DNA from: Gelidibacter mesophilus DSM 14095 | GTDB lineage: Bacteria > Bacteroidota > Bacteroidia > Flavobacteriales > Flavobacteriaceae | Reading direction: 5' to 3' | NCBI RefSeq assembly: GCF_000423005.1 | Contig: NZ_AUHD01000001.1 | Span: 434,001 to 498,000 of the forward strand | DNA: 64,000 bases | Shown: piece after piece, positions 1 through 64,000 of the stretch | How the letters are laid out: every line of letters begins with the position of its first letter | Position numbering within the stretch: the first letter of the stretch is position 1 | The notes under the pieces: generated by a model | What the model saw: only the letters and a program-made list of their open reading frames with translations | Database searches by the model: none | What the model was told of the DNA's origin: nothing | Position numbers and translations under genes: made by a program

Positions 1-1
1 C

Positions 2-703
2 GACATTTTAAAGTTCGATCAAGCGCTCAGTCCGCAAAATACAACCCATTATATTTTTAATTATCAATTCAATGTCGAAGGTCGGATTTTTAGGGCAGAA
101 GCTTACTACAAACAATATAAAGGTTTGGTAAAATACGATTCAGAATTTATAAATTTTGATACTAATTTTGACAATTCAGGCAGTGGTTATGCCAAGGGGA
201 TCGATATGTTTTGGCGTGATAATAGAAACATCAAGAATGTCGATTATTGGGTGAGCTATTCAATTTTGGACACTGAAAGAGATTACAAGAACTATCCTTA
301 TGCCACACAGCCAAATTTTGTCAATACGCACAATATTTCCGTTGTGGGCAAATATTGGATAGATGCTCTAAAAAGTCAAGTAGGGTTCAGTTATGCATTT
401 GCTTCTGGTAGAAATTATACGGATCCGAATCAGGATGGATTTTTGAATGCCAAAACGAAATCCTATAATAATTTAAGTCTGAATTGGGCGTATTTATTAA
501 GTCCTCAAAAGATTCTATATTTTTCGGTGAACAATGTCTTAGGGTTTAAAAACATCAATGGGTATCAATATGCGAATATGGCAGATGCAACGGGAGAATT
601 TGTAAGAAGACCTTTACGGCCGGCTGCTGATCAGTTCTTTTTTGTAGGCTTCTTTTGGACCATAAGTGACGATGGAACCGATAATCAATTGGATAATTTG
701 TAA
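2..703 (+). CDS. TonB-dependent receptor, C-terminal part (5' end outside window)
   Basis: The reading frame is open from the left edge of the window to the TAA at 701-703, so the gene begins upstream. A start at the TTG near 125 would be artificial. The visible part reads as the last strands of an outer-membrane beta-barrel: alternating aromatic and polar residues, repeated short turns, and a TonB-receptor-like pattern (SGYAKGIDMFWRD, then YWVSYSILDTERDY). It would sit in the outer membrane and import a ligand using TonB energy. The substrate cannot be inferred from this piece. It converges on the minus-strand gene that ends at 719, with only 15 bases between. Confidence 0.8.
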   Translation, partial: DILKFDQALSPQNTTHYIFNYQFNVEGRIFRAEAYYKQYKGLVKYDSEFINFDTNFDNSGSGYAKGIDMFWRDNRNIKNVDYWVSYSILDTERDYKNYPYATQPNFVNTHNISVVGKYWIDALKSQVGFSYAFASGRNYTDPNQDGFLNAKTKSYNNLSLNWAYLLSPQKILYFSVNNVLGFKNINGYQYANMADATGEFVRRPLRPAADQFFFVGFFWTISDDGTDNQLDNL

Positions 704-718
704 ATGATAGCCTTTCGC

Positions 719-1321
719 TTATAGTTTGATAAGAGTATCATAAATAGCTTTTAGATCGATAAAACTTTGTACAGGCTCATCGCTTTCCCAGATGCTTTTA
801 GATATAACAGCGCCTTTGAAGCCTAAATCAAGGACTTCACGAATATGATTTTTATTAATATCTCCCATAGCAATAATTGCCTTATCGATAAGGTTGACAT
901 CCGGTTCTTTGATCGTGTGATTTGGATTGGAGGTCGAAAATGTTCCAAGGTCTAGGATATGATAATCAAATTCAAAGTCGCTAGCATCTAATTCCTTTAA
1001 TTCATGAAAAGAAGAACTGATCGTTTTCCCGAACAGATTCAAATCTTTAAAATAGCGGGTAGGGGTTTCAATATAAGCTCTTCGTATCTCTTCTTCAAAA
1101 TGGATTCCTTTTATATCAAATTCATTGGTTAACTCATGAAAATTGTGGAGGACAATTCTATTCAGGTAATTTGAATCTATTTCATTTAAAAAATCGGTAT
1201 GTTCTTGATGGTTTTTATAAGGTTTACTTAGATGATAACACTCTAAACTAAACTCAAAAAGCTGATTCAGAATTTGTGCTTCATTTTTTATGTCTTCTTG
1301 GGAGGCTAAAAGTATGATCAT
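719..1321 (-). CDS. TenI/ThiE-like thiamine phosphate synthase family protein
   Basis: The 200-residue protein has the landmarks of the ThiE/TenI TIM-barrel family: an early LHNFHEL strand-helix, a GIHF turn equivalent to the family's GvHL, a KTISSSFH element equivalent to the G-S-xH phosphate-binding region, and a late IIAMGDIN...GFKGAVISKSIW region equivalent to the GGI...G..GvAviS signature. ThiE joins the pyrimidine and thiazole halves of thiamine, and TenI-type paralogues aromatise the thiazole. No other thiamine genes are near and several canonical residues are replaced, for example MGDI for GGI. A divergent TenI-like role is as likely as true ThiE. Confidence is high for the fold and low for the reaction. 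Confidence 0.65.
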   Translation of the reverse strand: MIILLASQEDIKNEAQILNQLFEFSLECYHLSKPYKNHQEHTDFLNEIDSNYLNRIVLHNFHELTNEFDIKGIHFEEEIRRAYIETPTRYFKDLNLFGKTISSSFHELKELDASDFEFDYHILDLGTFSTSNPNHTIKEPDVNLIDKAIIAMGDINKNHIREVLDLGFKGAVISKSIWESDEPVQSFIDLKAIYDTLIKL

Positions 1322-1562
1322 TATCTAAAAATATATTTGTAACCTGAATTTTGAACAATTCAGGACTGCTATTCTCTATTGATATCAGAGATTACAAATA
1401 TCTTCAAAGATTCTCGAAAACAAGACAAGGAAGTTTTCAAAATAATAAATTTTGGGGAATTGGTGATGCAGGACAATAGGATAAGTGAAAAGAGTTAAAG
1501 CTTTTATTAATTGCAACACTATGCCATGTGTAAATTAAAGATATTGCGTAAAACTATTTATT

Positions 1563-1880
1563 ATGAAAACAGCGTATCAAAAATGTATCGAAGCCTGCCA
1601 AAAATGTTTGGTAGATTGTCAAAACTGCCTCGTTGAAATGGCGGGAATGAAAAGTATGAATGATTGTCCAAAGTGCTGTATAGAATGTATAGATGCGTGT
1701 TTGTTGTCCATCAAAATGATGGCTGCAGATAGTGATCATGCAGCAGAATATTGTAAACTATGTGCAGAAATTTGCGATTGGTGTGCGGAGCAATGTGGTC
1801 AACATGAGCATGAACATTGTCAAAAATGTGCAGAATCTTGCAAAAGATGTGCTGAAGAATGTCGAAAAATGGCAGCATAA
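1563..1880 (+). CDS. Cys-rich four-helix-bundle copper-storage-like protein (Csp/DUF326 type)
   Basis: The protein has 105 residues, 20 of them cysteine, arranged as repeated CxxxC, CxxC and CC pairs on what should be amphipathic helices (KCIEACQKC, DCPKCCIEC, CKLCAEIC, CQKCAESC). This is the hallmark of the four-helix-bundle copper storage proteins, which line the core of the bundle with thiolates and hold many Cu(I) ions. There is no signal peptide, so a cytosolic Csp3-like form is expected. A His/Glu-rich loop (HEHEHC) precedes the last helix. The GH3-family gene begins only 26 bases downstream, so co-transcription is possible. No copper exporter or copper regulator is adjacent. Confidence 0.85.
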   Translation: MKTAYQKCIEACQKCLVDCQNCLVEMAGMKSMNDCPKCCIECIDACLLSIKMMAADSDHAAEYCKLCAEICDWCAEQCGQHEHEHCQKCAESCKRCAEECRKMAA

Positions 1881-1906
1881 TTTTATCTTATTTTTATTTT
1901 TAGCCC

Positions 1907-3430
1907 ATGGCAATACTAGGCAATATTATTAAAGGATTCATTGATGTCAAAGATTCCTTGTCTTCAGAAAAAAATCCTGTTCAAGAACAGAAAGAAGTTT
2001 TAGAAAAACTTTTAAATAAGGCTAAGCATACCGCTTTTGGCAAACATTATGATTTTGAAACGCTATTAGAATCAGAAGATCCTGCGAGCGCTTTTGCAAT
2101 CAAGGTTCCTTATTTTGACTATAATAAAATTCAAAAAGAATGGTGGTATCGACTTCAAGATGGTGAAGATGATGTCACTTGGCCTGGGCATCCTAAATAT
2201 TTTGCGTTGAGTTCTGGCACGACCGGAAAAACAAGCAAGCGGATTCCTGTAACTGACGAGATGATTGATGCCATTAAAAATACGGGTATTCAACAGGTGT
2301 TTGCCCTAAGTAATTTTGATTTTCCAGCCGATTTTTTTGAAAAGGAAATTATGATGCTTGGCAGTTCCACAGAGTTGAAAGAACACAATGATCATTTAGA
2401 AGGCGAGATAAGTGGCATTAGTGCCAGCAATATTCCGTTTTGGTTTAGAAGTTATTATAAGCCAGGAGAGGAGATCTCTAAAATTGATGATTGGGATGCA
2501 CGGGTACAGCGGATTGCTGAAAATGCTGAAAATTGGGATATTGGTGCTTTAAGCGGAATTCCATCTTGGATTGAACTAATGATTCAAAAAGTGATCAGTT
2601 ACCATAACCTGAACCATATCCATGAAATTTGGCCTAACCTTCAAGTTTTTACTTCTGGAGGTGTTGCTTTTGGACCATATGAAAAAAGTTTCAATGCTCT
2701 TATGGGCCATCCTATAACCATTATAGATACTTATTTGGCTTCAGAAGGATTTGTGGCATTCCAAGCACGACCGGATACTGATGCGATGCAATTAGTGACT
2801 GATGAGGGAGTTTACTTTGAATTTGTCCCCTTTAAACCCGAATATATCAATGAGGATGGTTCCTTGATAACGGATGCGCCTTCCATTACTTTAAAAGAGG
2901 TACAATTAGATCAAGATTATGTTCTAATAATGAGTACGGTAAGTGGGGCGTGGCGTTATGAAATTGGAGACACTATTGCGTTTACGGATGTAGAACGTGC
3001 TGAGATAAAAATTACCGGGCGTACTAAGTTTTTCCTTAATACCGTAGGATCTCAATTATCAGTCAATAAAATGGATGATGCCATGAAGCATCTGGAAGCG
3101 GAGTTTTCTACAAAAATTCCTGAATATACCATATGCGCAAAGCGTTGTGAAGATGATGAGTTTTACCATTGTTGGTATATTGGAACTGAAGATGCCCACG
3201 ATGCGATGAAAGTTTCAGAAAGTTTAGATAATTTCTTAAAGGCTGCCAACAAAAATTATAAAGTTGCCCGAAGTAAAGCCTTAAAAGGGGTTAAGGTGAA
3301 ATTTGTAAATCCGTCAGTGTTTCATGAATGGAGTGGCGCCAATAAGAAAAAGGGTGGTCAAGTAAAAATGGAACGCGTGATGAACGAAGATAAATTCAAG
3401 GAATGGGAGGCGTTTGTTAAGGAACTATAG
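1907..3430 (+). CDS. GH3 auxin-responsive promoter family protein (acyl-adenylating enzyme homologue)
   Basis: The 507-residue protein fits the GH3 family length. The N-terminal half carries the phosphate-binding loop FALSSGTTGKTSKRIPVT, a clear GH3/adenylate-forming enzyme signature. It is followed by an ASNIPFW segment, the FTSGGVAFGPYEKSF region, YLASEGFVAFQ, and a late YEIGDTIAFTD plus KITGRTKFFLNTVGSQLSV region near the inter-domain hinge. Plant GH3 enzymes adenylate a carboxylate and join it to an amino acid. The substrates of bacterial homologues are mostly unknown. It lies just behind the Cys-rich copper-storage-like gene, and its last 14 bases overlap the end of the opposing metalloprotease-like gene. 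Confidence 0.85.
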   Translation: MAILGNIIKGFIDVKDSLSSEKNPVQEQKEVLEKLLNKAKHTAFGKHYDFETLLESEDPASAFAIKVPYFDYNKIQKEWWYRLQDGEDDVTWPGHPKYFALSSGTTGKTSKRIPVTDEMIDAIKNTGIQQVFALSNFDFPADFFEKEIMMLGSSTELKEHNDHLEGEISGISASNIPFWFRSYYKPGEEISKIDDWDARVQRIAENAENWDIGALSGIPSWIELMIQKVISYHNLNHIHEIWPNLQVFTSGGVAFGPYEKSFNALMGHPITIIDTYLASEGFVAFQARPDTDAMQLVTDEGVYFEFVPFKPEYINEDGSLITDAPSITLKEVQLDQDYVLIMSTVSGAWRYEIGDTIAFTDVERAEIKITGRTKFFLNTVGSQLSVNKMDDAMKHLEAEFSTKIPEYTICAKRCEDDEFYHCWYIGTEDAHDAMKVSESLDNFLKAANKNYKVARSKALKGVKVKFVNPSVFHEWSGANKKKGGQVKMERVMNEDKFKEWEAFVKEL

Positions 3431-4031
3431 CTTCTGCTTCTGAATTTCTTTTTTCTATGATGTCCATAATTTCTTCTGGAGATAAATAATATTTTTTAAT
3501 CCGGAGTTTGTAGGCATCTTGTATTTCAGCGTTATTCAGAATAAAATCCTTGGTTTTCAAAATGTACTCTTCCATGTTATGCTCTACGGCGTAGGTGTCT
3601 GCAGCACGTTCAGCTTCTACAATATGACTATCAGAAAATACATATTTAATTCCAAACCACATCAAATTAAGTTTGCTTCTGTCGGTATAATCCATGATAT
3701 GACCCAATTCATGACCAATCCACCCTACAAGAATGTCAGAAGGAATATCTTTAGTAAGAAACCTTTTGTCGGTAATTTTAATAGTTTCACTTATCAAAAC
3801 GACATAGCGTCTGTTCTTTCCACTTCTAAAGAAGCTACCAAAAGTAGGTCTTGCCTGCATGGTGGATTTTTTGATCTTTTTTTTAAATCTGAATTCTATT
3901 TGTGTGTCTTTAAGTTCTGGATAATGTGCCAGCGCAATATTGATTTCTTTTGCTATGGAATCAGGAATTATATGTTGTGCGTTCATTGAAGTGCTAAAAA
4001 TTAATAGTATTAAATAAATGAGGTGTTTCAT
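3417..4031 (-). CDS. Secreted HELGH-motif metalloprotease-like protein
   Basis: The 204-residue protein begins with a signal peptide ending near NAQ (residue 19). The zinc-binding motif HELGH lies at residues 107-111, and an acidic cluster (EAERAAD, residues 139-145) lies about 28 residues later, in the right place for the third zinc ligand of a gluzincin-type protease. The basic patch RFKKKIKKST precedes the catalytic part. The product should be periplasmic or extracellular. The family is not one I can name. It converges on the GH3 gene with a 14-base overlap of the 3' ends, and has about 250 bases of non-coding DNA upstream. Confidence 0.65.
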   Translation of the reverse strand: MKHLIYLILLIFSTSMNAQHIIPDSIAKEINIALAHYPELKDTQIEFRFKKKIKKSTMQARPTFGSFFRSGKNRRYVVLISETIKITDKRFLTKDIPSDILVGWIGHELGHIMDYTDRSKLNLMWFGIKYVFSDSHIVEAERAADTYAVEHNMEEYILKTKDFILNNAEIQDAYKLRIKKYYLSPEEIMDIIEKRNSEAEAIVP

Positions 4032-4172
4032 AAGTCTAAAGCATAAAATACATTTATTTTGAGAGAAAATTAGCCAATTTTACTTTTATTTAACGTAAGA
4101 GTAAAAGGATTAAAGTTGATATCTTTTAAGACATTCCACCCGAAGGAATAGGACTATTTTTTGAGCCTTTAA

Positions 4173-4192
4173 CGGTGTTTTTTTTAACACCG
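4173..4192. repeat. Perfect 7-bp inverted repeat in intergenic gap
   Basis: CGGTGTT and AACACCG face each other across a six-T loop. No T-run follows on either strand, so it is a weak terminator at best. It lies in the gap between the metalloprotease-like gene and the terminator hairpin of the kinase-like gene. Confidence 0.4.
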
Positions 4193-4224
4193 ATATGTTA
4201 TCAATTTTTTTGCTCCACAATTTG

Positions 4225-4252
4225 AAAAAGGCGGTTTATAGAACCGTTTTTT
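4225..4252. terminator. Bidirectional rho-independent terminator
   Basis: A CGGTT/AACCG stem with a five-base loop is flanked by a run of A on one side and six T on the other, so it can work on both strands. It lies about 35 bases past the stop of the minus-strand kinase-like gene ending at 4285 and probably ends that transcript. Confidence 0.55.
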
Positions 4253-4284
4253 CCTGTTTTCACGAGTTTTATGAGAAAGATAGT

Positions 4285-5556
4285 CTAGAAGCATTCAAAA
4301 CACTTCAAGTAATGGCCATTGAGATCAAGGTTTTCTGAACCTTTTAATGGTGCTGTTGGATAGTCCTTTTCATTTAAAATTCGTTGAAATTCTTTTGCGT
4401 AGGTCACTATTTCGTCTCTTCTGCTTTTTAATTTTTTCTCAATGTCAAGTCCATCTAACTCATAAATCTGCTTAGGCCATTGTCGCATGGCTTTTTCAAT
4501 CATCGTATCGGTCAATAATAATTGCAGTTGCTGTGCTTCTTCCACAAATACTGTTTGGGGTGTACGCTTTAGAAAATAGGCATCAAAATCGTGAATCAAA
4601 CCAGGAAGATATTCGATTTCATCTTGAAATGGCCGCACTTCCGGTGTGACATTTTTATTTGAAATAATATTAGGAATGATGCCGCTAATGGTAAAAAAAG
4701 CATTGTCTCTATCCCCTGGCAACGGAATGGCTATTTCTCCATACTGTTCTTTTTTAATGACCCATCCCCATTGTTTGGCATGCCTGTCCCAATCGCCAAT
4801 AATTAGATCGAACAGTCTTGCCCTCACTAAGGCATGTTCATCAATCTTTAGTGCTGTGCCTAGCTCTAATTTTAGCTTTTGTAAGTCATCCGTTTCAATA
4901 ATGGTACGCACATCTTTAATAACCGTCCAGTTGGTATCGCTTTCAGTTTCATGTTCAAAGAGAAAGAGTTTATTTCCATAATTCTCGTTGTACTCCTTTA
5001 AGGTCTCTTGTTTCGGAATAAAAACGAGTTGCGGTGCGGTATGTAAAATGTGCGCTGCGTCGGCCAGCGTTGCGACTACTGTTGCGGCATAGGGATGTTG
5101 TGCAGAAATACCATCAACAATGATGTTTTCCAGTCCTAAGGTTTTTGCGAATTCTGGTACTAATGGTGCAGGAGTTTTATTAATACTTCTTAAGGCATAT
5201 TTATTACCGATACTATCCTTAAGCTTTAGAGATTTTGTTTGGTTGCCGCCTCCTTCTTTTATAATGGTAAGCCCCCCTAAAAGCGTGTCTAAAAAAACTA
5301 CGGGAACCTTTATTGGGGTGGCCCATGCTTTCCGATAATGTTCACCTTGCATCAATTTTTTTAATTCATTGGCTTCATATAGCGTGCTCGCAGCAATGGT
5401 GAGCGAATCGTAATCTTGAAAATTAATTGAATTGATATTGTCATGATTGACAATGGCTGAGGTTTTGTAATTTTCTGGGGTACTGTTTAGAGACCAATAA
5501 ATCAAAATGATAAAAAAGATAAGAACTCCGATTAAAATTAGAAAAATCCTTTTCAT
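4285..5556 (-). CDS. Membrane-anchored protein with kinase-like (HipA/FAM20-type) motifs
   Basis: The 423-residue protein starts with one hydrophobic segment (residues 4-22) that should anchor it in the inner membrane with the rest in the periplasm. The body has features of a protein-kinase-like fold: a Gly-rich turn near residue 103, GNKYALRSI (117-125) with a possible nucleotide-binding Lys or Arg, GDWDRH (254-259) resembling the catalytic loop of HipA/FAM20-type kinases, and PGDRDNAFF (280-288) in the place of the metal-binding Asp. From memory, similar sequence occurs inside much longer Bacteroidota phosphoesterase/surface-antigen proteins; here it stands alone. The catalytic reading is inference. 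The gene is monocistronic, with a hairpin downstream. Confidence 0.5.
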   Translation of the reverse strand: MKRIFLILIGVLIFFIILIYWSLNSTPENYKTSAIVNHDNINSINFQDYDSLTIAASTLYEANELKKLMQGEHYRKAWATPIKVPVVFLDTLLGGLTIIKEGGGNQTKSLKLKDSIGNKYALRSINKTPAPLVPEFAKTLGLENIIVDGISAQHPYAATVVATLADAAHILHTAPQLVFIPKQETLKEYNENYGNKLFLFEHETESDTNWTVIKDVRTIIETDDLQKLKLELGTALKIDEHALVRARLFDLIIGDWDRHAKQWGWVIKKEQYGEIAIPLPGDRDNAFFTISGIIPNIISNKNVTPEVRPFQDEIEYLPGLIHDFDAYFLKRTPQTVFVEEAQQLQLLLTDTMIEKAMRQWPKQIYELDGLDIEKKLKSRRDEIVTYAKEFQRILNEKDYPTAPLKGSENLDLNGHYLKCFECF

Positions 5557-5632
5557 GATATGCTGGTCTTAGTATTGAATTTGGAGCAAAATTAGATTTA
5601 TTATTTCAATTTAAATTGTAATACATTTATTT

Positions 5633-6196
5633 TTAATGCTCCTTCCGCCATTTAATATTACATCCAATACTGGGTTTTTGATCGTTGGATATTGGTTGGT
5701 TGTTGAGTAACGCATTGAGCGCATTACTGATGTCTTCTCCGGTAACAGGAATGCTATTTCCTGGTCGTGAATCATCAAATTGCCCTCTATAAACCAATTC
5801 TAAATTGGAATCAAATAAATAAAAGTCTGGTGTACACGCTGCATTATAGGCTTTGGCAACATTTTGGGATTGATCATATAAATATGGAAAAATGTAACCT
5901 TCATCAATAGCAGTTTTTTTCATAAATTCTGGTCCGTCTTGAGGATATTTAATGACATCATTACTAGAGATAGCTACAAAATTAATGCCTTTTGATTTGT
6001 AATCTTTTGCGAATTTCACCAATTTTGAATTGACATGTTTTACAAATGGGCAATGGTTGCAAATAAACATGACGACCGTGCCTTTGATGCCCTTACAATC
6101 ATTTAAAGTAAGCTTTTCATCGCTTAGGGTATCCAGCAAATTAAAATAAGGTGCTTTGGTACCTAGTGGCAGCATATTTGAGGGAGTTTGGGCCAT
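5633..6196 (-). CDS. Thioredoxin-like redoxin (AhpC/TSA-like, CxxC)
   Basis: The 187-residue protein reads as a thioredoxin-fold redoxin: an N-terminal APYFNLLDT strand, then VVMFICNHCPFVKH with a CNHC redox pair at residues 46 and 49, ISSNDVIKYPQDGP, and the cis-Pro region CTPDFYLFD. This pattern is typical of the PRX-like1 group, common in Bacteroidota and of poorly known physiological role. It probably reduces thiols or peroxides in the cytosol, since no signal peptide is seen. It is divergent from the csaA gene, sharing a 42-base intergenic region. Confidence 0.8.
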   Translation of the reverse strand: MAQTPSNMLPLGTKAPYFNLLDTLSDEKLTLNDCKGIKGTVVMFICNHCPFVKHVNSKLVKFAKDYKSKGINFVAISSNDVIKYPQDGPEFMKKTAIDEGYIFPYLYDQSQNVAKAYNAACTPDFYLFDSNLELVYRGQFDDSRPGNSIPVTGEDISNALNALLNNQPISNDQKPSIGCNIKWRKEH

Positions 6197-6238
6197 GACA
6201 TTGTTTTTTTATCTTATGATTTATTTTAAATTTTATTT

Positions 6239-6574
6239 ATGGAAAAGATAATGACTTTTGAGGGTTTTTCCAAAGTTGATTTAAGGGTAGGAACTATTGT
6301 TGAAGTCAATGATTTTCCTGAAGCTAGAAACCCTTCCTATCAGATACTTATTGATTTTGGTCCCTTGGGAATTAAAAAATCTTCAGCACAAATTACCACG
6401 CTTTACTCGAAAGAAGAGCTATTGGACAGGCAGATTGTAGCGGTTGTTAACTTCGCAAAAAAACAGATTGGCAAATTTATGAGTGAATGTTTGGTGATTG
6501 GAGCTGTAGATAATAAAGATGTTTACTTATTAAGTCCAGAAGTCCGGGTTAAAAATGGTTCAACAGTAGTTTAA
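6239..6574 (+). CDS. csaA: CsaA-type tRNA-binding protein
   Basis: The 111-residue protein matches CsaA in length and sequence along its whole extent: FSKVDLRVGTIVEVNDFPEARNPSYQILIDFG, then IKKSSAQITTLYSKEELLDRQIVAVVNF, and a C-terminal SECLVIGA...VYLLSPE...NGSTV. This is the small OB-fold tRNA-binding domain also found at the end of MetRS. CsaA is reported as a chaperone-like protein that helps export and can bind tRNA. The acyltransferase gene begins within about 30 bases downstream and is probably co-transcribed. Confidence 0.9.
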   Translation: MEKIMTFEGFSKVDLRVGTIVEVNDFPEARNPSYQILIDFGPLGIKKSSAQITTLYSKEELLDRQIVAVVNFAKKQIGKFMSECLVIGAVDNKDVYLLSPEVRVKNGSTVV

Positions 6575-6602
6575 ATTGTGAATATTGAAGAAAAGTACCA
6601 AA

Positions 6603-7634
6603 ATGCAATTGCTATTGTTGCACAGTATGCGGAGTTATCTCAGATTGGCCTTATTTTTTTATTTTAAAAAGATTGAAATCAATTATGAAGTACCTTTAAA
6701 ACCAGATCAAGCCCGACTTTATCTGGGGAACCATCAGAATGGTCTTATGGATCCGCTGTTGATTGCTACAAAAAGGGGCCAGTTTTCTTATTTTTTAACC
6801 CGTGCCAGCGTTTTTCAGAAAGCATGGATCAGTAAGTTTCTCCAAAGCTTGTTGATGATACCTGTGTATCGCATAAGAGATGGATGGGATAATTTATCAA
6901 AGAACAAGACGGTATTTAAAAACTGTTCCCAACTGCTTTATGATAAAAATGCGATCGTATTATTTCCGGAAGGAAACCATAACATAAAACGCTATGTAAG
7001 ACCTTTAAGTAAGGGTTTTACACGAATCATAGCAGAAACAATAACTGACCATCCCCAACTTGACATTCAGTTGGTGCCCGTCGGTTTCAACTACAAGGCT
7101 CCAGAAGATTTTGGAGATCATGTAGTGTTGCATTTTGGTGCGCCCTTATCAGTAGAGAAATACGTGCCCTTGGCTCAAAATTCTTCAGTATTAAGATTAA
7201 AACACGATGTCTATGAGGCCTTGACCAAGCTCACTACTCATATTGATTGTGATAATTACACAGTGACACTTCAGAAATTACAAAGTTGTAACGCAGATTT
7301 TCTTAATCCTAAAGTTGTCAATCAATGCCTGGCGGATAATTTTAATAATTGCCAAACACGATCAAGTACATCAAAAAACAGGATAAAATCTGTAGCCAAA
7401 GTCGTATTGGCCATTAGTCTTTTTCTTCCATATGGCATTTGGAAATTTATTTTGGAGCCAAAAGTTAAGGAACCTGAATTTACGGCAACCTTCCGGTTTG
7501 CCTTAGTTATAACGGTTGTGCCCATTTTTATGTTGCTCATGGCAACAGTATTAGGGTTGAGTTTCGGATTGTTTTATGCGCTTTTGTACCTTGTGAGTGT
7601 GTTTTTATTAGATCTGATTGCGGTTAAATTATAA
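6603..7634 (+). CDS. PlsC-like lysophospholipid acyltransferase with HX5D motif
   Basis: The first block is LGNHQNGLMDP, in which the catalytic His and Asp are separated by five residues rather than the usual four. FPEGNHN follows as the acyl-acceptor-binding block, and two or three hydrophobic helices close the protein (about residues 265-349). It should transfer acyl groups onto glycerolipids at the inner membrane. I chose the ATG at 6603; an upstream TTG at 6585 would add six residues. It lies directly behind csaA. The reading frame ends at 7634, overlapping by six bases the 3' end of the opposing M14 peptidase gene. Confidence 0.8.
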   Translation: MQLLLLHSMRSYLRLALFFYFKKIEINYEVPLKPDQARLYLGNHQNGLMDPLLIATKRGQFSYFLTRASVFQKAWISKFLQSLLMIPVYRIRDGWDNLSKNKTVFKNCSQLLYDKNAIVLFPEGNHNIKRYVRPLSKGFTRIIAETITDHPQLDIQLVPVGFNYKAPEDFGDHVVLHFGAPLSVEKYVPLAQNSSVLRLKHDVYEALTKLTTHIDCDNYTVTLQKLQSCNADFLNPKVVNQCLADNFNNCQTRSSTSKNRIKSVAKVVLAISLFLPYGIWKFILEPKVKEPEFTATFRFALVITVVPIFMLLMATVLGLSFGLFYALLYLVSVFLLDLIAVKL

Positions 7635-10136
7635 TTCTTCCCTAAAAAATATGGCATTCATCATCAGTTTATTGGTGCCAAACCAAAATGCCCTAAAGTT
7701 GGTATTGTCAGTAAAAGCAACTACTTTACCGCGTTTCATGCGCTGCATTTGATAAGGTACAGTCATGGCCAAGCTATCTAAGTTTGGTTTAGAGATATAG
7801 CCACTCAAAAGTGGATTTTTAGTGTACTGGATCGGATTATTAAAACTCTGTTTATCTGCTTTTACAAAAAGCGTTGAATTTCTAAATAATGGCAATTTGT
7901 CGTTTTTATAACCAAAATTAATGGGATGGGAGCGATCCAATTTGGCTTCAAAAATAGCACCTCCTATGACTTGAGCGCCATTGTAGTCTGCGCGTTGCTC
8001 GTAAGTGATGTCTTTAGCAACCCTTTCAGATTTTTTAAAATCCAATTTCATAAATTTATTGGTGTTCATCCATCGTAAGGTGTTTTTAAAACCTATCAGC
8101 GTTCCGCCATTTTCTACCCAACCAGCCAATTTCTCAGTGTCTGCCTTGTTGAGACTGGCACTTGGCAGAATAATTGTGTTGTAACGACTGAGATCTGCAC
8201 GGCCTAAATTGTCAGTGTCCAATTTCGTGACGATCATATCATAACGTTGGTCAAGCAAATGCCAGATTTCACCCGCATCATACGAGGAAACACCATTTCC
8301 AATAATAAGGGCCACTTTTGGAAGTGTCAAAGATTTAAACTGATTACTTCCTAAATTAATACCAGAGGACAAGCCCGTTGAAACAGCATCTATTTGCACA
8401 TGTGCTTCTTTGGCTAACTCATTTAAAAAAGCGTAGAGTTCATCGGTGTTTTTGGACTGATTTTGCACAGGGATCAAAATGGTTCCATAATCATATTCTT
8501 TTCCGTTGATGCCAAATTGTTGCATCGCAACTTTTGCTCGTAAGTCGTTTTTAAGAATTTGATTGAGGACTTTGGGCGTATAATATTCGTGCCATTCCAT
8601 GAGGTAACCATAGCTGCTTTTTGCAGCAACTTGGCCCGGTTTCATTTCTAATTGCGTCACTTGATTACCCAAATTTGATGAAGCCACCCCTTCAGCATAA
8701 TCTAAGTTGAAAGCCAATGGTAAGGTCCACGCCGATACATCATAAAACAAGCTGTCTTTAAATGTGGTGCGCTTTTCAAACATGCCGTTGATTAAACGGG
8801 TGTTTTTCTGATTTTTTGGAATGACATAGCTATAGCCTTTCTTGAATTTCTTGCCATCTATGGTAGCGTCTTCTTTGAGCTCATGGATAATAATTTGATG
8901 TCTTCTTAGTATTTCTGCCAATTCAAAGGTTTTGGCAGCATCTTTAGCATCACCAAAAACAATGTTTTTTCCTTTCTCCTTGTTGCCTTCACTTCGTGCG
9001 TTTTTAAAGAAGTCATGTTGATAGTTTAAGATGTCCTCGCGCATTTCTTTGGCGGCTTCTAAAGTAGATAAGGCCGCAGTAAACTGATTGCGAATGGTAA
9101 ACGGAAATGTCAATAGTCCGTTTTCACTTTCCTGAACATGACCCCTAGAACTGGCTTGTTCAAAAAGAATGCCGATGCCTCCGTTAATGTCAGGAAAAGT
9201 AGAGCCTTTTCCGTAATAAAAGTCGTCAAAACTCTCTTCTGTATAGTAAAATGAGCCAATTTTATCGAGCGCTTTGGCATGAAAATTACCGATGCGTTTA
9301 GTCAGATCCTGATTGAGTTGTGGGGTTAGAGGATGGGTTCTACTCGGAATTCCCGGTTGAAAGAAAAACGTCGAGTTGGTGCCCATTTCATGATGGTCAG
9401 TCAAAATGTTAGGCAGCCATTTGTGAAAAGTCTCTATTCTAGCTCTAGATTCTGGCAATTGCACTGGCAACCAATCCCTGTTCATATCAAACCAATAATG
9501 ATTGGTTCTTCCTTCTGGCCAAACTTCCTTATATTCCCGATCATTGGGATCAGGGTTCAGGTTTTTACTTCTATTGGAATTTGCCCAATAGGCAAAACGC
9601 TGTAACCCGTCAGGATTGAATGAAGGGTCAAGAAGTATGATCGCGTGGTCCAACAGGTTTTTGACGTCATCACTTTCTGCGGAAGCGAGATAATAAGCGA
9701 CCAAAAGCGCAGCATTGGAACCACTTGGTTCATTGCCATGTATGGAAAACCCTTGATTGACTACAATAGGCATATTGCTGGTGTTTACTGAATTGTTGTC
9801 TTCAGTGGCTGCAATATGTTGCTGACGGATGTTGTCAATATTCTGATGGTTTTTTGGAGAGGTAATGGTGAGCAGGATTAAAGGACGACCTTCATAGGTT
9901 GATCCTCTGTTTTCTAAGGTAATCCTATCTGAACTCTCTGCGAGCGCCTTCATGTATTCCACCAACTTGTCGTGAGTAATGTGCCACTCACCAACGTCAT
10001 GCCCTATAACCGATTGTGGTGTTGGAATGGCAGCGTTATAGCTAGTGTTTTGGGGCAAATAATAAGATAGGTCAGTTTCCTTTTGACCATAGATCAAACA
10101 AGAGGATAGAAGAAGAAGATTGAGTAGAAATTTCAT
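7629..10136 (-). CDS. Large secreted M14 zinc carboxypeptidase with C-terminal GATase-like region
   Basis: The 835-residue protein has an N-terminal signal peptide (cleavage near YGQ, residue 18). The M14 signature is clear: IHGNEPSG with zinc ligands H133 and E136, LDPSFNPDGL, then a metal-ligand region DHHEMG. A later stretch (about residues 615-715) reads as a class I amidotransferase/DJ-1-like Rossmann domain (KVALIIGNG, then YNTIILPSASL and WVENGGTLIGF) without an obvious nucleophilic Cys. Homologues are long Bacteroidota M14 peptidases thought to digest peptides in the periplasm. The gene is alone on this strand, behind the DUF3276 gene and its terminator. Confidence 0.85.
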   Translation of the reverse strand: MKFLLNLLLLSSCLIYGQKETDLSYYLPQNTSYNAAIPTPQSVIGHDVGEWHITHDKLVEYMKALAESSDRITLENRGSTYEGRPLILLTITSPKNHQNIDNIRQQHIAATEDNNSVNTSNMPIVVNQGFSIHGNEPSGSNAALLVAYYLASAESDDVKNLLDHAIILLDPSFNPDGLQRFAYWANSNRSKNLNPDPNDREYKEVWPEGRTNHYWFDMNRDWLPVQLPESRARIETFHKWLPNILTDHHEMGTNSTFFFQPGIPSRTHPLTPQLNQDLTKRIGNFHAKALDKIGSFYYTEESFDDFYYGKGSTFPDINGGIGILFEQASSRGHVQESENGLLTFPFTIRNQFTAALSTLEAAKEMREDILNYQHDFFKNARSEGNKEKGKNIVFGDAKDAAKTFELAEILRRHQIIIHELKEDATIDGKKFKKGYSYVIPKNQKNTRLINGMFEKRTTFKDSLFYDVSAWTLPLAFNLDYAEGVASSNLGNQVTQLEMKPGQVAAKSSYGYLMEWHEYYTPKVLNQILKNDLRAKVAMQQFGINGKEYDYGTILIPVQNQSKNTDELYAFLNELAKEAHVQIDAVSTGLSSGINLGSNQFKSLTLPKVALIIGNGVSSYDAGEIWHLLDQRYDMIVTKLDTDNLGRADLSRYNTIILPSASLNKADTEKLAGWVENGGTLIGFKNTLRWMNTNKFMKLDFKKSERVAKDITYEQRADYNGAQVIGGAIFEAKLDRSHPINFGYKNDKLPLFRNSTLFVKADKQSFNNPIQYTKNPLLSGYISKPNLDSLAMTVPYQMQRMKRGKVVAFTDNTNFRAFWFGTNKLMMNAIFFREEL

Positions 10137-10165
10137 ATGGATATAGTTAAAGTATAAATATAAAA

Positions 10166-10190
10166 AAACCGAGACTCAAAGTCGCGGTTT
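10166..10190. terminator. Terminator-like hairpin between DUF3276 and M14 genes
   Basis: AAACCG and CGGTTT enclose a second GACT/AGTC stem with a three-base loop. An A-run lies on one side, so the minus-strand transcript of the DUF3276 gene would end in a T-run after the stem. Confidence 0.6.
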
Positions 10191-10215
10191 AATTATTCTT
10201 TTAGGTTCTTATAGT

Positions 10216-10605
10216 TTAGATGTCCTCAAAATTGATGTCTGTAAATCTTTCAACAGGTTTAATTGAGGCTGAATCTGAAGTGGTGTCTTCTGAATCGAAT
10301 TCATCTTTTTTGAAATCTTTTTGATGACGTTCGCTAATCACTTCGCCACCTTTTTCGTCAATGACGTAATCTGTCATTTCTTTTAAAATCTCATTAAATT
10401 CGCTGAAATCCTCTTTGTAAAGATAAATTTTATGCTTTTTGTAGTGAAAAGAACCATCGTCATTTGTGAATTTTTTACTTTCTGTGATAGTAAGGTAATA
10501 ATCCCCAGCCTTTGTGGCTCTAACGTCAAAAAAATACGTTCTTCTTCCTGCGCGCAATACTTTAGAGAATATTTCCTCTTTCTCCATCATTCCGTGATCA
10601 CTCAT
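10216..10605 (-). CDS. DUF3276 PUR-like nucleic-acid-binding protein
   Basis: The 129-residue protein has the PUR-repeat-like pattern of the DUF3276 family: EEIFSKVLRAGRRTYFFDVRATKAGDYYLTITESKK, then HKIYLYKEDFSEFNEILKEM. This is followed by an acidic, low-complexity tail ending in the conserved FTDINFEDI. These small proteins are widespread in Bacteroidota and resemble Pur-alpha, which binds single-stranded DNA or RNA. The role in bacteria is not established. It has its own terminator-like hairpin downstream at about 10166-10190. Confidence 0.9.
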   Translation of the reverse strand: MSDHGMMEKEEIFSKVLRAGRRTYFFDVRATKAGDYYLTITESKKFTNDDGSFHYKKHKIYLYKEDFSEFNEILKEMTDYVIDEKGGEVISERHQKDFKKDEFDSEDTTSDSASIKPVERFTDINFEDI

Positions 10606-10847
10606 AAATTTTTATTTTAATTAGTAACAGTTTACGTACCAAAAATCTAAAAAAAAAGAATAGTAACCAACATTTTTGATATTTCTTTTAAGGAACTATT
10701 AAGAATCTTTTTCTTATGTCTCTAGAGGGGATGGCATGCAACAGAACGTAAACGCTTTAGTGGCTAGGTTTTGAATCTGTTAAGTTTTTTAAAGCGTTTA
10801 ATGCAAAGGATTGGTTTAAATTTTTCGAATTCATGAGTTCAGAAATC

Positions 10848-12602
10848 TTATTGGTTTTCTGTAAGCTGTTTCATATAGAGTTCTTTGTAATAGCCATCCA
10901 CACCTATTAAGGTATCATGATTGCCTGTTTGTATAATCTTCCCGGCATCGAGAACAATAATTTTGTCGGCACTTTTGGCTGAGGACACTCGGTGGCTGAC
11001 AATGACGGTTGTTTTGCCCTTAGTAATGGTTCTTAGATTGTTCAGGATTTTTTCTTCAGTTTCAGTATCTACCGCCGATAAACAGTCGTCAAACAATAAA
11101 ATCTGCGGTGCTTTGATAATCGCTCGTGCTATGGAGATCCGTTGCTTTTGTCCGCCTGATAAAGTCATTCCGCGTTCACCTAAAACCGTATCGTATCCCT
11201 TGCTAAAACCTTTGATGTTTTTATGGACATCGGCATTTTTAGCAGCGGTGATCACTTCTTCTTCTGTCGCATCCTCTTTTCCAAACATGATGTTGTTTTT
11301 AATGGAGTCAGAGAACAAAAATGCGTCTTGGGGCACATAACCAATGTGATCTCTTAAACTGGTTAAATTTAAATTTTCGATAAGCGTGTTGTCAATTTTA
11401 ATCTCACCTGAGTTGACGTCGTATAGTCGTCCAATAAGATCTAAGATGGTCGATTTTCCCGATCCTGTTTTACCAATAATGGCCATGGTTTCCCCTTTTT
11501 GGAGCGTAAAGCTCACCTCTTTCAACGCGGTTATATTGGTGTCAGGATAGGTAAAAGTAACCTCGTTAAACTCGATTTTCCCTTCAATGTGAGAAGGCTC
11601 TGTAGTATTGTTTTTTATGCTGGGTTCTTGTTTTAAAAACTCATTGATCCGCTTTTGTGAGGCTTCAGCTTGTTGAACTACGGAAGTTACCCAGCCTACA
11701 GTAGCTACCGGCCAGGTAAGAAGGTTGACATAAATAATGAATTTGGCAATAACGCCTAAACTTTCAATTTCGCCATCAATATATTGTTTTCCACCTATAT
11801 AGATCACTATAATATTACTTAGCCCAATTAAAAAGATCATTAACGGAAAAAATAGAGCTTGAATCTTAGCTAAGTCAATATTTTTTTGTCTGCTTTCTGA
11901 AGATAATTTATCAAAGTCAGCATTGGTTACGTCTTCAATCCCGTAGGACTTGATCACGCTAACTCCACTAAATGTTTCCTGTGTAAAGGTTGACAGTTTT
12001 GCCAGCCATTGTTGTACTACGGTACTGCGTTTGTGGATGGCTTTGCTTAAAATATAAATAAAGTAAGAGAGGATTGGCAAGGGGATAATGGTGTACAAAG
12101 TCAGTGTAGGTGCTGAGTTGAACATCAGTATAAGAGCAATAATAAAAAGGGTAACCGTATTGATACTGTACATCAGCGCAGGACCAGCGTATTCTCGGAC
12201 CTTGCCCACATCTTCACTAATACGGCTCATCAAATCGCCTGTGCGGTTAGATTTGTAAAAATCTAAGGATAACCGTTGGTATTGCTGATAGACTTCGTTT
12301 TTTAAATCGTATTCTATCTGTCGCGACACGTAAATGATGGTCTGTCTCATCAAAAAGGTAAAGACACCACCTATAATTGCAGCGCCAATAATATAAAATA
12401 TGTTGAGGAGCAATTCGCTTTTAACCGTTCCTAAATCTGAGGTGATGCCTTTTCTGTAATTATCAATAATATCAACAGAATTACCCACTAACTCTGGCGT
12501 AAAAAGAAGAAATATCCTTGCAACAATGGTAATTAAAATACCTGCGAGTAATTTATATCTGTACTTGTAAAAATATTTATTGACGTGTTGTAACTCTTTC
12601 AT
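10848..12602 (-). CDS. ABC transporter, fused permease and ATPase (exporter type)
   Basis: The 584-residue half-transporter has a six-helix transmembrane domain (about residues 20-310) followed by an ATPase domain. Walker A is GKTGSGKST, the signature motif is LSGGQKQR, Walker B is ILLFDDCLSAVD, and the switch is IVSHR. The order and length fit a homodimeric MsbA/MdlB-like exporter of lipids, peptides or drugs. The permease half contains YDLKNEVYQQYQRLSLDFY and RTGDLMSRISEDV, typical of the coupling-helix region. The substrate is not predictable. It is divergent from the amino-acid dehydrogenase gene across a 138-base region that should hold both promoters. Confidence 0.9.
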   Translation of the reverse strand: MKELQHVNKYFYKYRYKLLAGILITIVARIFLLFTPELVGNSVDIIDNYRKGITSDLGTVKSELLLNIFYIIGAAIIGGVFTFLMRQTIIYVSRQIEYDLKNEVYQQYQRLSLDFYKSNRTGDLMSRISEDVGKVREYAGPALMYSINTVTLFIIALILMFNSAPTLTLYTIIPLPILSYFIYILSKAIHKRSTVVQQWLAKLSTFTQETFSGVSVIKSYGIEDVTNADFDKLSSESRQKNIDLAKIQALFFPLMIFLIGLSNIIVIYIGGKQYIDGEIESLGVIAKFIIYVNLLTWPVATVGWVTSVVQQAEASQKRINEFLKQEPSIKNNTTEPSHIEGKIEFNEVTFTYPDTNITALKEVSFTLQKGETMAIIGKTGSGKSTILDLIGRLYDVNSGEIKIDNTLIENLNLTSLRDHIGYVPQDAFLFSDSIKNNIMFGKEDATEEEVITAAKNADVHKNIKGFSKGYDTVLGERGMTLSGGQKQRISIARAIIKAPQILLFDDCLSAVDTETEEKILNNLRTITKGKTTVIVSHRVSSAKSADKIIVLDAGKIIQTGNHDTLIGVDGYYKELYMKQLTENQ

Positions 12603-12740
12603 TTAGTAATAAAGACCGGTTGCATTTCAGAATATTCCAGTTTAGCGATTATAATTTTACTAATACTTTAATATTGGTTTATTTTTTTAATGTTACTTTT
12701 ATATCGTTTAAGAAAAAAATAGAGAACTAAATCTAATCCT

Positions 12741-13841
12741 ATGGAATCAAAAGTTATGAGTACTAAAGAACTTGCAAAGGCAGATCCTGTTTTTGGACAA
12801 CTTTCTTTCGATGATCACGAGCAAATTGTTTTTTGCAACGACAAAGATACTGGTTTAAAAGCAATAATTGGCATTCATAATACGGTTTTAGGACCAGCGC
12901 TTGGTGGTACAAGAATGTGGAATTACGTCAACGAATGGGAGGCTCTCAATGATGTCTTAAGACTCTCGCGCGGTATGACCTTCAAATCTGCAATTACCGG
13001 TTTGAATTTAGGTGGCGGTAAAGCAGTTATTATTGGAGACGCTAAGACTCAAAAGACTCCAGAATTAATGCGCCGCTTTGGACAATTCGTGAACTCGCTT
13101 AGCGGCAAATATATTACGGCAGAAGATGTAGGAATGAGCACTGAAGACATGGATACCGTAAGAGAAGTTACGCCTTACGTTGTTGGAATATCAGAGAGTA
13201 AGGGCGGTTCTGGAAACCCGTCTCCAACTACCGCTTATGGGGTGTTGATGGGAATGAAGGCTGCGGCAAAGTATAAATTTGGTTCAGATGTCTTGGAAGG
13301 TAAATTGGTATTTGTAGAGGGCGTAGGCAGTGTTGGGGAAGCTTTGGTTGAATATTTGGTCAAAGAAGGAGCAAAGGTAACTATCACGGATATTAATGAG
13401 GAACGATTGGAAATCGTAAGAGATAAATTTAAGGTTGCTATCTATCAAGGTGATGATGTTTACAGTGAGAACATGGATATCTATGCACCCTGTGCGCTTG
13501 GTGCTACTATTAATGATGCCACTATTGATAAAATTAGAGCTAAGATTATTGCCGGTTCAGCCAACAACCAATTGGCTCATGATAGACATGGTGAAATGTT
13601 GCAAGAGAAGGGGATTGTCTATGCACCAGACTTTTTGATCAATGCAGGGGGAATTATAAACGTGTATGCCGAAATAGAAAAACATAGCAAACAAGAAACC
13701 ATTCGGAAGACAGAAAACATCTATAATACCACCTTGGAAATTTTAGAACGTGCTGCCGCAACTGATGTCACGCCCAACATAGCTGCTTTAAATATGGCAA
13801 AGGAACGGATTGCGAAACGAAAAAGCGAAGCTTCAAAATAA
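12741..13841 (+). CDS. Leu/Phe/Val (branched-chain) amino acid dehydrogenase
   Basis: The 366-residue protein matches the Glu/Leu/Phe/Val dehydrogenase family. It has LGPALGGTRMW, then GLNLGGGKAVIIGD with the catalytic Lys near residue 94, TAEDVGMSTEDMD, and the Rossmann loop VEGVGSVGEALVEYL with ADP-binding Asp in TITDINEERL. The C-terminal part has GSANNQLAHDRHGEMLQEKGIVYAPDFLINAGG. It deaminates branched-chain or aromatic amino acids to 2-oxo acids with NAD. Leucine dehydrogenase is the best guess, since length and motifs resemble that subgroup. It is monocistronic; nusB follows after a promoter and hairpin. Confidence 0.9.
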   Translation: MESKVMSTKELAKADPVFGQLSFDDHEQIVFCNDKDTGLKAIIGIHNTVLGPALGGTRMWNYVNEWEALNDVLRLSRGMTFKSAITGLNLGGGKAVIIGDAKTQKTPELMRRFGQFVNSLSGKYITAEDVGMSTEDMDTVREVTPYVVGISESKGGSGNPSPTTAYGVLMGMKAAAKYKFGSDVLEGKLVFVEGVGSVGEALVEYLVKEGAKVTITDINEERLEIVRDKFKVAIYQGDDVYSENMDIYAPCALGATINDATIDKIRAKIIAGSANNQLAHDRHGEMLQEKGIVYAPDFLINAGGIINVYAEIEKHSKQETIRKTENIYNTTLEILERAAATDVTPNIAALNMAKERIAKRKSEASK

Positions 13842-13865
13842 GGTCAATATATCTCATAATTTTGT

Positions 13866-13894
13866 TTTGTAGTTATAAATTAATAGTATTTTTG
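13866..13894 (+). promoter_or_regulatory. Bacteroidota-type promoter for nusB
   Basis: TTTG at 13866-13869 and TATTTTTG at 13887-13894 match the Bacteroidota -33 TTTG and -7 TAnnTTTG boxes with a 17-base spacer. The transcript should start within about 10 bases of 13894, right at the hairpin that follows. Confidence 0.5.
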
Positions 13895-13899
13895 CAGGG

Positions 13900-13930
13900 C
13901 GAAAAGCAAATTAAGCTTTTCGTCTTTTTT
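13900..13930 (+). terminator. Hairpin plus T-run in the nusB 5' leader / 3' of dehydrogenase gene
   Basis: CGAAAAGC (13900-13907) and GCTTTTCG (13915-13922) form a perfect eight-base-pair stem with a seven-base loop, followed by TCTTTTTT. It is a textbook intrinsic terminator for the dehydrogenase gene. It also lies downstream of the nusB promoter boxes, so it could act as an attenuator or a 5' stabilising hairpin. Confidence 0.65.
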
Positions 13931-13950
13931 AATTTAATAGGTTCTTACAA

Positions 13951-14895
13951 ATGCTAAATAGAAGACATATTCGTATTAAAGTGATGCAAACCCTTTATGC
14001 GTTTGATGGTGGTGAAAGTGATGATTTCATCCAAGACGAGAAATTCTTGCTCAAAAGTCTTGATAATATGTACGATTTGCATCTTATGCTGCTGTCACTT
14101 TTAATTGAAGTGCAAAAGCGTGCAGAAGATTATCAGGATAAGTCCCAACGAAAGATTTTAGCAACCCAAGAAGAAAAAAATCCTAATAAGAAATTCATCA
14201 ATAATCAAGTTTTACAATTGTTGAGTGAAGACAGAGCGCTTCAGATTGATATTGAAAAGCGCAAGATGGATTATTGGTATCTTGATTTTGAATATGTTGA
14301 TATCATTTTCAAGAGTATTTTAGAAAGTACCTTATATAAGGAGTATATGTCCAATAGTGTTTCAGACTTTAAGGAAGACAAGAATTTCATTATTGATGTG
14401 TTTAGTGAGATTATTGCACCTAATGATAAGTTGTATGACTATATTGAGGACAAAAAGTTGACTTGGTTGGATGATTTACCAGTGGTAAATACTGGAATTT
14501 TAAAACTGCTTCGAAAGCTCAAAAAAGAAAATAAGGCCAATTATTTCACTCCAAAATTGTTTAAAGATACTGAGGATAAGGAATTTGCAACTGCTTTATT
14601 TAGAAAAACATTATTAAATAAATCAAAATTCAGCCAAGAGGTGGCCGCCAAAACCAAAAATTGGGATGCTGAACGTATTGCCAATTTGGATGCTATTTTG
14701 TTACATATGGCCATTTGCGAGTTCCAAAAATTCCCATCAATCCCTGTAAAAGTTACCATTAACGAATATATTGACATTGCTAAAGAATACTCTACACCCA
14801 AGAGTAGTTTCTTCATTAATGGAATATTGGATAAAATTGTGAAGGAGTACAAGGAGAATGGCGAACTAAATAAAGTTGGGCGAGGGTTGATGTAA
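13951..14895 (+). CDS. nusB: Transcription antitermination factor NusB (long Bacteroidota form)
   Basis: The 314-residue protein starts MLNRRHIRIKVMQTLYAF, the typical NusB N-terminus. The C-terminal third is the conserved helical bundle, with FRKTLLNKSKFSQEVAAKTKNW and IANLDAILLHMAICEF, then PVKVTINEYIDIAKEYST and SFFINGILDKI. About 150 extra residues lie between these parts, as is usual for Bacteroidota NusB. NusB with NusE/S10 binds boxA RNA in rRNA leaders and prevents premature termination. It is followed by the DUF1573 gene and yajC on the same strand, a common arrangement in this phylum. A promoter and a hairpin precede it. Confidence 0.9.
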   Translation: MLNRRHIRIKVMQTLYAFDGGESDDFIQDEKFLLKSLDNMYDLHLMLLSLLIEVQKRAEDYQDKSQRKILATQEEKNPNKKFINNQVLQLLSEDRALQIDIEKRKMDYWYLDFEYVDIIFKSILESTLYKEYMSNSVSDFKEDKNFIIDVFSEIIAPNDKLYDYIEDKKLTWLDDLPVVNTGILKLLRKLKKENKANYFTPKLFKDTEDKEFATALFRKTLLNKSKFSQEVAAKTKNWDAERIANLDAILLHMAICEFQKFPSIPVKVTINEYIDIAKEYSTPKSSFFINGILDKIVKEYKENGELNKVGRGLM

Positions 14896-14962
14896 CAAGA
14901 AAAAATTGCTATTTTTACACCCTCAAATTTATTATTAATAGAACGATAATCAAAAACAAAAT

Positions 14963-15526
14963 ATGATGAAAAAAATGATGTTAGGTGTTAGCGCACTTTG
15001 TATGGTGGCATTTATGTCTTGTAAAGAAGACGCTACAGCCAAAATTAAATCAGAAAATGTGGCGGAGGCAGCACAGAGAGATGCTAGTTCTGGAAATTTT
15101 GCATCGCTTTCTTTTGAAGAGGTAGAGCATGATTTTGGAACTATAAAACATGGAACACCTGTTGAAAAAGTTTTTAAATATACTAATACGGGAAGCTCTC
15201 CACTAGTAGTAAGTAATATCCAAAGTACTTGTGGATGTACTGTGCCTTCTGATTGGACCAAACAAGTTGCTCCAGGAGAAACAGGTGAATTTAAGGTAAA
15301 GTTTGACGGGAAAGGAAATGGAGTTGTTTCAAAATCCATTACCATGACAACAAATACCGAAAAAGGTGCTGAGACTGTAAGAATTAAAGCAATGGTTGAA
15401 GGAGATCCGAATGCGTCAAATCAGCCAATGGTTCAGCAGCCAGCTGCAGGAACACAATCTATAATGCAACAACCGGCTCGTAAGTATAGCACACAACCTG
15501 GTCACGAAGGCCACAATCACGACTAA
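14963..15526 (+). CDS. DUF1573 lipoprotein
   Basis: The 187-residue protein has a lipoprotein signal (MVAFMSCKED, lipid Cys near residue 20), then a DUF1573 domain: FEEVEHDFGTIKHGTPVEKVFKYTNTG, SNIQSTCGCTVPSDW, PGETGEFKVKFD. This is an immunoglobulin-like, ASH/MSP-related beta fold whose CGC motif is conserved. It ends in a low-complexity Gln/Pro/His-rich tail. The residues after the lipid Cys (KED) could favour surface export, but this is uncertain. It sits between nusB and yajC. The function of the family is not known. Confidence 0.9.
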   Translation: MMKKMMLGVSALCMVAFMSCKEDATAKIKSENVAEAAQRDASSGNFASLSFEEVEHDFGTIKHGTPVEKVFKYTNTGSSPLVVSNIQSTCGCTVPSDWTKQVAPGETGEFKVKFDGKGNGVVSKSITMTTNTEKGAETVRIKAMVEGDPNASNQPMVQQPAAGTQSIMQQPARKYSTQPGHEGHNHD

Positions 15527-15539
15527 TAATTAAGAATTA

Positions 15540-15839
15540 ATGGAAGGAATAAGTTCATTTTTACCTTTTATAGCAATGTTTGCTGTAGTGTATTTTTTTA
15601 TGATTGCACCACAAATGAAGCGCGCTAAAAAGGAGAAAAAGTTTGCAAGTGAATTAAAGAGAGGAGACAAAGTCATTACCAAAAGCGGAATGCACGGTAA
15701 AATTGTTGACCTAAATGATAAAGATAGCAGCTGTGTTATTGAAACTTTAGCAGGAAAGATCAAGTTTGATCGCTCTGCAATTTCAATGGAGATGAGCCAA
15801 AAACTCAATGTTGATCCAGCGACTGTAACAACAAAATAA
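15540..15839 (+). CDS. yajC: Preprotein translocase accessory subunit YajC
   Basis: The 99-residue protein has a single N-terminal transmembrane segment (SSFLPFIAMFAVVYFFMI), then PQMKRAKKEKKFASELKRGDKVITKSGMHGKIVDLNDKD. This is the conserved YajC pattern of membrane helix, basic linker and small beta domain. YajC associates with SecDF in the Sec translocon. It starts 14 bases after the DUF1573 gene, so the two are co-transcribed. A strong terminator follows at 15858-15887. Confidence 0.93.
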   Translation: MEGISSFLPFIAMFAVVYFFMIAPQMKRAKKEKKFASELKRGDKVITKSGMHGKIVDLNDKDSSCVIETLAGKIKFDRSAISMEMSQKLNVDPATVTTK

Positions 15840-15857
15840 AGTTTTGTTTATAACTTC

Positions 15858-15887
15858 AAAAAGCCACTTCAAATGAAGTGGCTTTTT
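15858..15887. terminator. Strong bidirectional terminator after yajC and pepT
   Basis: AAAAAGCCACTTC and GAAGTGGCTTTTT form a perfect 13-base-pair hairpin with a four-base AAAT loop and a T-run on each strand. It lies between the 3' ends of yajC and the opposing pepT and should serve both. Confidence 0.9.
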
Positions 15888-15925
15888 TGTGTTCTATAAT
15901 TTGGGAATTTTATTTTGAAATTGAA

Positions 15926-17167
15926 TTAAAACTCCTTCAACGCCGTCAATTCCGCGATTTTGCAAATAACTTCCGTAGCTCTGATCATGCTTTCGACCGG
16001 CACATATTCGTAACGTCCGTGAAAATTATGACCTCCTGCAAAAATATTTGGGCATGGTAATCCCATATAACTTAATTGAGAACCATCTGTGCCACCTCGT
16101 ATTGGTTTTATTATGGGTTTGATATTAAGTGCAAGCATGGCTTCTTCAGCAATATCTACAATATGCATCACCGGCTCAATCTTTTCCTTCATATTGAAAT
16201 ACTGATCTTTGATCTCAATGGTGACAACTTCTCTTTCGTATTGTGAATTTAAATCAAAGGCCATTTGTAGCATGGCTTCCTTGCGAGCTTCAAAATGAGC
16301 CTTGTCATGGTCTCTAATGATATATTTTAAAACCGTTTCTTCAACAGCACCCTGAATACTCGCCAAGTGGAAAAAACCTTGGTAATCTTCCGTATGTTCT
16401 GGAGTCTCCAATAAGGGTAATGAGTTAATGAACTCCGTAGCGATGTAGATGGAATTGATCAACTTGTTCTTGGCATATCCTGGATGGACAATTTTGCCTT
16501 TTACCTTTACCGTGGCACCGGCTGCATTGAAATTTTCATATTCCAATTCTCCAATTTGACTGCCGTCCATGGTGTAGGCCCATTCAGCACCAAATTTTTC
16601 AACATCAAATTTGTGCGCGCCACGACCAATCTCTTCGTCAGGAGTAAAACCTACGCGTATTTCACCATGTTTGATTTCTGGATGCTGGATCAGATATTCC
16701 ATAGCGGAGACTATTTCCGTAATTCCAGCTTTGTCATCTGCGCCTAAAAGCGTATTTCCGTTAGTGGTAATAAGTGTTTGTCCTTTATATTGTAACAAAT
16801 CGTCAAAAAGCTCAGGGGAAAGCACTATATCTTCTTCAGCATTTAAAACAATGTCCTTGCCATTATAATTTTTTATAATTTGAGGTTTGACATTTGCCCC
16901 TGTAAAATCAGGAGAAGTATCAAAATGTGACACAAATCCTATAACAGGAACCTTATGGTCAACATTGCTGGGTAGCGTGGCCATGATGTAAGCGTTCTGG
17001 TCAATAGAAACGTCCTTCATGCCAATGGCGGTAAGCTCTTTAACCAGTAAATGAGCTAGATCCCATTGCTTTTCTGTACTTGGCGTTGTTTCAGAATTTG
17101 GGTCAGATTCCGTGTCAATGGTAACGTAACTTATAAATCTATCAATGATGTGCTGTTTGTTAATCAT
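15926..17167 (-). CDS. pepT: Peptidase T (tripeptide aminopeptidase, M20)
   Basis: The 413-residue protein has the length of PepT. Zinc-site motifs are visible: [12 protein letters not shown] with H81 and D83, [10 protein letters not shown] with the bridging Asp, TPDEEIGRG with the general-base Glu pair, and [13 protein letters not shown]. The C-terminal part has [33 protein letters not shown], which holds the last zinc His. It removes N-terminal residues from tripeptides in the cytosol. It shares a bidirectional terminator with yajC. About 410 bases upstream are non-coding. Confidence 0.95.
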
Positions 17168-17577
17168 ACTTTTTTAATTTATTGTGCAAAATAAACAATA
17201 TTCAGTACAAGAATGACACTGTTAAATGCATTTTAATTATTATTGCCTATTCTTGAAGAATATAGTATTTCCTTTATTTTAGCTAGATTTTTGAATTGTT
17301 TTTATATATTTGGTAAAGATGGTATAAAAATCACATTTCCTTTAGGAAATATTTCACCTTACTACATTAGCTTACTCCGCTTTTTTATTATTGTGCTCAA
17401 GAGGTTTTATAGCAGGCACAACTAATTTATTATAAATCGATCTTAAAGTTTTCAAGATACATTGTAAAATTTGATTGGTCGAATAGTATTCTTTTATATT
17501 ATCACTATTCAAAGGTTTTAGCTCATAAATTTTCAGTAAAATACATACAAACAACCTAATCCTTAAAACAAGTCATT
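17168..17577. other. 410-base intergenic region upstream of a TonB-dependent receptor gene
   Basis: This is AT-rich, non-coding DNA between divergent genes. It must hold the pepT promoter and the receptor promoter. I see no exact TAnnTTTG box, no hairpin with a T-run and no convincing small gene. A TAAATTTT stretch about 45 bases before the receptor ATG is a weak -7 candidate. Confidence 0.4.
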
Positions 17578-20445
17578 ATGAAAAAAAATTACCTATTGCT
17601 ATTTTTAATTCTTTTTTCCTATTCGCTTTATGCCCAGAAGGTGTCTGGGGTGGTTAAAGATGAGAATAACGAACCTTTAAGTGGTGTGACAATTGTAGTC
17701 AAAGGCACATTGTCTGGAACTATAACAGATTTTGATGGTCATTATGAGATAAAAGCCGATATAGGACAGAAATTGGTCTTTTCTTATGTGGGATACAATA
17801 ATCTTGAAAAAACAGTAGAAGGCACCACACTCAATGTGACCATGCAAGCAGGTGTTTCTTTAAATGAAATCACTCTGATTGGAAGTAGAAATCCTGCGAG
17901 AACTGCCGTTAACTCATTATCTCCGGTAGATGTCATTGACGTTTCTGAACTTGCTTCAGTGAGTCCACAAGTGAATCTTAATCAGATCTTAAATTTTGTG
18001 GCGCCTTCATTTACATCCAATACACAAACCATTGCCGATGGAACTGACCATATTGACCCTGCGTCATTGAGAGGTCTTGGGCCAGATCAAGTTTTGGTTT
18101 TAATTAATGGGAAACGACGCCATACATCCTCACTTGTCAATGTTAACGGAACGTTTGGAAGAGGAAGTGTTGGAACGGATTTAAATGCGATTCCGACCGC
18201 ATCAATAAGACGTATTGAGGTTTTAAGAGATGGTGCCGCCGCACAATATGGTAGTGATGCCATTGCCGGTGTTATCAATATTGTGCTAGACAACGCCACT
18301 GAGGAATTGAAGTTAATTGTGACCACTGGAGCAAATTTTACTAGCAACGCCAATGAGCAAACAGGAGGTGTTGATGGTGCTACCACCAATATCAGTGCAA
18401 ACTACGGATTGAAACTTGGAGATAGAGGAGGTTATATCAACTTTACTGGTGATTTTGATTATAGAGATGACTACAATCGTATGAAAGAATGGGAAGGCAG
18501 TATTTTTAACCAATATAATACTATAGAGCGTGTTGCTTCTAATGATGGGTATGATATCACTAAACTTTTGGACGATGATGTATCGGACGTTATCAAATAC
18601 GGAAACCAGGCAGGTTTTAATCTTGACCCTAACGTCTCAAAAGCAGATCTTCGTACTATCTTAAGCGCAAATAATACAGATGCTGAGTTAGCGAGCAGAA
18701 ACATGACCCGATCCGATTTTAATATGAGGGTTGGACAATCAGAAGTTAGAGGAGGACGGTTTTTTACTAACTTTTCGTTACCATTAGACGACAATGGTTC
18801 TGAGTTATATTCATTTGGCGGTCTCAGTTCACGTACAGGAAATTCTGGAGGTTTCTATCGTTTGCCAAACCAGAGCCGGACTTATACTCCAGCCTATATG
18901 AACGGATTTTTACCAGAAATAAACTCTACAATTAGTGACCAGTCACTTTCAGTGGGTATTAAGGGCAAAGTAGGAAATTGGAATGCTGATTTCAGTAATA
19001 CCTATGGTAGGAATGCTTTTTTATATGTAATTGGAAATACCTTTAACGCGTCACTGCAAAATGCCTCACCAACAACCTTTGATGCGGGTGGGTTTAACTT
19101 TTCACAGAACACCGTAAATTTAGATCTTAATAATTTTTATGAGGATATTTTCTCCGGGCTTAACGTTGCATTTGGAGCGGAATACCGTCTTGAAAATTAC
19201 GAAATAGTTGCAGGACAAAAGGATTCCTATGAGCAGTATACTGCCACAGGAGAAGCCATAACGACCTCTACGCAACAACCATCTGTAGATTTCTTTGGAA
19301 GTGCAAGGCCAGGTGGTTCACAAGTGTTTCCGGGATTTAGTCCGAAAAACGAAGTCAATCGAGGACGAAACAGTGTTGCGGGTTACCTCGATTTAGAAGC
19401 TGATATTACCGATGCGTTTTTATTGAGCCTTGCCACACGATTTGAGAATTATTCAGATTTTGGATCGACTATTAATTTTAAATTGGCAGCGCTTTTCAAA
19501 GTCAATGAAAGCTTAAATCTTAGAGTTGCGGGGAATACTGGTTTTAGAGCGCCTTCATTACATCAATTGTACTTTAATTCAACTTCCACAATTTTTGATC
19601 AAAATGGAGATCCTCAAGAGGTGGGAACATTTGCCAATGATAGTCGTGCGGCAAAATTATTGGGAATTCCAGAACTTAAACAAGAAACCTCAAGAAGTAT
19701 TAGTGCAGGTTTTACCGTAAAATGGCCTGAAGCTCGAGTTAATATTACGCTAGATGGTTATTTTGTGGGCATAGACGACCGCGTGGTTTATACCGGACAA
19801 TTTGAAGGCCCCGGAACAGGGACAGAGCTCGATAATTTATTATCCCAGGCCAATGCCACGGCAGCTTCCTTTTTCGCCAATGCTATTGATACAGAGTCAA
19901 AAGGGATCGATTTAGTGATTACCCAAAGTATGAATATTGGAAGCAATATGGTATTGAAAAATGATTTGTCTGCAACGTTTTCTCAAACCAAACAAGTGGG
20001 ACCGATAAATGCGTCCCGGGTTCTTGAAGATGCTGGTTTAGTGGATACTTACTTTCCAGAAGATAGCCGTATTTATTTGGAAGAAGCAGTACCGCGTACC
20101 AAAGTAAACCTGTTCAATACTTTGAGCATGGGTGACTTTAACTTTTTCCTACGAAATGTGTATTTTGGAGAAGTGACGGAAGCGACCACAAATGTAGATT
20201 TACAAGAGGTGTTCGGTTCAAAAATAGTGACAGACCTTTCCGTAGGTTATAAAGTTTCTGATAGCTTTATGCTTACTGTAGGTGCAAATAACTTATTTGA
20301 CATCTATCCAGACCGCGTGAGCAAAGACATTAACGGAATGGGGAACAACCGTAGTGATGGTCGATTTGACTGGTCTAGGAGAGCACAGCAATTTGGTATT
20401 GGTGGACGATTTTTATTTGCCAGACTTAGTATTTCGCTTAAATAA
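17578..20445 (+). CDS. TonB-dependent receptor with carboxypeptidase-like N-terminal domain
   Basis: The 955-residue outer-membrane protein starts with a signal peptide (ends near YAQ, residue 20). A carboxypeptidase-regulatory-like beta domain follows ([23 protein letters not shown], then TDFDGHYEI). The plug domain shows [22 protein letters not shown] and [26 protein letters not shown]. The remainder is the 22-stranded barrel, with [11 protein letters not shown] and a late [14 protein letters not shown] plug beginning with [11 protein letters not shown] resembles vitamin B12/iron-type receptors rather than SusC, and no SusD gene is adjacent. The substrate is unknown; an iron chelate is possible. 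Confidence 0.9.
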
Positions 20446-20473
20446 TAGTAAAATTTTAAAACTATATAATCTT

Positions 20474-20500
20474 AAAACTACCCTATCTTTGGGTAGTTTT
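20474..20500 (+). terminator. Terminator after the TonB-dependent receptor gene
   Basis: AAAACTACCC and GGGTAGTTTT form a ten-base-pair stem with a seven-base loop, followed by TTATTTTT. It ends the receptor transcript just before pyrD. Confidence 0.85.
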
Positions 20501-20515
20501 TTATTTTTGCTAACT

Positions 20516-21547
20516 ATGTATAAATCTTTTCTTCGTCCGCTTCTTTTTTTATCCGATCCTGAAGCTGTGCACCATTTTACCTTTAAACTCATAAGAGCTG
20601 CGCATAGTTTTGGATGTGGCGGATTATTTAGAAACGCTTATCAAGTAAAAGACAAAGGTCTTGAACGCGAATTTTTTGGTTTGAAATTCCCCAACCCCGT
20701 CGGACTTGCTGCGGGTTTTGATAAAGAAGCCAAGCTTTATAAGGAACTTTCCAATTTAGGTTTTGGCTTTATTGAAATCGGAACCATTACGCCTAAGCCA
20801 CAAGCTGGAAACGAAAAACCACGTTTGTTCCGACTGAAGGAAGATGCAGCCATTATCAACAGAATGGGATTTAATAACGGTGGTGTGGAGGAGGCCATTG
20901 AACGGTTGAAAAAGAACCCAATGGTAGGAAATAAAAATCATGTTTTGATAGGTGGAAACATTGGTAAGAATAAAACCACCCCAAATGAAGAAGCAGTCAA
21001 TGATTATATCATCTGTTTTGAAGCACTTTTTGATTATGTTGATTATTTTGTGGTCAATGTGAGCTCTCCTAATACCCCAAATTTACGTGCGCTACAGGAA
21101 AAAAAACCCTTGAGCGATTTGTTGCAAACACTACAAGATAGAAATAATTTGAAAGAGAAACGCAAACCCATCCTTCTTAAAATTGCACCAGATTTGACCG
21201 ATGAGCAACTTCTGGATATCATAGATATTGTATCCACCACTAAAATTGATGGTGTCATCGCTACCAATACAACTATTTCTAGAGAAGGTCTAAAAAGTGA
21301 AAACAAGGCAGAAATGGGCGGCTTAAGTGGTCAACCTTTAACACAGCGATCTACTGAAGTGATCCGATTTTTATCACAAAAAAGTAATAAGGCATTTCCA
21401 ATTATTGGAGTAGGAGGGATACATTCGTCTCAAGATGCATTGGAGAAATTAGACGCTGGTGCAGATTTGATTCAGTTGTATACCGGTTTTATTTATGAAG
21501 GGCCACAATTGATAAAGGACATTAATAAAGCGCTATTGGCGAGATGA
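20516..21547 (+). CDS. pyrD: Dihydroorotate dehydrogenase (quinone), class 2
   Basis: The 344-residue protein matches class 2 PyrD in length and sequence: an N-terminal membrane-associating helix ([16 protein letters not shown]), [44 protein letters not shown] and [11 protein letters not shown], which contains the catalytic Ser typical of class 2. The FMN-binding end reads [18 protein letters not shown] and [27 protein letters not shown]. It oxidises dihydroorotate with quinone in pyrimidine synthesis. The frame is open further upstream through the terminator hairpin; the ATG at 20516 gives the family's usual N-terminus. Confidence 0.95.
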
Positions 21548-21669
21548 CTAAAAATTCCTAGATATCAAACATTTTAGTGGTGTAGCGTTGAAACCTTTAA
21601 CAAGATAATAGATTTTAGAATACATGAAAGTCTTACCTTTCTTACCATAGCGTACTTTGGTCTTTTTTT

Positions 21670-22284
21670 ATGATAGAAATACTCCTCTCTTTTTCAATTG
21701 CCACGCTTGCCCTCGCCATTTCTCCAGGACCTGATAATATATACGTGCTCACCCAGTCGCTGATTAACGGGACTAAAAGCGGCATCGCAACCACCGCTGG
21801 TTTAATAAGCGGATGCATCGTCCACACCACATTTTTGGCATTTGGGATATCGGCAATTATTACTACCTCGGCTGAACTTTTTTATGCGATAAAAGTTTTG
21901 GGAGCCTGTTATTTGTTTTATTTGGCCTACAAAGTTTATAGAAGTGACGAACACATATCATGGGAGGATAACGCGCCGCGGAAATCTTATGCGCAGCTTT
22001 TTAAAACCGGAGTGATCATGAATTTGGTAAACCCGAAAGTGATGATCTTCTTTTTAGCGTTTTTTCCGGGGTTTTTGTGGGATAAGGATGGAAATACTGT
22101 TGTTCAATTTTATATTTTAGGAATTACGTTTATGTTGGTTTCGTTTCTCACTTTTAGTGGCATAGCTGTATTGGCTGGACGTATTTCTGAATTCATTTTG
22201 AAAAGAAAAGGGGTTGGTGTTTTCTTAAAATGGCTGCAAATTGTTGTTTTTGTTGGAATTGCACTTTATATCATTGTAGATTAG
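21670..22284 (+). CDS. LysE/RhtB-family amino acid exporter
   Basis: The 204-residue membrane protein has about six hydrophobic segments. The N-terminal LysE signature is ATLALAISPGPDNIYVLTQSLINGTKSGIATTAGLISG, with KVLGACYLFYLAYKVYR in the middle and VIMNLVNPKVMIFFLAFFPGFL in the second half. Family members export amino acids or related small molecules across the inner membrane. The substrate is not known. It lies 122 bases after pyrD on the same strand. Confidence 0.9.
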   Translation: MIEILLSFSIATLALAISPGPDNIYVLTQSLINGTKSGIATTAGLISGCIVHTTFLAFGISAIITTSAELFYAIKVLGACYLFYLAYKVYRSDEHISWEDNAPRKSYAQLFKTGVIMNLVNPKVMIFFLAFFPGFLWDKDGNTVVQFYILGITFMLVSFLTFSGIAVLAGRISEFILKRKGVGVFLKWLQIVVFVGIALYIIVD

Positions 22285-22424
22285 TAATGAGTGCATAGAA
22301 CTAAATAAGCGTAATCTTGGCTATTAAGATAAGCTTCTTTAAAGTTCTGTTTTATTGAGATTCAATCACCATTATTGGTAATTATATGCCATTAGGAACT
22401 CCTATTAATTTTTTTGAGTGAAAG

Positions 22425-22444
22425 ATTCCTGCCGTCGCAGGAAT
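22425..22444. repeat. Perfect 8-bp palindromic hairpin upstream of HMG-CoA lyase
   Basis: ATTCCTGC and GCAGGAAT enclose a CGTC loop. A degenerate relative (TTCTGC, GAAA, GCAGGA) lies at about 31411-31427 after guaB. Such CTGC...GCAG elements resemble the small REP-like palindromes found between genes in flavobacteria. The hairpin ends 16 bases before the start codon at 22461. Confidence 0.5.
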
Positions 22445-22460
22445 TTATATCTTTGATCCC

Positions 22461-23321
22461 ATGCAACACGTTAAAATAATTGAATGTCCACGGGATGCCA
22501 TGCAAGGCATCAAAGACTTTATTCCCACAGAAAAAAAAGTCCAATATATTCAGTCCTTATTACGTGTTGGTTTTGATACCATTGATTTTGGTAGTTTTGT
22601 GTCTCCAAAAGCCATTCCGCAAATGGTAGATACTGCTGAAGTGTTATCCAAACTCGATCTTTCCAAAACCCAAAGCAAGCTTTTAGCCATTATTGCCAAT
22701 ACAAGAGGTGCTGAAGAGGCATCGCAGCATTCTGAAATCGATTATTTAGGCTACCCGTTTTCAATTTCGGAAAACTTCCAAATGCGCAATACCCATAAAA
22801 CTATTGCCCAGTCGGTTGTGACTTTAAAAGAGATTTTGGAAATCGCCGATAAAACGAATAAAGAAGTAGTGGTTTACATTTCTATGGGCTTTGGAAATCC
22901 TTATGGCGATCCTTGGAATGTTGATGTTGTGGGCGATTGGACCGAACGCTTGGCTAAAATGGGGGTAAAAATCTTGTCTTTGAGCGATACGGTTGGAACG
23001 TCAAATCCTGAAAATATTCATTATCTTTTTTCGAACCTGATTCCAGAGTATTCAAATATTGAATTTGGAGCGCATCTTCATACCACGCCTACCACGTGGT
23101 TTGAGAAAGTGGATGCAGCCTACAATGCAGGTTGTAAACGTTTTGATGGTGCCATCCAAGGTTTTGGTGGCTGTCCAATGGCAAAGGATGAATTGACGGG
23201 AAATATGCCCACTGAAAAACTGCTCTCTTATTTCACTTCAAAGCAACATAATGATCTCAATGCCTTGAGCTTTGAAAGCGCCTATAATGAGGCCACAAAA
23301 ATTTTCAAGTCTTACCATTAA
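22461..23321 (+). CDS. Hydroxymethylglutaryl-CoA lyase
   Basis: The 286-residue protein matches HMG-CoA lyase. It begins HVKIIECPRDAMQGI with the catalytic Arg-Asp pair, then DFGSFVSPKAIPQM, VYISMGFGNPYGDPW and LSLSDTVGTSNPENI. The metal-binding HLHTTP and the late DGAIQGFGGCPMAKDELTGNMPTE carry the catalytic Cys loop (GGCPMAKDELTGN). It cleaves HMG-CoA to acetyl-CoA and acetoacetate in leucine breakdown. It stands alone; a small palindrome lies just upstream. Confidence 0.92.
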   Translation: MQHVKIIECPRDAMQGIKDFIPTEKKVQYIQSLLRVGFDTIDFGSFVSPKAIPQMVDTAEVLSKLDLSKTQSKLLAIIANTRGAEEASQHSEIDYLGYPFSISENFQMRNTHKTIAQSVVTLKEILEIADKTNKEVVVYISMGFGNPYGDPWNVDVVGDWTERLAKMGVKILSLSDTVGTSNPENIHYLFSNLIPEYSNIEFGAHLHTTPTTWFEKVDAAYNAGCKRFDGAIQGFGGCPMAKDELTGNMPTEKLLSYFTSKQHNDLNALSFESAYNEATKIFKSYH

Positions 23322-23425
23322 ATTTCCTTACTGCTTATGCCCATGTTTTCAATTAGTTGAAGCAATAGTTAGAATCTTATTTTAAATTAATCTAAATAAG
23401 CTTTAATTTTTTTAATTCCATGTCT

Positions 23426-23433
23426 TACTTTTG
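23426..23433 (+). promoter_or_regulatory. -7 box (TACTTTTG) of the DUF4856 gene
   Basis: TACTTTTG matches the Bacteroidota TAnnTTTG -7 consensus and lies 41 bases before the ATG at 23475. No clear TTTG -33 box is present at the expected distance, so the call rests on the -7 box alone. Confidence 0.4.
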
Positions 23434-23474
23434 TGCCATAATTAAACCACTATTTATATTAAGACTAAATAATA

Positions 23475-24677
23475 ATGAGAAAAATTTTATTAGGAATAGC
23501 CATTACTTCAGCGCTATTTACATCATGTTCAAGTGATGATGACGTCAACAACCCAATTAACGAGGTGGAAGCCCCTTTAACTTATAAGTTTACACGAGAT
23601 GGTAATTCTACCGTCGATTTTAATGGTCAAACTACAAGAATTCAAATGGCCATGGAATTGCGATCTGCTTTAAAAGACAATACGAAATCAGCTGCCGAGT
23701 TGCAGGCAATGTTCGCACACCTTGAAGGTGAAAGCGATTTTTCGGATACTAATTTAAATGCCTCTGGCAAAAATGTACGTAGTAAAGTAGCAGCATCAAA
23801 AGATTATTTTGCAGCCAATACCACAGTATCCAACGAAATTAAGGGTCTTATGGATTCTTGGATTGAGCAACAAGCCACCACAGTATTTGCAAATTGGGAT
23901 GTGACTGCAACTGCAGGTACGGCCGGTCAGTTACAACAAGCCGGTGGCGGAACGATGAGATATGTGGATGCCAAAGGTTTAGAATTGGATCAAGCTGTGG
24001 CAAAAACATTAATTGGCGGTCTAATGATCGATCAAATGTTAAACCACTATTTAAGCACTTCTGTCTTGGATGAGGCTTCAAATATCGAAAACAACAACAA
24101 CGGTGTTGTTGACCAAGGCAAATTCTACACGACAATGGAACACAAGTGGGATGAAGGCTACGGCTATTTGTACGGAAATGAGGTTGATCCTTCAGTTCCA
24201 GTTTTAGGAGCGGACAGCTTTTTAAATACTTATTTAAAACAAGTTGATTCAGATCCTGATTTTGCAGGAACAGCTGCAGAGGTTTATGATGCCTTAAAAT
24301 TGGGTAGAGCTGCAATTGTTGCAAAAAATTATGAAGTAAGAGATGCGCAGGTTGCAATTATCAGAGAAAATATTTCGATAGTTCCAGCGGTTCGTGCAGT
24401 TCACTATTTACAAGGTGGAAAAATTGGTATGGCCGCTGAAGATCATGCTAAAGCTTTTCATGCTTTATCTGAAGCCTTAGGATTTATCAATAGCTTACAA
24501 TTTACAAGACAGCCAAACACGGACACGCCTTATTTCACGCATGCAGAAGTGACCGCTTTTATGGATGCATTGATGGACGGTAACGGATTTTGGGATGTTG
24601 CCCCTGAAGTTCTAGACAGCATGTCTGAAGCTATTGCTTCAAAATTTGGATTTACTGTGGAAGAAGCAGCTAACTAA
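23475..24677 (+). CDS. DUF4856 lipoprotein of an imelysin/TonB cluster
   Basis: The 400-residue protein begins with a lipoprotein signal ending in LFTSC (lipid Cys at residue 18), followed by SSDDDVN. That acidic stretch resembles the surface-export signal of Bacteroidota lipoproteins. The body is mostly helical and carries the DUF4856 pattern: YKFTRDGNSTVDFNGQTTRIQM, LMIDQMLNHYLS, TTMEHKWDEGYGYLYG. The EHKWDE element recalls the HxxE metal motif of imelysins, to which this family seems related. It is followed by a terminator hairpin and then the imelysin-like gene. A role in binding iron or another metal at the cell surface is inferred from context. Confidence 0.8.
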   Translation: MRKILLGIAITSALFTSCSSDDDVNNPINEVEAPLTYKFTRDGNSTVDFNGQTTRIQMAMELRSALKDNTKSAAELQAMFAHLEGESDFSDTNLNASGKNVRSKVAASKDYFAANTTVSNEIKGLMDSWIEQQATTVFANWDVTATAGTAGQLQQAGGGTMRYVDAKGLELDQAVAKTLIGGLMIDQMLNHYLSTSVLDEASNIENNNNGVVDQGKFYTTMEHKWDEGYGYLYGNEVDPSVPVLGADSFLNTYLKQVDSDPDFAGTAAEVYDALKLGRAAIVAKNYEVRDAQVAIIRENISIVPAVRAVHYLQGGKIGMAAEDHAKAFHALSEALGFINSLQFTRQPNTDTPYFTHAEVTAFMDALMDGNGFWDVAPEVLDSMSEAIASKFGFTVEEAAN

Positions 24678-24699
24678 AAAAACAATAATTGACGAGGTA

Positions 24700-24736
24700 G
24701 TGATTGCATTATTAGGAATGCAATCACTTCTTCTTT
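24700..24736 (+). terminator. Terminator between the DUF4856 and imelysin-like genes
   Basis: GTGATTGCATT and AATGCAATCAC form a perfect 11-base-pair stem with a six-base loop, followed by TTCTTCTTT. It should reduce read-through into the next gene, which has its own -7 box. Confidence 0.8.
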
Positions 24737-24743
24737 AAATTTG
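24736..24743 (+). promoter_or_regulatory. -7 box (TAAATTTG) of the imelysin-like gene
   Basis: TAAATTTG is an exact match to TAnnTTTG, 28 bases before the ATG at 24772 and immediately after the terminator hairpin. No clear -33 box is seen because the hairpin occupies that position. Confidence 0.4.
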
Positions 24744-24771
24744 CATCTTTATTAAGAAAACATCAATTTCC

Positions 24772-25890
24772 ATGTTAAAAAAAATAGCTTTATTTTTTGG
24801 GTTAGCGCTCATAGTGGCCTGTAGTTCTTCAGATGATTCGTCAAAGGGAGGAGCGACTGATAATTTTGACCGATCCACATTATTGACAAATCTTGCTGAT
24901 AATATCATCATTCCATCCTATCAAGATTTTGCTCCAAAATTAACCACTTTAAAAGGTTCTATTGAAAGTTTTGTGGCCACACCAAATCAAAGCACATTGG
25001 ATGCCACACGAAAAAATTGGCTAACGGCCTATAGCGCATGGCAACGCTTGGAAATGTATAATATTGGAAAAGCAGAGGCATTAAACCAGTATTATTACTA
25101 TATGAACATTTATCCGGTAACTGTTGCTGATATTGAAACTGGTGTATCAACTGGGTCTTATGATTTGAATGCACCAAGTTACCATGATGCACAAGGCTTC
25201 CCGGCTTTAGATTATTTATTATACGGTGTTGCAACTGATGACGCAGGAATTATTTCAAAATTCTCAACAGATGCCAATGCGCAAGGTTATAAGGATTATT
25301 TGATGGACGTGATCAATCAAATGGATAATTTGACACAACAAGTCATCACGGATTGGACAACAATTTATCGTGACCAATTTGTCAATTCATCACAAAACAC
25401 AGCAACAAGCTCTTTGAACAAATTTGTAAACGATTTTATTTTCTACTATGAAAAAGGCTTGCGCGCCAATAAGATCGGAATTCCAGCAGGAGTGTTTTCT
25501 ACAACGCCTTTACCTGATAAGGTAGAAGCGTATTACAATCAAGAAGTTTCAAAAGCTCTGAGTTTAGAAGCTTTAGATGCGGTTCAGGATGTTTTTAATG
25601 GAAAATCGTTTAATGGAACTGCTACTGGTCCAAGTTTTAAAACGTATCTCGATTATTTAAACACCAATAAAGAAGGCCAAAAGTTGAGTAGTCTTATTAA
25701 TAATCAATTCGATTTGGCAAGAACTGAAATCGAAGGATTAAATTCAAATTTTAGTACGCAAATCACCTCTGACAATTCAAAAATGACTGACGCTTATGAT
25801 GCCTTGCAGCGTGCGGTAGTTTATTTAAAGGTGGATATGGTTCAGGCTTTTAATATTAGTGTGGATTATGTAGATGCTGATGGCGATTAA
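24772..25890 (+). CDS. Imelysin-family (M75-like) lipoprotein with altered metal motif
   Basis: The 372-residue protein has a lipoprotein signal ending LIVAC (Cys at 17), then SSSDDSS, again compatible with surface export. The sequence is helical and follows the imelysin pattern: WLTAYSAWQRLEMYNIGKAEALNQYYYYMNIYPV, then YHDAQGFPALDYLLYG. The family motif GxHxxE is replaced by G142-F-P144-A-L-D147, so the metal-site His is absent. Imelysins are iron-regulated periplasmic or surface proteins that bind iron. This one lies between the DUF4856 lipoprotein and the HTTM/TonB-receptor pair, so it may hold metal or another ligand without the canonical site. Confidence 0.85.
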   Translation: MLKKIALFFGLALIVACSSSDDSSKGGATDNFDRSTLLTNLADNIIIPSYQDFAPKLTTLKGSIESFVATPNQSTLDATRKNWLTAYSAWQRLEMYNIGKAEALNQYYYYMNIYPVTVADIETGVSTGSYDLNAPSYHDAQGFPALDYLLYGVATDDAGIISKFSTDANAQGYKDYLMDVINQMDNLTQQVITDWTTIYRDQFVNSSQNTATSSLNKFVNDFIFYYEKGLRANKIGIPAGVFSTTPLPDKVEAYYNQEVSKALSLEALDAVQDVFNGKSFNGTATGPSFKTYLDYLNTNKEGQKLSSLINNQFDLARTEIEGLNSNFSTQITSDNSKMTDAYDALQRAVVYLKVDMVQAFNISVDYVDADGD

Positions 25891-25917
25891 TGTTTAAATG
25901 AAATAAAAAAGACAAAG

Positions 25918-25951
25918 AAGATTCTTTAAATGATTTAGAGAATCTTTTTTT
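25918..25951 (+). terminator. Terminator after the imelysin-like gene
   Basis: AAGATTCT and AGAATCTT pair across a 13-base loop and are followed by a T-run. It lies about eight bases before the start codon of the HTTM gene at 25959. Confidence 0.75.
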
Positions 25952-25958
25952 TGGTTTT

Positions 25959-27323
25959 ATGAGCACTAGTTTTAAAATATATCTCAATAAACAAACTTCC
26001 GCCGCGCCTTTAGCAGTTTTTCGGATTGGCTTTGGCGTGATGATGCTATTTAGCATTGTTCGCTTCTGGTGGCATGGTTGGATAGAAACGCTCTATGTTT
26101 TACCAAAGTTCCATTTTTCCTATTATGGTTTTGAATGGGTTCAACCTATTGGAGAATACACCTATCTTATTTTTGCTGTTTGTGGCATTTCTGCATTTTT
26201 TGTAGCCATCGGGCTGAAATATCGTTTGGCAATCATCGCCTTTTTTTTGAGCTTCACCTACATTGAGCTCATGGACAAGACTGCTTATCTCAACCATTAT
26301 TATTTTATAAGCGTGTTGAGTTTCCTAATGATATTTTTACCTGCAAACGCCTATTTTTCCGTTGACAATCTTATTAAAAAGAAAACGTTTACGTCCATTC
26401 CAAAATGGACCATTGACAGCATTAAGTTATTGGTCAGTATCGTCTATATATATGCTGGATTGGCCAAAGTTAATTCCGATTGGCTATTTAAGGCCATGCC
26501 TCTAAGAATTTGGTTACCATCTAAATATGATTTACCATTTGTAGGCAACTCATTCATGCAACAGGAATGGTTCCATTTTGCCATGAGTTGGTCCGGAATG
26601 CTCTATGATTTGTGCATTCCTTTTTTATTGATAGTCAAACGGACCCGTTGGTTTGCTTTTGGATTGGTGGTTTTCTTTCATGTATTTACGCGTGTTTTAT
26701 TCCCTATCGGAATGTTTCCCTATATCATGATTGTCACGGCGCTGATTTTCTTTGATGCCGATTTACACCATCGTATTTTAGGTTTAATTAAAACCTTATT
26801 ACAGCCATTTAAAGTCAATTCGTCAAAATTCAGAACTGAGCGTTATCAGTATAAAAATCAAAAAATAATACTTCCTATCGTTGCCTTGTTTTTTGTTTTC
26901 CAGATGGCGTTTCCTTTTCGTTATCTGTTATATCCCAATGAATTGTTTTGGACGGAAGAAGGCTATCGGTTTTCGTGGCGTGTGATGCTTATGGAGAAGA
27001 TGGGTTACACCACTTTTAAAATTGTGGATGCAGAAACGGGGCAAAGTTTTTTAGTTGATAATTCAGATTTCTTAACGTCGCTTCAAGAGAAACAGATGAG
27101 TTTTCAACCGGATTTTATTTTGGAATATGCCCATTATTTGGGAGACCATTTCAAAAGCCAAGGCCATAAAAATATTCAAGTATTTGCGGAAAGTTATGTC
27201 GCACTTAACGGTCGATTGAGTCAACCTTATGTTGATACAACGGTCGATTTATATAAAGAAAAAGAATCATTCCGGCATAAAAACTGGATTTTACCATTCA
27301 ATGATGAAATTAAAGGATTTTAG
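25959..27323 (+). CDS. HTTM-domain integral membrane protein
   Basis: The 454-residue protein has about eight hydrophobic segments and the HTTM (horizontally transferred transmembrane) pattern related to vitamin K-dependent gamma-carboxylase: AAPLAVFRIGFGVMMLFSIVRFW, YIELMDKTAYLNHYYFISVLSFLMIFLPANAYFSVD, YIYAGLAKVNSDWL and FFHVFTRVLFPIGMFPYIMI. The C-terminal third is soluble and probably periplasmic. The chemical role of bacterial HTTM proteins is unproven. It starts right after the imelysin terminator and overlaps the TonB-receptor gene by 23 bases, so the two should be translationally coupled. Confidence 0.85.
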   Translation: MSTSFKIYLNKQTSAAPLAVFRIGFGVMMLFSIVRFWWHGWIETLYVLPKFHFSYYGFEWVQPIGEYTYLIFAVCGISAFFVAIGLKYRLAIIAFFLSFTYIELMDKTAYLNHYYFISVLSFLMIFLPANAYFSVDNLIKKKTFTSIPKWTIDSIKLLVSIVYIYAGLAKVNSDWLFKAMPLRIWLPSKYDLPFVGNSFMQQEWFHFAMSWSGMLYDLCIPFLLIVKRTRWFAFGLVVFFHVFTRVLFPIGMFPYIMIVTALIFFDADLHHRILGLIKTLLQPFKVNSSKFRTERYQYKNQKIILPIVALFFVFQMAFPFRYLLYPNELFWTEEGYRFSWRVMLMEKMGYTTFKIVDAETGQSFLVDNSDFLTSLQEKQMSFQPDFILEYAHYLGDHFKSQGHKNIQVFAESYVALNGRLSQPYVDTTVDLYKEKESFRHKNWILPFNDEIKGF

Positions 27324-29727
27324 TGTTTTTTTAATGTGTTTGGTAGGGCTTTCAGCGCTGTCTCAAAATACAGTTTCAGGAATTGTAACCAACTCCCAAA
27401 CCCAACAGCCAGTTGCGAATGTAGAAGTTTATGACAAGGTTTCTGGCTTATTGACCAAAACAGATGGGTCTGGTTTATATAGATTTCAAACCACAAAAGG
27501 GGAGCTCAGGCTTGTCTTTTTTTCTTATGAATTTGAGGCGAAGGAAGTATTACTAAAGGTTACCAATGATAAAACATTAAATATTGCTCTCCAAGAATTA
27601 GGCGGTGCTTTGTCTGAAGTTGAAATTACAGCACGAAAGACTAAGGTTTTTGAATTGTCCCGATTGAAGGATGTGGAAGGCACCTCGATTTTTGCTGGAA
27701 AGAAAACCGAAGTGGTTTTAGTGGAACAATCCATGGCCAATTTAGCATCAAATAACGCGCGCCAAATTTACAGCCAGGTGGCGGGATTGAACATTTATCA
27801 AAATGATGATGCTGGATTACAGCTTAATGTTGGCGGACGCGGATTAGACCCTAATAGAACCGCCAATTTCAACACCAGACAAAACGGTTATGATATCAGT
27901 GCAGATGTCTTGGGCTATCCTGAAAGCTATTACACGCCAGCGTCTGAGGGTTTAAGTGAGATTCAGATTATTCGTGGTGCAGCGTCTTTACAATATGGTA
28001 CTCAGTTTGGAGGCCTGATAAATTTTAAGATGAAAGCACCTAATCCGAACAAACCTTTTGAGCTGATTACTAGAAATACCTTGGGCAGTTTCGGTCTTTA
28101 TACCAATTTCACCAGTGTCAGCGGTACAAAAAACAAGTGGAGTTATTATGGCTATTTTAATTATAAAAAGGGGGATGGCTTCCGACCGAATTCCGAATTT
28201 GAATCCAAAAACGCCTATGTCCATATTGGATATCAGTTTAATAAAAATACGTCACTTAATGGTGAAGTGAGTTACTTACGCTATTTGGCACAACAGGGCG
28301 GTGGACTTACGGACCAAATGTTTGAAAATGATCCTTATCAAAGTAACAGAGAACGCAATTGGTTTCAGGTGGATTGGTTATTGTACAACTTGAATTTTGA
28401 TCATAAGTTTTCAGACAACACCAATTTCAGCTTCAATGCCTTTGGTCTCAAAGCCTCACGTTATGCGCTCGGATTTAGAACCAATCGTGTGGATCAAATT
28501 GATCCTATGGAAGAACGAGATTTGATTAAGGGAGAATTTAAAAACTATGGTTTTGAAGCTCGGATATTGAGTAAATATGAATTGTTTGATAAAGCCTCCA
28601 CGTTTCTAGTGGGCACAAAATTCTACCAAGCCAACAATGGAGAAGAACAACGTCCCGGGAGTGATGGCATCGGTCCAGATTTTGAGATCCAATCAGAGCG
28701 CTATCCAAATTATTCAAGCCAGTCCAACTTCGATTTTCCAAATTTCAATACGGCTGTTTTTGGAGAAAACATTTTTTATGCTACCGATCAGTTTTCGATT
28801 ACCCCAGGATTTCGATTTGAGTATATAAAAACACAAAGTGAAGGCTTTTACAAACGTATCAATACAGATGCTGCAGGTAATGTCATCTTTGAGGAAATTG
28901 TAGATGATAATCGTGATTTTGAGCGATCCTTCGTGCTCTTGGGATTGGGTTTGAGTTATAAACCTAATGCCGCTTTTGAGGCTTATGGGAACATTTCTCA
29001 AAACTACCGTTCTGTAACCTATTCAGATATTAATATCAATAATCCTACGTTTGCCATCAATCCAAATATCACGGATGAAAAGGGGTTCACTACCGATATC
29101 GGCGTGCGCGGCAATTTCAAAAATATGATATCTTATGATTTAGGTGTTTTTGGATTGTTTTATAATGGCAGGATTGGTTTTGTTCAAAAGGTACTTTCAG
29201 ATGGTAGGATCGTTAGTGAACGTGGGAATGTAGGTGACGCTGTCATGTTTGGCGTGGAGTCATTATTCGATTTTAATCTGAAGAAAATCTTAAAGCTCAA
29301 TAATGAGTTTAGTATGAATTATTTCATCAATTCGTCATTTATCAATTCTGAATATACCAATTCTGAGCAATCTGGTGTCGTAGGAAATCAGGTAGAATTT
29401 GTGCCAGATGTGAATATTAAGACCGGTTTTAAATTCGGATATCGTAACCTTTTGGCCAATATCCAATACACCTTTCTCTCGCAACAATTTACCGATGCCA
29501 CCAATTCGCAGTCCGCAAATATCAGTGGTGTTATTGGTGAAATACCAAGTTACGATATTATGGATGTGTCTTTATCGTATGCCTACAAGCGTTTTAAATT
29601 GGAAATGGGCATCAACAATATATTCAATCATGCTTACTTTACAAGACGAGCCACGGGATATCCCGGACCAGGAATCATTCCTTCAGCCCCGCGAAACTGG
29701 TATATGACCCTTCAAATTAAAATATAA
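27301..29727 (+). CDS. TonB-dependent receptor of the imelysin/HTTM cluster
   Basis: The first ATG of this frame at 27301 gives 808 residues with a signal peptide ending near LSQ; the frame runs further upstream inside the HTTM gene but has no signal there. After a carboxypeptidase-like domain (VSGIVTNSQTQQPVANVEVYD) comes the plug: ASNNARQIYSQVAGLNIYQNDDAG, then LNVGGRGLDPNRTANFNTRQNGYDISAD and IIRGAASLQYGTQFGGLINFK. The barrel ends in the conserved aromatic strand. The plug resembles Fe(III)-dicitrate-type receptors. With the surface lipoproteins upstream it may import iron or another metal chelate. Confidence 0.85.
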   Translation: MMKLKDFSVFLMCLVGLSALSQNTVSGIVTNSQTQQPVANVEVYDKVSGLLTKTDGSGLYRFQTTKGELRLVFFSYEFEAKEVLLKVTNDKTLNIALQELGGALSEVEITARKTKVFELSRLKDVEGTSIFAGKKTEVVLVEQSMANLASNNARQIYSQVAGLNIYQNDDAGLQLNVGGRGLDPNRTANFNTRQNGYDISADVLGYPESYYTPASEGLSEIQIIRGAASLQYGTQFGGLINFKMKAPNPNKPFELITRNTLGSFGLYTNFTSVSGTKNKWSYYGYFNYKKGDGFRPNSEFESKNAYVHIGYQFNKNTSLNGEVSYLRYLAQQGGGLTDQMFENDPYQSNRERNWFQVDWLLYNLNFDHKFSDNTNFSFNAFGLKASRYALGFRTNRVDQIDPMEERDLIKGEFKNYGFEARILSKYELFDKASTFLVGTKFYQANNGEEQRPGSDGIGPDFEIQSERYPNYSSQSNFDFPNFNTAVFGENIFYATDQFSITPGFRFEYIKTQSEGFYKRINTDAAGNVIFEEIVDDNRDFERSFVLLGLGLSYKPNAAFEAYGNISQNYRSVTYSDININNPTFAINPNITDEKGFTTDIGVRGNFKNMISYDLGVFGLFYNGRIGFVQKVLSDGRIVSERGNVGDAVMFGVESLFDFNLKKILKLNNEFSMNYFINSSFINSEYTNSEQSGVVGNQVEFVPDVNIKTGFKFGYRNLLANIQYTFLSQQFTDATNSQSANISGVIGEIPSYDIMDVSLSYAYKRFKLEMGINNIFNHAYFTRRATGYPGPGIIPSAPRNWYMTLQIKI

Positions 29728-29899
29728 GAAGCGTCCTTTTTTAGGCATTCAGCGCTTTTTATTGATTACATCATAAAAATGGAATCTAAATGTTCTCGTT
29801 AAAAGTTAATGTGAAGTAATTTTTTCATCTTAGATTTTCGTATCGGATTTAGCCATGAGAATAAATTTCGGATGCGCCACATATACAATTATTTTTCCG

Positions 29900-29907
29900 T
29901 AAATTTG
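29900..29907 (+). promoter_or_regulatory. -7 box (TAAATTTG) of guaB
   Basis: An exact TAnnTTTG match lies 23 bases before the guaB ATG. No good TTTG lies at the -33 position, so this is a one-box call. Confidence 0.4.
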
Positions 29908-29930
29908 CACGCAATTAAACTACAATTGCA

Positions 29931-31403
29931 ATGACAGCACACGAAAGCAAAATAGTAGGCGAGGGATTGACCTATGATGATGTCTTACTCATCCCAGCTT
30001 ATTCAGAAGTCCTTCCCCGAGAGGTCAATATCCAATCTCAGTTTACGCGAAATATCAAGATCAATATTCCTATTGTATCCGCTGCTATGGATACCGTCAC
30101 TGAAAGTTCTATGGCCATTGCCATGGCACGAGAAGGCGGTATTGGTGTTTTGCACAAGAATATGAGCATTGCACAACAAGCCAATGAAGTGCGTAAAGTG
30201 AAGCGTGCAGAAAGTGGTATGATTACAGATCCAGTGACTTTGCCCTTAACGGCAAAAGTATTGGACGCTACCCAAAATATGGCAGAACATAGTATTGGTG
30301 GCATTCCTATTATTGATGAGAATGGTGTATTAAAAGGGATTGTGACCAACCGTGATTTACGATTTGAAAAAGATGGCTCACGGCCTATTGTGGAAGTGAT
30401 GACCAAAGATAATTTGGTAACTGCGCCTATTGGCACGTCTTTGCAAGATGCCGAAGGGATTCTTCAAAAGAACAAAATCGAGAAATTACTTATCGTTGAC
30501 GAAAATTATAAACTTGCGGGTTTAATTACATTTCGGGATATTACAAAACTAACTACCAAGCCTATTTCAAACAAGGATACATTTGGTCGTTTACGTGTTG
30601 CGGCCGCTATTGGCGTGACTGCAGATGCAGTGGATCGAGCAGGGGCGCTTGTGAAGTCTGGCGTAGATGCGGTAATTATTGATACGGCGCACGGTCACAC
30701 CAAAGGTGTGGTAATGATGCTCAAAACCATTAAAAAGCAATTTCCTGAATTAGAGGTTATTGTAGGCAATATTGCCACTGGTGCTGCTGCTAAATATTTA
30801 GTAGAAGCTGGTGCTGATGGCATCAAGGTGGGTATTGGACCAGGTTCCATTTGCACCACACGCGTGGTTGCTGGTGTTGGTTATCCACAGTTTTCGGCAG
30901 TTTTGGAAGTTGCCGCGGCTATTAAAGGTTCTGGGGTGCCGGTGATTGCAGATGGTGGAATTCGCTATACCGGTGATATTCCTAAAGCTATTGCAGCTGG
31001 GGCAGATACTGTAATGTTGGGATCATTATTGGCAGGAACTAAAGAATCTCCAGGGGAAACGATTATTTATGAAGGTCGGAAATTTAAGGCATATAGAGGA
31101 ATGGGATCTATAGATGCCATGAAACAAGGCAGTAAGGACCGTTACTTCCAGGATGTGGAAGATGATATTAAAAAATTGGTACCAGAAGGAATTGTAGGTA
31201 GAGTACCATACAAAGGTGAAGTTATTGAAAGTATCCACCAGTTTATTGGCGGATTACGTGCAGGGATGGGTTATTGTGGTGCTAAGGATGTTGCAACTTT
31301 GAAGGAAACAGGCCAATTTGTAAAAATCACCTCTTCAGGAATAAATGAAAGTCACCCACATGATGTGACCATTACTGAAGAATCTCCAAATTATTCAAGA
31401 TAA
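29931..31403 (+). CDS. guaB: IMP dehydrogenase
   Basis: The 490-residue protein matches IMPDH throughout: [21 protein letters not shown] at the start, two CBS domains at about residues 95-205 (for example [22 protein letters not shown]), and the catalytic core [38 protein letters not shown] with the active-site Cys, [11 protein letters not shown], and the flap [10 protein letters not shown]. It converts IMP to XMP with NAD, the committed step of GMP synthesis. It is monocistronic and ends with a strong terminator at about 31437-31470. Confidence 0.97.
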
Positions 31404-31436
31404 GCTATTTATTTCTGCGAAAGCAGGATAATTATA

Positions 31437-31470
31437 AAAAAAACACGACTTTAATTGGTCGTGTTTTTTT
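31437..31470. terminator. Bidirectional terminator after guaB
   Basis: AAAACACGAC and GTCGTGTTTT form a ten-base-pair stem with an eight-base loop, with A- and T-runs outside. It can also end the opposing greA/greB transcript 146 bases away. Confidence 0.85.
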
Positions 31471-31616
31471 GTGGCTATCTTGCACATCCTGCTATTTTGA
31501 AACGTTTTAAAGCAAGGTATTTGGGTGATTTTTTTGAATAAAATCTGTCTATGAGCTTGTTGCAATCAACTCTTTGTTCTATATATGAAGCGGTTTCGAT
31601 TCTTTATATCACAACA

Positions 31617-32123
31617 CTATTTAGGATATATAATTTTCATAATTTCGAAAACCCGATCTTCTTTTGCTAATTTTAATACGGCCGTTTCGCCAACTTTTTT
31701 ATCGGTCAAGAGTCGCGCAATTGGTGAAATAAAAGATATTTTTCCTTTAGAAATATCCGCTTCATCTACACCCACAATTTGATAATGTTGTAGTTTTTTA
31801 TCGGTGCCAATTTTTAGGCTCACTAAAGCTCCAAAACGCACTTCATCCTGGGGTTGCTTGCTGAGGTCGACAATTTTGGCACTGAAGATGCGCTGATTTA
31901 ATAATTGGAGTTTGGCATTAATATAATTGGTTGCAATGCGTTGTTCTTTCTCGTCGGTGATATCCAACTGATCGCGCTCAGCAGTAAGTTTTTCGTTTTC
32001 AGAAAGCAGTTCATCCATCCCAACTTGGGTCATATAGTTGGTAGCACCTTCTGGTAAATCTGCTCGCGGGGCTACAAATGGTACCTCTTCCTGATCCTCT
32101 TCTTTTACAAATCCTCTACTCAT
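31617..32123 (-). CDS. GreA/GreB-family transcription elongation factor
   Basis: The 168-residue protein has an N-terminal coiled coil (about residues 30-80: YMTQVGMDELLSENEKLTAERDQ) and a C-terminal FKBP-like domain with VRFGALVSLKIGTDKKLQHYQIVGVDEAD and ISFISPIARLLTDKKVGETAVLKL, the signature of the Gre family. It would enter the secondary channel of RNA polymerase and help cleave backtracked RNA. An extra acidic N-terminal extension (KEEDQEEVPFVAP) precedes the coiled coil, as in several Bacteroidota paralogues, so GreA versus GreB is not decided. Confidence 0.88.
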   Translation of the reverse strand: MSRGFVKEEDQEEVPFVAPRADLPEGATNYMTQVGMDELLSENEKLTAERDQLDITDEKEQRIATNYINAKLQLLNQRIFSAKIVDLSKQPQDEVRFGALVSLKIGTDKKLQHYQIVGVDEADISKGKISFISPIARLLTDKKVGETAVLKLAKEDRVFEIMKIIYPK

Positions 32124-32575
32124 GGTAATCTGTGTTTCTATTATTAAAATTCCTTTTTCTTAAAATTAAAGAATTTGGAACACTATCCAAAATAGGAATT
32201 GCACTAACGGTGCGTCCTTCTTTTGGGTACTGATTCACTGCAAATACCGCTCCAATGATATCATAATATAATGGGTGTGCAGATTTGTCTGCTTTCTAGG
32301 TCAAGTGATTGAAAATTTTAATTTTGAAAAAGAATGAGTCCTGAAGATAGCGACCGATAATGTCCATTCTACCGTATTACGGTAGCCGCTTTATTGCCAC
32401 GTGCTTTCATAATGAAGTGATATTGATTTAGTATTGAATTTCTCATTACTTTTCTTCAAAAATTAAATTGATAATACCAATGGCATCTGAAAGATCGGTA
32501 ACTGCTAACCAGTTTGTTCAGTTGAGCTTATGATTGGTAAAGCTGGATTAGGTTAAAAATAACCATCCCTTCAGT
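32117..32575 (-). pseudogene. Decayed coding DNA upstream of the Gre-factor gene
   Basis: No complete gene is present, but the minus strand reads as coding in pieces. One frame from about 32295 to 32117 is open for 59 codons (SAHPLYYDIIGAVFAV, then YPKEGRTVSAIPILDS) and follows an in-frame TAG. Another piece near 32510-32455 reads WLAVTDLSDAIGIINLIF before a stop. The pieces are in different frames and lack a start codon. I do not recognise the family. The alternative is chance; the low-stop, protein-like composition argues against it. Confidence 0.35.
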
Positions 32576-32580
32576 AGTAT

Positions 32581-33384
32581 TTATGGCTTGCTAAATTGTA
32601 GGTTGATCCCCGTGAATACTTGAAATTGTGCTTGTGTGCCATTGTGAAGTACGGAATACTGCGGTTCAACAAATACATTGAATACCGTGTTACCTACTTT
32701 TATAACTTGCCCAAGTCCTAAAGCCAGAGGCACAGCGTAACTGTCATTTTTAATATCGAAAACCCAAATTGGTGCACCCCTCAAATAGGTTCCACCTCCA
32801 AGTTGCCAAAAATAGAATGGTTGAACGGAGGCAAAGTTTGTACTAGATCTCTCATCGTCCCCAGCAAAAGATGCTTGCCATGTCACTAATCCACCAAACT
32901 GAAAGATTGGTGAATTTGCGATAAATGCTACAAACGCAAAACCACCTTGCCATTTGCCACTACCTAAAATGTCTTCCGTTGCTGTAGGTGCAGATAATAA
33001 GGGACCAATACCAATAGTTTTTGTGGCTTCTGAAACAAAATTGTAAGATAAAAATGCATTGATATCACCCAATCCGTTAACGGCATTTACATATCCTGTG
33101 TTTTGATTTGGCATTGCAATGGTTCCTAATGGTGCTGAAACACGAAGTAATAGTTTTCCGCTTGCAAAGGGTTTTGCAAATCGGACCCAGGCGGTGTTCA
33201 TATAGGCATCGTTTGGGGCATCCGTCAATTTAGGAACGTAATAGTCATGAAAATTGAGGGCAGTCATATTGGCCAATGGGTTATTGGCCTGGGCTGATCC
33301 TCCAGGATCTGTTGTAGCTTCTTGAGCGGACAGGACTACTGAAAACAGTAATGCGAAAAGCGAGAGTAAGTTGAGTTTTTTCAT
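32581..33384 (-). CDS. Secreted beta-barrel protein, probable outer-membrane channel/transporter
   Basis: The 267-residue protein begins with a signal peptide (ends near LSAQ, residue 21). The body is made of alternating hydrophobic strands and turns rich in Gly and aromatic residues: LLLRVSAPLGTIAM, VNGLGDINAFLSYNFV, GFAFVAFIANSPIFQFGGLVTWQ and FNVFVEPQYSVLHNG, ending in an IN-LQF strand. This is the pattern of small outer-membrane barrels such as the MetA-pathway/phenol-degradation transporter group. The substrate is unknown. Decayed coding DNA lies on both sides. Confidence 0.65.
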   Translation of the reverse strand: MKKLNLLSLFALLFSVVLSAQEATTDPGGSAQANNPLANMTALNFHDYYVPKLTDAPNDAYMNTAWVRFAKPFASGKLLLRVSAPLGTIAMPNQNTGYVNAVNGLGDINAFLSYNFVSEATKTIGIGPLLSAPTATEDILGSGKWQGGFAFVAFIANSPIFQFGGLVTWQASFAGDDERSSTNFASVQPFYFWQLGGGTYLRGAPIWVFDIKNDSYAVPLALGLGQVIKVGNTVFNVFVEPQYSVLHNGTQAQFQVFTGINLQFSKP

Positions 33385-33638
33385 TTTTTTTGGATGTTTA
33401 TTTGCTTGTTGATTAAATTAATTGTTTTTAAATGCTCTGAGATGGTTGATGACGATAGTTAATAGGTCTTTTTTTATATTTCAAAACATTAGTCTACTAT
33501 AAAATAATGGTCTTTTATCTTTTTTTAATAGTAAGCTATTATTGACTCTTCAAATGACTGAACAACAATACTATACACCTAATATATGAATTCTTTAAAA
33601 ATATTTATTTGTATTAATAAATTATTCTAACTCAATAT

Positions 33639-33871
33639 TTACATAGTGGTCGCCTTTAAAGCACTCTCAACCCCATGCTTTAAATCGGGTGAGGCTGCTT
33701 TTAGAATTGGAGATAATTCTTGGAACGGTCCCATAAAGTCTTGATACAACCAAGAGTAGGTTGGATTAACCACGATTTGCTCAGAATTTAATTGTAACCA
33801 ATTTCTCCGTCAGAAACCCCATTTGGATCTTTAAGAAATTGAATAGTTTTGGGCATATTAGAATGAACCAT
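33639..33871 (-). pseudogene. Frameshifted short gene remnant
   Basis: On the minus strand an ATG at 33871 opens MVHSNMPKTIQFLKDP and GVSDGEIG, then the frame breaks at a TAA. A second frame continues at once with QLNSEQIVVNPTYSWLY, DFMGPFQELSPILKAASPDL and stops at 33639. The two parts together read as one protein of about 77 residues with one frameshift. I do not recognise a family. A real but frame-damaged gene is the best explanation. Confidence 0.4.
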
Positions 33872-34030
33872 ATCGTTGTTATGTTTACTTTATGATTTTC
33901 TAAGTTATACTGACACCGAGTATTACCAAATAACTAAGTTAGTTTTTGTTACAAGTCTTTAGCAATTGCTTGGATACGAATGGGGGATTAGGTTGTGGTG
34001 CGTTTTTAACGCTATAACCTTGAATTGGGC

Positions 34031-34362
34031 ACAACATTAAGTTTGATAGGAATGGGATTGGGTATTTCTGAATTCGTAGCGATCAAGAACAGTCGAAAAT
34101 ACTTGAATTGGAAACAGGATCTCTAATGAAGTTTTATGTAAGGAGAAAGAATTATTGGTTTGTATGTTTGAGGATAATCATCACAAAAGTGTATTCACTA
34201 GTTTTTTCGTTGAAATTGGAAAATATTATCAATAAGGACGATGGAGATCTTAAAACAGAACTTATACAATTAACAAACAGTTTAAACAGTCAGAGGAAAG
34301 AAACTGTCAATTGGAGGCCTTTCAAAGAACCTTTCTTCAAATTAAGACATCTATATTCTTAG
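34031..34362 (+). pseudogene. Remnant of a TPR/HTH-type transcriptional regulator
   Basis: Three reading frames stitched together give the C-terminal layout of flavobacterial TPR plus LuxR-like HTH regulators. A hydrophobic segment comes first (TTLSLIGMGLGIS), then EQSKILELETGSL in one frame, NEVLCKEKELLVCMFEDN in the next, and back to DLKTELIQLTNSLNSQ and NWRPFKEPFF in the first. The typical pattern in intact members is a membrane helix, a Leu/Glu-rich coiled coil, and then a start of the HTH domain. At least two frameshifts break it, and the HTH itself is missing. Confidence 0.4.
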
Positions 34363-34609
34363 CATTAATAACTAAGTGAACTACAACTTAAAATAGCAGG
34401 ATTAATACTGTGTTTAAGAGAACGATTAACTTACTTATTTTCGAAACCAAAGATATTTTCCAATTTGCGATAATGGCACAAATAAAAAACTAACCTATAA
34501 AAAAGAAGCAGGGTAGGACGTTCTTTCTTGACATTGACAGTATATTTGCGAACTCTAAATAAATTCGACAAAGCAAATCACTAGAGTCTTAAAGCAATAG
34601 CTGTATATT

Positions 34610-35785
34610 ATGAAGCGTTTATTTTCAAATTTATTATTTAAAGTTTTTATGGCCATAGTTTTAGGAACTGTGTTTGGCCTGTACCTTCCTGAATCTATCA
34701 ATAGAATTTTTACAACTTTTAATGCTTTTTTCGGACAGTTTTTAAGTTTTTCCATTCCGTTGATCATCATGGGGTTGATTATGCCTGCCATTTGCGACTT
34801 GGGCAAAGGCGCCGGTAAATTGTTATTGCTAACCGCTGCTATAGCCTATGGATCGACCTTGTTTTCAGGATTTATGACCTACTTTACGGCCTCCAATATA
34901 TTCCCACAACTTTTAGAATCAAGTGTAAACCATACTGCTGAAATTACTGAATCCGGACGAGAATTAACGCCTTACTTCAGTCTAAATATTCCTCCAGTAT
35001 TGGATATCATGACCGCCCTCGTGTTGGCATTTGTTATCGGGTTAGGGCTTTCTTATCAAGAAAAGTCAAGTTTGAAATTGGTGGTCAAAGATTTTGAGAA
35101 AATCATCATGCAATTAATTGAAAACGTTATTGTACCTCTTTTACCACTCTTTATTTTAGGCATTTTTGCGGGCATGTCTTTTAGCGGACAGGTCTTTTCT
35201 ATCTTCTCTGTATTCTTAAGTATTATTGGCGTCATTTTCGCCTTGCACATTTTATTGATTTTGTTGCAATACACCATCGCTGGACTGTTAACAAAAAGAA
35301 ATCCCTTTAAGTTGTTGGCCACGATGATGCCTGCCTACTTTACAGCATTAGGTACGCAGTCTTCGGCGGCTACCATTCCGGTCACCTTAAAGCAGGCCTT
35401 AAAAAATGGGGTTTCAGAGAAAATAGCAGGCTTTACCGTGCCATTATGCGCTACGATCCATTTATCCGGAAGTATGATGAAAATTACGGCGTGTGCCATG
35501 GCCTTGATGATTTTACAAGGTGTGCCTTTCAGTTTTACACTGTTTGCAGGATTTATATTTGTGTTGGCCATTGCAATGATTGCTGCGCCAGGAGTTCCGG
35601 GCGGTGCAATCATGGCCGCAGTAGGCATCTTACAATCCATGCTGGGATTTAATGAAGAAATGCTGGGATTGATGATTGCATTATATATTGCAATGGATAG
35701 TTTTGGAACAGCGTGTAATGTTACAGGAGATGGTGCTATAGCCTTGGTGGTTAATAAAATAACTAAAGAGGAATGGGTGGTTTAA
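34610..35785 (+). CDS. Dicarboxylate/amino acid:cation symporter (DAACS family)
   Basis: The 391-residue protein has about eight membrane segments and the GltP/DctA signatures: FSIPLIIMGLIMPAICDLGKGAGKLLLLT, then the re-entrant Ser-rich loop TALGTQSSAATIPVTLKQAL and ATIHLSGSMMKIT in place of the usual TINMDG, and a C-terminal DSFGTACNVTGDGAIALVVNKI. It should couple uptake of an acidic amino acid or C4-dicarboxylate to Na+ or H+. The IHLSGS variant suggests a divergent substrate. It is preceded by decayed DNA and has no partner genes. Confidence 0.9.
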   Translation: MKRLFSNLLFKVFMAIVLGTVFGLYLPESINRIFTTFNAFFGQFLSFSIPLIIMGLIMPAICDLGKGAGKLLLLTAAIAYGSTLFSGFMTYFTASNIFPQLLESSVNHTAEITESGRELTPYFSLNIPPVLDIMTALVLAFVIGLGLSYQEKSSLKLVVKDFEKIIMQLIENVIVPLLPLFILGIFAGMSFSGQVFSIFSVFLSIIGVIFALHILLILLQYTIAGLLTKRNPFKLLATMMPAYFTALGTQSSAATIPVTLKQALKNGVSEKIAGFTVPLCATIHLSGSMMKITACAMALMILQGVPFSFTLFAGFIFVLAIAMIAAPGVPGGAIMAAVGILQSMLGFNEEMLGLMIALYIAMDSFGTACNVTGDGAIALVVNKITKEEWVV

Positions 35786-36007
35786 AATGTTATACAGCAT
35801 CTTAATGAACATGTGAGTTTATGATCAGTTGGCAGTAGCAAGGGCACAAAAGCATTAAAAGTAATAAGTAATGCGCTCACAATGGTTCTGAATGCTGCTG
35901 AGAATCCAACTTAGCCAAAACTTCGGTGTTTTTTTTGGTTCACAACTGTTTGGCAGTCTATTTTTTAGATCTGGGTTGTTGGTGTCTTCATGTAATTTTA
36001 TTAAATG

Positions 36008-36050
36008 ACAAAGAGGATAATTTAAATCTAATTATCCTCTTTGTAGTTTT
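36008..36050. terminator. Long hairpin between the symporter and HbpS-like genes
   Basis: ACAAAGAGGATAATT and AATTATCCTCTTTGT form a perfect 15-base-pair stem with a seven-base loop. It lies between the convergent 3' ends and can act for both, although the T-rich tail is imperfect. Confidence 0.7.
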
Positions 36051-36065
36051 ATTGTACGTACTGAT

Positions 36066-36464
36066 TTATATGGTCTCTGCACCAGCTCCTGCAACAGCAT
36101 GATCATTTTCAACAGAACTTCCGCTTACGCCAATAGCGCCGATGATTTCATCTTTTGCGTTTTTAATTGGAATTCCACCAGGGAAAGTAATTAACCCGTT
36201 GTTAGAATGCTCAATATTATATAATGAACCACCTGGTTGTGATAATTCACCAACGATTCCTGTATTCATGTCGAAAAAACGAGCTGTTTTTGCTTTTTTA
36301 ATAGAAATATCAAGAGAGCCTAACCATGCACCATCCATTCTTGCAAATGCCACTAAATTCGCTCCTGCATCTACAATAGCGATATTCATTTTTGTATCAA
36401 TTGAAGCTGCTTTTCGTTTTGCAGCTGCAATAGCCTTTTCTGCTTGTTCTAAAGTAATATTCAT
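36066..36464 (-). CDS. HbpS/GlcG-family heme-binding-like protein
   Basis: The 132-residue protein matches the GlcG/HbpS family: [60 protein letters not shown], then [39 protein letters not shown]. HbpS binds heme in a two-component pathway in Streptomyces, and many homologues have no known ligand. The protein has no signal peptide. It follows an AraC-type regulator on the same strand, 131 bases downstream, which may control it. Confidence 0.88.
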
Positions 36465-36595
36465 AATGTTATCGTTTTAGTTGTGTGATTATTTCTGATG
36501 CAAAGATACCACGATGACTGCGGTAATGACTTACTAAATCAGTTCAATAACTTATGAAAACAGGTCAAAATATAAAAATGAGAACAGAAATGAAG

Positions 36596-37435
36596 TTATG
36601 ACGGTGTTTCGCTCGGGCTAAAGCCAAACTTGTTCTTGAAAGCAATGCTAAAGTTAGAGAGATTGTTATATCCAAAATCAACGTAAATGTCAGATGGTTT
36701 TAAAACGCCTTCTTTTAAAGTTTCTCTTGCTTTTTGTAATCGTTTATCCTGTAACCATTTCCCAGGGGATACGTTGTACTCGCTCATGAAATGACGTTTA
36801 AAGGTGGAAAGGCTCATATTGCATAAAAAAGCAATTTCTTCCAGTTTTAAGTTGGAGTGAATTTTACTTTCAACAATTTTCTTAAAAGGCGAACTAGTGT
36901 CGGCTATTAATGATTGCAGATATCCTTCAAAACTTGGTCCATATTTTTGAATAAGATAAAGCATCAATTCCTCAAATTTCACATACAGTAGATTTTCCAT
37001 GAATACGGCAGGAGCATTGCCAATAGTGGATAGAGAGTTTAAATATGACATCATATAACTATCATTTCTTATGATGAAATAAGGGTTATCGTCTATAGCT
37101 GAGACCATATTGGTCGTATGTTTTTCTAAAAACTCCATCAGTATTTTTTCGGAAAAAAATAAGAGTTTACAGTAATAGATAGCTTCGGTTTCTAATAATT
37201 CCGTCCATAGCCAATTGCCTTTTTTCAGGAGTAGCGATTGGTCTTTGTTTACTGCAATAGAGGTTCCTGCAAAGTGGACCTGTTTTTTGCCTACTTGGAG
37301 AAAACTGAACATATTCATGCTAAGGTTGACCTTACTTCTCACTATATCGGTGGTCATTTTAAAATCATAGACGAATAAATCTGGTCTTTCAGTTGTCTTT
37401 GAAAGATATATTTCAGGAATGTTTTCTATGGGCAT
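36596..37435 (-). CDS. AraC-family transcriptional regulator
   Basis: The 279-residue protein ends in a two-helix-turn-helix AraC domain (about residues 175-275): LEEIAFLCNMSLSTFKRHFMSEYNVSPGKWLQDKRLQKARE, then VLKPSDIYVDFGYNNLSNFSIAFKNKFGFSPSE. The N-terminal half is a sensor-like domain with no clear family. It is on the same strand and upstream of the HbpS/GlcG-like gene, so it may sense a small molecule linked to that protein. Confidence 0.92.
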   Translation of the reverse strand: MPIENIPEIYLSKTTERPDLFVYDFKMTTDIVRSKVNLSMNMFSFLQVGKKQVHFAGTSIAVNKDQSLLLKKGNWLWTELLETEAIYYCKLLFFSEKILMEFLEKHTTNMVSAIDDNPYFIIRNDSYMMSYLNSLSTIGNAPAVFMENLLYVKFEELMLYLIQKYGPSFEGYLQSLIADTSSPFKKIVESKIHSNLKLEEIAFLCNMSLSTFKRHFMSEYNVSPGKWLQDKRLQKARETLKEGVLKPSDIYVDFGYNNLSNFSIAFKNKFGFSPSETPS

Positions 37436-37519
37436 GTCTCACTATTTTAGTTTCATTTCAAATAGACTGAACGGGCCGGTCTTATCATGTTCAGGAAGAT
37501 CACTAGTCCATTCAATTTC

Positions 37520-37951
37520 CTAAATTCTTTTGTATGTAAAGCCAGAACGGATATAATGTGTGTTTAATCCATCGTTTCCACTATGGGTATCCATTCTGAT
37601 GTATTCTATTTGTCTTTGCTTTCCATAGGCTATGCACCATTCCACAATCTTTTTTAAATAGGAGCGTCCCCTGAAATTTAGATGTGTAGCAATTCGATGT
37701 AGATAGATGGCCTTATCAATTGCTGAACCTTTGCCAATAACAGGATCCTTAAGAGTAATGACGACGCTACAGGCCATAATATCATCTTCCATAATCTTAA
37801 AATGCCGATTTTCACTGATTTCTCGTTCGATGAGTGCGCTTTCAAATCTGCTCCAACTCTTGTTGTTTACAGATTTTTGATAGACGGTTGCGGCATCGTA
37901 CAGCTCAAATATGGTATTGATGTCTGCAAACGTACTGGGTGTGATGTTCAT
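37520..37951 (-). CDS. GNAT-family N-acetyltransferase
   Basis: The 143-residue protein has the acetyltransferase layout: IFELYDAATVYQKS at the start, a central strand HFKIMEDDIMACSVVITLKDP, YLHRIATHLNFRGRSYLKKIVEWCIAYGKQRQIEYIRMDTHSGNDGLNTHYIRSGFTY. The RG-x(Y) element after HLNF corresponds to the acetyl-CoA-binding loop (R/QxxGxG/A). It would acetylate a small molecule or a protein N-terminus. The substrate is unknown. It is close to the AraC gene but separated by 84 bases. Confidence 0.85.
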   Translation of the reverse strand: MNITPSTFADINTIFELYDAATVYQKSVNNKSWSRFESALIEREISENRHFKIMEDDIMACSVVITLKDPVIGKGSAIDKAIYLHRIATHLNFRGRSYLKKIVEWCIAYGKQRQIEYIRMDTHSGNDGLNTHYIRSGFTYKRI

Positions 37952-38048
37952 TATAGTAGTTTGATTTTGGCCTTTATTAATTAGATGTCAATAACCAGGT
38001 TTGTATAAAGATATCTATCTCTCCTAATCTATGATTTATTCTTTAAAT

Positions 38049-38234
38049 CTATGAGTTTAATTTGCTTTTATTCCGCGCTTTGATTGATAAAAGCATTGAG
38101 ATTGTTATAAGCAAACTACAGATTAGTAGTAGCCAAGATCCAAATTTAGCCAGATCAAATTCAAAAATCACATATAGTGTGGTTGAAATAGAAGTAAGAA
38201 TTATAATGAGTTGTGAGATCGCGTTTTTCTTCAT
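38049..38234 (-). CDS. Small two-helix membrane protein of unknown function
   Basis: The 61-residue frame reads as MKKNAISQLIIILTSIS, then two hydrophobic helices (about 7-25 and 33-50) and a Lys-rich tail. I chose this strand over the opposite one because hydrophobic segments and a positively charged C-terminus make a sensible membrane protein. I do not recognise the family. Confidence 0.5.
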   Translation of the reverse strand: MKKNAISQLIIILTSISTTLYVIFEFDLAKFGSWLLLICSLLITISMLLSIKARNKSKLNS

Positions 38235-38448
38235 CAGCTTAAGATTTGGTCTAAGACGATTCTAAAGACTTGTCAGGTAATTATCCTCGTGATCAACTTT
38301 TAAATATACAAAATTCCAATTGAAATAGCTTAATACTGATCTGTCGGAACTCTAATGCTTATTGAACTACAGATGACCTTTAGATTCATTGTATCTCTCG
38401 GTTCAGGCCATTTCAATTATGTAGTTGGATATTTGATAAGTTGAGTCT

Positions 38449-38712
38449 TTAATTTTTGAACGTAAGTTTGTTGATCCAAGTTCCGATAAAATAGAATATT
38501 ATTAAATATCCAATCAAAATTAGGCTTCCCAAAACCCATCCGAAAGTGCCCATCGTAAAGGTAAATCCGAAAAAGTAGGTTGCAATACTTTCTATGGGTT
38601 TTAAAGCAAGGGGCACATTATTTGGTTTTGATAGAATATCGATGAACAGAATCATGAGCACATATCCCACCAAAATACCTGTTCCTCCAGAAATTAGTTT
38701 GTTTTTATTCAT
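38449..38712 (-). CDS. Small membrane protein of unknown function
   Basis: The 87-residue frame has two clear hydrophobic segments: GGTGILVGYVLMILFIDIL near the N-terminus and a long stretch TFGWVLGSLILIGYLIIFYFI at the C-terminus, with FFGFTFTMG between. The start MNKNKL is Lys-rich, as expected for a cytosolic N-terminus. I do not recognise the family. It lies close to other small accessory genes. Confidence 0.6.
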   Translation of the reverse strand: MNKNKLISGGTGILVGYVLMILFIDILSKPNNVPLALKPIESIATYFFGFTFTMGTFGWVLGSLILIGYLIIFYFIGTWINKLTFKN

Positions 38713-38811
38713 GGTTACAAGTTAAACATTTAAATAAATTGTTAAAGTGCACTATGACGTTTGAAAAGAATGGGATTAGAGGCAATTTTAAAATGCGCAG
38801 GGATGACAATA

Positions 38812-39141
38812 TCAGTTGACAGCTGATTTTGAGAAAAAATTCATCACAAACACTCCGGTGACTATTAGGATTATTCCAATGATGGCAGGAAAATCTAAAG
38901 ATTGTTTAAAAATAACCACTGAAATTATTGCAGAGAGCACAATTCCCAAGCCTCCCCATATGGCATAAGCAATTCCCAAAGGGATTGATTTTAAAGCATG
39001 TGAGAAAAAGAAAAAACAGACCGTATAGGCAAGGATGGTTAAAATGGTAGGGATCGTCTTTGAAAATCCGTTTGAGGCTTGCATAAAACTGGTGCCGATG
39101 AGTTCAAAGATAATGGCTAAGGATAGGAAAAGATACTTCAT
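38812..39141 (-). CDS. SMR-family (EmrE-like) small multidrug or cation exporter
   Basis: The frame is open upstream to 39213, but the ATG at 39141 gives the family start MKYLFLSLAIIFELIGTSFMQASNGFSKTIPT, a 109-residue protein with four helices. The conserved Glu (E13) lies in helix 1, and AYTVCFFFFSHALKSIPLGIAYAIWGGLGIVLSAIISVVIFKQ is the core of SMR proteins. These work as dimers and exchange protons for cations. SugE-like guanidinium or QacE-like drug export cannot be separated here. No regulator is adjacent. Confidence 0.9.
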   Translation of the reverse strand: MKYLFLSLAIIFELIGTSFMQASNGFSKTIPTILTILAYTVCFFFFSHALKSIPLGIAYAIWGGLGIVLSAIISVVIFKQSLDFPAIIGIILIVTGVFVMNFFSKSAVN

Positions 39142-39310
39142 AAGGTCTAATTTTAGGTAAAGAAACAACAAATCAGAAGGAACAGAAACTATTTTTTTCG
39201 GCACGATGCACAAGTGGTATGAATAGAGGTTTTAACGACTGTTTGGCGGTATATTTGTGTTGAGGCCGTTCCAAAATTGCTATAAACTTACTTTTGATCC
39301 TCTTTAAAGT

Positions 39311-39350
39311 AATCAGCATCAGTATTAAAACACGCTGATGCTGATTTTTT
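39311..39350. terminator. Terminator-like hairpin after the DsbA/FrnE-like gene
   Basis: AATCAGCATCAG and CTGATGCTGATT form a 12-base-pair stem with a 12-base loop. The best T-run is on the plus strand, while the adjacent genes are on the minus strand, so it may be weak or bidirectional. Confidence 0.5.
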
Positions 39351-39390
39351 AATTCTTAAAGTAAATTATCATCTTTTGATGGAAGACAAC

Positions 39391-40020
39391 CTATTCGTTA
39401 TAAGCCTTCTCTAGTGCCTCTAAAAACACCTCTTCTGGCTGAGCTCCAGAAAGTGCATGTTTATTGTTGAATACAAAAAATGGCACTCCAGTGACGCCTA
39501 TTTCTTTTGCCTGTATTTGATCTTCGGCAACCTTTTTATCCAGAGCCGTATCGTTTAATTGTTTTTCAAGGTCTGTTGCTTCAAAACCTAAGCGCTCTCC
39601 AATTGCAACTAAGACCTTTAGGTCATCAATATTTTTTCCATCTGTAAAATGGGCCTTTAATAATAGTTCCTTGGCCTCATTTTGTTTGTTGATTTTTTTA
39701 GCAGCGTGCATGAGCTTATGTGCATTGAAGGAATTGGCAACTACAGCATCGTTTAAATTAAATTCTATGCCCACTTCTTTAGCCATAGCGGTGGCGTTCG
39801 AAAACATCTGGTTGATTTGATCCTTGTTGGCCCCTTTATTTACGAAATAATCCAAACTGTTGATATTGGTGTTCGTTCTAAGATTTGGGTCCAACTCAAA
39901 ACTTTTCCATTCAATAGTAACGTCATCTTTATGCTCGAATTGCGACAGTGCATTTTCTAATTTACGCTTTCCGATATAGCAAAACGGACATCTGATATCC
40001 GACCAAATTGTGATTGTCAT
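39391..40020 (-). CDS. DsbA-family (FrnE-like) thiol oxidoreductase
   Basis: The 209-residue protein begins MTITIWSDIRCPFCYIGKRKLE, with the CPFC redox motif near residue 11 and the FrnE/2-hydroxychromene-carboxylate-isomerase pattern. Later it shows FNAHKLMHAAK, LLLKAHFTDGKNID, AEDQIQAKEIGVTGVPFFVFNNKHALSGAQPEEVF, where the cis-Pro (GVPFF) typical of thioredoxin folds is visible. No signal peptide is seen, so it acts in the cytosol. It should reduce or isomerise disulfides; the substrate is unknown. Confidence 0.88.
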   Translation of the reverse strand: MTITIWSDIRCPFCYIGKRKLENALSQFEHKDDVTIEWKSFELDPNLRTNTNINSLDYFVNKGANKDQINQMFSNATAMAKEVGIEFNLNDAVVANSFNAHKLMHAAKKINKQNEAKELLLKAHFTDGKNIDDLKVLVAIGERLGFEATDLEKQLNDTALDKKVAEDQIQAKEIGVTGVPFFVFNNKHALSGAQPEEVFLEALEKAYNE

Positions 40021-40136
40021 TTTCTTTTCGATTAAATTATTAATTAATGTTAATTTTTAGTGTTCAGCCGTGTAAAGCATGTTTTTAATATTCACTTGTT
40101 TTCAAGAACGGCTGAATGCGCTCCACATAACTCCAA

Positions 40137-41981
40137 TTAAATACCTTCAACAAACTTTAAAAAGACTTGTTTATGGCGTTCCAAATCCAAATCTGGCGAC
40201 ACGGATACCCTTACAATATAGTCTTTGTCTCCTTCTTTGGTGGTTCCTTGCGTTGAGGTTGCGGGAATCGTCCAATAACAGCCTTTTAACTGTCCATAGC
40301 TGACGCAGAACTTGCTTTCATCGGGTATTTCGGTGATCATTAAATTGATTAATTTGAGGTTCAAAGCTCTTTTGTAGGATTCTCTTTCTTCGGGTGTACT
40401 TCCTTTGGTGGGAAGATCTAATGAAAACACCGATGGGGTAAAGCCTTCAGCGGCCAACCCCTCTGAAACAAAATTGATTTTCGCCGCCGGTAAGACGTCG
40501 TGAATAAAGTTTACAAATTCGCGGGTATTTTTATAGGCATCCGTGATCCTTTGATTCATGGATGGCAGTTGGTTGGCCAATATTTCCATTTGAAGAGGGG
40601 TGGCCTCATTATCACAGAGCCTGAGATGCACCTCTATTTTGTCCATCAAAGCATCCGTTTTTTTATTTCCTACACAGTAGCCCGCAGTGCATGATCCACC
40701 ACTTGGAAATTTTGATCCGCTGGCGTATGAAATGGAGCTTACCGTTGAAAGGATGTCCTCATCCCCTAGAAAGTGAACGTTCGGACAAAAAGTCTGATCT
40801 AAAATAAACACCGGAGCGATAGCAGGGTGATCTGTTTTTGTGCGACGTTCTGTGCTTAAAACCTCTTTTAATTTATTGAGATCAGGAACTTCAACCCTTG
40901 GGTTGGTCGGGATTTCTGCAATGATGTATGGAATGGCGTCTTCATTGGCTATACGGTCCAAAATATTGGCAATACTTTCCACCATATCATTATCACCATC
41001 CACTAATAAATCAACCACTTCAACATTATCAAGACAGGATGCAACTCGTCGCGCCTGATCATTGGTCCCACCATAACAGTTGGGAGGCACAATAAATTTG
41101 ATGTTTTTTCCTTTATGTTGTTCTTGAGCACTGTCAATGAGCCCCATCATAATGGCATACTGTATGGATAATCCACTAGAAGCCATTAAAGCTTTAGACC
41201 TAGTGTTGGTTATTTCATTAAGGATTGTCTCAACACGTGTTTTGTTAGCGTTAACCTGAGAATCTTGCTTAATAACAAAAGAGTTATCGATCAGCAAATT
41301 TAAGGCAGCAAGACAATTGGCGGGTGTCATGGCAATGGTCTCTCTTCTTCTGACATGTTGAATCTCTGAGATATAACTTTCATCTTGGGTATCGTTAACC
41401 AAGATGATACTGCCAAGCTGAGGATGTGTGGAAATAAAGAAATCAATATTTGGGATAAGTTCAATGTCATGAAGGTTATCATTTTGGGAAATATACACGG
41501 TACTTCCTTCAAAATCAGTTATGCTTTCAATTGTTTCAACCTGTTTCAACTCAAATTCATACCCATAAACATTCTTTATGAGTTGCGCATCAAAATGATC
41601 CGGTAACCTATTCGTGTAAACAATTTGGGTGTTTTTAGCTGCCAATAAATTTTTTCTTAGAATGGCCAGAATAGGAGCTGTTCTCGACGAGAAACTGATG
41701 ACGTTTTCTGGATTTAGAGTGTTTGAGTGCGCAATTTCCCACTCCAATACACAGGACAGTGGATGACCTAGTCTTATATAGTCGTATGCGGTAGGCAAAT
41801 TATGCAGTGCCGTTCGTTCATAATTATTCTCATGGTATAACGACTCAAACTGATTTAAAAACTGAGTTTTTGCCAAGTCTTCATTATAAATATCAAGCCG
41901 ATGTGTGGTGGTAGTCAACCAGCCAATTGGCATCTTTTTTAACACGTTTTTTATGTACTCACTTCTTTTTTTATCTTCCAT
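40137..41981 (-). CDS. Two-part PLP enzyme of the Cys/Met metabolism family with degenerate N-terminal copy
   Basis: The frame is open upstream to 42014 through a TTG, but the ATG at 41981 gives 614 residues. The C-terminal part (about residues 245-614) is a cystathionine gamma-synthase-like fold-type I PLP enzyme: EIPTNPRVEVPDL, LDQTFCPN in place of the PLP-binding Asp strand, and SISYASGSKFPSGGS with the Schiff-base Lys at about residue 424. The N-terminal part (about 65-235) follows the same pattern (RLGHPLSCVLEWEIA, TAPILAILRKNLLAAKN, SIILVNDT) but has no PLP Lys. The likely role is sulfur amino acid metabolism. Confidence 0.75.
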   Translation of the reverse strand: MEDKKRSEYIKNVLKKMPIGWLTTTTHRLDIYNEDLAKTQFLNQFESLYHENNYERTALHNLPTAYDYIRLGHPLSCVLEWEIAHSNTLNPENVISFSSRTAPILAILRKNLLAAKNTQIVYTNRLPDHFDAQLIKNVYGYEFELKQVETIESITDFEGSTVYISQNDNLHDIELIPNIDFFISTHPQLGSIILVNDTQDESYISEIQHVRRRETIAMTPANCLAALNLLIDNSFVIKQDSQVNANKTRVETILNEITNTRSKALMASSGLSIQYAIMMGLIDSAQEQHKGKNIKFIVPPNCYGGTNDQARRVASCLDNVEVVDLLVDGDNDMVESIANILDRIANEDAIPYIIAEIPTNPRVEVPDLNKLKEVLSTERRTKTDHPAIAPVFILDQTFCPNVHFLGDEDILSTVSSISYASGSKFPSGGSCTAGYCVGNKKTDALMDKIEVHLRLCDNEATPLQMEILANQLPSMNQRITDAYKNTREFVNFIHDVLPAAKINFVSEGLAAEGFTPSVFSLDLPTKGSTPEERESYKRALNLKLINLMITEIPDESKFCVSYGQLKGCYWTIPATSTQGTTKEGDKDYIVRVSVSPDLDLERHKQVFLKFVEGI

Positions 41982-42239
41982 AAAGTTGTCTTTAAATAAG
42001 GGGTGAAGGTACAATAATTAGAGGGTTTTGAAAAGTCTTCTATTGGGATTCTGGGCCGCGTTCTTGTTCGTTCAGAATAACAAATGTCCTTCAGTATAAG
42101 GGTTTATTTTGTACTTGAGAACTTAACCATCCAATTGATGAGACGGCTGCTAGAAAACCTGTCTGATCAGTACTTCGAGCGAGCATAATTTTAATTTTTT
42201 TGAACTGAGAATTGTTCCAAGTAGTTGATTTTATAAAAC

Positions 42240-43115
42240 CTATAAGGACGGATTATATATTTCTCTGAGCGAAGGCGGAGGTGGTAGATTTAAAAGATTC
42301 GCTTCATTTTTCAAAAGCTTGTTCTCATCTAAGAAATTAATTATTTCCGATGCCTTGTTGACAACCTTGAGAATGATCTTGTTTTTATTGATAACTAAAT
42401 GAGTTGGATAGGTTCGTAGGTTAAGTGATTTTTCAATAAAATCAATTTGATCAGGAACCGTATGATAATGAAAATTCTTCTTTTTAACAATCCTCCAGTT
42501 CAGGTTTTGAGTCTAGTGCCAAGCTTATAAAAATGAGGTCAGTGTTGTCTTTGTATTTCTCCAAAAACTCGTTTAATTTTGAGAATTCTGCAACACAAGC
42601 TGTACAGTTAATGAACCACGTTTTTACTATAATAGCTTTTCATCCCGAATTTTCAGATGTATAATAAATGCCGCTAAGGTCGGTGAACTCAAATTTAGGA
42701 AATTTAGAGCCTTTCATTCGAAATGCTTCAAATCGTTCAAAGCTGCGTTTTTTATGATTTTAGCAATGTCATTATTGGCGAAATAGTCCAATTTGTGAAG
42801 TTTGTATAGATCAATCTCATTTTCAGATTTTGAACTTATCGGAATGAAATCTCCCGGAGTCAATTTATCAGAATTTGTTTTATTTCTATGTCCTCTGAGG
42901 TTTTATTCAAACCTTTAAAATTTGATGATAGTCAGATATTATATGACGGATAATACCACCACCTCACGACATCCGCTTCAAGTTCTTTGATATTTATTTT
43001 AGTATCAACCTGTTCCAGACGTTCTGCCAATAGCGGTCTTTCTGATGTTTCTTTACAGGAAAGACTGAAAACTGACAAGAGAAAAAGTAAAACACTATTT
43101 TATTTTATCTTTGTT
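42240..43115 (-). pseudogene. Decayed TlpA-like thioredoxin lipoprotein gene
   Basis: On the minus strand a lipoprotein-like start (LLSVFSLSCKETSER) near 43100 lacks a start codon. Further on, frames change several times. Downstream pieces read GSKFPKFEFTDLSGIYYTSENSG, an in-frame TGA, KAIIVKTWFINCTACVAEF with a thioredoxin CxxC (C-T-A-C), LIFISLALDSKPELEDC, then a stop, and in another frame VPDQIDFIEKSLNLRTYPTHLV with the cis-Pro-like TYP. The last frame ends at 42240. Together this is a TlpA/ResA-type thiol-disulfide lipoprotein killed by stops and frameshifts. Confidence 0.7.
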
Positions 43116-43142
43116 TGGTATAAACATTTTCAAATTTGCTGG

Positions 43143-44014
43143 TTATTGTAGTTTGTAGAATAATAGTCGACTTTGCTTATTCATGGGTAGCAATAATAGA
43201 TTCTTTTCATGGATATAAGCAATATCACCTACACTTTGGCCAACTTGAAGGACGTGTTGTGTCTCTCCATTATAGTTTACTAAATGAATAGTACCACTGT
43301 TCCAATCTGAGATAATTAAATGGCCCTTATCATAAGGTCTAATGCCATCCAAATTACCAATGATGGCGGTTAAGGTGTCAATAGTTTTTGTGGTCATATC
43401 TATTTTAGATACGCGACCGCCATTGGGTTGGCTTCCCCAAGATGCGACATACATGGTGTTGTCCTGGATTAATAAGCCATTGGGGCTGTCTAAATCGTCA
43501 TCCGCTAACCATAGGCTAAAATTGCCATCGGTATCCAGCTGATATATTTTGGAGGATCCTGTATCAGAAACAAAAACATTTCCGCTAGGATCAATAGCTA
43601 CATCGTTTAAAAACTGAAGACCTTCTAGGGTGTGTTTTTTAGTATCTCTCTGGTTGTTAAATCCACTTCAACGAGTTCCGTAATGTCCGATACGTAAAGT
43701 CGATTTTCAGTAATGGCAATGCCTTTTGGGTCATTAAGCGCACTTATAAATGTTGCGTCAATAAGCTTTCCATCGAGGTCTATTGTGGCAATGGAGCCAT
43801 CACCTTTCTCTTTATTGCCTATCAAAGAGGCGTAGATAATGTTATTTTTAACGTCATAAACAGCCGATTCGCAATGTGTCAAGCCTAAGGTCTCGGACAT
43901 GAAGGTTGCAGTTGGCGTTTTCTGATCTTCAGTTAGAGGTTTTTTTGCGGCTTTGTTGTGTTTGCAACTGGTTGTAAATAATACAATCATAAATAGACAA
44001 GTAATGTGTTTCAT
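43143..44014 (-). pseudogene. NHL/SMP-30-like beta-propeller lipoprotein, one frameshift
   Basis: The first frame starts at 44014 with a lipoprotein signal (VLFTTSCKHN) and continues FMSETLGLTHCESAVYDVKNNIIYASLIGN, LNDPKGIAITENRLYVSDITELVEVDLTTREIL until a TAG at 43625. The next frame takes over at once with LEGLQFLNDVAIDPSGNVFVSDT, then SPNGLLIQDNTMYVASWGS and ends at 43143. The break is at a run of six A on the coding strand; a seventh A would give KKHTLEGLQFLND and join the frames. The protein is a six-bladed-propeller-like lactonase/NHL type. A sequencing error or phase-variable tract could also explain this. Confidence 0.75.
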
Positions 44015-44464
44015 TTTTGGTATATTATTAAGTTTTATATTGGCTTTTGCATGATTGAAATAGGAATAAAAAGTTGGTATCCAGTGTTACTATTGAGCTT
44101 TTTAGGTTGAATAGCCATATGTGCGGCATTAAAAAGCTTCTTTTATTTATGCTCTAAATTATACTCTTTTTTCGGGTTTTCCTACAGAGAACTCAATTAT
44201 CTGATAGTGATTGGCTTGATATACATCTATTTGACTCGTGTTTTTTAGTGTCATAATAAGGTTGTTAAAGCGCGAATGCAAGCATTTTAAATGACGGGAA
44301 CAAAGAACAATGGCACTCAGATTAAGTAAAATGCTGAAAGCAAGAGGGTGGAGAGACTTGGTGATAAATGATTGTGGGATTAAGGTCTTATTGAAACATT
44401 CGGGTTTTCAATAGAAGATTGTCATAGAGAGAAAACTATAGCTATCATAAGTTTATCAAAAGCA
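44015..44464. other. Gene-poor 450-base region
   Basis: No complete gene is seen. On the minus strand about 44165-44360 is open for over 60 codons and ends in a protein-like stretch (MTLKNTSQIDVYQANHYQ, IIEFSVGKPEKRV), possibly the relic of a gene, but it has no family I recognise. The rest shows nothing. Confidence 0.3.
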
Positions 44465-44899
44465 TTATACGCGCTCAAGTTCTTTGATATTGCCCCCAAG
44501 CAGTATTTTGCGCACTGATGCCCAAAAGGTCAACAGTGAGCTCGAAGGTTTTTCTGAGAGTTCAGTGAGCAACAATAAGTCATCCACGAATTGTCTCAAG
44601 TTACTATCATTCGGTCGGTAATACGCCATGTGCCATTCTTTAAAAAACCGCTTGTCTACATCGTTTGCCCAAAGTAAAGTCACCTCATGATGCCGGTTAT
44701 CATTCTTGATTTTTTCATAAATATGCAAGACGTCCTTTTTTCTTCCTTCTAAAATTTGAACGAAACTGTTGTTGTGGTATATGAGACATCCTGAAATGTT
44801 TAACGCTGAATTTTGAGCATTAGCCTCTGCTAGAATGTCTTCTAGATCTTTATAATCTATTCCTGATTTTGATTTTGAACGGTAATTTAGTTGATACAT
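44465..44899 (-). CDS. BLUF-domain blue-light photosensor
   Basis: The 144-residue protein is a BLUF domain (residues 1-95) with a short helical tail. The photocycle residues are all in place: Tyr6 (MYQLNYRSKS), Asn30 (ANAQN), Gln48 (NSFVQILEG), Trp89 and Met91 (KEWHMAY). The pattern ISGCLIYHNNSFVQILEG and IYEKIKNDNRHHEVTLL is typical. It binds FAD and changes hydrogen bonding around Gln48 on blue light. The tail of about 50 residues has no known output domain, so a partner protein is expected. The neighbours do not suggest one. Confidence 0.9.
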   Translation of the reverse strand: MYQLNYRSKSKSGIDYKDLEDILAEANAQNSALNISGCLIYHNNSFVQILEGRKKDVLHIYEKIKNDNRHHEVTLLWANDVDKRFFKEWHMAYYRPNDSNLRQFVDDLLLLTELSEKPSSSLLTFWASVRKILLGGNIKELERV

Positions 44900-45172
44900 A
44901 TCATGTTTTATTCTCGTATATGGAAAACCACGATGTCATATGCTTCCATCAAATGTGTGGTAAAAGTACACATTTTAAAAAAAGCCCTTAAAAAGCCCCT
45001 AATTAATTTCCAATTCTTCGCTGATCATCATAGAGATACGTATAATATTGTTTTGTGTAGAGTGCTTATCGGTAATTGAAAAGGGTATTTTATTATGCTT
45101 CTAAATACTAATATTTTACCCATTTAAAAATGGTGGCAAATCACCAACTATAATAAAATAAGACTATCGACA

Positions 45173-46222
45173 CTAAAGCCGTTTTTTAAAATGGGCTTTT
45201 AGTTCCCTAGCAGTGGACCGGGCTGTCTTACCAACGCCATAGATGGTGCCAGAAGCAAATCCGGTCCAAGAACCATAACCTACCAACCAAAGCTGAGGTT
45301 CTTTTATGGAGCGGGTAGCTTTGGTAGCGATGTGATTATTTTCCACCACCTCCAAAGCTTCCAAATGTTGAAGATTGGGTTTGAAACCGGTACACCAGAT
45401 TACGGCGTCAAAAATTTCCCTGTCGCCATTTTTCCAGACCACGCCTTCTTTATAAAACGAGGCAAAGGGTCTGACTGCGTGATAAACATCCCGTTCTAAA
45501 CCATCTCTAACACTTTCAACCCGAACGATATCACTCAAGGATACCTGGCGATTAAAGGAATCTGTAGTCGCGTCAAAAAAACTGGAATTAGCTTGATAAA
45601 ACAGGTAGCGTCCATCGATGTTTTCTGGAAGAAACTGCGGAGGATCTAAGGTAACCCAGGTGGTTTTGGCTATTTTTGAAACTTCAGATAAGATCTGGGC
45701 GCCGGAGTTACCCCCGCCTATGATCATAACTTTTTGATCTTTAAAGAGGTCTGCATTTCGATACTCCACCGCATGAAGTTGTACGCCCTGATAAGTGCTT
45801 TGATTTGGATAGGATGGTAGATAGGGATTTTTGGCCGTGCCAGTGGCACTGACCACGGTCTTCGCATAAAAATTTCCATTATTGGTTGCCATCTTAAAAA
45901 GCGCATTATCCTTGGTGACCCGATGGACCAAGGTGTTTCTTTGCACCGCAAACTCATAACGGGCTTCGTAGGCTTTGAGATAAGCAATAAATTCATCCCT
46001 CAGCGGGTATTCTTCTTTGGTTTCTGGCATTTGCCACCCCGACAGGGAACTGTAGTCGGTAGGTGAAAACAATTTAAGGCTGTCCCAATAGTGTAACCAC
46101 GCTCCGCCAGCTTCGTCTTGATCGTCCAAAATCAGATAATCCAGACCGCTTCGTCTTAAAAAATAGGCCACTGAAAGTCCTGCCTGTCCGCCACCAATGA
46201 TGATGAGATCGTAAATTTTCAC
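45173..46222 (-). CDS. ArsO-like flavin-dependent monooxygenase
   Basis: The 349-residue protein has an N-terminal FAD Rossmann motif (LIIGGGQAGLSVAYFLRRSGLDYLILDDQDEAGGAWLHYWDSLKLFSPTDYSSL) and a second NADPH motif (KVMIIGGGNSGAQILSEVS). The end reads AVIWCTGFKPNLQHLEAL and WLVGYGSWTGFASGTIYGVGKTARSTA. The pattern agrees along its length with ArsO, a monooxygenase found in arsenic resistance loci. No arsR, arsB or arsM gene lies nearby, so the substrate here is open. It converges on nothing and stands alone. Confidence 0.85.
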   Translation of the reverse strand: MKIYDLIIIGGGQAGLSVAYFLRRSGLDYLILDDQDEAGGAWLHYWDSLKLFSPTDYSSLSGWQMPETKEEYPLRDEFIAYLKAYEARYEFAVQRNTLVHRVTKDNALFKMATNNGNFYAKTVVSATGTAKNPYLPSYPNQSTYQGVQLHAVEYRNADLFKDQKVMIIGGGNSGAQILSEVSKIAKTTWVTLDPPQFLPENIDGRYLFYQANSSFFDATTDSFNRQVSLSDIVRVESVRDGLERDVYHAVRPFASFYKEGVVWKNGDREIFDAVIWCTGFKPNLQHLEALEVVENNHIATKATRSIKEPQLWLVGYGSWTGFASGTIYGVGKTARSTARELKAHFKKRL

Positions 46223-46473
46223 TTTAAATATTTTTTTATCAATAAAAATCTTGCCGACCTTGGACTTTTCATAGTTCTTGAAAAGGAACTGTAAAGTGAA
46301 ATGAAATGGGCCAAGATGAATAAGATAAGGATGCCGAAAATGATTCTATCCGTAATACTCATATCTGGTGTCGGTTTAGTTTTTTTCGAGGGCAGACTTG
46401 GTTGTCACCACGAGACCTTAAAAATACAAAACTACTTTGTAAAATCCATTTCGTTAAGCTGTTAAGCGGGACC

Positions 46474-49230
46474 TTATTTCTGATTTTTAATAACTTTTGA
46501 GTTAATGATCGCACCAGAATCGGTTAAAATTTTGATGAGGTAGAGACCAGTATCAAAAGGTCGCAAATCGATGCTACTTTGAGTGTAAGTCTTCAATAGT
46601 TTGCCAGATAGATTATAGAGCATTACCTTTTGAATGTTCTGATGTTTTACTTTAATATTTAGGATGTTTGAGGTGGGATTTGGATAGATCAACACATTAT
46701 TTTTTGTGAGGTCATCGGCAAAGTCCTCGAGACTCAAAAGGGACTCCAACGTACCATAACTGTGGATATAGCCTCTGTACCAAGCATATTCATTAAAAGT
46801 ATAGATTCTGTTTCCAAAATTCCCAACCATGATTAAATTCCCGTTCTTATCAAATAGGGCAGTATCATCCAACATGCTTTGAAGTTGGAAGTAGTTAACA
46901 ATATCGCCTTGTTCGTCAATTATGGTCATGGTTTTTTGATAGCCTGTCCCTAGGAGCATATAATTGCCCCAAGCTTTTAAATATGTTTGAAAATTCACTT
47001 TTGCCTCTGAGTGGGACAAGAAATTCAGGTCTTCATCCAATATTAAGCTGTGTCCATTGTCGAGGGCGACAAAAATAGTACCGTTAAGGTATTGCTTGAA
47101 TCCGGTAATCTTGACGGCGGATTCATAAAATGTATAGCTATTATTGATGTCCAGTTTATTGAGTCTGCGGTCAGGTCCACTATCTGTAACAAAAAACAAG
47201 CTGCCTTCTGCATCCACCTCCATGGGATAAATCCCGTAATTATGCTCTAAGTTTCTGGTAAAGAGCTTCACCCCATTTTTGTAGAGATGGAAGAAATCGG
47301 GCGTGTTATTGGTGATGGCTTCATAGGTATAAAAGTAAGTGTCACTGCCAATGGAAAAGATATTTAAAACCTTTTCATGTCCAAGATCAATGACGTTAAG
47401 GATATTGCCGTTTTCTTTATGTAAAACCGTCAGTTTTGTAGAATCCTCATAGATAAAATAGTTGGAAGCCATGAAGATGCGGTCTCCGCTTCTACGAAAT
47501 AGATCGGCAAAATGACTGTTGTACATAAACTCAAAAACACCATCGGGCTTCAGTTTGTACATATCGTAACCCACCCCATAATAATTTCCAGCTCTGGGTA
47601 AATTGAAGTAAAGATCATTGTTTTCGTCGAAGAAATAATCAATAGTCCTATTTTGATGATAGACAATACTAAAAATATGATCAGGGATGCCAACTTCCCA
47701 AAGCTTGTTTAAATTGGAATCAAATTTAATGACCCGATTATTGAGTGGAGGTTCAATGCCTCCCTTTCCTAAATATTCTGGACCCATCTTCTCATTTAGG
47801 AACACCAAATAATTATTGTCATGATCGACGATGACATACAATTGAAAGACTCTTGAAGTGCCAATACCAGAAAAGGAATACCGATGGGTTATTTGGGTCT
47901 CAATTATTTTCTCGGTATGAATGTCCAACTGGGTATAAAACTCTGAATTAGGAAACATCTTTTCGTAACTGGTTCCAGTCACGGCTATGGCGTGGTCGTC
48001 AATTTTTGAGAAATCTGACAATCCGAAACTGTCGGAGGTATCGAAGGATTTCAGCTCTGTTAAATCGTTGTTGAATAACCTGATATTGGAATTGCTGGTG
48101 GTTAGAAAAAAGCTGCCATCGGCATTCATTTTAAAACCAGTGGCTAACTTGTCGGAAGGACTTGTTTGGGTTTGTAAACTGTTATTTGCGTCCACATGGA
48201 TAAAATCAATCGCCTTCGTGTTTAGATTATTGGCAACCGTGATAAGTTGATTTTGCGCATTTACAAAAGCATCCACAAAAAAGTATTTATTACTGTTAGA
48301 AGTGGTCATGGAATAGCTGAGCACATTGGTTTGCGTGTCAATCTTTGCCATATGGATCTTGTCTACCGTGGCGTGAGTGGAGTTGTTCTGACCTGTGATA
48401 TAGAAATTGCCATCATTGTCCGTGGCTATTTTAGCGTGATAAACCAAGGAGGCGTTTTCATAATACTTTAAAAATGCAGCATCCGTGATCTCGAAATTGG
48501 ATTGGGTGTTTTCGTTCTTGATGTTATAAAACTTAAAGGTATAGCTCGAATTAAGGTCGCCAACAGGTTCTTTGGCCAAAAGATAAAACTGGTCGTTCTC
48601 AACTTTTGCGATAACCCCATTGTTGATGATTTCTTTTGTAAAAGAACGGATGATGTCACCTTGGTTGTTTATTTTCAAGAACACGAAGTTATGTCCAGTT
48701 AATTCGACATGATCAATGGGCGCGTACACTAAGCTCAGTGAGCCATCGGCGTTTAAATTGGCATTCATATAGTCGTAATCAAAATAATCGGTGCCATCAT
48801 TAGTTCCGATGGTTTTATGGTATAGAAGCGTGCCGTCCGCACTGTATTTTATAATAAAAATCACACCATTTTTTAAGGAAGCGTGTAAGGAACTTCTACC
48901 TACAATATAGAGTTCATTGGTGGGGCTTAAGAATGACTTTTCAGGAATATCATAAGATAGATCTGTTTTTTGTGAGACAGTTTTCCGCCATAGCTCATTA
49001 TGGTTTTTGTAAAGTTTTAAGATAATGACATCTGTAAAGGTGGAGTCGTTTTCAGTAGTGCCAACTACAAAGAGGTTTTTGTTGGAATCGATATGCGAAA
49101 AGTAAGAGATATCCCGATTGGTGTGGTTGTTTAACCCGAACGATTCGCTTTTTATTGGGAGTAACGGTTCTTGGGAAAGGATGTGGCAAAAGGGAATAAC
49201 AAGGCTAAGGCAGAGTAGAAGTCTTTTCAT
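46474..49230 (-). CDS. Large secreted protein with T9SS C-terminal sorting domain
   Basis: The 918-residue protein has a signal peptide (ends near HILSQ, about residue 20) and a C-terminal type IX secretion sorting domain: NVLIYPNPTSNILNIKVKHQNIQKVMLYNLSGKLLKTYTQSSIDLRPFDTGLYLIKILTD. Between them are repeated short beta-strand units with Asp/Asn-Gly turns (NADGSLSLVYAP, DNDGNFYITGQN, NADGSFFLTTS, DKNGNLIMVGNFG), resembling bladed beta-propellers. It should be exported to the surface or the medium. The ligand or substrate is unknown. Confidence 0.85.
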   Translation of the reverse strand: MKRLLLCLSLVIPFCHILSQEPLLPIKSESFGLNNHTNRDISYFSHIDSNKNLFVVGTTENDSTFTDVIILKLYKNHNELWRKTVSQKTDLSYDIPEKSFLSPTNELYIVGRSSLHASLKNGVIFIIKYSADGTLLYHKTIGTNDGTDYFDYDYMNANLNADGSLSLVYAPIDHVELTGHNFVFLKINNQGDIIRSFTKEIINNGVIAKVENDQFYLLAKEPVGDLNSSYTFKFYNIKNENTQSNFEITDAAFLKYYENASLVYHAKIATDNDGNFYITGQNNSTHATVDKIHMAKIDTQTNVLSYSMTTSNSNKYFFVDAFVNAQNQLITVANNLNTKAIDFIHVDANNSLQTQTSPSDKLATGFKMNADGSFFLTTSNSNIRLFNNDLTELKSFDTSDSFGLSDFSKIDDHAIAVTGTSYEKMFPNSEFYTQLDIHTEKIIETQITHRYSFSGIGTSRVFQLYVIVDHDNNYLVFLNEKMGPEYLGKGGIEPPLNNRVIKFDSNLNKLWEVGIPDHIFSIVYHQNRTIDYFFDENNDLYFNLPRAGNYYGVGYDMYKLKPDGVFEFMYNSHFADLFRRSGDRIFMASNYFIYEDSTKLTVLHKENGNILNVIDLGHEKVLNIFSIGSDTYFYTYEAITNNTPDFFHLYKNGVKLFTRNLEHNYGIYPMEVDAEGSLFFVTDSGPDRRLNKLDINNSYTFYESAVKITGFKQYLNGTIFVALDNGHSLILDEDLNFLSHSEAKVNFQTYLKAWGNYMLLGTGYQKTMTIIDEQGDIVNYFQLQSMLDDTALFDKNGNLIMVGNFGNRIYTFNEYAWYRGYIHSYGTLESLLSLEDFADDLTKNNVLIYPNPTSNILNIKVKHQNIQKVMLYNLSGKLLKTYTQSSIDLRPFDTGLYLIKILTDSGAIINSKVIKNQK

Positions 49231-49681
49231 AAATTATGCTTTATAACAATACGGTTCAGTTGATTTTGAGAGGTCTTTACTCTCACCTAAATGATGTGCC
49301 GGATCAGGTTAAATGTCGCCCTATTTTTTTATCGAATTTAGTTGATAAATCGATATCATGGACAATTATTTTTGTGAGGATCAAAACTTTAAAACATAAG
49401 GGTAGGGGGAATTGCTATGCTTCTAAAATGAGCTTTGAACACCCTATTAAAATAGAAGCCAATGAGGAGCTTTATCGGACTCCATGACTACAGAAGAATA
49501 AATGGATTTTTAGTAAAGAATTGCTCGCTAAAGAATAAAGTTTGAATTAACTATAAGACATTAACTCTTAGAAAATTGATCAACCTTTTTTATTGAGCGC
49601 ATTGATTATATACGGTTCGTTCCTAAAAAGGTACCTCGCTGCGGTGTTTTTTTGGATTATAGGTCTTAAATTGAAACGGGT
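49231..49681. other. 451-base intergenic region
   Basis: This separates the large secreted protein from the oxidoreductase. A frame of 83 codons on the plus strand exists but its sequence looks non-coding in most of its length. A weak terminator-like hairpin for the oxidoreductase lies at 49625-49653. I see no other structure. Confidence 0.35.
49625..49653 (-). terminator. Possible terminator of the quinone oxidoreductase gene
   Basis: A short ACC/GGT stem with a CG-rich loop is bracketed by AAAAA and TTTTTTT, so the minus-strand transcript would end in T residues soon after the stop at 49682. The stem is short. Confidence 0.35.
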
Positions 49682-50656
49682 TTAATCCATCGTCAATAAA
49701 ATTTTTCCAATATGACTGCTGCTCTCCATCAGACGATGGGCTTCTGACGCCTCTTGTAATGGGAATGTTTTATAAATCACAGGATGAATTTGTTTAGAAC
49801 TAAATAGTGGCCAAATATTCTTTTCAACGGCTTTTGTAATCATGGTTTTGACTTGGTCCGATTGTGGCTTTAAGAGACTTCCTGTCAAAGTTAGATTTTT
49901 GCGCATTATTGTAAACAGATCAATTTGGGCCGTCATACTTTTCATCCCATTGATATTGATGAGACGGCCCTTGTCATTCAAGATGTCAAGATTCTTTTGG
50001 GTGTAGTCGCCACCAACCATGTCTAAAATGACATCTATTTTTTCATCTTTTAAAAGTGTTTCAAAGGCTTGGTTTTTATAGTTGATGACGGTTCCGAGAT
50101 TCATTCCGTTTAGAAATGCCATCTTTTTAGCACTACCTACGGTGCTGTAAACTAGGGATCCCAACGTTTTGGCCATTTGTAAACCTATGGTGCCAATACC
50201 ACTTGTTCCCCCGTGAATCAGTAATTTCTCTCCTGGCTTAAGTTGGCCCAGATGAAACACGTTGAACCAAACTGTAAAAATAGTTTCCGGTAGGGCGGCC
50301 GCATCTATTAAGTTGATACCTTGTGGTATGGGTAGACAATGCGAACTTTCTACAGCAACATATTCGGCATAGCCACCGTTGGGGATGAGGGCGCAGACCT
50401 GATCCCCAACTTGTATATTTTTAACGCCCATGCCGATTTCAACTATTTCACCTGACACTTCCAAACCAGGAATCAAGGTTTTTGATGCTCCTTTGCCATA
50501 TGCGTCGGTGTTTTCTCGGGTGTTGATATCGCTCCGATTGACGCCTGCGGCTTTTACTTTGATTAATACGTGATGTCTTTCAGGTTTCGGTTTTGGGGTT
50601 TCCTGCAGCTGTAATACTTCAGGTCCTCCAGATTTTATAATATGTATCGCTTTCAT
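49682..50656 (-). CDS. NAD(P)H:quinone oxidoreductase, zinc-free MDR type
   Basis: The 324-residue protein follows the quinone oxidoreductase (QOR/PIG3) line of the MDR superfamily: MKAIHIIKSGGPEVLQLQETPKPKP, VKAAGVNRSDINTRE, PGLEVSGEIVEIG, GDQVCALIPNGGYAEYV and the NADPH loop LLIHGGTSGIGTIGLQMAKTLG. It lacks the Cys cluster of structural zinc. It should reduce quinones or enones with NADPH. It is on the opposite strand to the esterase gene of the amidoligase cluster, with a 229-base divergent intergenic region. Confidence 0.88.
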   Translation of the reverse strand: MKAIHIIKSGGPEVLQLQETPKPKPERHHVLIKVKAAGVNRSDINTRENTDAYGKGASKTLIPGLEVSGEIVEIGMGVKNIQVGDQVCALIPNGGYAEYVAVESSHCLPIPQGINLIDAAALPETIFTVWFNVFHLGQLKPGEKLLIHGGTSGIGTIGLQMAKTLGSLVYSTVGSAKKMAFLNGMNLGTVINYKNQAFETLLKDEKIDVILDMVGGDYTQKNLDILNDKGRLININGMKSMTAQIDLFTIMRKNLTLTGSLLKPQSDQVKTMITKAVEKNIWPLFSSKQIHPVIYKTFPLQEASEAHRLMESSSHIGKILLTMD

Positions 50657-50885
50657 AGATGCTTTTTGATTAGAGTTCCATAAAGATACTATATTTAGAA
50701 GCAGTGTATATCTGATAAGCTTTTTGGGTCATAAAATAGATTTGATTCTTCAATTTTATAGACTATCTCTAAATTACAGAGCATACGCCAGTACATACAG
50801 GTGACATCTTTGTTAACATAAAATCACAATTAATTGCATTATAAAACCATAAAAATGTATTTTCGTTTCTCTTAAACAATTTTGA

Positions 50886-51656
50886 ATGTTAGTGACGGAG
50901 TTTAGACCTATTATAAAGGTTATTGAAGAGGCGTATGAGATCCCACATTTGAAGGCTACACGTAAGATTTCGGCCTTATTGCCTCATGATTATTATACCA
51001 CAGATAAACATTATCCTGTACTTTATTTGCAGGATGGACAAAATTTATTCAATCCCATGGCGCCATTTGGCGATTGGGCCATAGATAAATCTTTGGAGAA
51101 ATTAGCTCAGGAAGGTTATAGCGATATCATCATTATTGCTATTGACCATGGTAATCAGGAGCGCATCAATGAATATTTACCCTACTACCATCCGCGTTAC
51201 GGTGAAGGAAAGGGAAATTTTTACATCCAGTTCATTATTGAGAAACTGATCCCATATATCAATAAAAATTATAGAACGCTTACAGATTTTCAAAATACAG
51301 GTATTGGTGGTAGTTCTTTAGGAGGTTTGATCAGTCTGTATGCAGGGTTGCAGAACCCGGGAGTGTTTGGAAAAATGATGATTTTTTCACCAAGTCTGTG
51401 GATTTCAAAAGTTATTTTTAATCAGACCACCTCGTTCCATCCTTTGCAGAAATCAAAAATTTACCTCTATTCTGGTGGCATGGAAAGTGAGGAGCATTTG
51501 CCAAATGCCCAAAGATTGGAGGCAATCTTTAGAGAGAAAATGGTTGAAAATCACGCCATTGAATTTAAATTTTCACTCAATGAAATTGGTGTTCATGCCG
51601 AAATATATTGGAGACACGAGTTTCCTAAAGCCGTTAAATGGCTCTATTTTAATTAA
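50886..51656 (+). CDS. Putative esterase (alpha/beta hydrolase, PF00756-like)
   Basis: The 256-residue protein has no signal peptide and follows the putative esterase family: YPVLYLQDGQNLFNP, GDWAIDKSLEKLAQEG, IDHGNQERINEYLPY, and the nucleophile elbow IGGSSLGGLISLYAGLQNPGVF with the active Ser. The late GVHAEIYWRHEFPKAVKWL contains the likely catalytic His. Family members include siderophore esterases (IroE-like), so it could cleave an ester or amide of the cluster's product. It begins the plus-strand group; the M17 aminopeptidase gene starts only five bases later. Confidence 0.85.
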   Translation: MLVTEFRPIIKVIEEAYEIPHLKATRKISALLPHDYYTTDKHYPVLYLQDGQNLFNPMAPFGDWAIDKSLEKLAQEGYSDIIIIAIDHGNQERINEYLPYYHPRYGEGKGNFYIQFIIEKLIPYINKNYRTLTDFQNTGIGGSSLGGLISLYAGLQNPGVFGKMMIFSPSLWISKVIFNQTTSFHPLQKSKIYLYSGGMESEEHLPNAQRLEAIFREKMVENHAIEFKFSLNEIGVHAEIYWRHEFPKAVKWLYFN

Positions 51657-51661
51657 ATACT

Positions 51662-53074
51662 ATGATCTTTAAATACGTTTCAAAAGTTAATACACATCAA
51701 GATGTTATTGTGCCTTGTAAAAAAGGAAAATTAGAGCAGCTCACTCAATTTATAACCATCAAAGAACCTGATTTTAATGGTGAGTTTTCTACCGTTCAAA
51801 TGCTTTATGGTCCAGAAGGTAATAGGGTTTATCTATTGGGTATCGGAGAAGAAAAGGATGCCGTAAAGATTGATGAAGCTTTTAGAAAGCTGAGCTTTGA
51901 CTATAAAAAATATTGGAAAGCACCTATTCAAGTGGTTACCGAAGGGTTTTCTGATGCAGAACTTCAAAAGGCTGTTATAGGACTTGAAATGTCGGCCTAC
52001 GACATTGGTACTTTTAAAACAAAGAAAGACGAGGTCAATGCCATTACTTTTGAGATTGTCAATAGAAAAGACATTACAAATAGTCTTGAAGAAGCAAAAG
52101 CCATTGGTGCGACCATCAATCGGATTAAAACTTTGGTAGATGCACCAGCAAACCAGAAAACACCTGAATTTTTAGGAGATTGGGCTGAAAAATCCGCTAA
52201 GACTTCCAATTATAAATGTACCGTTCTTCATCAAAAGGAACTTGAAGCACAAGGTTTTGACGCCGTTTTGGCGGTAGGTCAAGGGAGTGCTAATCCGCCA
52301 GTGGTCATTGTGACGGAATATATGCCAAAACAAGGCGCTTCGGTTGATATTGGTTTGGTAGGTAAGGGCATTACCTTTGATACCGGAGGATTATCGATTA
52401 AATCTTCTACCAATTTACATTATATGAAAAGTGATATGGGGGGTGCGGCGGTTGTTTTGGGTGTTGTAGAATTAGCGGCTAAATTAAAACTTGATGTGAA
52501 TATTGTGGGCGTGGTGGCATCTGCCGAAAACGCTGTGGATAGCAAGAGTTACAGACCTGGAGATGTAATCAACAGTTTTTCAGGAAAAACTATTGAAATA
52601 ATCGATACCGATGCCGAAGGCCGTTTGGTCTTGGCCGATGGTTTAAGCTATATTATTAAAAAGTTCCAGCCAAAACAAGTGATTGATTTAGCCACCTTAA
52701 CGGGGAGTGTCGTGCAGACTTTGGGGTATGCGGCAGCCGGCATGTTTACCAACAATATTGAGATGGCACAGCAACTTTCAAAAATAGGCTTTGATACCAA
52801 TGAACGGGTTTGGCCATTGCCGTTGTTTTCAGATTATGAAAGTGATTTGCACAGTGATATTGCTGATTTGCGTAATTTTAGTGGTAAACCGATTGCAGGT
52901 GCCATTACTGCTGCCAAATTTTTAGAAGCTTTTACAGAGGATCATAAAGCGTGGATGCATTTGGATATAGCAGGTGTTTCTTTCGGTGATTCACCATATT
53001 CTAAGATGAAAGGGGCTAGTGGATATGGCGTGCAATTGATTACTAATTATATTAAGCAGATTGCAGAAAACTAA
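51662..53074 (+). CDS. Leucyl aminopeptidase (M17)
   Basis: The 470-residue protein matches the M17 cytosol aminopeptidase family in its C-terminal half: VGKGITFDTGGLSIKSSTNLHYMKSDMGGAAVVLGV with metal and catalytic Lys residues, SYRPGDVINSFSGKTIEIIDTDAEGRLVLADGLSYI, which holds the metal-binding Asp and Glu, and a late LRNFSGKPIAGAITAAKFLEAF. The N-terminal part is shorter and divergent. It removes N-terminal amino acids in the cytosol. It is five bases behind the esterase gene, so the two are co-transcribed, and it is next to the ATP-grasp gene. Confidence 0.93.
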   Translation: MIFKYVSKVNTHQDVIVPCKKGKLEQLTQFITIKEPDFNGEFSTVQMLYGPEGNRVYLLGIGEEKDAVKIDEAFRKLSFDYKKYWKAPIQVVTEGFSDAELQKAVIGLEMSAYDIGTFKTKKDEVNAITFEIVNRKDITNSLEEAKAIGATINRIKTLVDAPANQKTPEFLGDWAEKSAKTSNYKCTVLHQKELEAQGFDAVLAVGQGSANPPVVIVTEYMPKQGASVDIGLVGKGITFDTGGLSIKSSTNLHYMKSDMGGAAVVLGVVELAAKLKLDVNIVGVVASAENAVDSKSYRPGDVINSFSGKTIEIIDTDAEGRLVLADGLSYIIKKFQPKQVIDLATLTGSVVQTLGYAAAGMFTNNIEMAQQLSKIGFDTNERVWPLPLFSDYESDLHSDIADLRNFSGKPIAGAITAAKFLEAFTEDHKAWMHLDIAGVSFGDSPYSKMKGASGYGVQLITNYIKQIAEN

Positions 53075-53197
53075 GTGTTTATTTTGTATTTTGTATCAAA
53101 ATTCAAATAAACTAACAAATAGCACCGCTTTTTAAGGCCTTTGATCAATCTTGAGATTTCTAGTTTTAAAAATACAGCTAATAAAACTCCATAACAC

Positions 53198-54400
53198 ATG
53201 TCCAATAAAAAACCGCTTAATTTTCTATGCGTTACGACGTATCATAAAGGTGCTGATTTCATTAAAAGTTGTAAGGCTGAAGGTAATAACGTCTATTTAT
53301 TGACCAAGAAGAAATTAGAGCATGAGGTTTGGCCTTGGGAAGCAATTGACGACGTGTTTTACGTGGATAACTGGGATCAAAATGATGTCACTAAAGGTAT
53401 TGCCTATAAATTTAGAACAATAAAATTTGATCGATTTGTGGCGCTTGACGATTTTGATGTTGAAAAAGTAGCACTTTTAAGAGAACATTTTAGAATGCCC
53501 GGAATGGGCCGTACGACGTCACATTATTTTAGAGATAAATTAGCGATGCGAACAAAAGCAAAAGCGGAAAACATCAATGTGCCTGAATTTACGGCACTTT
53601 TTCATGATGCTGACATCAATGCGTATGCTGATCACGTAAGTCCGCCGTGGCTGTTAAAACCTCGTTTGGAAGCGTCGGCAACTGGGATTCGGAAAATTAA
53701 CAGTCGGGAAGAGTTGTGGCAGATCGTCAATGTGCTAAAGGATGAACGCGATAATTACTTGATAGAGAAGTTTGCACCTGGAGATGTGTATCACGTCGAT
53801 AGTTTGATAGTAGACAGTAAAGTTGTGTTCTCCCGTGCAAGCAAATATTTGGACACTCCGTTTGAAGTGGCCCATGGTGGTGGGGTGTTTAGATCAGCAA
53901 CATGTGAAATGGGAACTCAATTAGAGAAAGATCTAAGCAAGATGAATGCCCAGGTCATGAAGGCTTTCGGAATGCAATTTGGCGCCTCCCACACTGAGTT
54001 TATTGTTTCTAAAGAAACTGGAGACATGTTTTTCTTGGAAACCTCTTCAAGAGTTGGCGGTGCCAATTTAGCGGAAATGGTAGAACTTGCTTCTGGGATT
54101 AATCTCTGGGGTGAATGGGCGAGAATTGAATCAGCAACGCTAAGAAAGGAAACTTATAAGTTGCCAAAAATCAAAAATCAATATGCAGGGATCGTTGTAT
54201 CCTTAAGCAAATTTGAGAATCCTGATACCTCGAGCTTTAATGATCCGGAAATTGTATGGCGAATGCATAAAAAATGGCATATTGGAATGATTGTAGTATC
54301 TGACAGTAGCGACAGAGTTATGGAATTGTTGGATAACTATACACAACGCATTGCTTCAGATTTTCATGCGAGCATTCCTGCACCGGATAAGAGTTTGTAA
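53198..54400 (+). CDS. ATP-grasp ligase, cluster member 1
   Basis: The 400-residue protein has the ATP-grasp layout of the PurK/carbamoyl-phosphate-synthase-like group: an N-terminal Rossmann-like part (NFLCVTTYHKGADFIKSCKAEGNNVYLLT), FVALDDFDVEKVALLREHF and MGRTTSHYFRDKLAMRTKA at the start of the grasp, LLKPRLEASATGIRKI with the ATP-binding Lys, and HTEFIV...GDMFFLETSSRVGGAN, whose Glu and Asn bind metal. It should form an amide or thioester from a carboxylate through an acyl phosphate. It lies 123 bases downstream of the M17 gene and is the last plus-strand gene before convergence. Confidence 0.88.
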   Translation: MSNKKPLNFLCVTTYHKGADFIKSCKAEGNNVYLLTKKKLEHEVWPWEAIDDVFYVDNWDQNDVTKGIAYKFRTIKFDRFVALDDFDVEKVALLREHFRMPGMGRTTSHYFRDKLAMRTKAKAENINVPEFTALFHDADINAYADHVSPPWLLKPRLEASATGIRKINSREELWQIVNVLKDERDNYLIEKFAPGDVYHVDSLIVDSKVVFSRASKYLDTPFEVAHGGGVFRSATCEMGTQLEKDLSKMNAQVMKAFGMQFGASHTEFIVSKETGDMFFLETSSRVGGANLAEMVELASGINLWGEWARIESATLRKETYKLPKIKNQYAGIVVSLSKFENPDTSSFNDPEIVWRMHKKWHIGMIVVSDSSDRVMELLDNYTQRIASDFHASIPAPDKSL

Positions 54401-54699
54401 TTAACGAGTTAATGATTTGGCAATAGGAATTATTAGTAGTCAGTCTGAAAGAATTTCATAATACCTTCGGAGTTTGACTTAGGGATATTCAATTGTTGAA
54501 TAATTGGTGTTCTGCGTAAATCCGTGAGGATTATGATTTTCTCCGAGTTCTTATAATATGAAAAACTCTCTGTCTTTTTTGTGGCGCTCTGGGTAACATT
54601 GCTTCAAATCAATATTTAAGCGATTCTTCCATATCATTAAGGAGATAAAAATAAATCAGTGAGTATCTTCCTGATCAGCGTCATTCGGGTTTCAAAACA

Positions 54700-55899
54700 T
54701 CAAGGTTCAAAAAAACCCGTACTGCCTCCAACCCAAGTTTTGTACTTATTGTATTTAACACCCACCATTTCACCTTTACTGATTCGGATGAGGTTGCTGA
54801 CAATTTCAGTCTTATTGATTTCGCTATTATGAAGTAGCATCATTCTTATTTCACATTTTGCGGGCTCATCCATCGTTTCGATAATGGGTGCATAGGCCAC
54901 TTTTTCTTGCAACAGGTAGTTCGATTTGTCCTCAACCGCGTCAATCATTGCTTTGTCCACATTTATCTGAACCCCTGCTCCCGCAAAAGAATACAACGGT
55001 TTAAGCACGTAATTCTCTAAATCATTTGGAATGTTTTCAAGTTGGTCTAAATAATAGGATTTTGGTACATAATCGCCTTTTAACAATGGCATCGTGTATT
55101 TACTGATTCTGAAAAACCAATTAGGATGGCCTATCCATTCAATAGCTACCTCATCCTTAAAATCGTATTCGCGAATTAAATCGGGTCGTTGATCCAATTC
55201 GTCAAAAATAATACGGTTGTAAATTTTTAATACTTGAATTTCTGAGCCATTATCATCAACATAAAATAATTGCTTACCTCTTTTAATTAGTTTTGAAATA
55301 CACAATACTTTGATGCCCAGTAATGCTTCGGTTGCAAAGAAATCAATGGCCGTAGCTTGTTTTTCTGGTTCAATTTCAAGAAGAATGACTTGTTTTGGAT
55401 CTGTATCGCCAACAATTTCTGTGCGTAACAATTCAATATAGTCTTCTGAGGTCAATCCGTTCAGGTGTTGTGAAAAATCTTGTGGAATGCCTTCATAATG
55501 CTTTCGATACATGCCACCTATAAATTCCTGGAAAAAATAGAGTGAAGGAAACCCTTGAAGTTCTATGAGTTTTGGAGTTAAATTACCGTTCTCATCCAAA
55601 CATACGCCAAAGTCCAATTGTATAAATTTTGAATGATCATCCTCATTGGGCACTTTCATGCTGTCTTTAAAGAATGCGCCTTCTGTCAGTTCCTTGAAAT
55701 TGGGCTGATCAATGACTTTCATAATATCTTCACAAGCTTCAATCAGCTTCTTTTTTAACTCCTTTGGAATGAACACCGGTGTTTCTGCAATTTTAAACTT
55801 AGGTGTATAGTCAAATTGTGCGATGATGTCTGCCAGCATTCCGGCATACTTTTCTTCAGAAAACTGAGCGTTAAACGCCTTGCGTAAGGTGGCAATCAT
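54700..55899 (-). CDS. ATP-grasp-like protein, cluster member 2 (unassigned subfamily)
   Basis: The 399-residue protein is not one I recognise by family. It has the features of an ATP-grasp-like or glutathionylspermidine-synthase-like fold: LDFGVCLDENGNLTPKLIELQGFPSLYFFQEF, KIYNRIIFDELDQRPDLI, a Lys-containing loop YVLKPLYSFAGAGVQI, and late EIRMMLL and SNLIRISKGEMVGVKYNKYKTW. The LKP-SFAGAG loop resembles the ATP-binding Lys plus Gly-rich loop. The stop lies about 300 bases from the end of the plus-strand ATP-grasp gene. It follows the GATase gene by six bases, so they are one operon. Confidence 0.55.
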   Translation of the reverse strand: MIATLRKAFNAQFSEEKYAGMLADIIAQFDYTPKFKIAETPVFIPKELKKKLIEACEDIMKVIDQPNFKELTEGAFFKDSMKVPNEDDHSKFIQLDFGVCLDENGNLTPKLIELQGFPSLYFFQEFIGGMYRKHYEGIPQDFSQHLNGLTSEDYIELLRTEIVGDTDPKQVILLEIEPEKQATAIDFFATEALLGIKVLCISKLIKRGKQLFYVDDNGSEIQVLKIYNRIIFDELDQRPDLIREYDFKDEVAIEWIGHPNWFFRISKYTMPLLKGDYVPKSYYLDQLENIPNDLENYVLKPLYSFAGAGVQINVDKAMIDAVEDKSNYLLQEKVAYAPIIETMDEPAKCEIRMMLLHNSEINKTEIVSNLIRISKGEMVGVKYNKYKTWVGGSTGFFEP

Positions 55900-55905
55900 A
55901 ATATA

Positions 55906-56724
55906 TTATGAGATTAATTGAGATGATAGTTGTTTCATGGCGCGTTCAATAAACTTGGGTAAAATGATTTTATGGGTTCTGATGATTTTATCGGGATCAT
56001 CCATTTTGTCCATCATATCATCGTATTTCTCCTCGCCAAAATTCGCAATGACCTTGAGCTTATTGGCCTCTCCCAAAAAGTGCGCCCTCATGCCCACAGG
56101 ATCGGCTTCGGGATGAAATTGGGTGCCTACAAACTCTTTTGAAAAACGAACCGCCATTATGGCGCGTTCATAACTGACATGACTTCGTATTTTTTCGAGA
56201 CTTAAAATGGAAGCGCCTTGTTCTTTGAATACATTTAAACGAGGTTGAACCAATTGCCAATCCCGTGAATCCACAGCATAAAATGGGTCATCAAGGCCTT
56301 CTAAAAGGGGGTCTTTTAAACCTTTTTTAGTTTTATGGATCGGTAAAACTCCAAAAGAAGTTCTTCGTCTTGGTTTCATTTCTCCCAATTTAAAATAGTC
56401 GCACACTACTTGAAACGAATAGCAGATAAAGAACATATATTTCTTTTGGTGCTGCGAGGTTTTGTTGAAATCCCACAGTTCTTGAACTAAATTGAGATAT
56501 GGAATCCGCCACGGACCATCTTCAAGTGGACTGTCAGGTCCGCCACTTGAAATATAAATATCAAAGGAGTTGTCAGGTATTTCAAGTGCACCTCTAACAT
56601 TAAATATGGTGTAATCTACTTCATCATCAAACCCTCTCACAATATCCGCTATACAACGTAAGCCTTGGTTAGCTTGGTTGTTGTTCATATCAAGAATGGC
56701 TACTTTAAATTTGTCTTTAAGCAT
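55906..56724 (-). CDS. Class I glutamine amidotransferase of the amidoligase cluster
   Basis: The 272-residue protein has the full catalytic triad of class I GATases: Cys101 in FFICYSFQVV, His204 and Glu206 in TQFHPEADP, with a Gly-rich SSGGPDSP element near residue 60 as in GuaA and TrpG. The usual nucleophile motif G-x-C-x-G is CYS-based here. The C-terminal 60 residues form an extra helical region. It would release ammonia from glutamine, or hydrolyse a gamma-glutamyl bond, as a partner of a ligase in this operon. It is 10 bases behind the GCS2 gene and six bases ahead of the ATP-grasp-like gene. Confidence 0.8.
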   Translation of the reverse strand: MLKDKFKVAILDMNNNQANQGLRCIADIVRGFDDEVDYTIFNVRGALEIPDNSFDIYISSGGPDSPLEDGPWRIPYLNLVQELWDFNKTSQHQKKYMFFICYSFQVVCDYFKLGEMKPRRRTSFGVLPIHKTKKGLKDPLLEGLDDPFYAVDSRDWQLVQPRLNVFKEQGASILSLEKIRSHVSYERAIMAVRFSKEFVGTQFHPEADPVGMRAHFLGEANKLKVIANFGEEKYDDMMDKMDDPDKIIRTHKIILPKFIERAMKQLSSQLIS

Positions 56725-56734
56725 GTAATTTTTT

Positions 56735-57829
56735 CTAAGTACCTAAAATGGTCTGGTCCATAATATAGTCAACCACCTTAGTTAAATCCTTGGTTTCTTC
56801 AAAAATGGCAAGCTGTCTGTCAGCCCCAGTGCCATTTAGCATCATGGTTTTTACATGTTCTATTTCCTTACGGGAACCGAGTTCATCCACAACATCATCT
56901 ACAAAATCAAGCAATTCTAACATTAATTCCTTGGTTTGCACTTCACATTCCTTGCCAAAGTCGATCATACTGCCATCAAGTCCGTATCTGCTGGCGCGCC
57001 ATTTGTTCTCATTTATCAAGGCCCGATGATAGAGCATGAAGTTGAGGTTTTGCGTTCTCAGTTTGTAAAGTTTTGCAACCAATGCTTGGATTAGTGCCGC
57101 AATACTTAAGGTTTCTTCTACGGTCATGGGTACATCACAAATACGTACTTCTAAAGTTGGAAAGAAGGGATGGATGCGAATATCCCACCATATTTTTTTT
57201 GGATTGTCAATGCATTTTGTTTTGATCAACACATCGATATAATGTTCATATTCAGCCACGGTTTGGAAAATCCCAGGAATACCTGTTCTTGGAAATTTAT
57301 CGAAGATCTTTGAACGAAAGGATTTAAATCCCGTATTTCTTCCTTCCCAAAACGGAGAATTGGTTGATAAAGCATATAAATGCGGTAAAAAGTAGCGCAT
57401 GGCGTTAGTTAAGTGCAAAGCCAATTGTTTGTCTTCTATGCCCACATGAACATGGAGTCCAAAAATCAAGTTTGAACGCGCTGTATCTTGAAGTTCATCA
57501 ACGATTTCGGCGTACCTTGGATTTGGGGTAATGAGTTGTGTTTCCCATTTCGTAAAAGGATGGGTGCCTGCAGCACCAATCCTAAACCCTAAAGATCCTG
57601 CAATTTCCGAAATTGATTTCCGCAAATGGGTGAGATCCTTTCTGGCCTCCGTAATGTCCTGACAGATATTGGTCCCAACTTCCACTACCGCCTGGTGCAT
57701 TTCTGCCTTGACTTGATCATTTAATATTTTTTCGGCTACTGTAACAATTTGTTGGTCATGCGAGATGAGTTCCCGCGTTGTTGGACAGATGACCTGATAT
57801 TCCTCTTCAATGCCTAATGTGAATTTCAT
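56735..57829 (-). CDS. YbdK/GCS2-type carboxylate-amine ligase
   Basis: The 364-residue protein matches the YbdK branch of the glutamate-cysteine ligase 2 family: FTLGIEEEYQVI at the N-terminus (metal-binding Glu pair at about 8-9), VVEVGTNICQDI, GAAGTHPFTKWE, IFGLHVHVGIEDKQLALHLTNAMRYFLPHLYALSTNSPFWEG, and WWDIRIHPFFPTLEVRICDVPMTVEETL. Members join a carboxylate, often the gamma-carboxyl of Glu, to an amine with ATP. The E. coli homologue shows weak glutamate-cysteine ligase activity. It lies between the ATP-grasp and GATase genes in one operon, so it probably builds an early peptide bond of the product. Confidence 0.9.
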   Translation of the reverse strand: MKFTLGIEEEYQVICPTTRELISHDQQIVTVAEKILNDQVKAEMHQAVVEVGTNICQDITEARKDLTHLRKSISEIAGSLGFRIGAAGTHPFTKWETQLITPNPRYAEIVDELQDTARSNLIFGLHVHVGIEDKQLALHLTNAMRYFLPHLYALSTNSPFWEGRNTGFKSFRSKIFDKFPRTGIPGIFQTVAEYEHYIDVLIKTKCIDNPKKIWWDIRIHPFFPTLEVRICDVPMTVEETLSIAALIQALVAKLYKLRTQNLNFMLYHRALINENKWRASRYGLDGSMIDFGKECEVQTKELMLELLDFVDDVVDELGSRKEIEHVKTMMLNGTGADRQLAIFEETKDLTKVVDYIMDQTILGT

Positions 57830-57897
57830 ATAATCGGGGTGGTTTATGTGAAGACCTTCCAGTCTCGAAGAATCGCTTCTGAAAGGTCCGTGAATCT

Positions 57898-58860
57898 TTA
57901 TTTAAAAGCAGTCTTCTTGCCAGTAATCTGATCTTTGACAAATGTCCCCCAGGTAAGGTTCATTTTATCTTTCTTGTATTGTTTGGCTTTATTAATGGCC
58001 ATATTGGCAGCATTTTCAACAATCCAATCGAAATTTTCTTGACCTACGGAATTGATGTCTGCATCTGGTGCTGGGTTGCAGAAATCAATAGCATAAGGAA
58101 TGCCGTCGCGGATAGCAAACTCCACCGTATTAAAGTCATAGCCTAATGCTTTATTCAAACGGATACAATATTTTTTGACCAGGTCCAGTATTTCTTTTTT
58201 GACGGGTGGGCCATCAATCACGTATCGTAAATGGTGCGGATTTCTTGGCTCATATTGCATAATATGAACGTTGTCCGTATCTAAAACGTAACATCTAAAA
58301 TATTCCGTAAAGTTGATTTCTTCTTGGAGCATCATCACCAAATTCTCTGTCTCACCATGTTTTTTCCAAAGATCTTGTGGATTTTCTACACGATAGACGC
58401 TTTTCCAACCACCACCATCATGAGGTTTCATATAGGCAGGAAATCCAATGGTATCAAACATATGTTCCCAAGCAAAAGGGAATTTCATATTACGGAACGA
58501 CTCCTCGCTCGTATCTGGTGGACGATGAGAGGTAGGTAAAATAAATGTTTTTGGTACCGGGACACCTACTTTTTCTGCCAAAGCATTGTTAAAGAACTTC
58601 TCATCAGCACTCCACCAAAAAGGGTTATTGATAACGGCAGTTCCTGAAATGGCTGCATTTTTAAGATAGGCGCGATAAAAGGGAACGTCTTGAGAAATTC
58701 TATCAATAATAACCGCGTAATCTGTTGGTTTAGCTTGTTCTACCATGTCTATGGAAACAGCTTCTGCGACAATACCCTTTACTTTTTTTTCATTGACACG
58801 ATCAATGAATGCTTGAGGGAATGTGTTTTCTTTTCCGAATAGGATGCCTATTTTCTTCAT
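57898..58860 (-). CDS. RimK-like ATP-grasp ligase, cluster member 3
   Basis: The 320-residue protein has the ATP-grasp pattern: an N-terminal Rossmann-like GILFGKENTFPQAFIDRV, SADEKFFNNALAEKVGVPVPKTFILPTSH, the Lys loop GFPAYMKPHDGGGWKSVYRV, LMMLQEEINF-like strand, and the metal site DFNTVEFAIRDGIPYAIDFCNPAPD, with the Glu and Asn. A C-terminal Lys-rich tail follows. It ligates an amine to an acyl phosphate. It starts 32 bases after the esterase gene and ends 68 bases before the GCS2 gene; the operon is therefore esterase, ATP-grasp, GCS2, GATase, ATP-grasp-like. Confidence 0.88.
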   Translation of the reverse strand: MKKIGILFGKENTFPQAFIDRVNEKKVKGIVAEAVSIDMVEQAKPTDYAVIIDRISQDVPFYRAYLKNAAISGTAVINNPFWWSADEKFFNNALAEKVGVPVPKTFILPTSHRPPDTSEESFRNMKFPFAWEHMFDTIGFPAYMKPHDGGGWKSVYRVENPQDLWKKHGETENLVMMLQEEINFTEYFRCYVLDTDNVHIMQYEPRNPHHLRYVIDGPPVKKEILDLVKKYCIRLNKALGYDFNTVEFAIRDGIPYAIDFCNPAPDADINSVGQENFDWIVENAANMAINKAKQYKKDKMNLTWGTFVKDQITGKKTAFK

Positions 58861-58892
58861 GTATATCAGTTTTGGTTGTAAATTTTGATTAA

Positions 58893-59597
58893 TTATAATT
58901 TTGAGAGGTATTCAGGAAACATTTGACGCCATAATGGCCAGTCATGTTTTGCCCATCTTCGGACATCATACCAAAAAGGAATGTTTTTGTCCCGAAGTAT
59001 TTGTGCCATCTTATCATTGGCTTCCAAACAAATGTCCCATTCACCAACGCCTAGGATAATTTTCATTTTCCATAAATCGGGATGGTTACTGCCAGGAAGA
59101 AAATCTATAGGGTTGTTGAAGAACACATTGTCATCATAATGACCGTCTACAAATGATTTGATATCAAATGCACCACTCATACTAAACATATGACTTACTT
59201 TTTCTGGATGTTTAAACGCAAAGTTTGATGCTTGATAACCGCCAAAGCTAGGACCTGCAACAGCCACCTTATTCAGCTTCTTGTCAGTACAGATAGGATT
59301 GACCAATTCATTTAAAATAAACTGATCATACCAACTATGATTTTTGGCGCGTTGTGAGGGATGGATTTTTTTATTGTACCAACTCAATTCATTAATGCCG
59401 TCTGGACAGTAAATTTGAACTTTACCTTGCTCTACAAACCAGCGTACAGAATCCACAAGTTTCATGTCTCTACATTCATTGTGTTTACCCATTGTAGTTG
59501 GGAAAAGTATAACGGGATATCCTGAGTGGCCAAAAACGAGCATTTCTATGTCCTTGCTGAGCGTAGGAGAGTACCATTTGTGATGTTGTTCTTTCAA
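58893..59597 (-). CDS. Putative esterase, first gene of the minus-strand amidoligase operon
   Basis: The 234-residue protein follows the putative esterase family: MLVFGHSGYPVILFPTTMGKHNECRDM, VQIYCPDGINELSWY, the nucleophile elbow AVAGPSFGGYQASNFAFKHPEKVSHMFSMSGAFD, and GVGEWDICLEANDKMAQ with the catalytic Asp, then AKHDWPLWRQMFP with the His. It lacks a signal peptide. The plus-strand group also begins with an esterase of this superfamily, so the two may act on the same product. The 600-base region upstream should hold the operon promoter. Confidence 0.85.
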   Translation of the reverse strand: MKEQHHKWYSPTLSKDIEMLVFGHSGYPVILFPTTMGKHNECRDMKLVDSVRWFVEQGKVQIYCPDGINELSWYNKKIHPSQRAKNHSWYDQFILNELVNPICTDKKLNKVAVAGPSFGGYQASNFAFKHPEKVSHMFSMSGAFDIKSFVDGHYDDNVFFNNPIDFLPGSNHPDLWKMKIILGVGEWDICLEANDKMAQILRDKNIPFWYDVRRWAKHDWPLWRQMFPEYLSKL

Positions 59598-59896
59598 AGG
59601 GTTATTTTTAAATTAGTTAAGATTGTGATTTAAAATGGAATCGATTTCTTCTAAATGTGTGAAAGTTTAATCCATTCGATTCTTTTTTAGAATGAATACA
59701 ACAATATACTTTTTTTAATTTTAAATCCCATAGTATGTAGTGGCATTCTTAAATTTTTATGGAAAACATAAAGAATATGAGGGAATTTTAATTTTTTAGC
59801 GTCTTTTTTAAGTAAAATGATGTTTTAATCTGTATTTGTAATTCGTTATTGCCTTTAAATTAACCTGCCGAGGTCGCTTCTTAATCTCAAATAGCG

Positions 59897-59915
59897 TTAA
59901 AACATTGTGTTTTAA
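59897..59915. promoter_or_regulatory. Perfect 8-bp palindrome, possible operator
   Basis: TTAAAACA and TGTTTTAA are perfect inverted repeats around TTG. The half-sites would fall on one face of the helix, as for a dimeric regulator, but AT-richness makes chance possible. It is about 300 bases from either gene. Confidence 0.25.
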
Positions 59916-60144
59916 TTAGTCTCGCTTCAATTGTTAGGTTTTTGCCAAATTATTTTATAGGGTTGATTTTAGGAAAGCGTTCACAACGCATCTAAAATAA
60001 ATTGCACAATTTTAATAGATGTTTTGGTGAAGGTTAAAATAGCATCAAGATTTTAATCATGAAAAGTGTTATTGAAGAGATGTTTTTGTCAGCACTTTAC
60101 AACTCATCCTTATGATATAACAATTCAGTCAATCCTATTTCATG

Positions 60145-60181
60145 GGTTTATAAGGTACATCGATATTTGACTTTATAAACC
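60145..60181 (+). promoter_or_regulatory. 9-bp inverted repeat upstream of the sensory operon
   Basis: GGTTTATAA (60145-60153) and TTATAAACC (60173-60181) are perfect inverted repeats 19 bases apart, ending 13 bases before the start codon at 60195. They could be an operator or an mRNA hairpin over the leader of the operon. Confidence 0.35.
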
Positions 60182-60194
60182 AATACTTAATGAC

Positions 60195-60818
60195 ATGAAA
60201 CAGTTAATTATTATTACCGTATTATTTGTGACCGGGATGGTGTCGGCACAAAGCAATTATGACAAAGGCATGCAAAAAGCATTTGACTTTTGGAAGAATA
60301 ACCAATGGACGGAAGCGGAACAACTTTTTGAACGGATCGCTGCTGCAGAACCTGATCAATGGTTGCCAAATTATTATATTGCGCAATTAAACAGTCTAAA
60401 AACTTGGGAAGAGAAGGATGCTGATATCGTAAAAGCTCAATTGGAAAAGGCTCAAAACGCTCTTAATGAAGCCATGGGCGTGGTAAGGGACAATGCAGAT
60501 ATCTTAGTTATGCAAGCGCAAATCTTGACCAATTGGGTCGCTTTTGACGGGATGACCTATGGCATGAAATATTCAGCAAAAATATCGGAATTGTACAATA
60601 GAGCCTATGCATTGGCTCCCAATAATCCGATGGTCGTGCTTGGTAGAGCAGAGTGGAACATGGGAAGTGCCCGATATTTTGGACAGGATACCGCGCCGTT
60701 TTGTAAGGATGTAGAAAAAGCCATTGAACTTTTTGCTAACTTTAAACCTGAAAAACCTTTTTATCCTAATTGGGGACGAGAGCACGCCGAATCGGTATTA
60801 AGATCCTGTAACAATTAA
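60195..60818 (+). CDS. Secreted TPR-like protein of the sensory operon
   Basis: The 207-residue protein has a signal peptide (ends near VSAQ, residue 19), then tandem helical repeats of the TPR type: YDKGMQKAFDFWKNNQWTEAEQLFERIAAAEPDQWLPNYYIAQL, ADILVMQAQILTNWVAFDG, LYNRAYALAPNNPMVVLGRAEWN. It should lie in the periplasm or on the surface. It is 18 bases ahead of the LytS-type kinase gene, so it may be a partner or a target of that signalling unit. I do not recognise the exact family. Confidence 0.75.
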   Translation: MKQLIIITVLFVTGMVSAQSNYDKGMQKAFDFWKNNQWTEAEQLFERIAAAEPDQWLPNYYIAQLNSLKTWEEKDADIVKAQLEKAQNALNEAMGVVRDNADILVMQAQILTNWVAFDGMTYGMKYSAKISELYNRAYALAPNNPMVVLGRAEWNMGSARYFGQDTAPFCKDVEKAIELFANFKPEKPFYPNWGREHAESVLRSCNN

Positions 60819-60836
60819 CACAATCATAAAGAGCCC

Positions 60837-62171
60837 ATGATAAGGAAACCAATACATAACGTTCTGATTACTTTTTTTATAGGATGCTTAGTTTTTGTGG
60901 CAGGAAATATAATCTATGGCGGATTTCGATATGAGAGTTTGAATGATTTTTTAGTGGATTTCAGTTTTTATCAATTGTATAGTTTTCTGCTGGGATATTC
61001 TAATTATTATTACTTCGCGTATCTCGAAAAATTAAATTGGAAAAAAGAAGAGGGAATCAAACGTATTGTTATTGGGATTGTGGGTTCGGTGGTCATAACC
61101 ATGATTGGCTTGATGGTATTAAACGGATTTCAATATGTCATTTATCGAGGGGTCTCTCTAATTGATTTTATAAGCACGCAACGTTGGAGCCAGTATCGAT
61201 TTGGACTTTGGATTACCCTGACCATTGTTATTATATTTCATTTTGTTTATTTCTATAATCGGTACCAACAGAATAAGATTAAGGAACAAAAAGTTATTGC
61301 GAACACGGCCAGTGCGCAATTTGAAAGCCTCAAAAATCAGATAGATCCTCATTTTTTGTTCAATAGCTTAAATGTGTTGACGTCACTCATTGAGGAAAAC
61401 CCCGATAATGCACAGCGCTTTACAGTATCCTTATCAAAAATTTACAGATATGTTTTAGAACAGAAAGATAAGGAGCTGGTTACAGTGGCGGAAGAGCTCG
61501 AATTTGCCAAAACCTATATGGATCTTTTAAAGATGCGCTTTGAAAACAGTATTAATTTCGAAATTCCTGAAAATTTTAACCATACCGATGCCAAAGTGGT
61601 ACCGTTATCCTTACAATTACTATTAGAAAATACCATAAAACATAATACCGTGAGTGAAGCAAAACCTTTACACATTAAAATCACGGTAGAAGACAACTAT
61701 TTAGTGGTACAGAATAATTTGCAGAAAAAAGAAGTCCTTCAAACACGAAAAGGAGTAGGGCTACAAAACATAGTCAACAGATATGATATTCTAACCAAAA
61801 GAAATGTTTTGATAGACGAATCAAGCACTTTCTTTAAAGTGAAAATACCAATCTTGACCAAACAAACAGCTATCATGGATACAAAATATTTATATAACGA
61901 ACAAGACGCCTATCATCGGGCAAAAAAGAGAGTGGAAGATATTAAAGGCTTCTTTGGGAACTTAGTATCCTACTGCGTGGTCATTCCTTTTTTAATATTC
62001 ATTAATTATAAAACCTCTTGGAGCTATCAATGGTTCTGGTTTCCTATGTTGGGCTGGGGGATGGGTGTCATTTTTCATGCCTTTGGGGTGTTTGGGTACG
62101 GAAAAGAATGGGAAGAGCGAAAAATAAAAGAAATTTTGGAAAAAGAGCAGAACACTAAAACATGGAACTGA
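60837..62171 (+). CDS. LytS-type sensor histidine kinase fused to a C-terminal 2TM domain
   Basis: The 444-residue protein has four hydrophobic segments in the first 140 residues, then a kinase of the LytS/PF06580 type: SAQFESLKNQIDPHFLFNSLNVLTSLI with the phospho-acceptor His172, LEFAKTYMDLLKMRFEN, the ATP-binding LSLQLLLENTIKHNTV and GVGLQNIVNRYD. After residue 345 a second module begins: YHRAKKRVEDIKGFFGNLVSYCVVIPFLIFIN, WFWFPMLGWGMGVIFHAF and WEERKIKEILEKEQ, which is a 2TM domain. Its coding end overlaps the next gene by 10 bases. Confidence 0.9.
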   Translation: MIRKPIHNVLITFFIGCLVFVAGNIIYGGFRYESLNDFLVDFSFYQLYSFLLGYSNYYYFAYLEKLNWKKEEGIKRIVIGIVGSVVITMIGLMVLNGFQYVIYRGVSLIDFISTQRWSQYRFGLWITLTIVIIFHFVYFYNRYQQNKIKEQKVIANTASAQFESLKNQIDPHFLFNSLNVLTSLIEENPDNAQRFTVSLSKIYRYVLEQKDKELVTVAEELEFAKTYMDLLKMRFENSINFEIPENFNHTDAKVVPLSLQLLLENTIKHNTVSEAKPLHIKITVEDNYLVVQNNLQKKEVLQTRKGVGLQNIVNRYDILTKRNVLIDESSTFFKVKIPILTKQTAIMDTKYLYNEQDAYHRAKKRVEDIKGFFGNLVSYCVVIPFLIFINYKTSWSYQWFWFPMLGWGMGVIFHAFGVFGYGKEWEERKIKEILEKEQNTKTWN

Positions 62172-62485
62172 TGGAACCTAATTATTTTGAAAAGGAACGT
62201 TATGAACGCGCCAAGAAGCGCGTCAAGAGAATGAGCGGATTTTATAGTCATTTATTGGTATATGTGGTAATAAACTTGATGATCGTAGTTGTCAATATTC
62301 AGCAACTGGACGCAGGAGAAAGCTATTTTAAATGGCAAAATTTTACAACGCTCTTTTTTTGGGGCATTGGACTTTTAGCGCACGGTCTTTCCGTATTTAT
62401 GCCTTATATCGTTTTAGGCAGAAACTGGGAAGAAAAAAAGATCAAAGAAATTATGGAGAAAGATCGGAAGAGCAAATGGGAATAA
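62162..62485 (+). CDS. Free 2TM-domain protein
   Basis: The 107-residue protein has the same layout as the C-terminal domain of the kinase before it: ERYERAKKRVKRMSGFYSHLLVYVVINLMIVVVN, FFWGIGLLAHGLSVFM and GRNWEEKKIKEIMEKD. Two transmembrane helices are flanked by basic and acidic segments. The start overlaps the kinase stop by 10 bases, so the two should be translationally coupled. The kinase and this protein may assemble through the 2TM unit. Function is otherwise unknown. Confidence 0.9.
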   Translation: MELMEPNYFEKERYERAKKRVKRMSGFYSHLLVYVVINLMIVVVNIQQLDAGESYFKWQNFTTLFFWGIGLLAHGLSVFMPYIVLGRNWEEKKIKEIMEKDRKSKWE

Positions 62486-62490
62486 TGGTT

Positions 62491-62657
62491 TAAGAATCAG
62501 GATTTCAGTATTTAGTATCAAGTATCAGGAATCAGGATTCAAGAATCAAGAGGTTGTGTGTTTTTAGGATGACAACATTCTACCACCAAGATTATAATTC
62601 CTCAAACCTCAAATCGATTTACTATTCGCTAATACCAAACACCTAATTCCTAATACA
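62491..62657. repeat. Degenerate ATCAGGA/ATCAAGA repeat tract and A/T-rich spacer
   Basis: The gap between the 2TM gene and the LytTR gene holds imperfect short units such as AAGAATCAGGAT, AGTATCAAGT, ATCAGGAATCAGG and AAGAATCAAGAG, plus later CTAATACC and CCTAATTCC units. Such tracts are found between genes in flavobacteria. They give no protein. Confidence 0.6.
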
Positions 62658-62658
62658 A

Positions 62659-63414
62659 ATGAATGTAATCATCATAGAAGACGAAAAACCATCTGCACGC
62701 CGTTTGCAGCGCATGTTGGGTAATTTAATGATTGAGGCGCATACCATGCTGCACTCTGTTGAAGAATCCATTGCTTGGTTTATAGAAAATAAACATCCTG
62801 ATTTGATATTTTTAGATATTCAACTAAGTGATGGTTTGTCCTTTGAAATTTTTGAAGCTCTAGAAATCAATTCCGCCGTTATCTTTACAACCGCCTATGA
62901 CGCCTATGCCTTACAAGCGTTCAAGCTTAATAGTATTGATTATTTGTTAAAGCCTATAGACGAAGAAGATCTTGCAAAGGCAATTGCTAAGTATAAAATG
63001 CGTTTGCCAACTCAGAAACCTGTAGTGATTGATTTTGACGACATCCGAAAACTATTGGTCAACCCCTTGGACCTCACTTATAAAAAGCGGTTCTCGGTCA
63101 AGCTAGGGCAACATCTTAAATTAATTGCTATTGAAGATATTGAGTGTTTCTATAGCGAAAATAAGGGTACCTATGCCTATACTAAAGACGGGAGAAATTA
63201 TCTTTTAGATATTAGTTTGGAACAGTTGGATTCAGACTTAGAGCCCAAACTGTTTTTTCGGGTGAGCAGAAAATTCTATGTGAACATCAACGCGATTAAG
63301 GATATGATCAGCTATACCAATTCCCGACTGCAAATTAAATTGAACACTTATAATGAACAGGATGTTATTGTAGCCAGAGAACGTGTGAAGGATTTTAAGG
63401 ATTGGTTGGAGTAG
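62659..63414 (+). CDS. LytTR-family response regulator
   Basis: The 251-residue protein has an N-terminal receiver: MNVIIIEDEKPSARRLQRML with the acidic pair, phospho-acceptor Asp53 in LIFLDIQLSDG, FTTAYDAYAL and LKPID with the conserved Lys. From about residue 145 comes the LytTR DNA-binding domain: KRFSVKLGQHLKLIAIEDIECFYSENKGTYAYTKDGRNYLLDISLEQLDSDL, FFRVSRKFYVNINAI. It is the likely partner of the LytS-type kinase upstream; the pair regulates unknown targets. It follows the repeat tract by one base and ends one base before the opposing gene. Confidence 0.93.
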   Translation: MNVIIIEDEKPSARRLQRMLGNLMIEAHTMLHSVEESIAWFIENKHPDLIFLDIQLSDGLSFEIFEALEINSAVIFTTAYDAYALQAFKLNSIDYLLKPIDEEDLAKAIAKYKMRLPTQKPVVIDFDDIRKLLVNPLDLTYKKRFSVKLGQHLKLIAIEDIECFYSENKGTYAYTKDGRNYLLDISLEQLDSDLEPKLFFRVSRKFYVNINAIKDMISYTNSRLQIKLNTYNEQDVIVARERVKDFKDWLE

Positions 63415-64000
63415 CTAATCGTCAATTCTATTATCATCAAATGCTGAAGGCAACAACTTTGGAATAAATTTGATAAATAACGGCAGTAAAATGGCACCAC
63501 CTGGTAACATGAAAATTGCCAAACTTGGTATGGATTTAAAAATATCCATCAGTTGTTCCTGAATTTTTTTATGTTCTTCATCTGTCAGGTCTCTTTGGGT
63601 GGATTTTGTCAAAAGCACCATTAATTCCTTACTTTCCCTAAGTTCCTTTACCAAACGCTTGCTATTTCTGCTTATGAGTTTGATAACCATTTTACTAGAG
63701 TTATCATAAAAGCTCTGAACAAAATTCCGAGAACCTAAAGTGGCGATGCGGTTATCGTTTTGAGAATAAAAGCCGTCAATATCCAAAATAGAGTGCTCCA
63801 AAATGCTTGGATCTAGATTGAGATGATTGCAAAATTGGATCAAGAATTTGTTCTCAGATTGATCTATTAACTTATCTGTCCATGACGCCATACAGGCAAG
63901 GTCAATTGTGTATTGTTTTTCTAAATTAGTTTGAAGGGCACTGATTGCATCACCATAATCCATGGGTTCATTATTATGATAACGTCTGGATACTTTAAAA
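63415..64000 (-). CDS. LETM1-related protein, C-terminal part (5' end outside window)
   Basis: The frame is open from the stop at 63415 to the right edge of the window. The internal ATG at 63963 is therefore not a reliable start. The visible part is helical and ends in a LETM1-like signature: DLTDEEHKKIQEQLMDIFKSIPSLAIFMLPGGAILLPLFIKFIPKLLPSAF, the conserved membrane segment of LETM1-type proteins. The flavobacterial homologues are about twice as long. Function in bacteria is unclear. Confidence 0.75.
   Translation of the reverse strand, partial: FKVSRRYHNNEPMDYGDAISALQTNLEKQYTIDLACMASWTDKLIDQSENKFLIQFCNHLNLDPSILEHSILDIDGFYSQNDNRIATLGSRNFVQSFYDNSSKMVIKLISRNSKRLVKELRESKELMVLLTKSTQRDLTDEEHKKIQEQLMDIFKSIPSLAIFMLPGGAILLPLFIKFIPKLLPSAFDDNRIDD

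Follow-up and report, generated by a model that had tools for sequence, protein, structure and literature searches.

A candidate multi-ligase pathway, largely co-inherited in Bacteroidota, encoded by an eight-gene locus of Gelidibacter mesophilus

Analyses of a 64,000 nt window of the genome of Gelidibacter mesophilus DSM 14095 (GCF_000423005.1, contig NZ_AUHD01000001.1, positions 434,001–498,000, forward strand; "the window" denotes this whole stretch) suggested that eight neighboring genes represent one largely co-inherited Bacteroidota pathway, whose product would be a small intracellular amide or oligopeptide made with neither an NRPS nor a ribosomal precursor. We place the probability of this reading at roughly 0.55. 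The set probably assembles, and also trims, a small peptide-like molecule in the cell, and the best reading is a cytoplasmic, NRPS-free joining of free carboxylates and amines that is followed by trimming. The best explanation of its distribution is a core of R2K, GCS2 and ATPg399 with a lineage-dependent remainder, in which one lineage group has exchanged ATPg399 for an ATP-grasp-like protein.

The eight genes lie in two convergent groups, three on the plus strand and five on the minus strand (Table 1), and their ORF coordinates were identical to those in a preliminary description of the locus. The tight spacing reported there was confirmed, with gaps of 32, 68, 10 and 6 bases in the minus-strand group and of 5 bases between the first two plus-strand genes. 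Its account of the gene content was borne out by Pfam and NCBIfam profile scores and, for two ATP-grasp proteins, by similarity or fold. The host of the set is a marine bacterium.

Table 1. Genes of the eight-gene set, with positions in the window.
Gene	Assignment	Position	Strand	Basis	Remarks
Est1	alpha/beta hydrolase, PF00756 esterase	50886..51656	+	Pfam and conserved S144/H237	
M17	leucyl-aminopeptidase-type metallopeptidase	51662..53074	+	Pfam and conserved residues	
ATPg400	ATP-grasp ligase similar to L-amino acid ligases	53198..54400	+	similarity to 4wd3	400 aa
ATPg399	glutathione-synthetase-fold ATP-grasp ligase	54700..55899	-	predicted fold	399 aa
GAT	class I GATase fold, probable amide or gamma-glutamyl hydrolase	55906..56724	-	Pfam	
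GCS2	YbdK-type carboxylate-amine ligase	56735..57829	-	PRK13515 and 1r8g	
R2K	R2K/RimK-like ATP-grasp ligase	57898..58860	-	R2K_2 and fold	
Est2	alpha/beta hydrolase, PF00756 Esterase	58893..59597	-		first gene of the minus-strand group; TTG start

Scattered, unlinked genes in relatives, which the preliminary description had named as speaking against a pathway, were not what we observed. Among 80 named loci, which lean to close relatives because they are the 80 top-ranking of 90 loci retrieved by an ATPg399 similarity search, all eight genes were present in one orientation pattern in 42, and R2K, GAT and ATPg399 occurred together in 70. Control neighbors from outside the set were found in 4 (qor), 5 (TPR), 6 (RR) and 7 (HK) of the 80 loci, and this difference (4–7 against 42) ruled out a chance neighborhood. 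In addition, four genomes of one other genus carry the collinear order Est1-M17-ATPg400-Est2-R2K-GCS2-GAT-ATPg399 on a single strand, and a fifth genome of that genus has seven of the eight genes at a contig end. Because all eight genes share one strand in this genus, we regard the two convergent groups as one system; the collinear operons ruled out two unrelated groups.

The distribution of five of the genes (R2K, GCS2, ATPg399, ATPg400 and GAT) in a phylum sample of 296 genomes indicated that they co-occur even where they are unlinked. R2K was present in 108 genomes, GCS2 in 103 and ATPg399 in 92, so that roughly one in three genomes sampled from this major phylum carries the co-inherited set; GAT was found in 70 and ATPg400 in 66. 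The genomes with ATPg399 had R2K in 89 and GCS2 in 87 of the 92 cases, and R2K accompanied ATPg400 in 66 of 66 genomes and GAT in 69 of 70. For all ten pairs of the five genes, the observed co-occurrence was unmatched in any of 5000 within-family shuffles, which drew on 125 genomes from 18 families chosen as varying. In one family, eight of 16 genomes had all five genes and the other eight had none, with GAT and ATPg400 located on other contigs or more than 1 Mb away. Together, synteny and co-occurrence supported the unassigned multi-ligase pathway of the preliminary description as a single pathway comprising clearly more than four genes. We infer that joint inheritance on this scale is more characteristic of a broadly useful metabolite than of an uncommon antibiotic.

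The GCS2 protein was assigned with high scores (Pfam, 217.2 bits against a cut-off of 21; NCBIfam carboxylate-amine ligase PRK13515, 533.5 bits against 371; similarity to YbdK, 1r8g, E 3.7e-50), and it is the sole GCS2 match in the host genome. GCS2 was absent from 17 of the 108 R2K genomes, and several Saprospiraceae and Chitinophagales loci have kept R2K-GAT-ATPg399 and lack GCS2, so that a gamma-glutamyl first step could not be universal. The R2K match to R2K_2 (PF18299) was borderline (26.2 bits at a cut-off of 26.2), and its predicted model (pLDDT 84.1) matched the folds of Ddl (D-Ala ligases), PsnB, LysX/ArgX and RimK. Passages of PMC4431377 define R2K.2 by two basic residues, the lysine of strand 2 and another K/R in the loop after it; our R2K proteins have K145 in 91 of 91 sequences and, at position 153, K in 85 and R in 6. 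R2K shares with RimK/LysX/ArgX and the R2K.2 family a common fold and the K145 and K/R153 signature. It may differ from them in that, although R189, D259 and N262 are present in 91/91 sequences, the glutamates of the ExR and ExN motifs are not at the expected places; read by eye, YxR appears to replace ExR and DFCN to replace ExN.

For both ATPg400 and ATPg399 all Pfam matches were under the cut-off. ATPg400 was similar to the solved L-amino acid ligase 4wd3 (E 1.3e-19) and, among further structures, to 30vh (E 1e-08) and 3vot (E 1.3e-07), and its residues K154, R156, E267, E281 and R285 are kept in 54/54 sequences. With the predicted model of ATPg399 (pLDDT 93.3), Foldseek returned yeast glutathione synthase as the top match (E 1.1e-13) and 23 PDB matches at E <= 0.001, all by title from the glutathione synthetase superfamily (E 1.1e-13 to 8.1e-08, query TM-score 0.43–0.64). 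On this model, ATPg399 is by predicted fold a member of the glutathione/glutathionylspermidine/trypanothione synthetase superfamily (yeast Gsh2, GspS, YgiC, YjfC). It is unlike the known members in sequence, with identities of 11–17%, a GSP_synth score of 14.1 bits against a cut-off of 29.3 and no Pfam match to GSH synthase. Its residues R229, K300, E350 and R352 were invariant in 169/169 sequences.

ATPg399 was missing from 19 of the 108 R2K genomes. A 452-aa ATP-grasp-like family was found by tblastn 3' of R2K in 15 of 20 R2K regions, corresponding to 15 of the 19 without ATPg399, and was found neither in 45 genomes with ATPg399 nor in 28 that lacked all five genes. The 452-aa protein is weakly ATP-grasp (PF14403, 20.9 bits, below the cut-off of 32), and kinship with ATPg399 was unsupported (hhalign probability 4.8). 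The fungal E-64 ligase Cp1B (9cjn) shares the fold of ATPg399 and, in the passages of PMC12568646 on that pathway, belongs to an NRPS-free route of amide formation. The E-64 pathway as given there differs in being fungal and in combining an oxygenase-made warhead with an amide bond synthetase, and these passages make no mention of GCS2 or R2K.

The class I GATase named in the preliminary description was retained as an assignment, based on PF00117 (29.7 bits, cut-off 22.8) and on a Cys-His-Glu triad (C101, H204, E206) present in 112/112 sequences, and its likely role was refined by what replaces it. The slot before ATPg399 holds, by lineage, the GATase, an M29 peptidase-like protein or an amidohydrolase-like protein. 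A close M29 group (59–100% identity, query included) was found in six of 41 pathway genomes without GAT, in none of 39 with GAT and in none of 70 that lacked all five genes, and in five of the six genomes the M29-like gene lies between GCS2 and ATPg399. One M29-like copy had a stop inside the match. In 11 loci the amidohydrolase-like protein immediately precedes ATPg399, and in six of these the two overlap by 4 bases; one whole protein and one fragment of the 11 were profiled, and all their matches were under the curated cut-off. Because the slot otherwise holds proteins of these two kinds, GAT appears more likely to hydrolyze an amide than to supply ammonia. PuuA-PuuD and EgtA-EgtC are pairs of a gamma-glutamyl ligase and a hydrolase. 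Like them, the set combines a ligase of the glutamine-synthetase superfamily with a hydrolase able to cut a gamma-glutamyl amide; unlike them, it adds three ligases, M17 and two esterases, and its GAT matches PF00117.

The remaining hydrolases were assigned by profile and had well-kept residues. M17 scored 375.4 bits against a Pfam cut-off of 25, and K235, D240, D258, D317, E319 and R321, which we take to be its metal ligands and catalytic residues, were invariant in 49/49 sequences. Both esterases exceeded the PF00756 cut-off of 22 (Est1, 105.6 bits; Est2, 37.1 bits). Est1 kept S144 and H237 in 62/62 aligned sequences, distant Est1-like paralogues included. Est2, present in 61 of the 80 named loci, kept S117 in 71, D188 in 75 and H218 in 72 of 76 aligned sequences, the serine being absent from five.

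Based on these assignments, the pathway probably starts from a gamma-glutamyl amide. GCS2, by its putative YbdK-type activity, would link glutamate, through its gamma-carboxylate, to an amine; ATPg399 would activate the carboxylate left free in the resulting compound and add a second amine or amino acid, and R2K may attach one further residue. In lineages that have it, ATPg400 could provide an L-dipeptide or similar building block. The slot protein before ATPg399 (GATase in G. mesophilus, M29- or amidohydrolase-like elsewhere) would cleave off a glutamyl group or another amide, and M17 and the esterases might trim or recycle the product.

Gene clusters that mix ATP-grasp proteins, GCS2-type ligases and peptidases were reportedly predicted as a class by Iyer, Abhiman, Burroughs and Aravind in 2009 (Mol BioSyst 5:1636). 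Those amidoligase neighborhoods resemble the present set in this mixture; the joint inheritance across the phylum and the swaps of hydrolase and of ligase are observations of the present analysis. The enzyme set was not named in the titles or abstract openings of the literature found on the subject. We consider the chances evenly balanced that it makes an undescribed, widely conserved intracellular metabolite or cofactor-like peptide of Bacteroidota with no NRPS, using as many as four dissimilar amide ligases (R2K, GCS2, glutathione-synthetase-fold and L-amino-acid-ligase-like), its hydrolase and second ligase both having been exchanged for unrelated proteins in evolution. Compact and in many cases arranged as an operon, the set offers biocatalysis three dissimilar stand-alone amide ligases.

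Several other functions were weighed against this pathway. RimK adds amino acids to ribosomal protein S6, and R2K, with a fold like those of RimK and LysX/ArgX, could act with its partners to attach amino acids to a protein or peptide of the cytoplasm, from which peptidases remove the tag. The co-occurrence of ligases with peptidases would suit such tagging, and peptide-tag roles are proposed for R2K-clade enzymes in passages of PMC4431377. We consider this unlikely: unlike RimK/LysX/ArgX, R2K has no linked target that stands out, as gene families outside the set each occurred in at most 14 of the 80 named loci, ATPg399 and ATPg400 resemble small-molecule ligases, and L-amino acid ligases with M17 peptidases seem a better fit to free dipeptides. 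Somewhat less probable still is an amidated osmolyte, in which a dipeptide would gain a terminal amide from GATase ammonia and be degraded by the peptidase at falling osmolarity. The N-acetylglutaminylglutamine amide (NAGGN) system, with a GNAT-ATP-grasp synthetase, a class II GATase and an M42 peptidase, is a similar mix, and at one locus ATPg399 shares its reading frame with a sodium/solute symporter domain. However, none of the eight proteins matched a NAGGN model of NCBIfam at E values up to 0.1 (for ATPg400, among the best 25 of 30 matches), GAT is absent from 39 of the 108 R2K genomes with unrelated families in its slot in some, and the cluster also occurs in Spirosoma, Larkinella and Arcicella, none of which we know as a marine genus.

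We hold a glutathione-like redox thiol to be just as improbable as the osmolyte. GCS2 and a glutathione-synthetase fold do mirror the GSH pathway, such that GCS2 would make gamma-glutamylcysteine and ATPg399 a tripeptide, GAT and M17 would degrade it, and the esterases would act on thiol adducts, as S-formylglutathione hydrolase is a member of the same esterase family. However, ATPg399 reached no GSH or GSP synthase model, such a pathway has no role for R2K and ATPg400, and BshC of bacillithiol synthesis was present in 291 of the 296 genomes, the host included, which makes a sole redox-thiol role unlikely. A graspetide RiPP, with the ATP-grasp proteins crosslinking a small ribosomal peptide, is very improbable. 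The graspetide ligase PsnB was among the best structural matches of R2K, but D-Ala ligases, LysX/ArgX and RimK matched R2K about as well, and scanning of four gaps in 172 loci found no widely conserved short frame that could be a precursor gene. Of ten matched fragments checked for position, eight overlapped genes and two lay wholly in a gap, matching five and six of the 172 loci, and six was the highest number of loci matched by any short frame confined to a single gap. This disfavored the RiPP reading and agrees with the absence of a RiPP precursor noted in the preliminary description.

A plasmid-borne set was likewise rejected, with no R2K matches in 72,556 plasmid records (E 1e-15). Promoter-like sites were near the level in shuffled sequence (36 against a mean of 31.6, sd 6.7), whereas terminator-like sites exceeded the shuffled level (13 against 7.6, sd 2.5).

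ORF calling bore out the positions and spacing of the eight ORFs in the preliminary description. Profile searches of the eight proteins identified two PF00756 esterases (Est1 and Est2), an M17 peptidase, a GCS2/YbdK carboxylate-amine ligase (GCS2), a class I GATase fold (GAT) and, as a borderline match, an R2K_2 ATP-grasp protein (R2K); the 400- and 399-residue ATP-grasp-like proteins (ATPg400 and ATPg399) were under Pfam cut-offs. By sequence similarity, ATPg400 resembled L-amino acid ligases of known structure (4wd3, E 1.3e-19). The ATPg399 model, built with 49 sequences (pLDDT 93.3), matched yeast and human glutathione synthase, glutathionylspermidine and trypanothione synthetases, YgiC, YjfC and the E-64 ligase Cp1B, and 23/23 of its PDB matches at E ≤ 0.001 were, by their titles, from the glutathione synthetase superfamily (11–17% identity). 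The R2K model (37 sequences, pLDDT 84.1) matched D-Ala ligases, the graspetide ligase PsnB, LysX/ArgX and RimK. GAT residues C101, H204 and E206 were conserved in 112/112. The presumed nucleophile serine of Est2 was G, D or E in five of 76 sequences (L081, L116, L128, L135 and L139), and Est2 may be non-catalytic in those loci.

Species genomes scanned with ATPg399 yielded 90 relatives, the nearest by this protein being Gelidibacter pelagius (94%), and the best 80 of the 90 loci were kept, a sample biased to close relatives. When a match of at least 38% identity and at least 80 bits was counted as presence, GAT was found at 74 of these 80 loci, R2K at 71, GCS2 at 63, Est2 at 61, ATPg400 at 46, and M17 and Est1 at 44 each. 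Four control genes adjoining the set from outside were present at only 4 to 7. The preliminary description had proposed a neighbourhood check for at least four genes conserved together, and this turned out in favor of a pathway: all eight genes were present at 42 of the best 80 of 90 loci, always in the orientations of the window. Among 63 ATPg399 regions from the more even draw of the phylum described below, taken with flanks of at most 9 kb and some shortened by contig ends, four had the single-strand order Est1-M17-ATPg400-Est2-R2K-GCS2-GAT-ATPg399, and a contig-end region (L140) had seven of the eight genes. All five were from one genus and the arrangement may represent one event; the single-strand regions indicate that the window's two convergent groups form one system. 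Many distant genomes had ATPg399 with no partner genes within the flank (≤ 9 kb).

Co-occurrence was determined in 296 Bacteroidota genomes, a more even draw of the phylum than the 80 loci, in which ATPg399 was present in 92 genomes, R2K in 108, ATPg400 in 66, GCS2 in 103 and GAT in 70. R2K accompanied ATPg399 in 89/92 genomes, ATPg400 in 66/66 and GAT in 69/70, and GCS2 accompanied ATPg399 in 87/92. Fisher values for pair overlaps ignore kinship, and presence was therefore shuffled within 18 families picked as varying (125 genomes); for each of the ten gene pairs, 0/5000 shuffles reached the observed overlap. The five genes were all present in 8/16 genomes and all absent in 8/16 of one family, in which GAT and ATPg400 were on different contigs from ATPg399 or more than 1 Mb off; in another they were all present in 7/10 and all absent in 3/10. 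The counter-cases among the 296 genomes were GCS2 without the other four genes in nine (36–43% identity), R2K without the other four in four (32–42%) and three ATPg399 genomes with no R2K match.

The position before ATPg399 was not always occupied by GAT. In five genomes an M29 metallopeptidase-like protein (assigned from the PF02073 match of one member) replaced it between GCS2 and ATPg399. The close M29 group (59–100% identity, query included) was present in 6/41 pathway genomes without GAT, 0/39 with GAT (Fisher p = 0.026) and 0/70 with none of the five genes (p = 0.0003 versus 0/109); matches at 27–31% identity were taken to be a different paralogue. The M29 copy in one genome, G271, was reported with a stop within the match. 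At 11 loci in two families an amidohydrolase-like protein was directly upstream of ATPg399, with a 4-base overlap in six; profile searches of one complete protein and one fragment returned only sub-threshold matches. We read this slot as one hydrolytic step served by enzymes that are not related to one another, and this speaks against the GATase being there to provide ammonia.

A 452-residue protein family directly followed R2K in 15/19 genomes having R2K but not ATPg399, with GAT next in 14/15 of these regions. The four regions without it were exactly the four with a weak R2K match (32–42%). The family matched a circularly permuted ATP-grasp profile weakly (PF14403, 20.9 bits versus a cut-off of 32). 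A search of 45 of the 92 ATPg399 genomes and of 28 genomes lacking all five genes did not find it; this sample held no positive genome. Based on its place after R2K where ATPg399 is missing and its absence from the 45 ATPg399 genomes searched, the 452-residue protein looks like a substitute for ATPg399 and may be a replacement ligase, although comparison of the two did not support sequence kinship.

The analyses above directly show which genes make up the set, its conserved residues and folds, and its linkage, co-inheritance and exchange of members. For the individual pathway steps, we infer that GCS2 would form a gamma-glutamyl amide, which ATPg399 would extend, as glutathione synthetase does, at a free carboxylate. 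R2K would make a further addition, ATPg400 would supply a dipeptide, and GAT, M17 and the esterases would trim; lineages without GCS2 indicate that the first step can differ. No obvious signal peptide was seen by eye in any of the eight proteins, and every gene family outside the set was at no more than 14 of the best 80 of 90 loci, including, as named by eye, a transport-type ATPase (12/80) and an RND-type protein (8/80), mostly within single genera. The lack of obvious signal peptides and of a widespread outside family suggests that the product probably stays in the cytoplasm. The presence of BshC in 291/296 genomes indicates that the set is not the sole thiol source of the phylum.

Mixed-amidoligase clusters were reportedly predicted as a class by Iyer et al. 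in 2009, and the kind is already known. The R2K clade was defined, and operons of linked ligases reported, in PMC4431377; the eight-gene set is not in the consulted portion of that paper, nor was it named by any title or abstract opening in the literature searched. Added here are the composition of the set, its inheritance across the phylum, and the swapping of its hydrolase and of a ligase.

Features near the gene set or its related loci
Feature	Location	Remarks
TPR protein, histidine-kinase-like protein, LytTR-type response regulator	window 60195-63414	upstream of Est2; names by eye except TPR
Class III aminotransferase	L059, L060, L062, L063, L065-L068, L073, L074, L076, L077, L079	
452-residue family after R2K	L176-L179, L181-L186, L188-L191, L193	

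The TPR, histidine-kinase-like and LytTR-type genes were at only 5 to 7 of the best 80 of 90 loci and are therefore probably unrelated to the set. A class III aminotransferase family (PF00202 on one member) was near the cluster at 13 of these 80 loci, in Spirosoma, Larkinella, Arcicella and other Cytophagales. At L131 a sodium/solute symporter domain (TIGR00813, 162.7 bits; cut-off 184) and ATPg399 shared one open frame of 867 residues; at L133 and L134 the symporter domain appeared by eye to be a distinct ORF upstream of ATPg399. Just downstream of ATPg399 at L045, a 144-residue ORF had by eye the look of a retropepsin-type aspartic protease, similar to that carried by Pseudomonas rim and rlo loci according to the consulted portion of PMC12239564.
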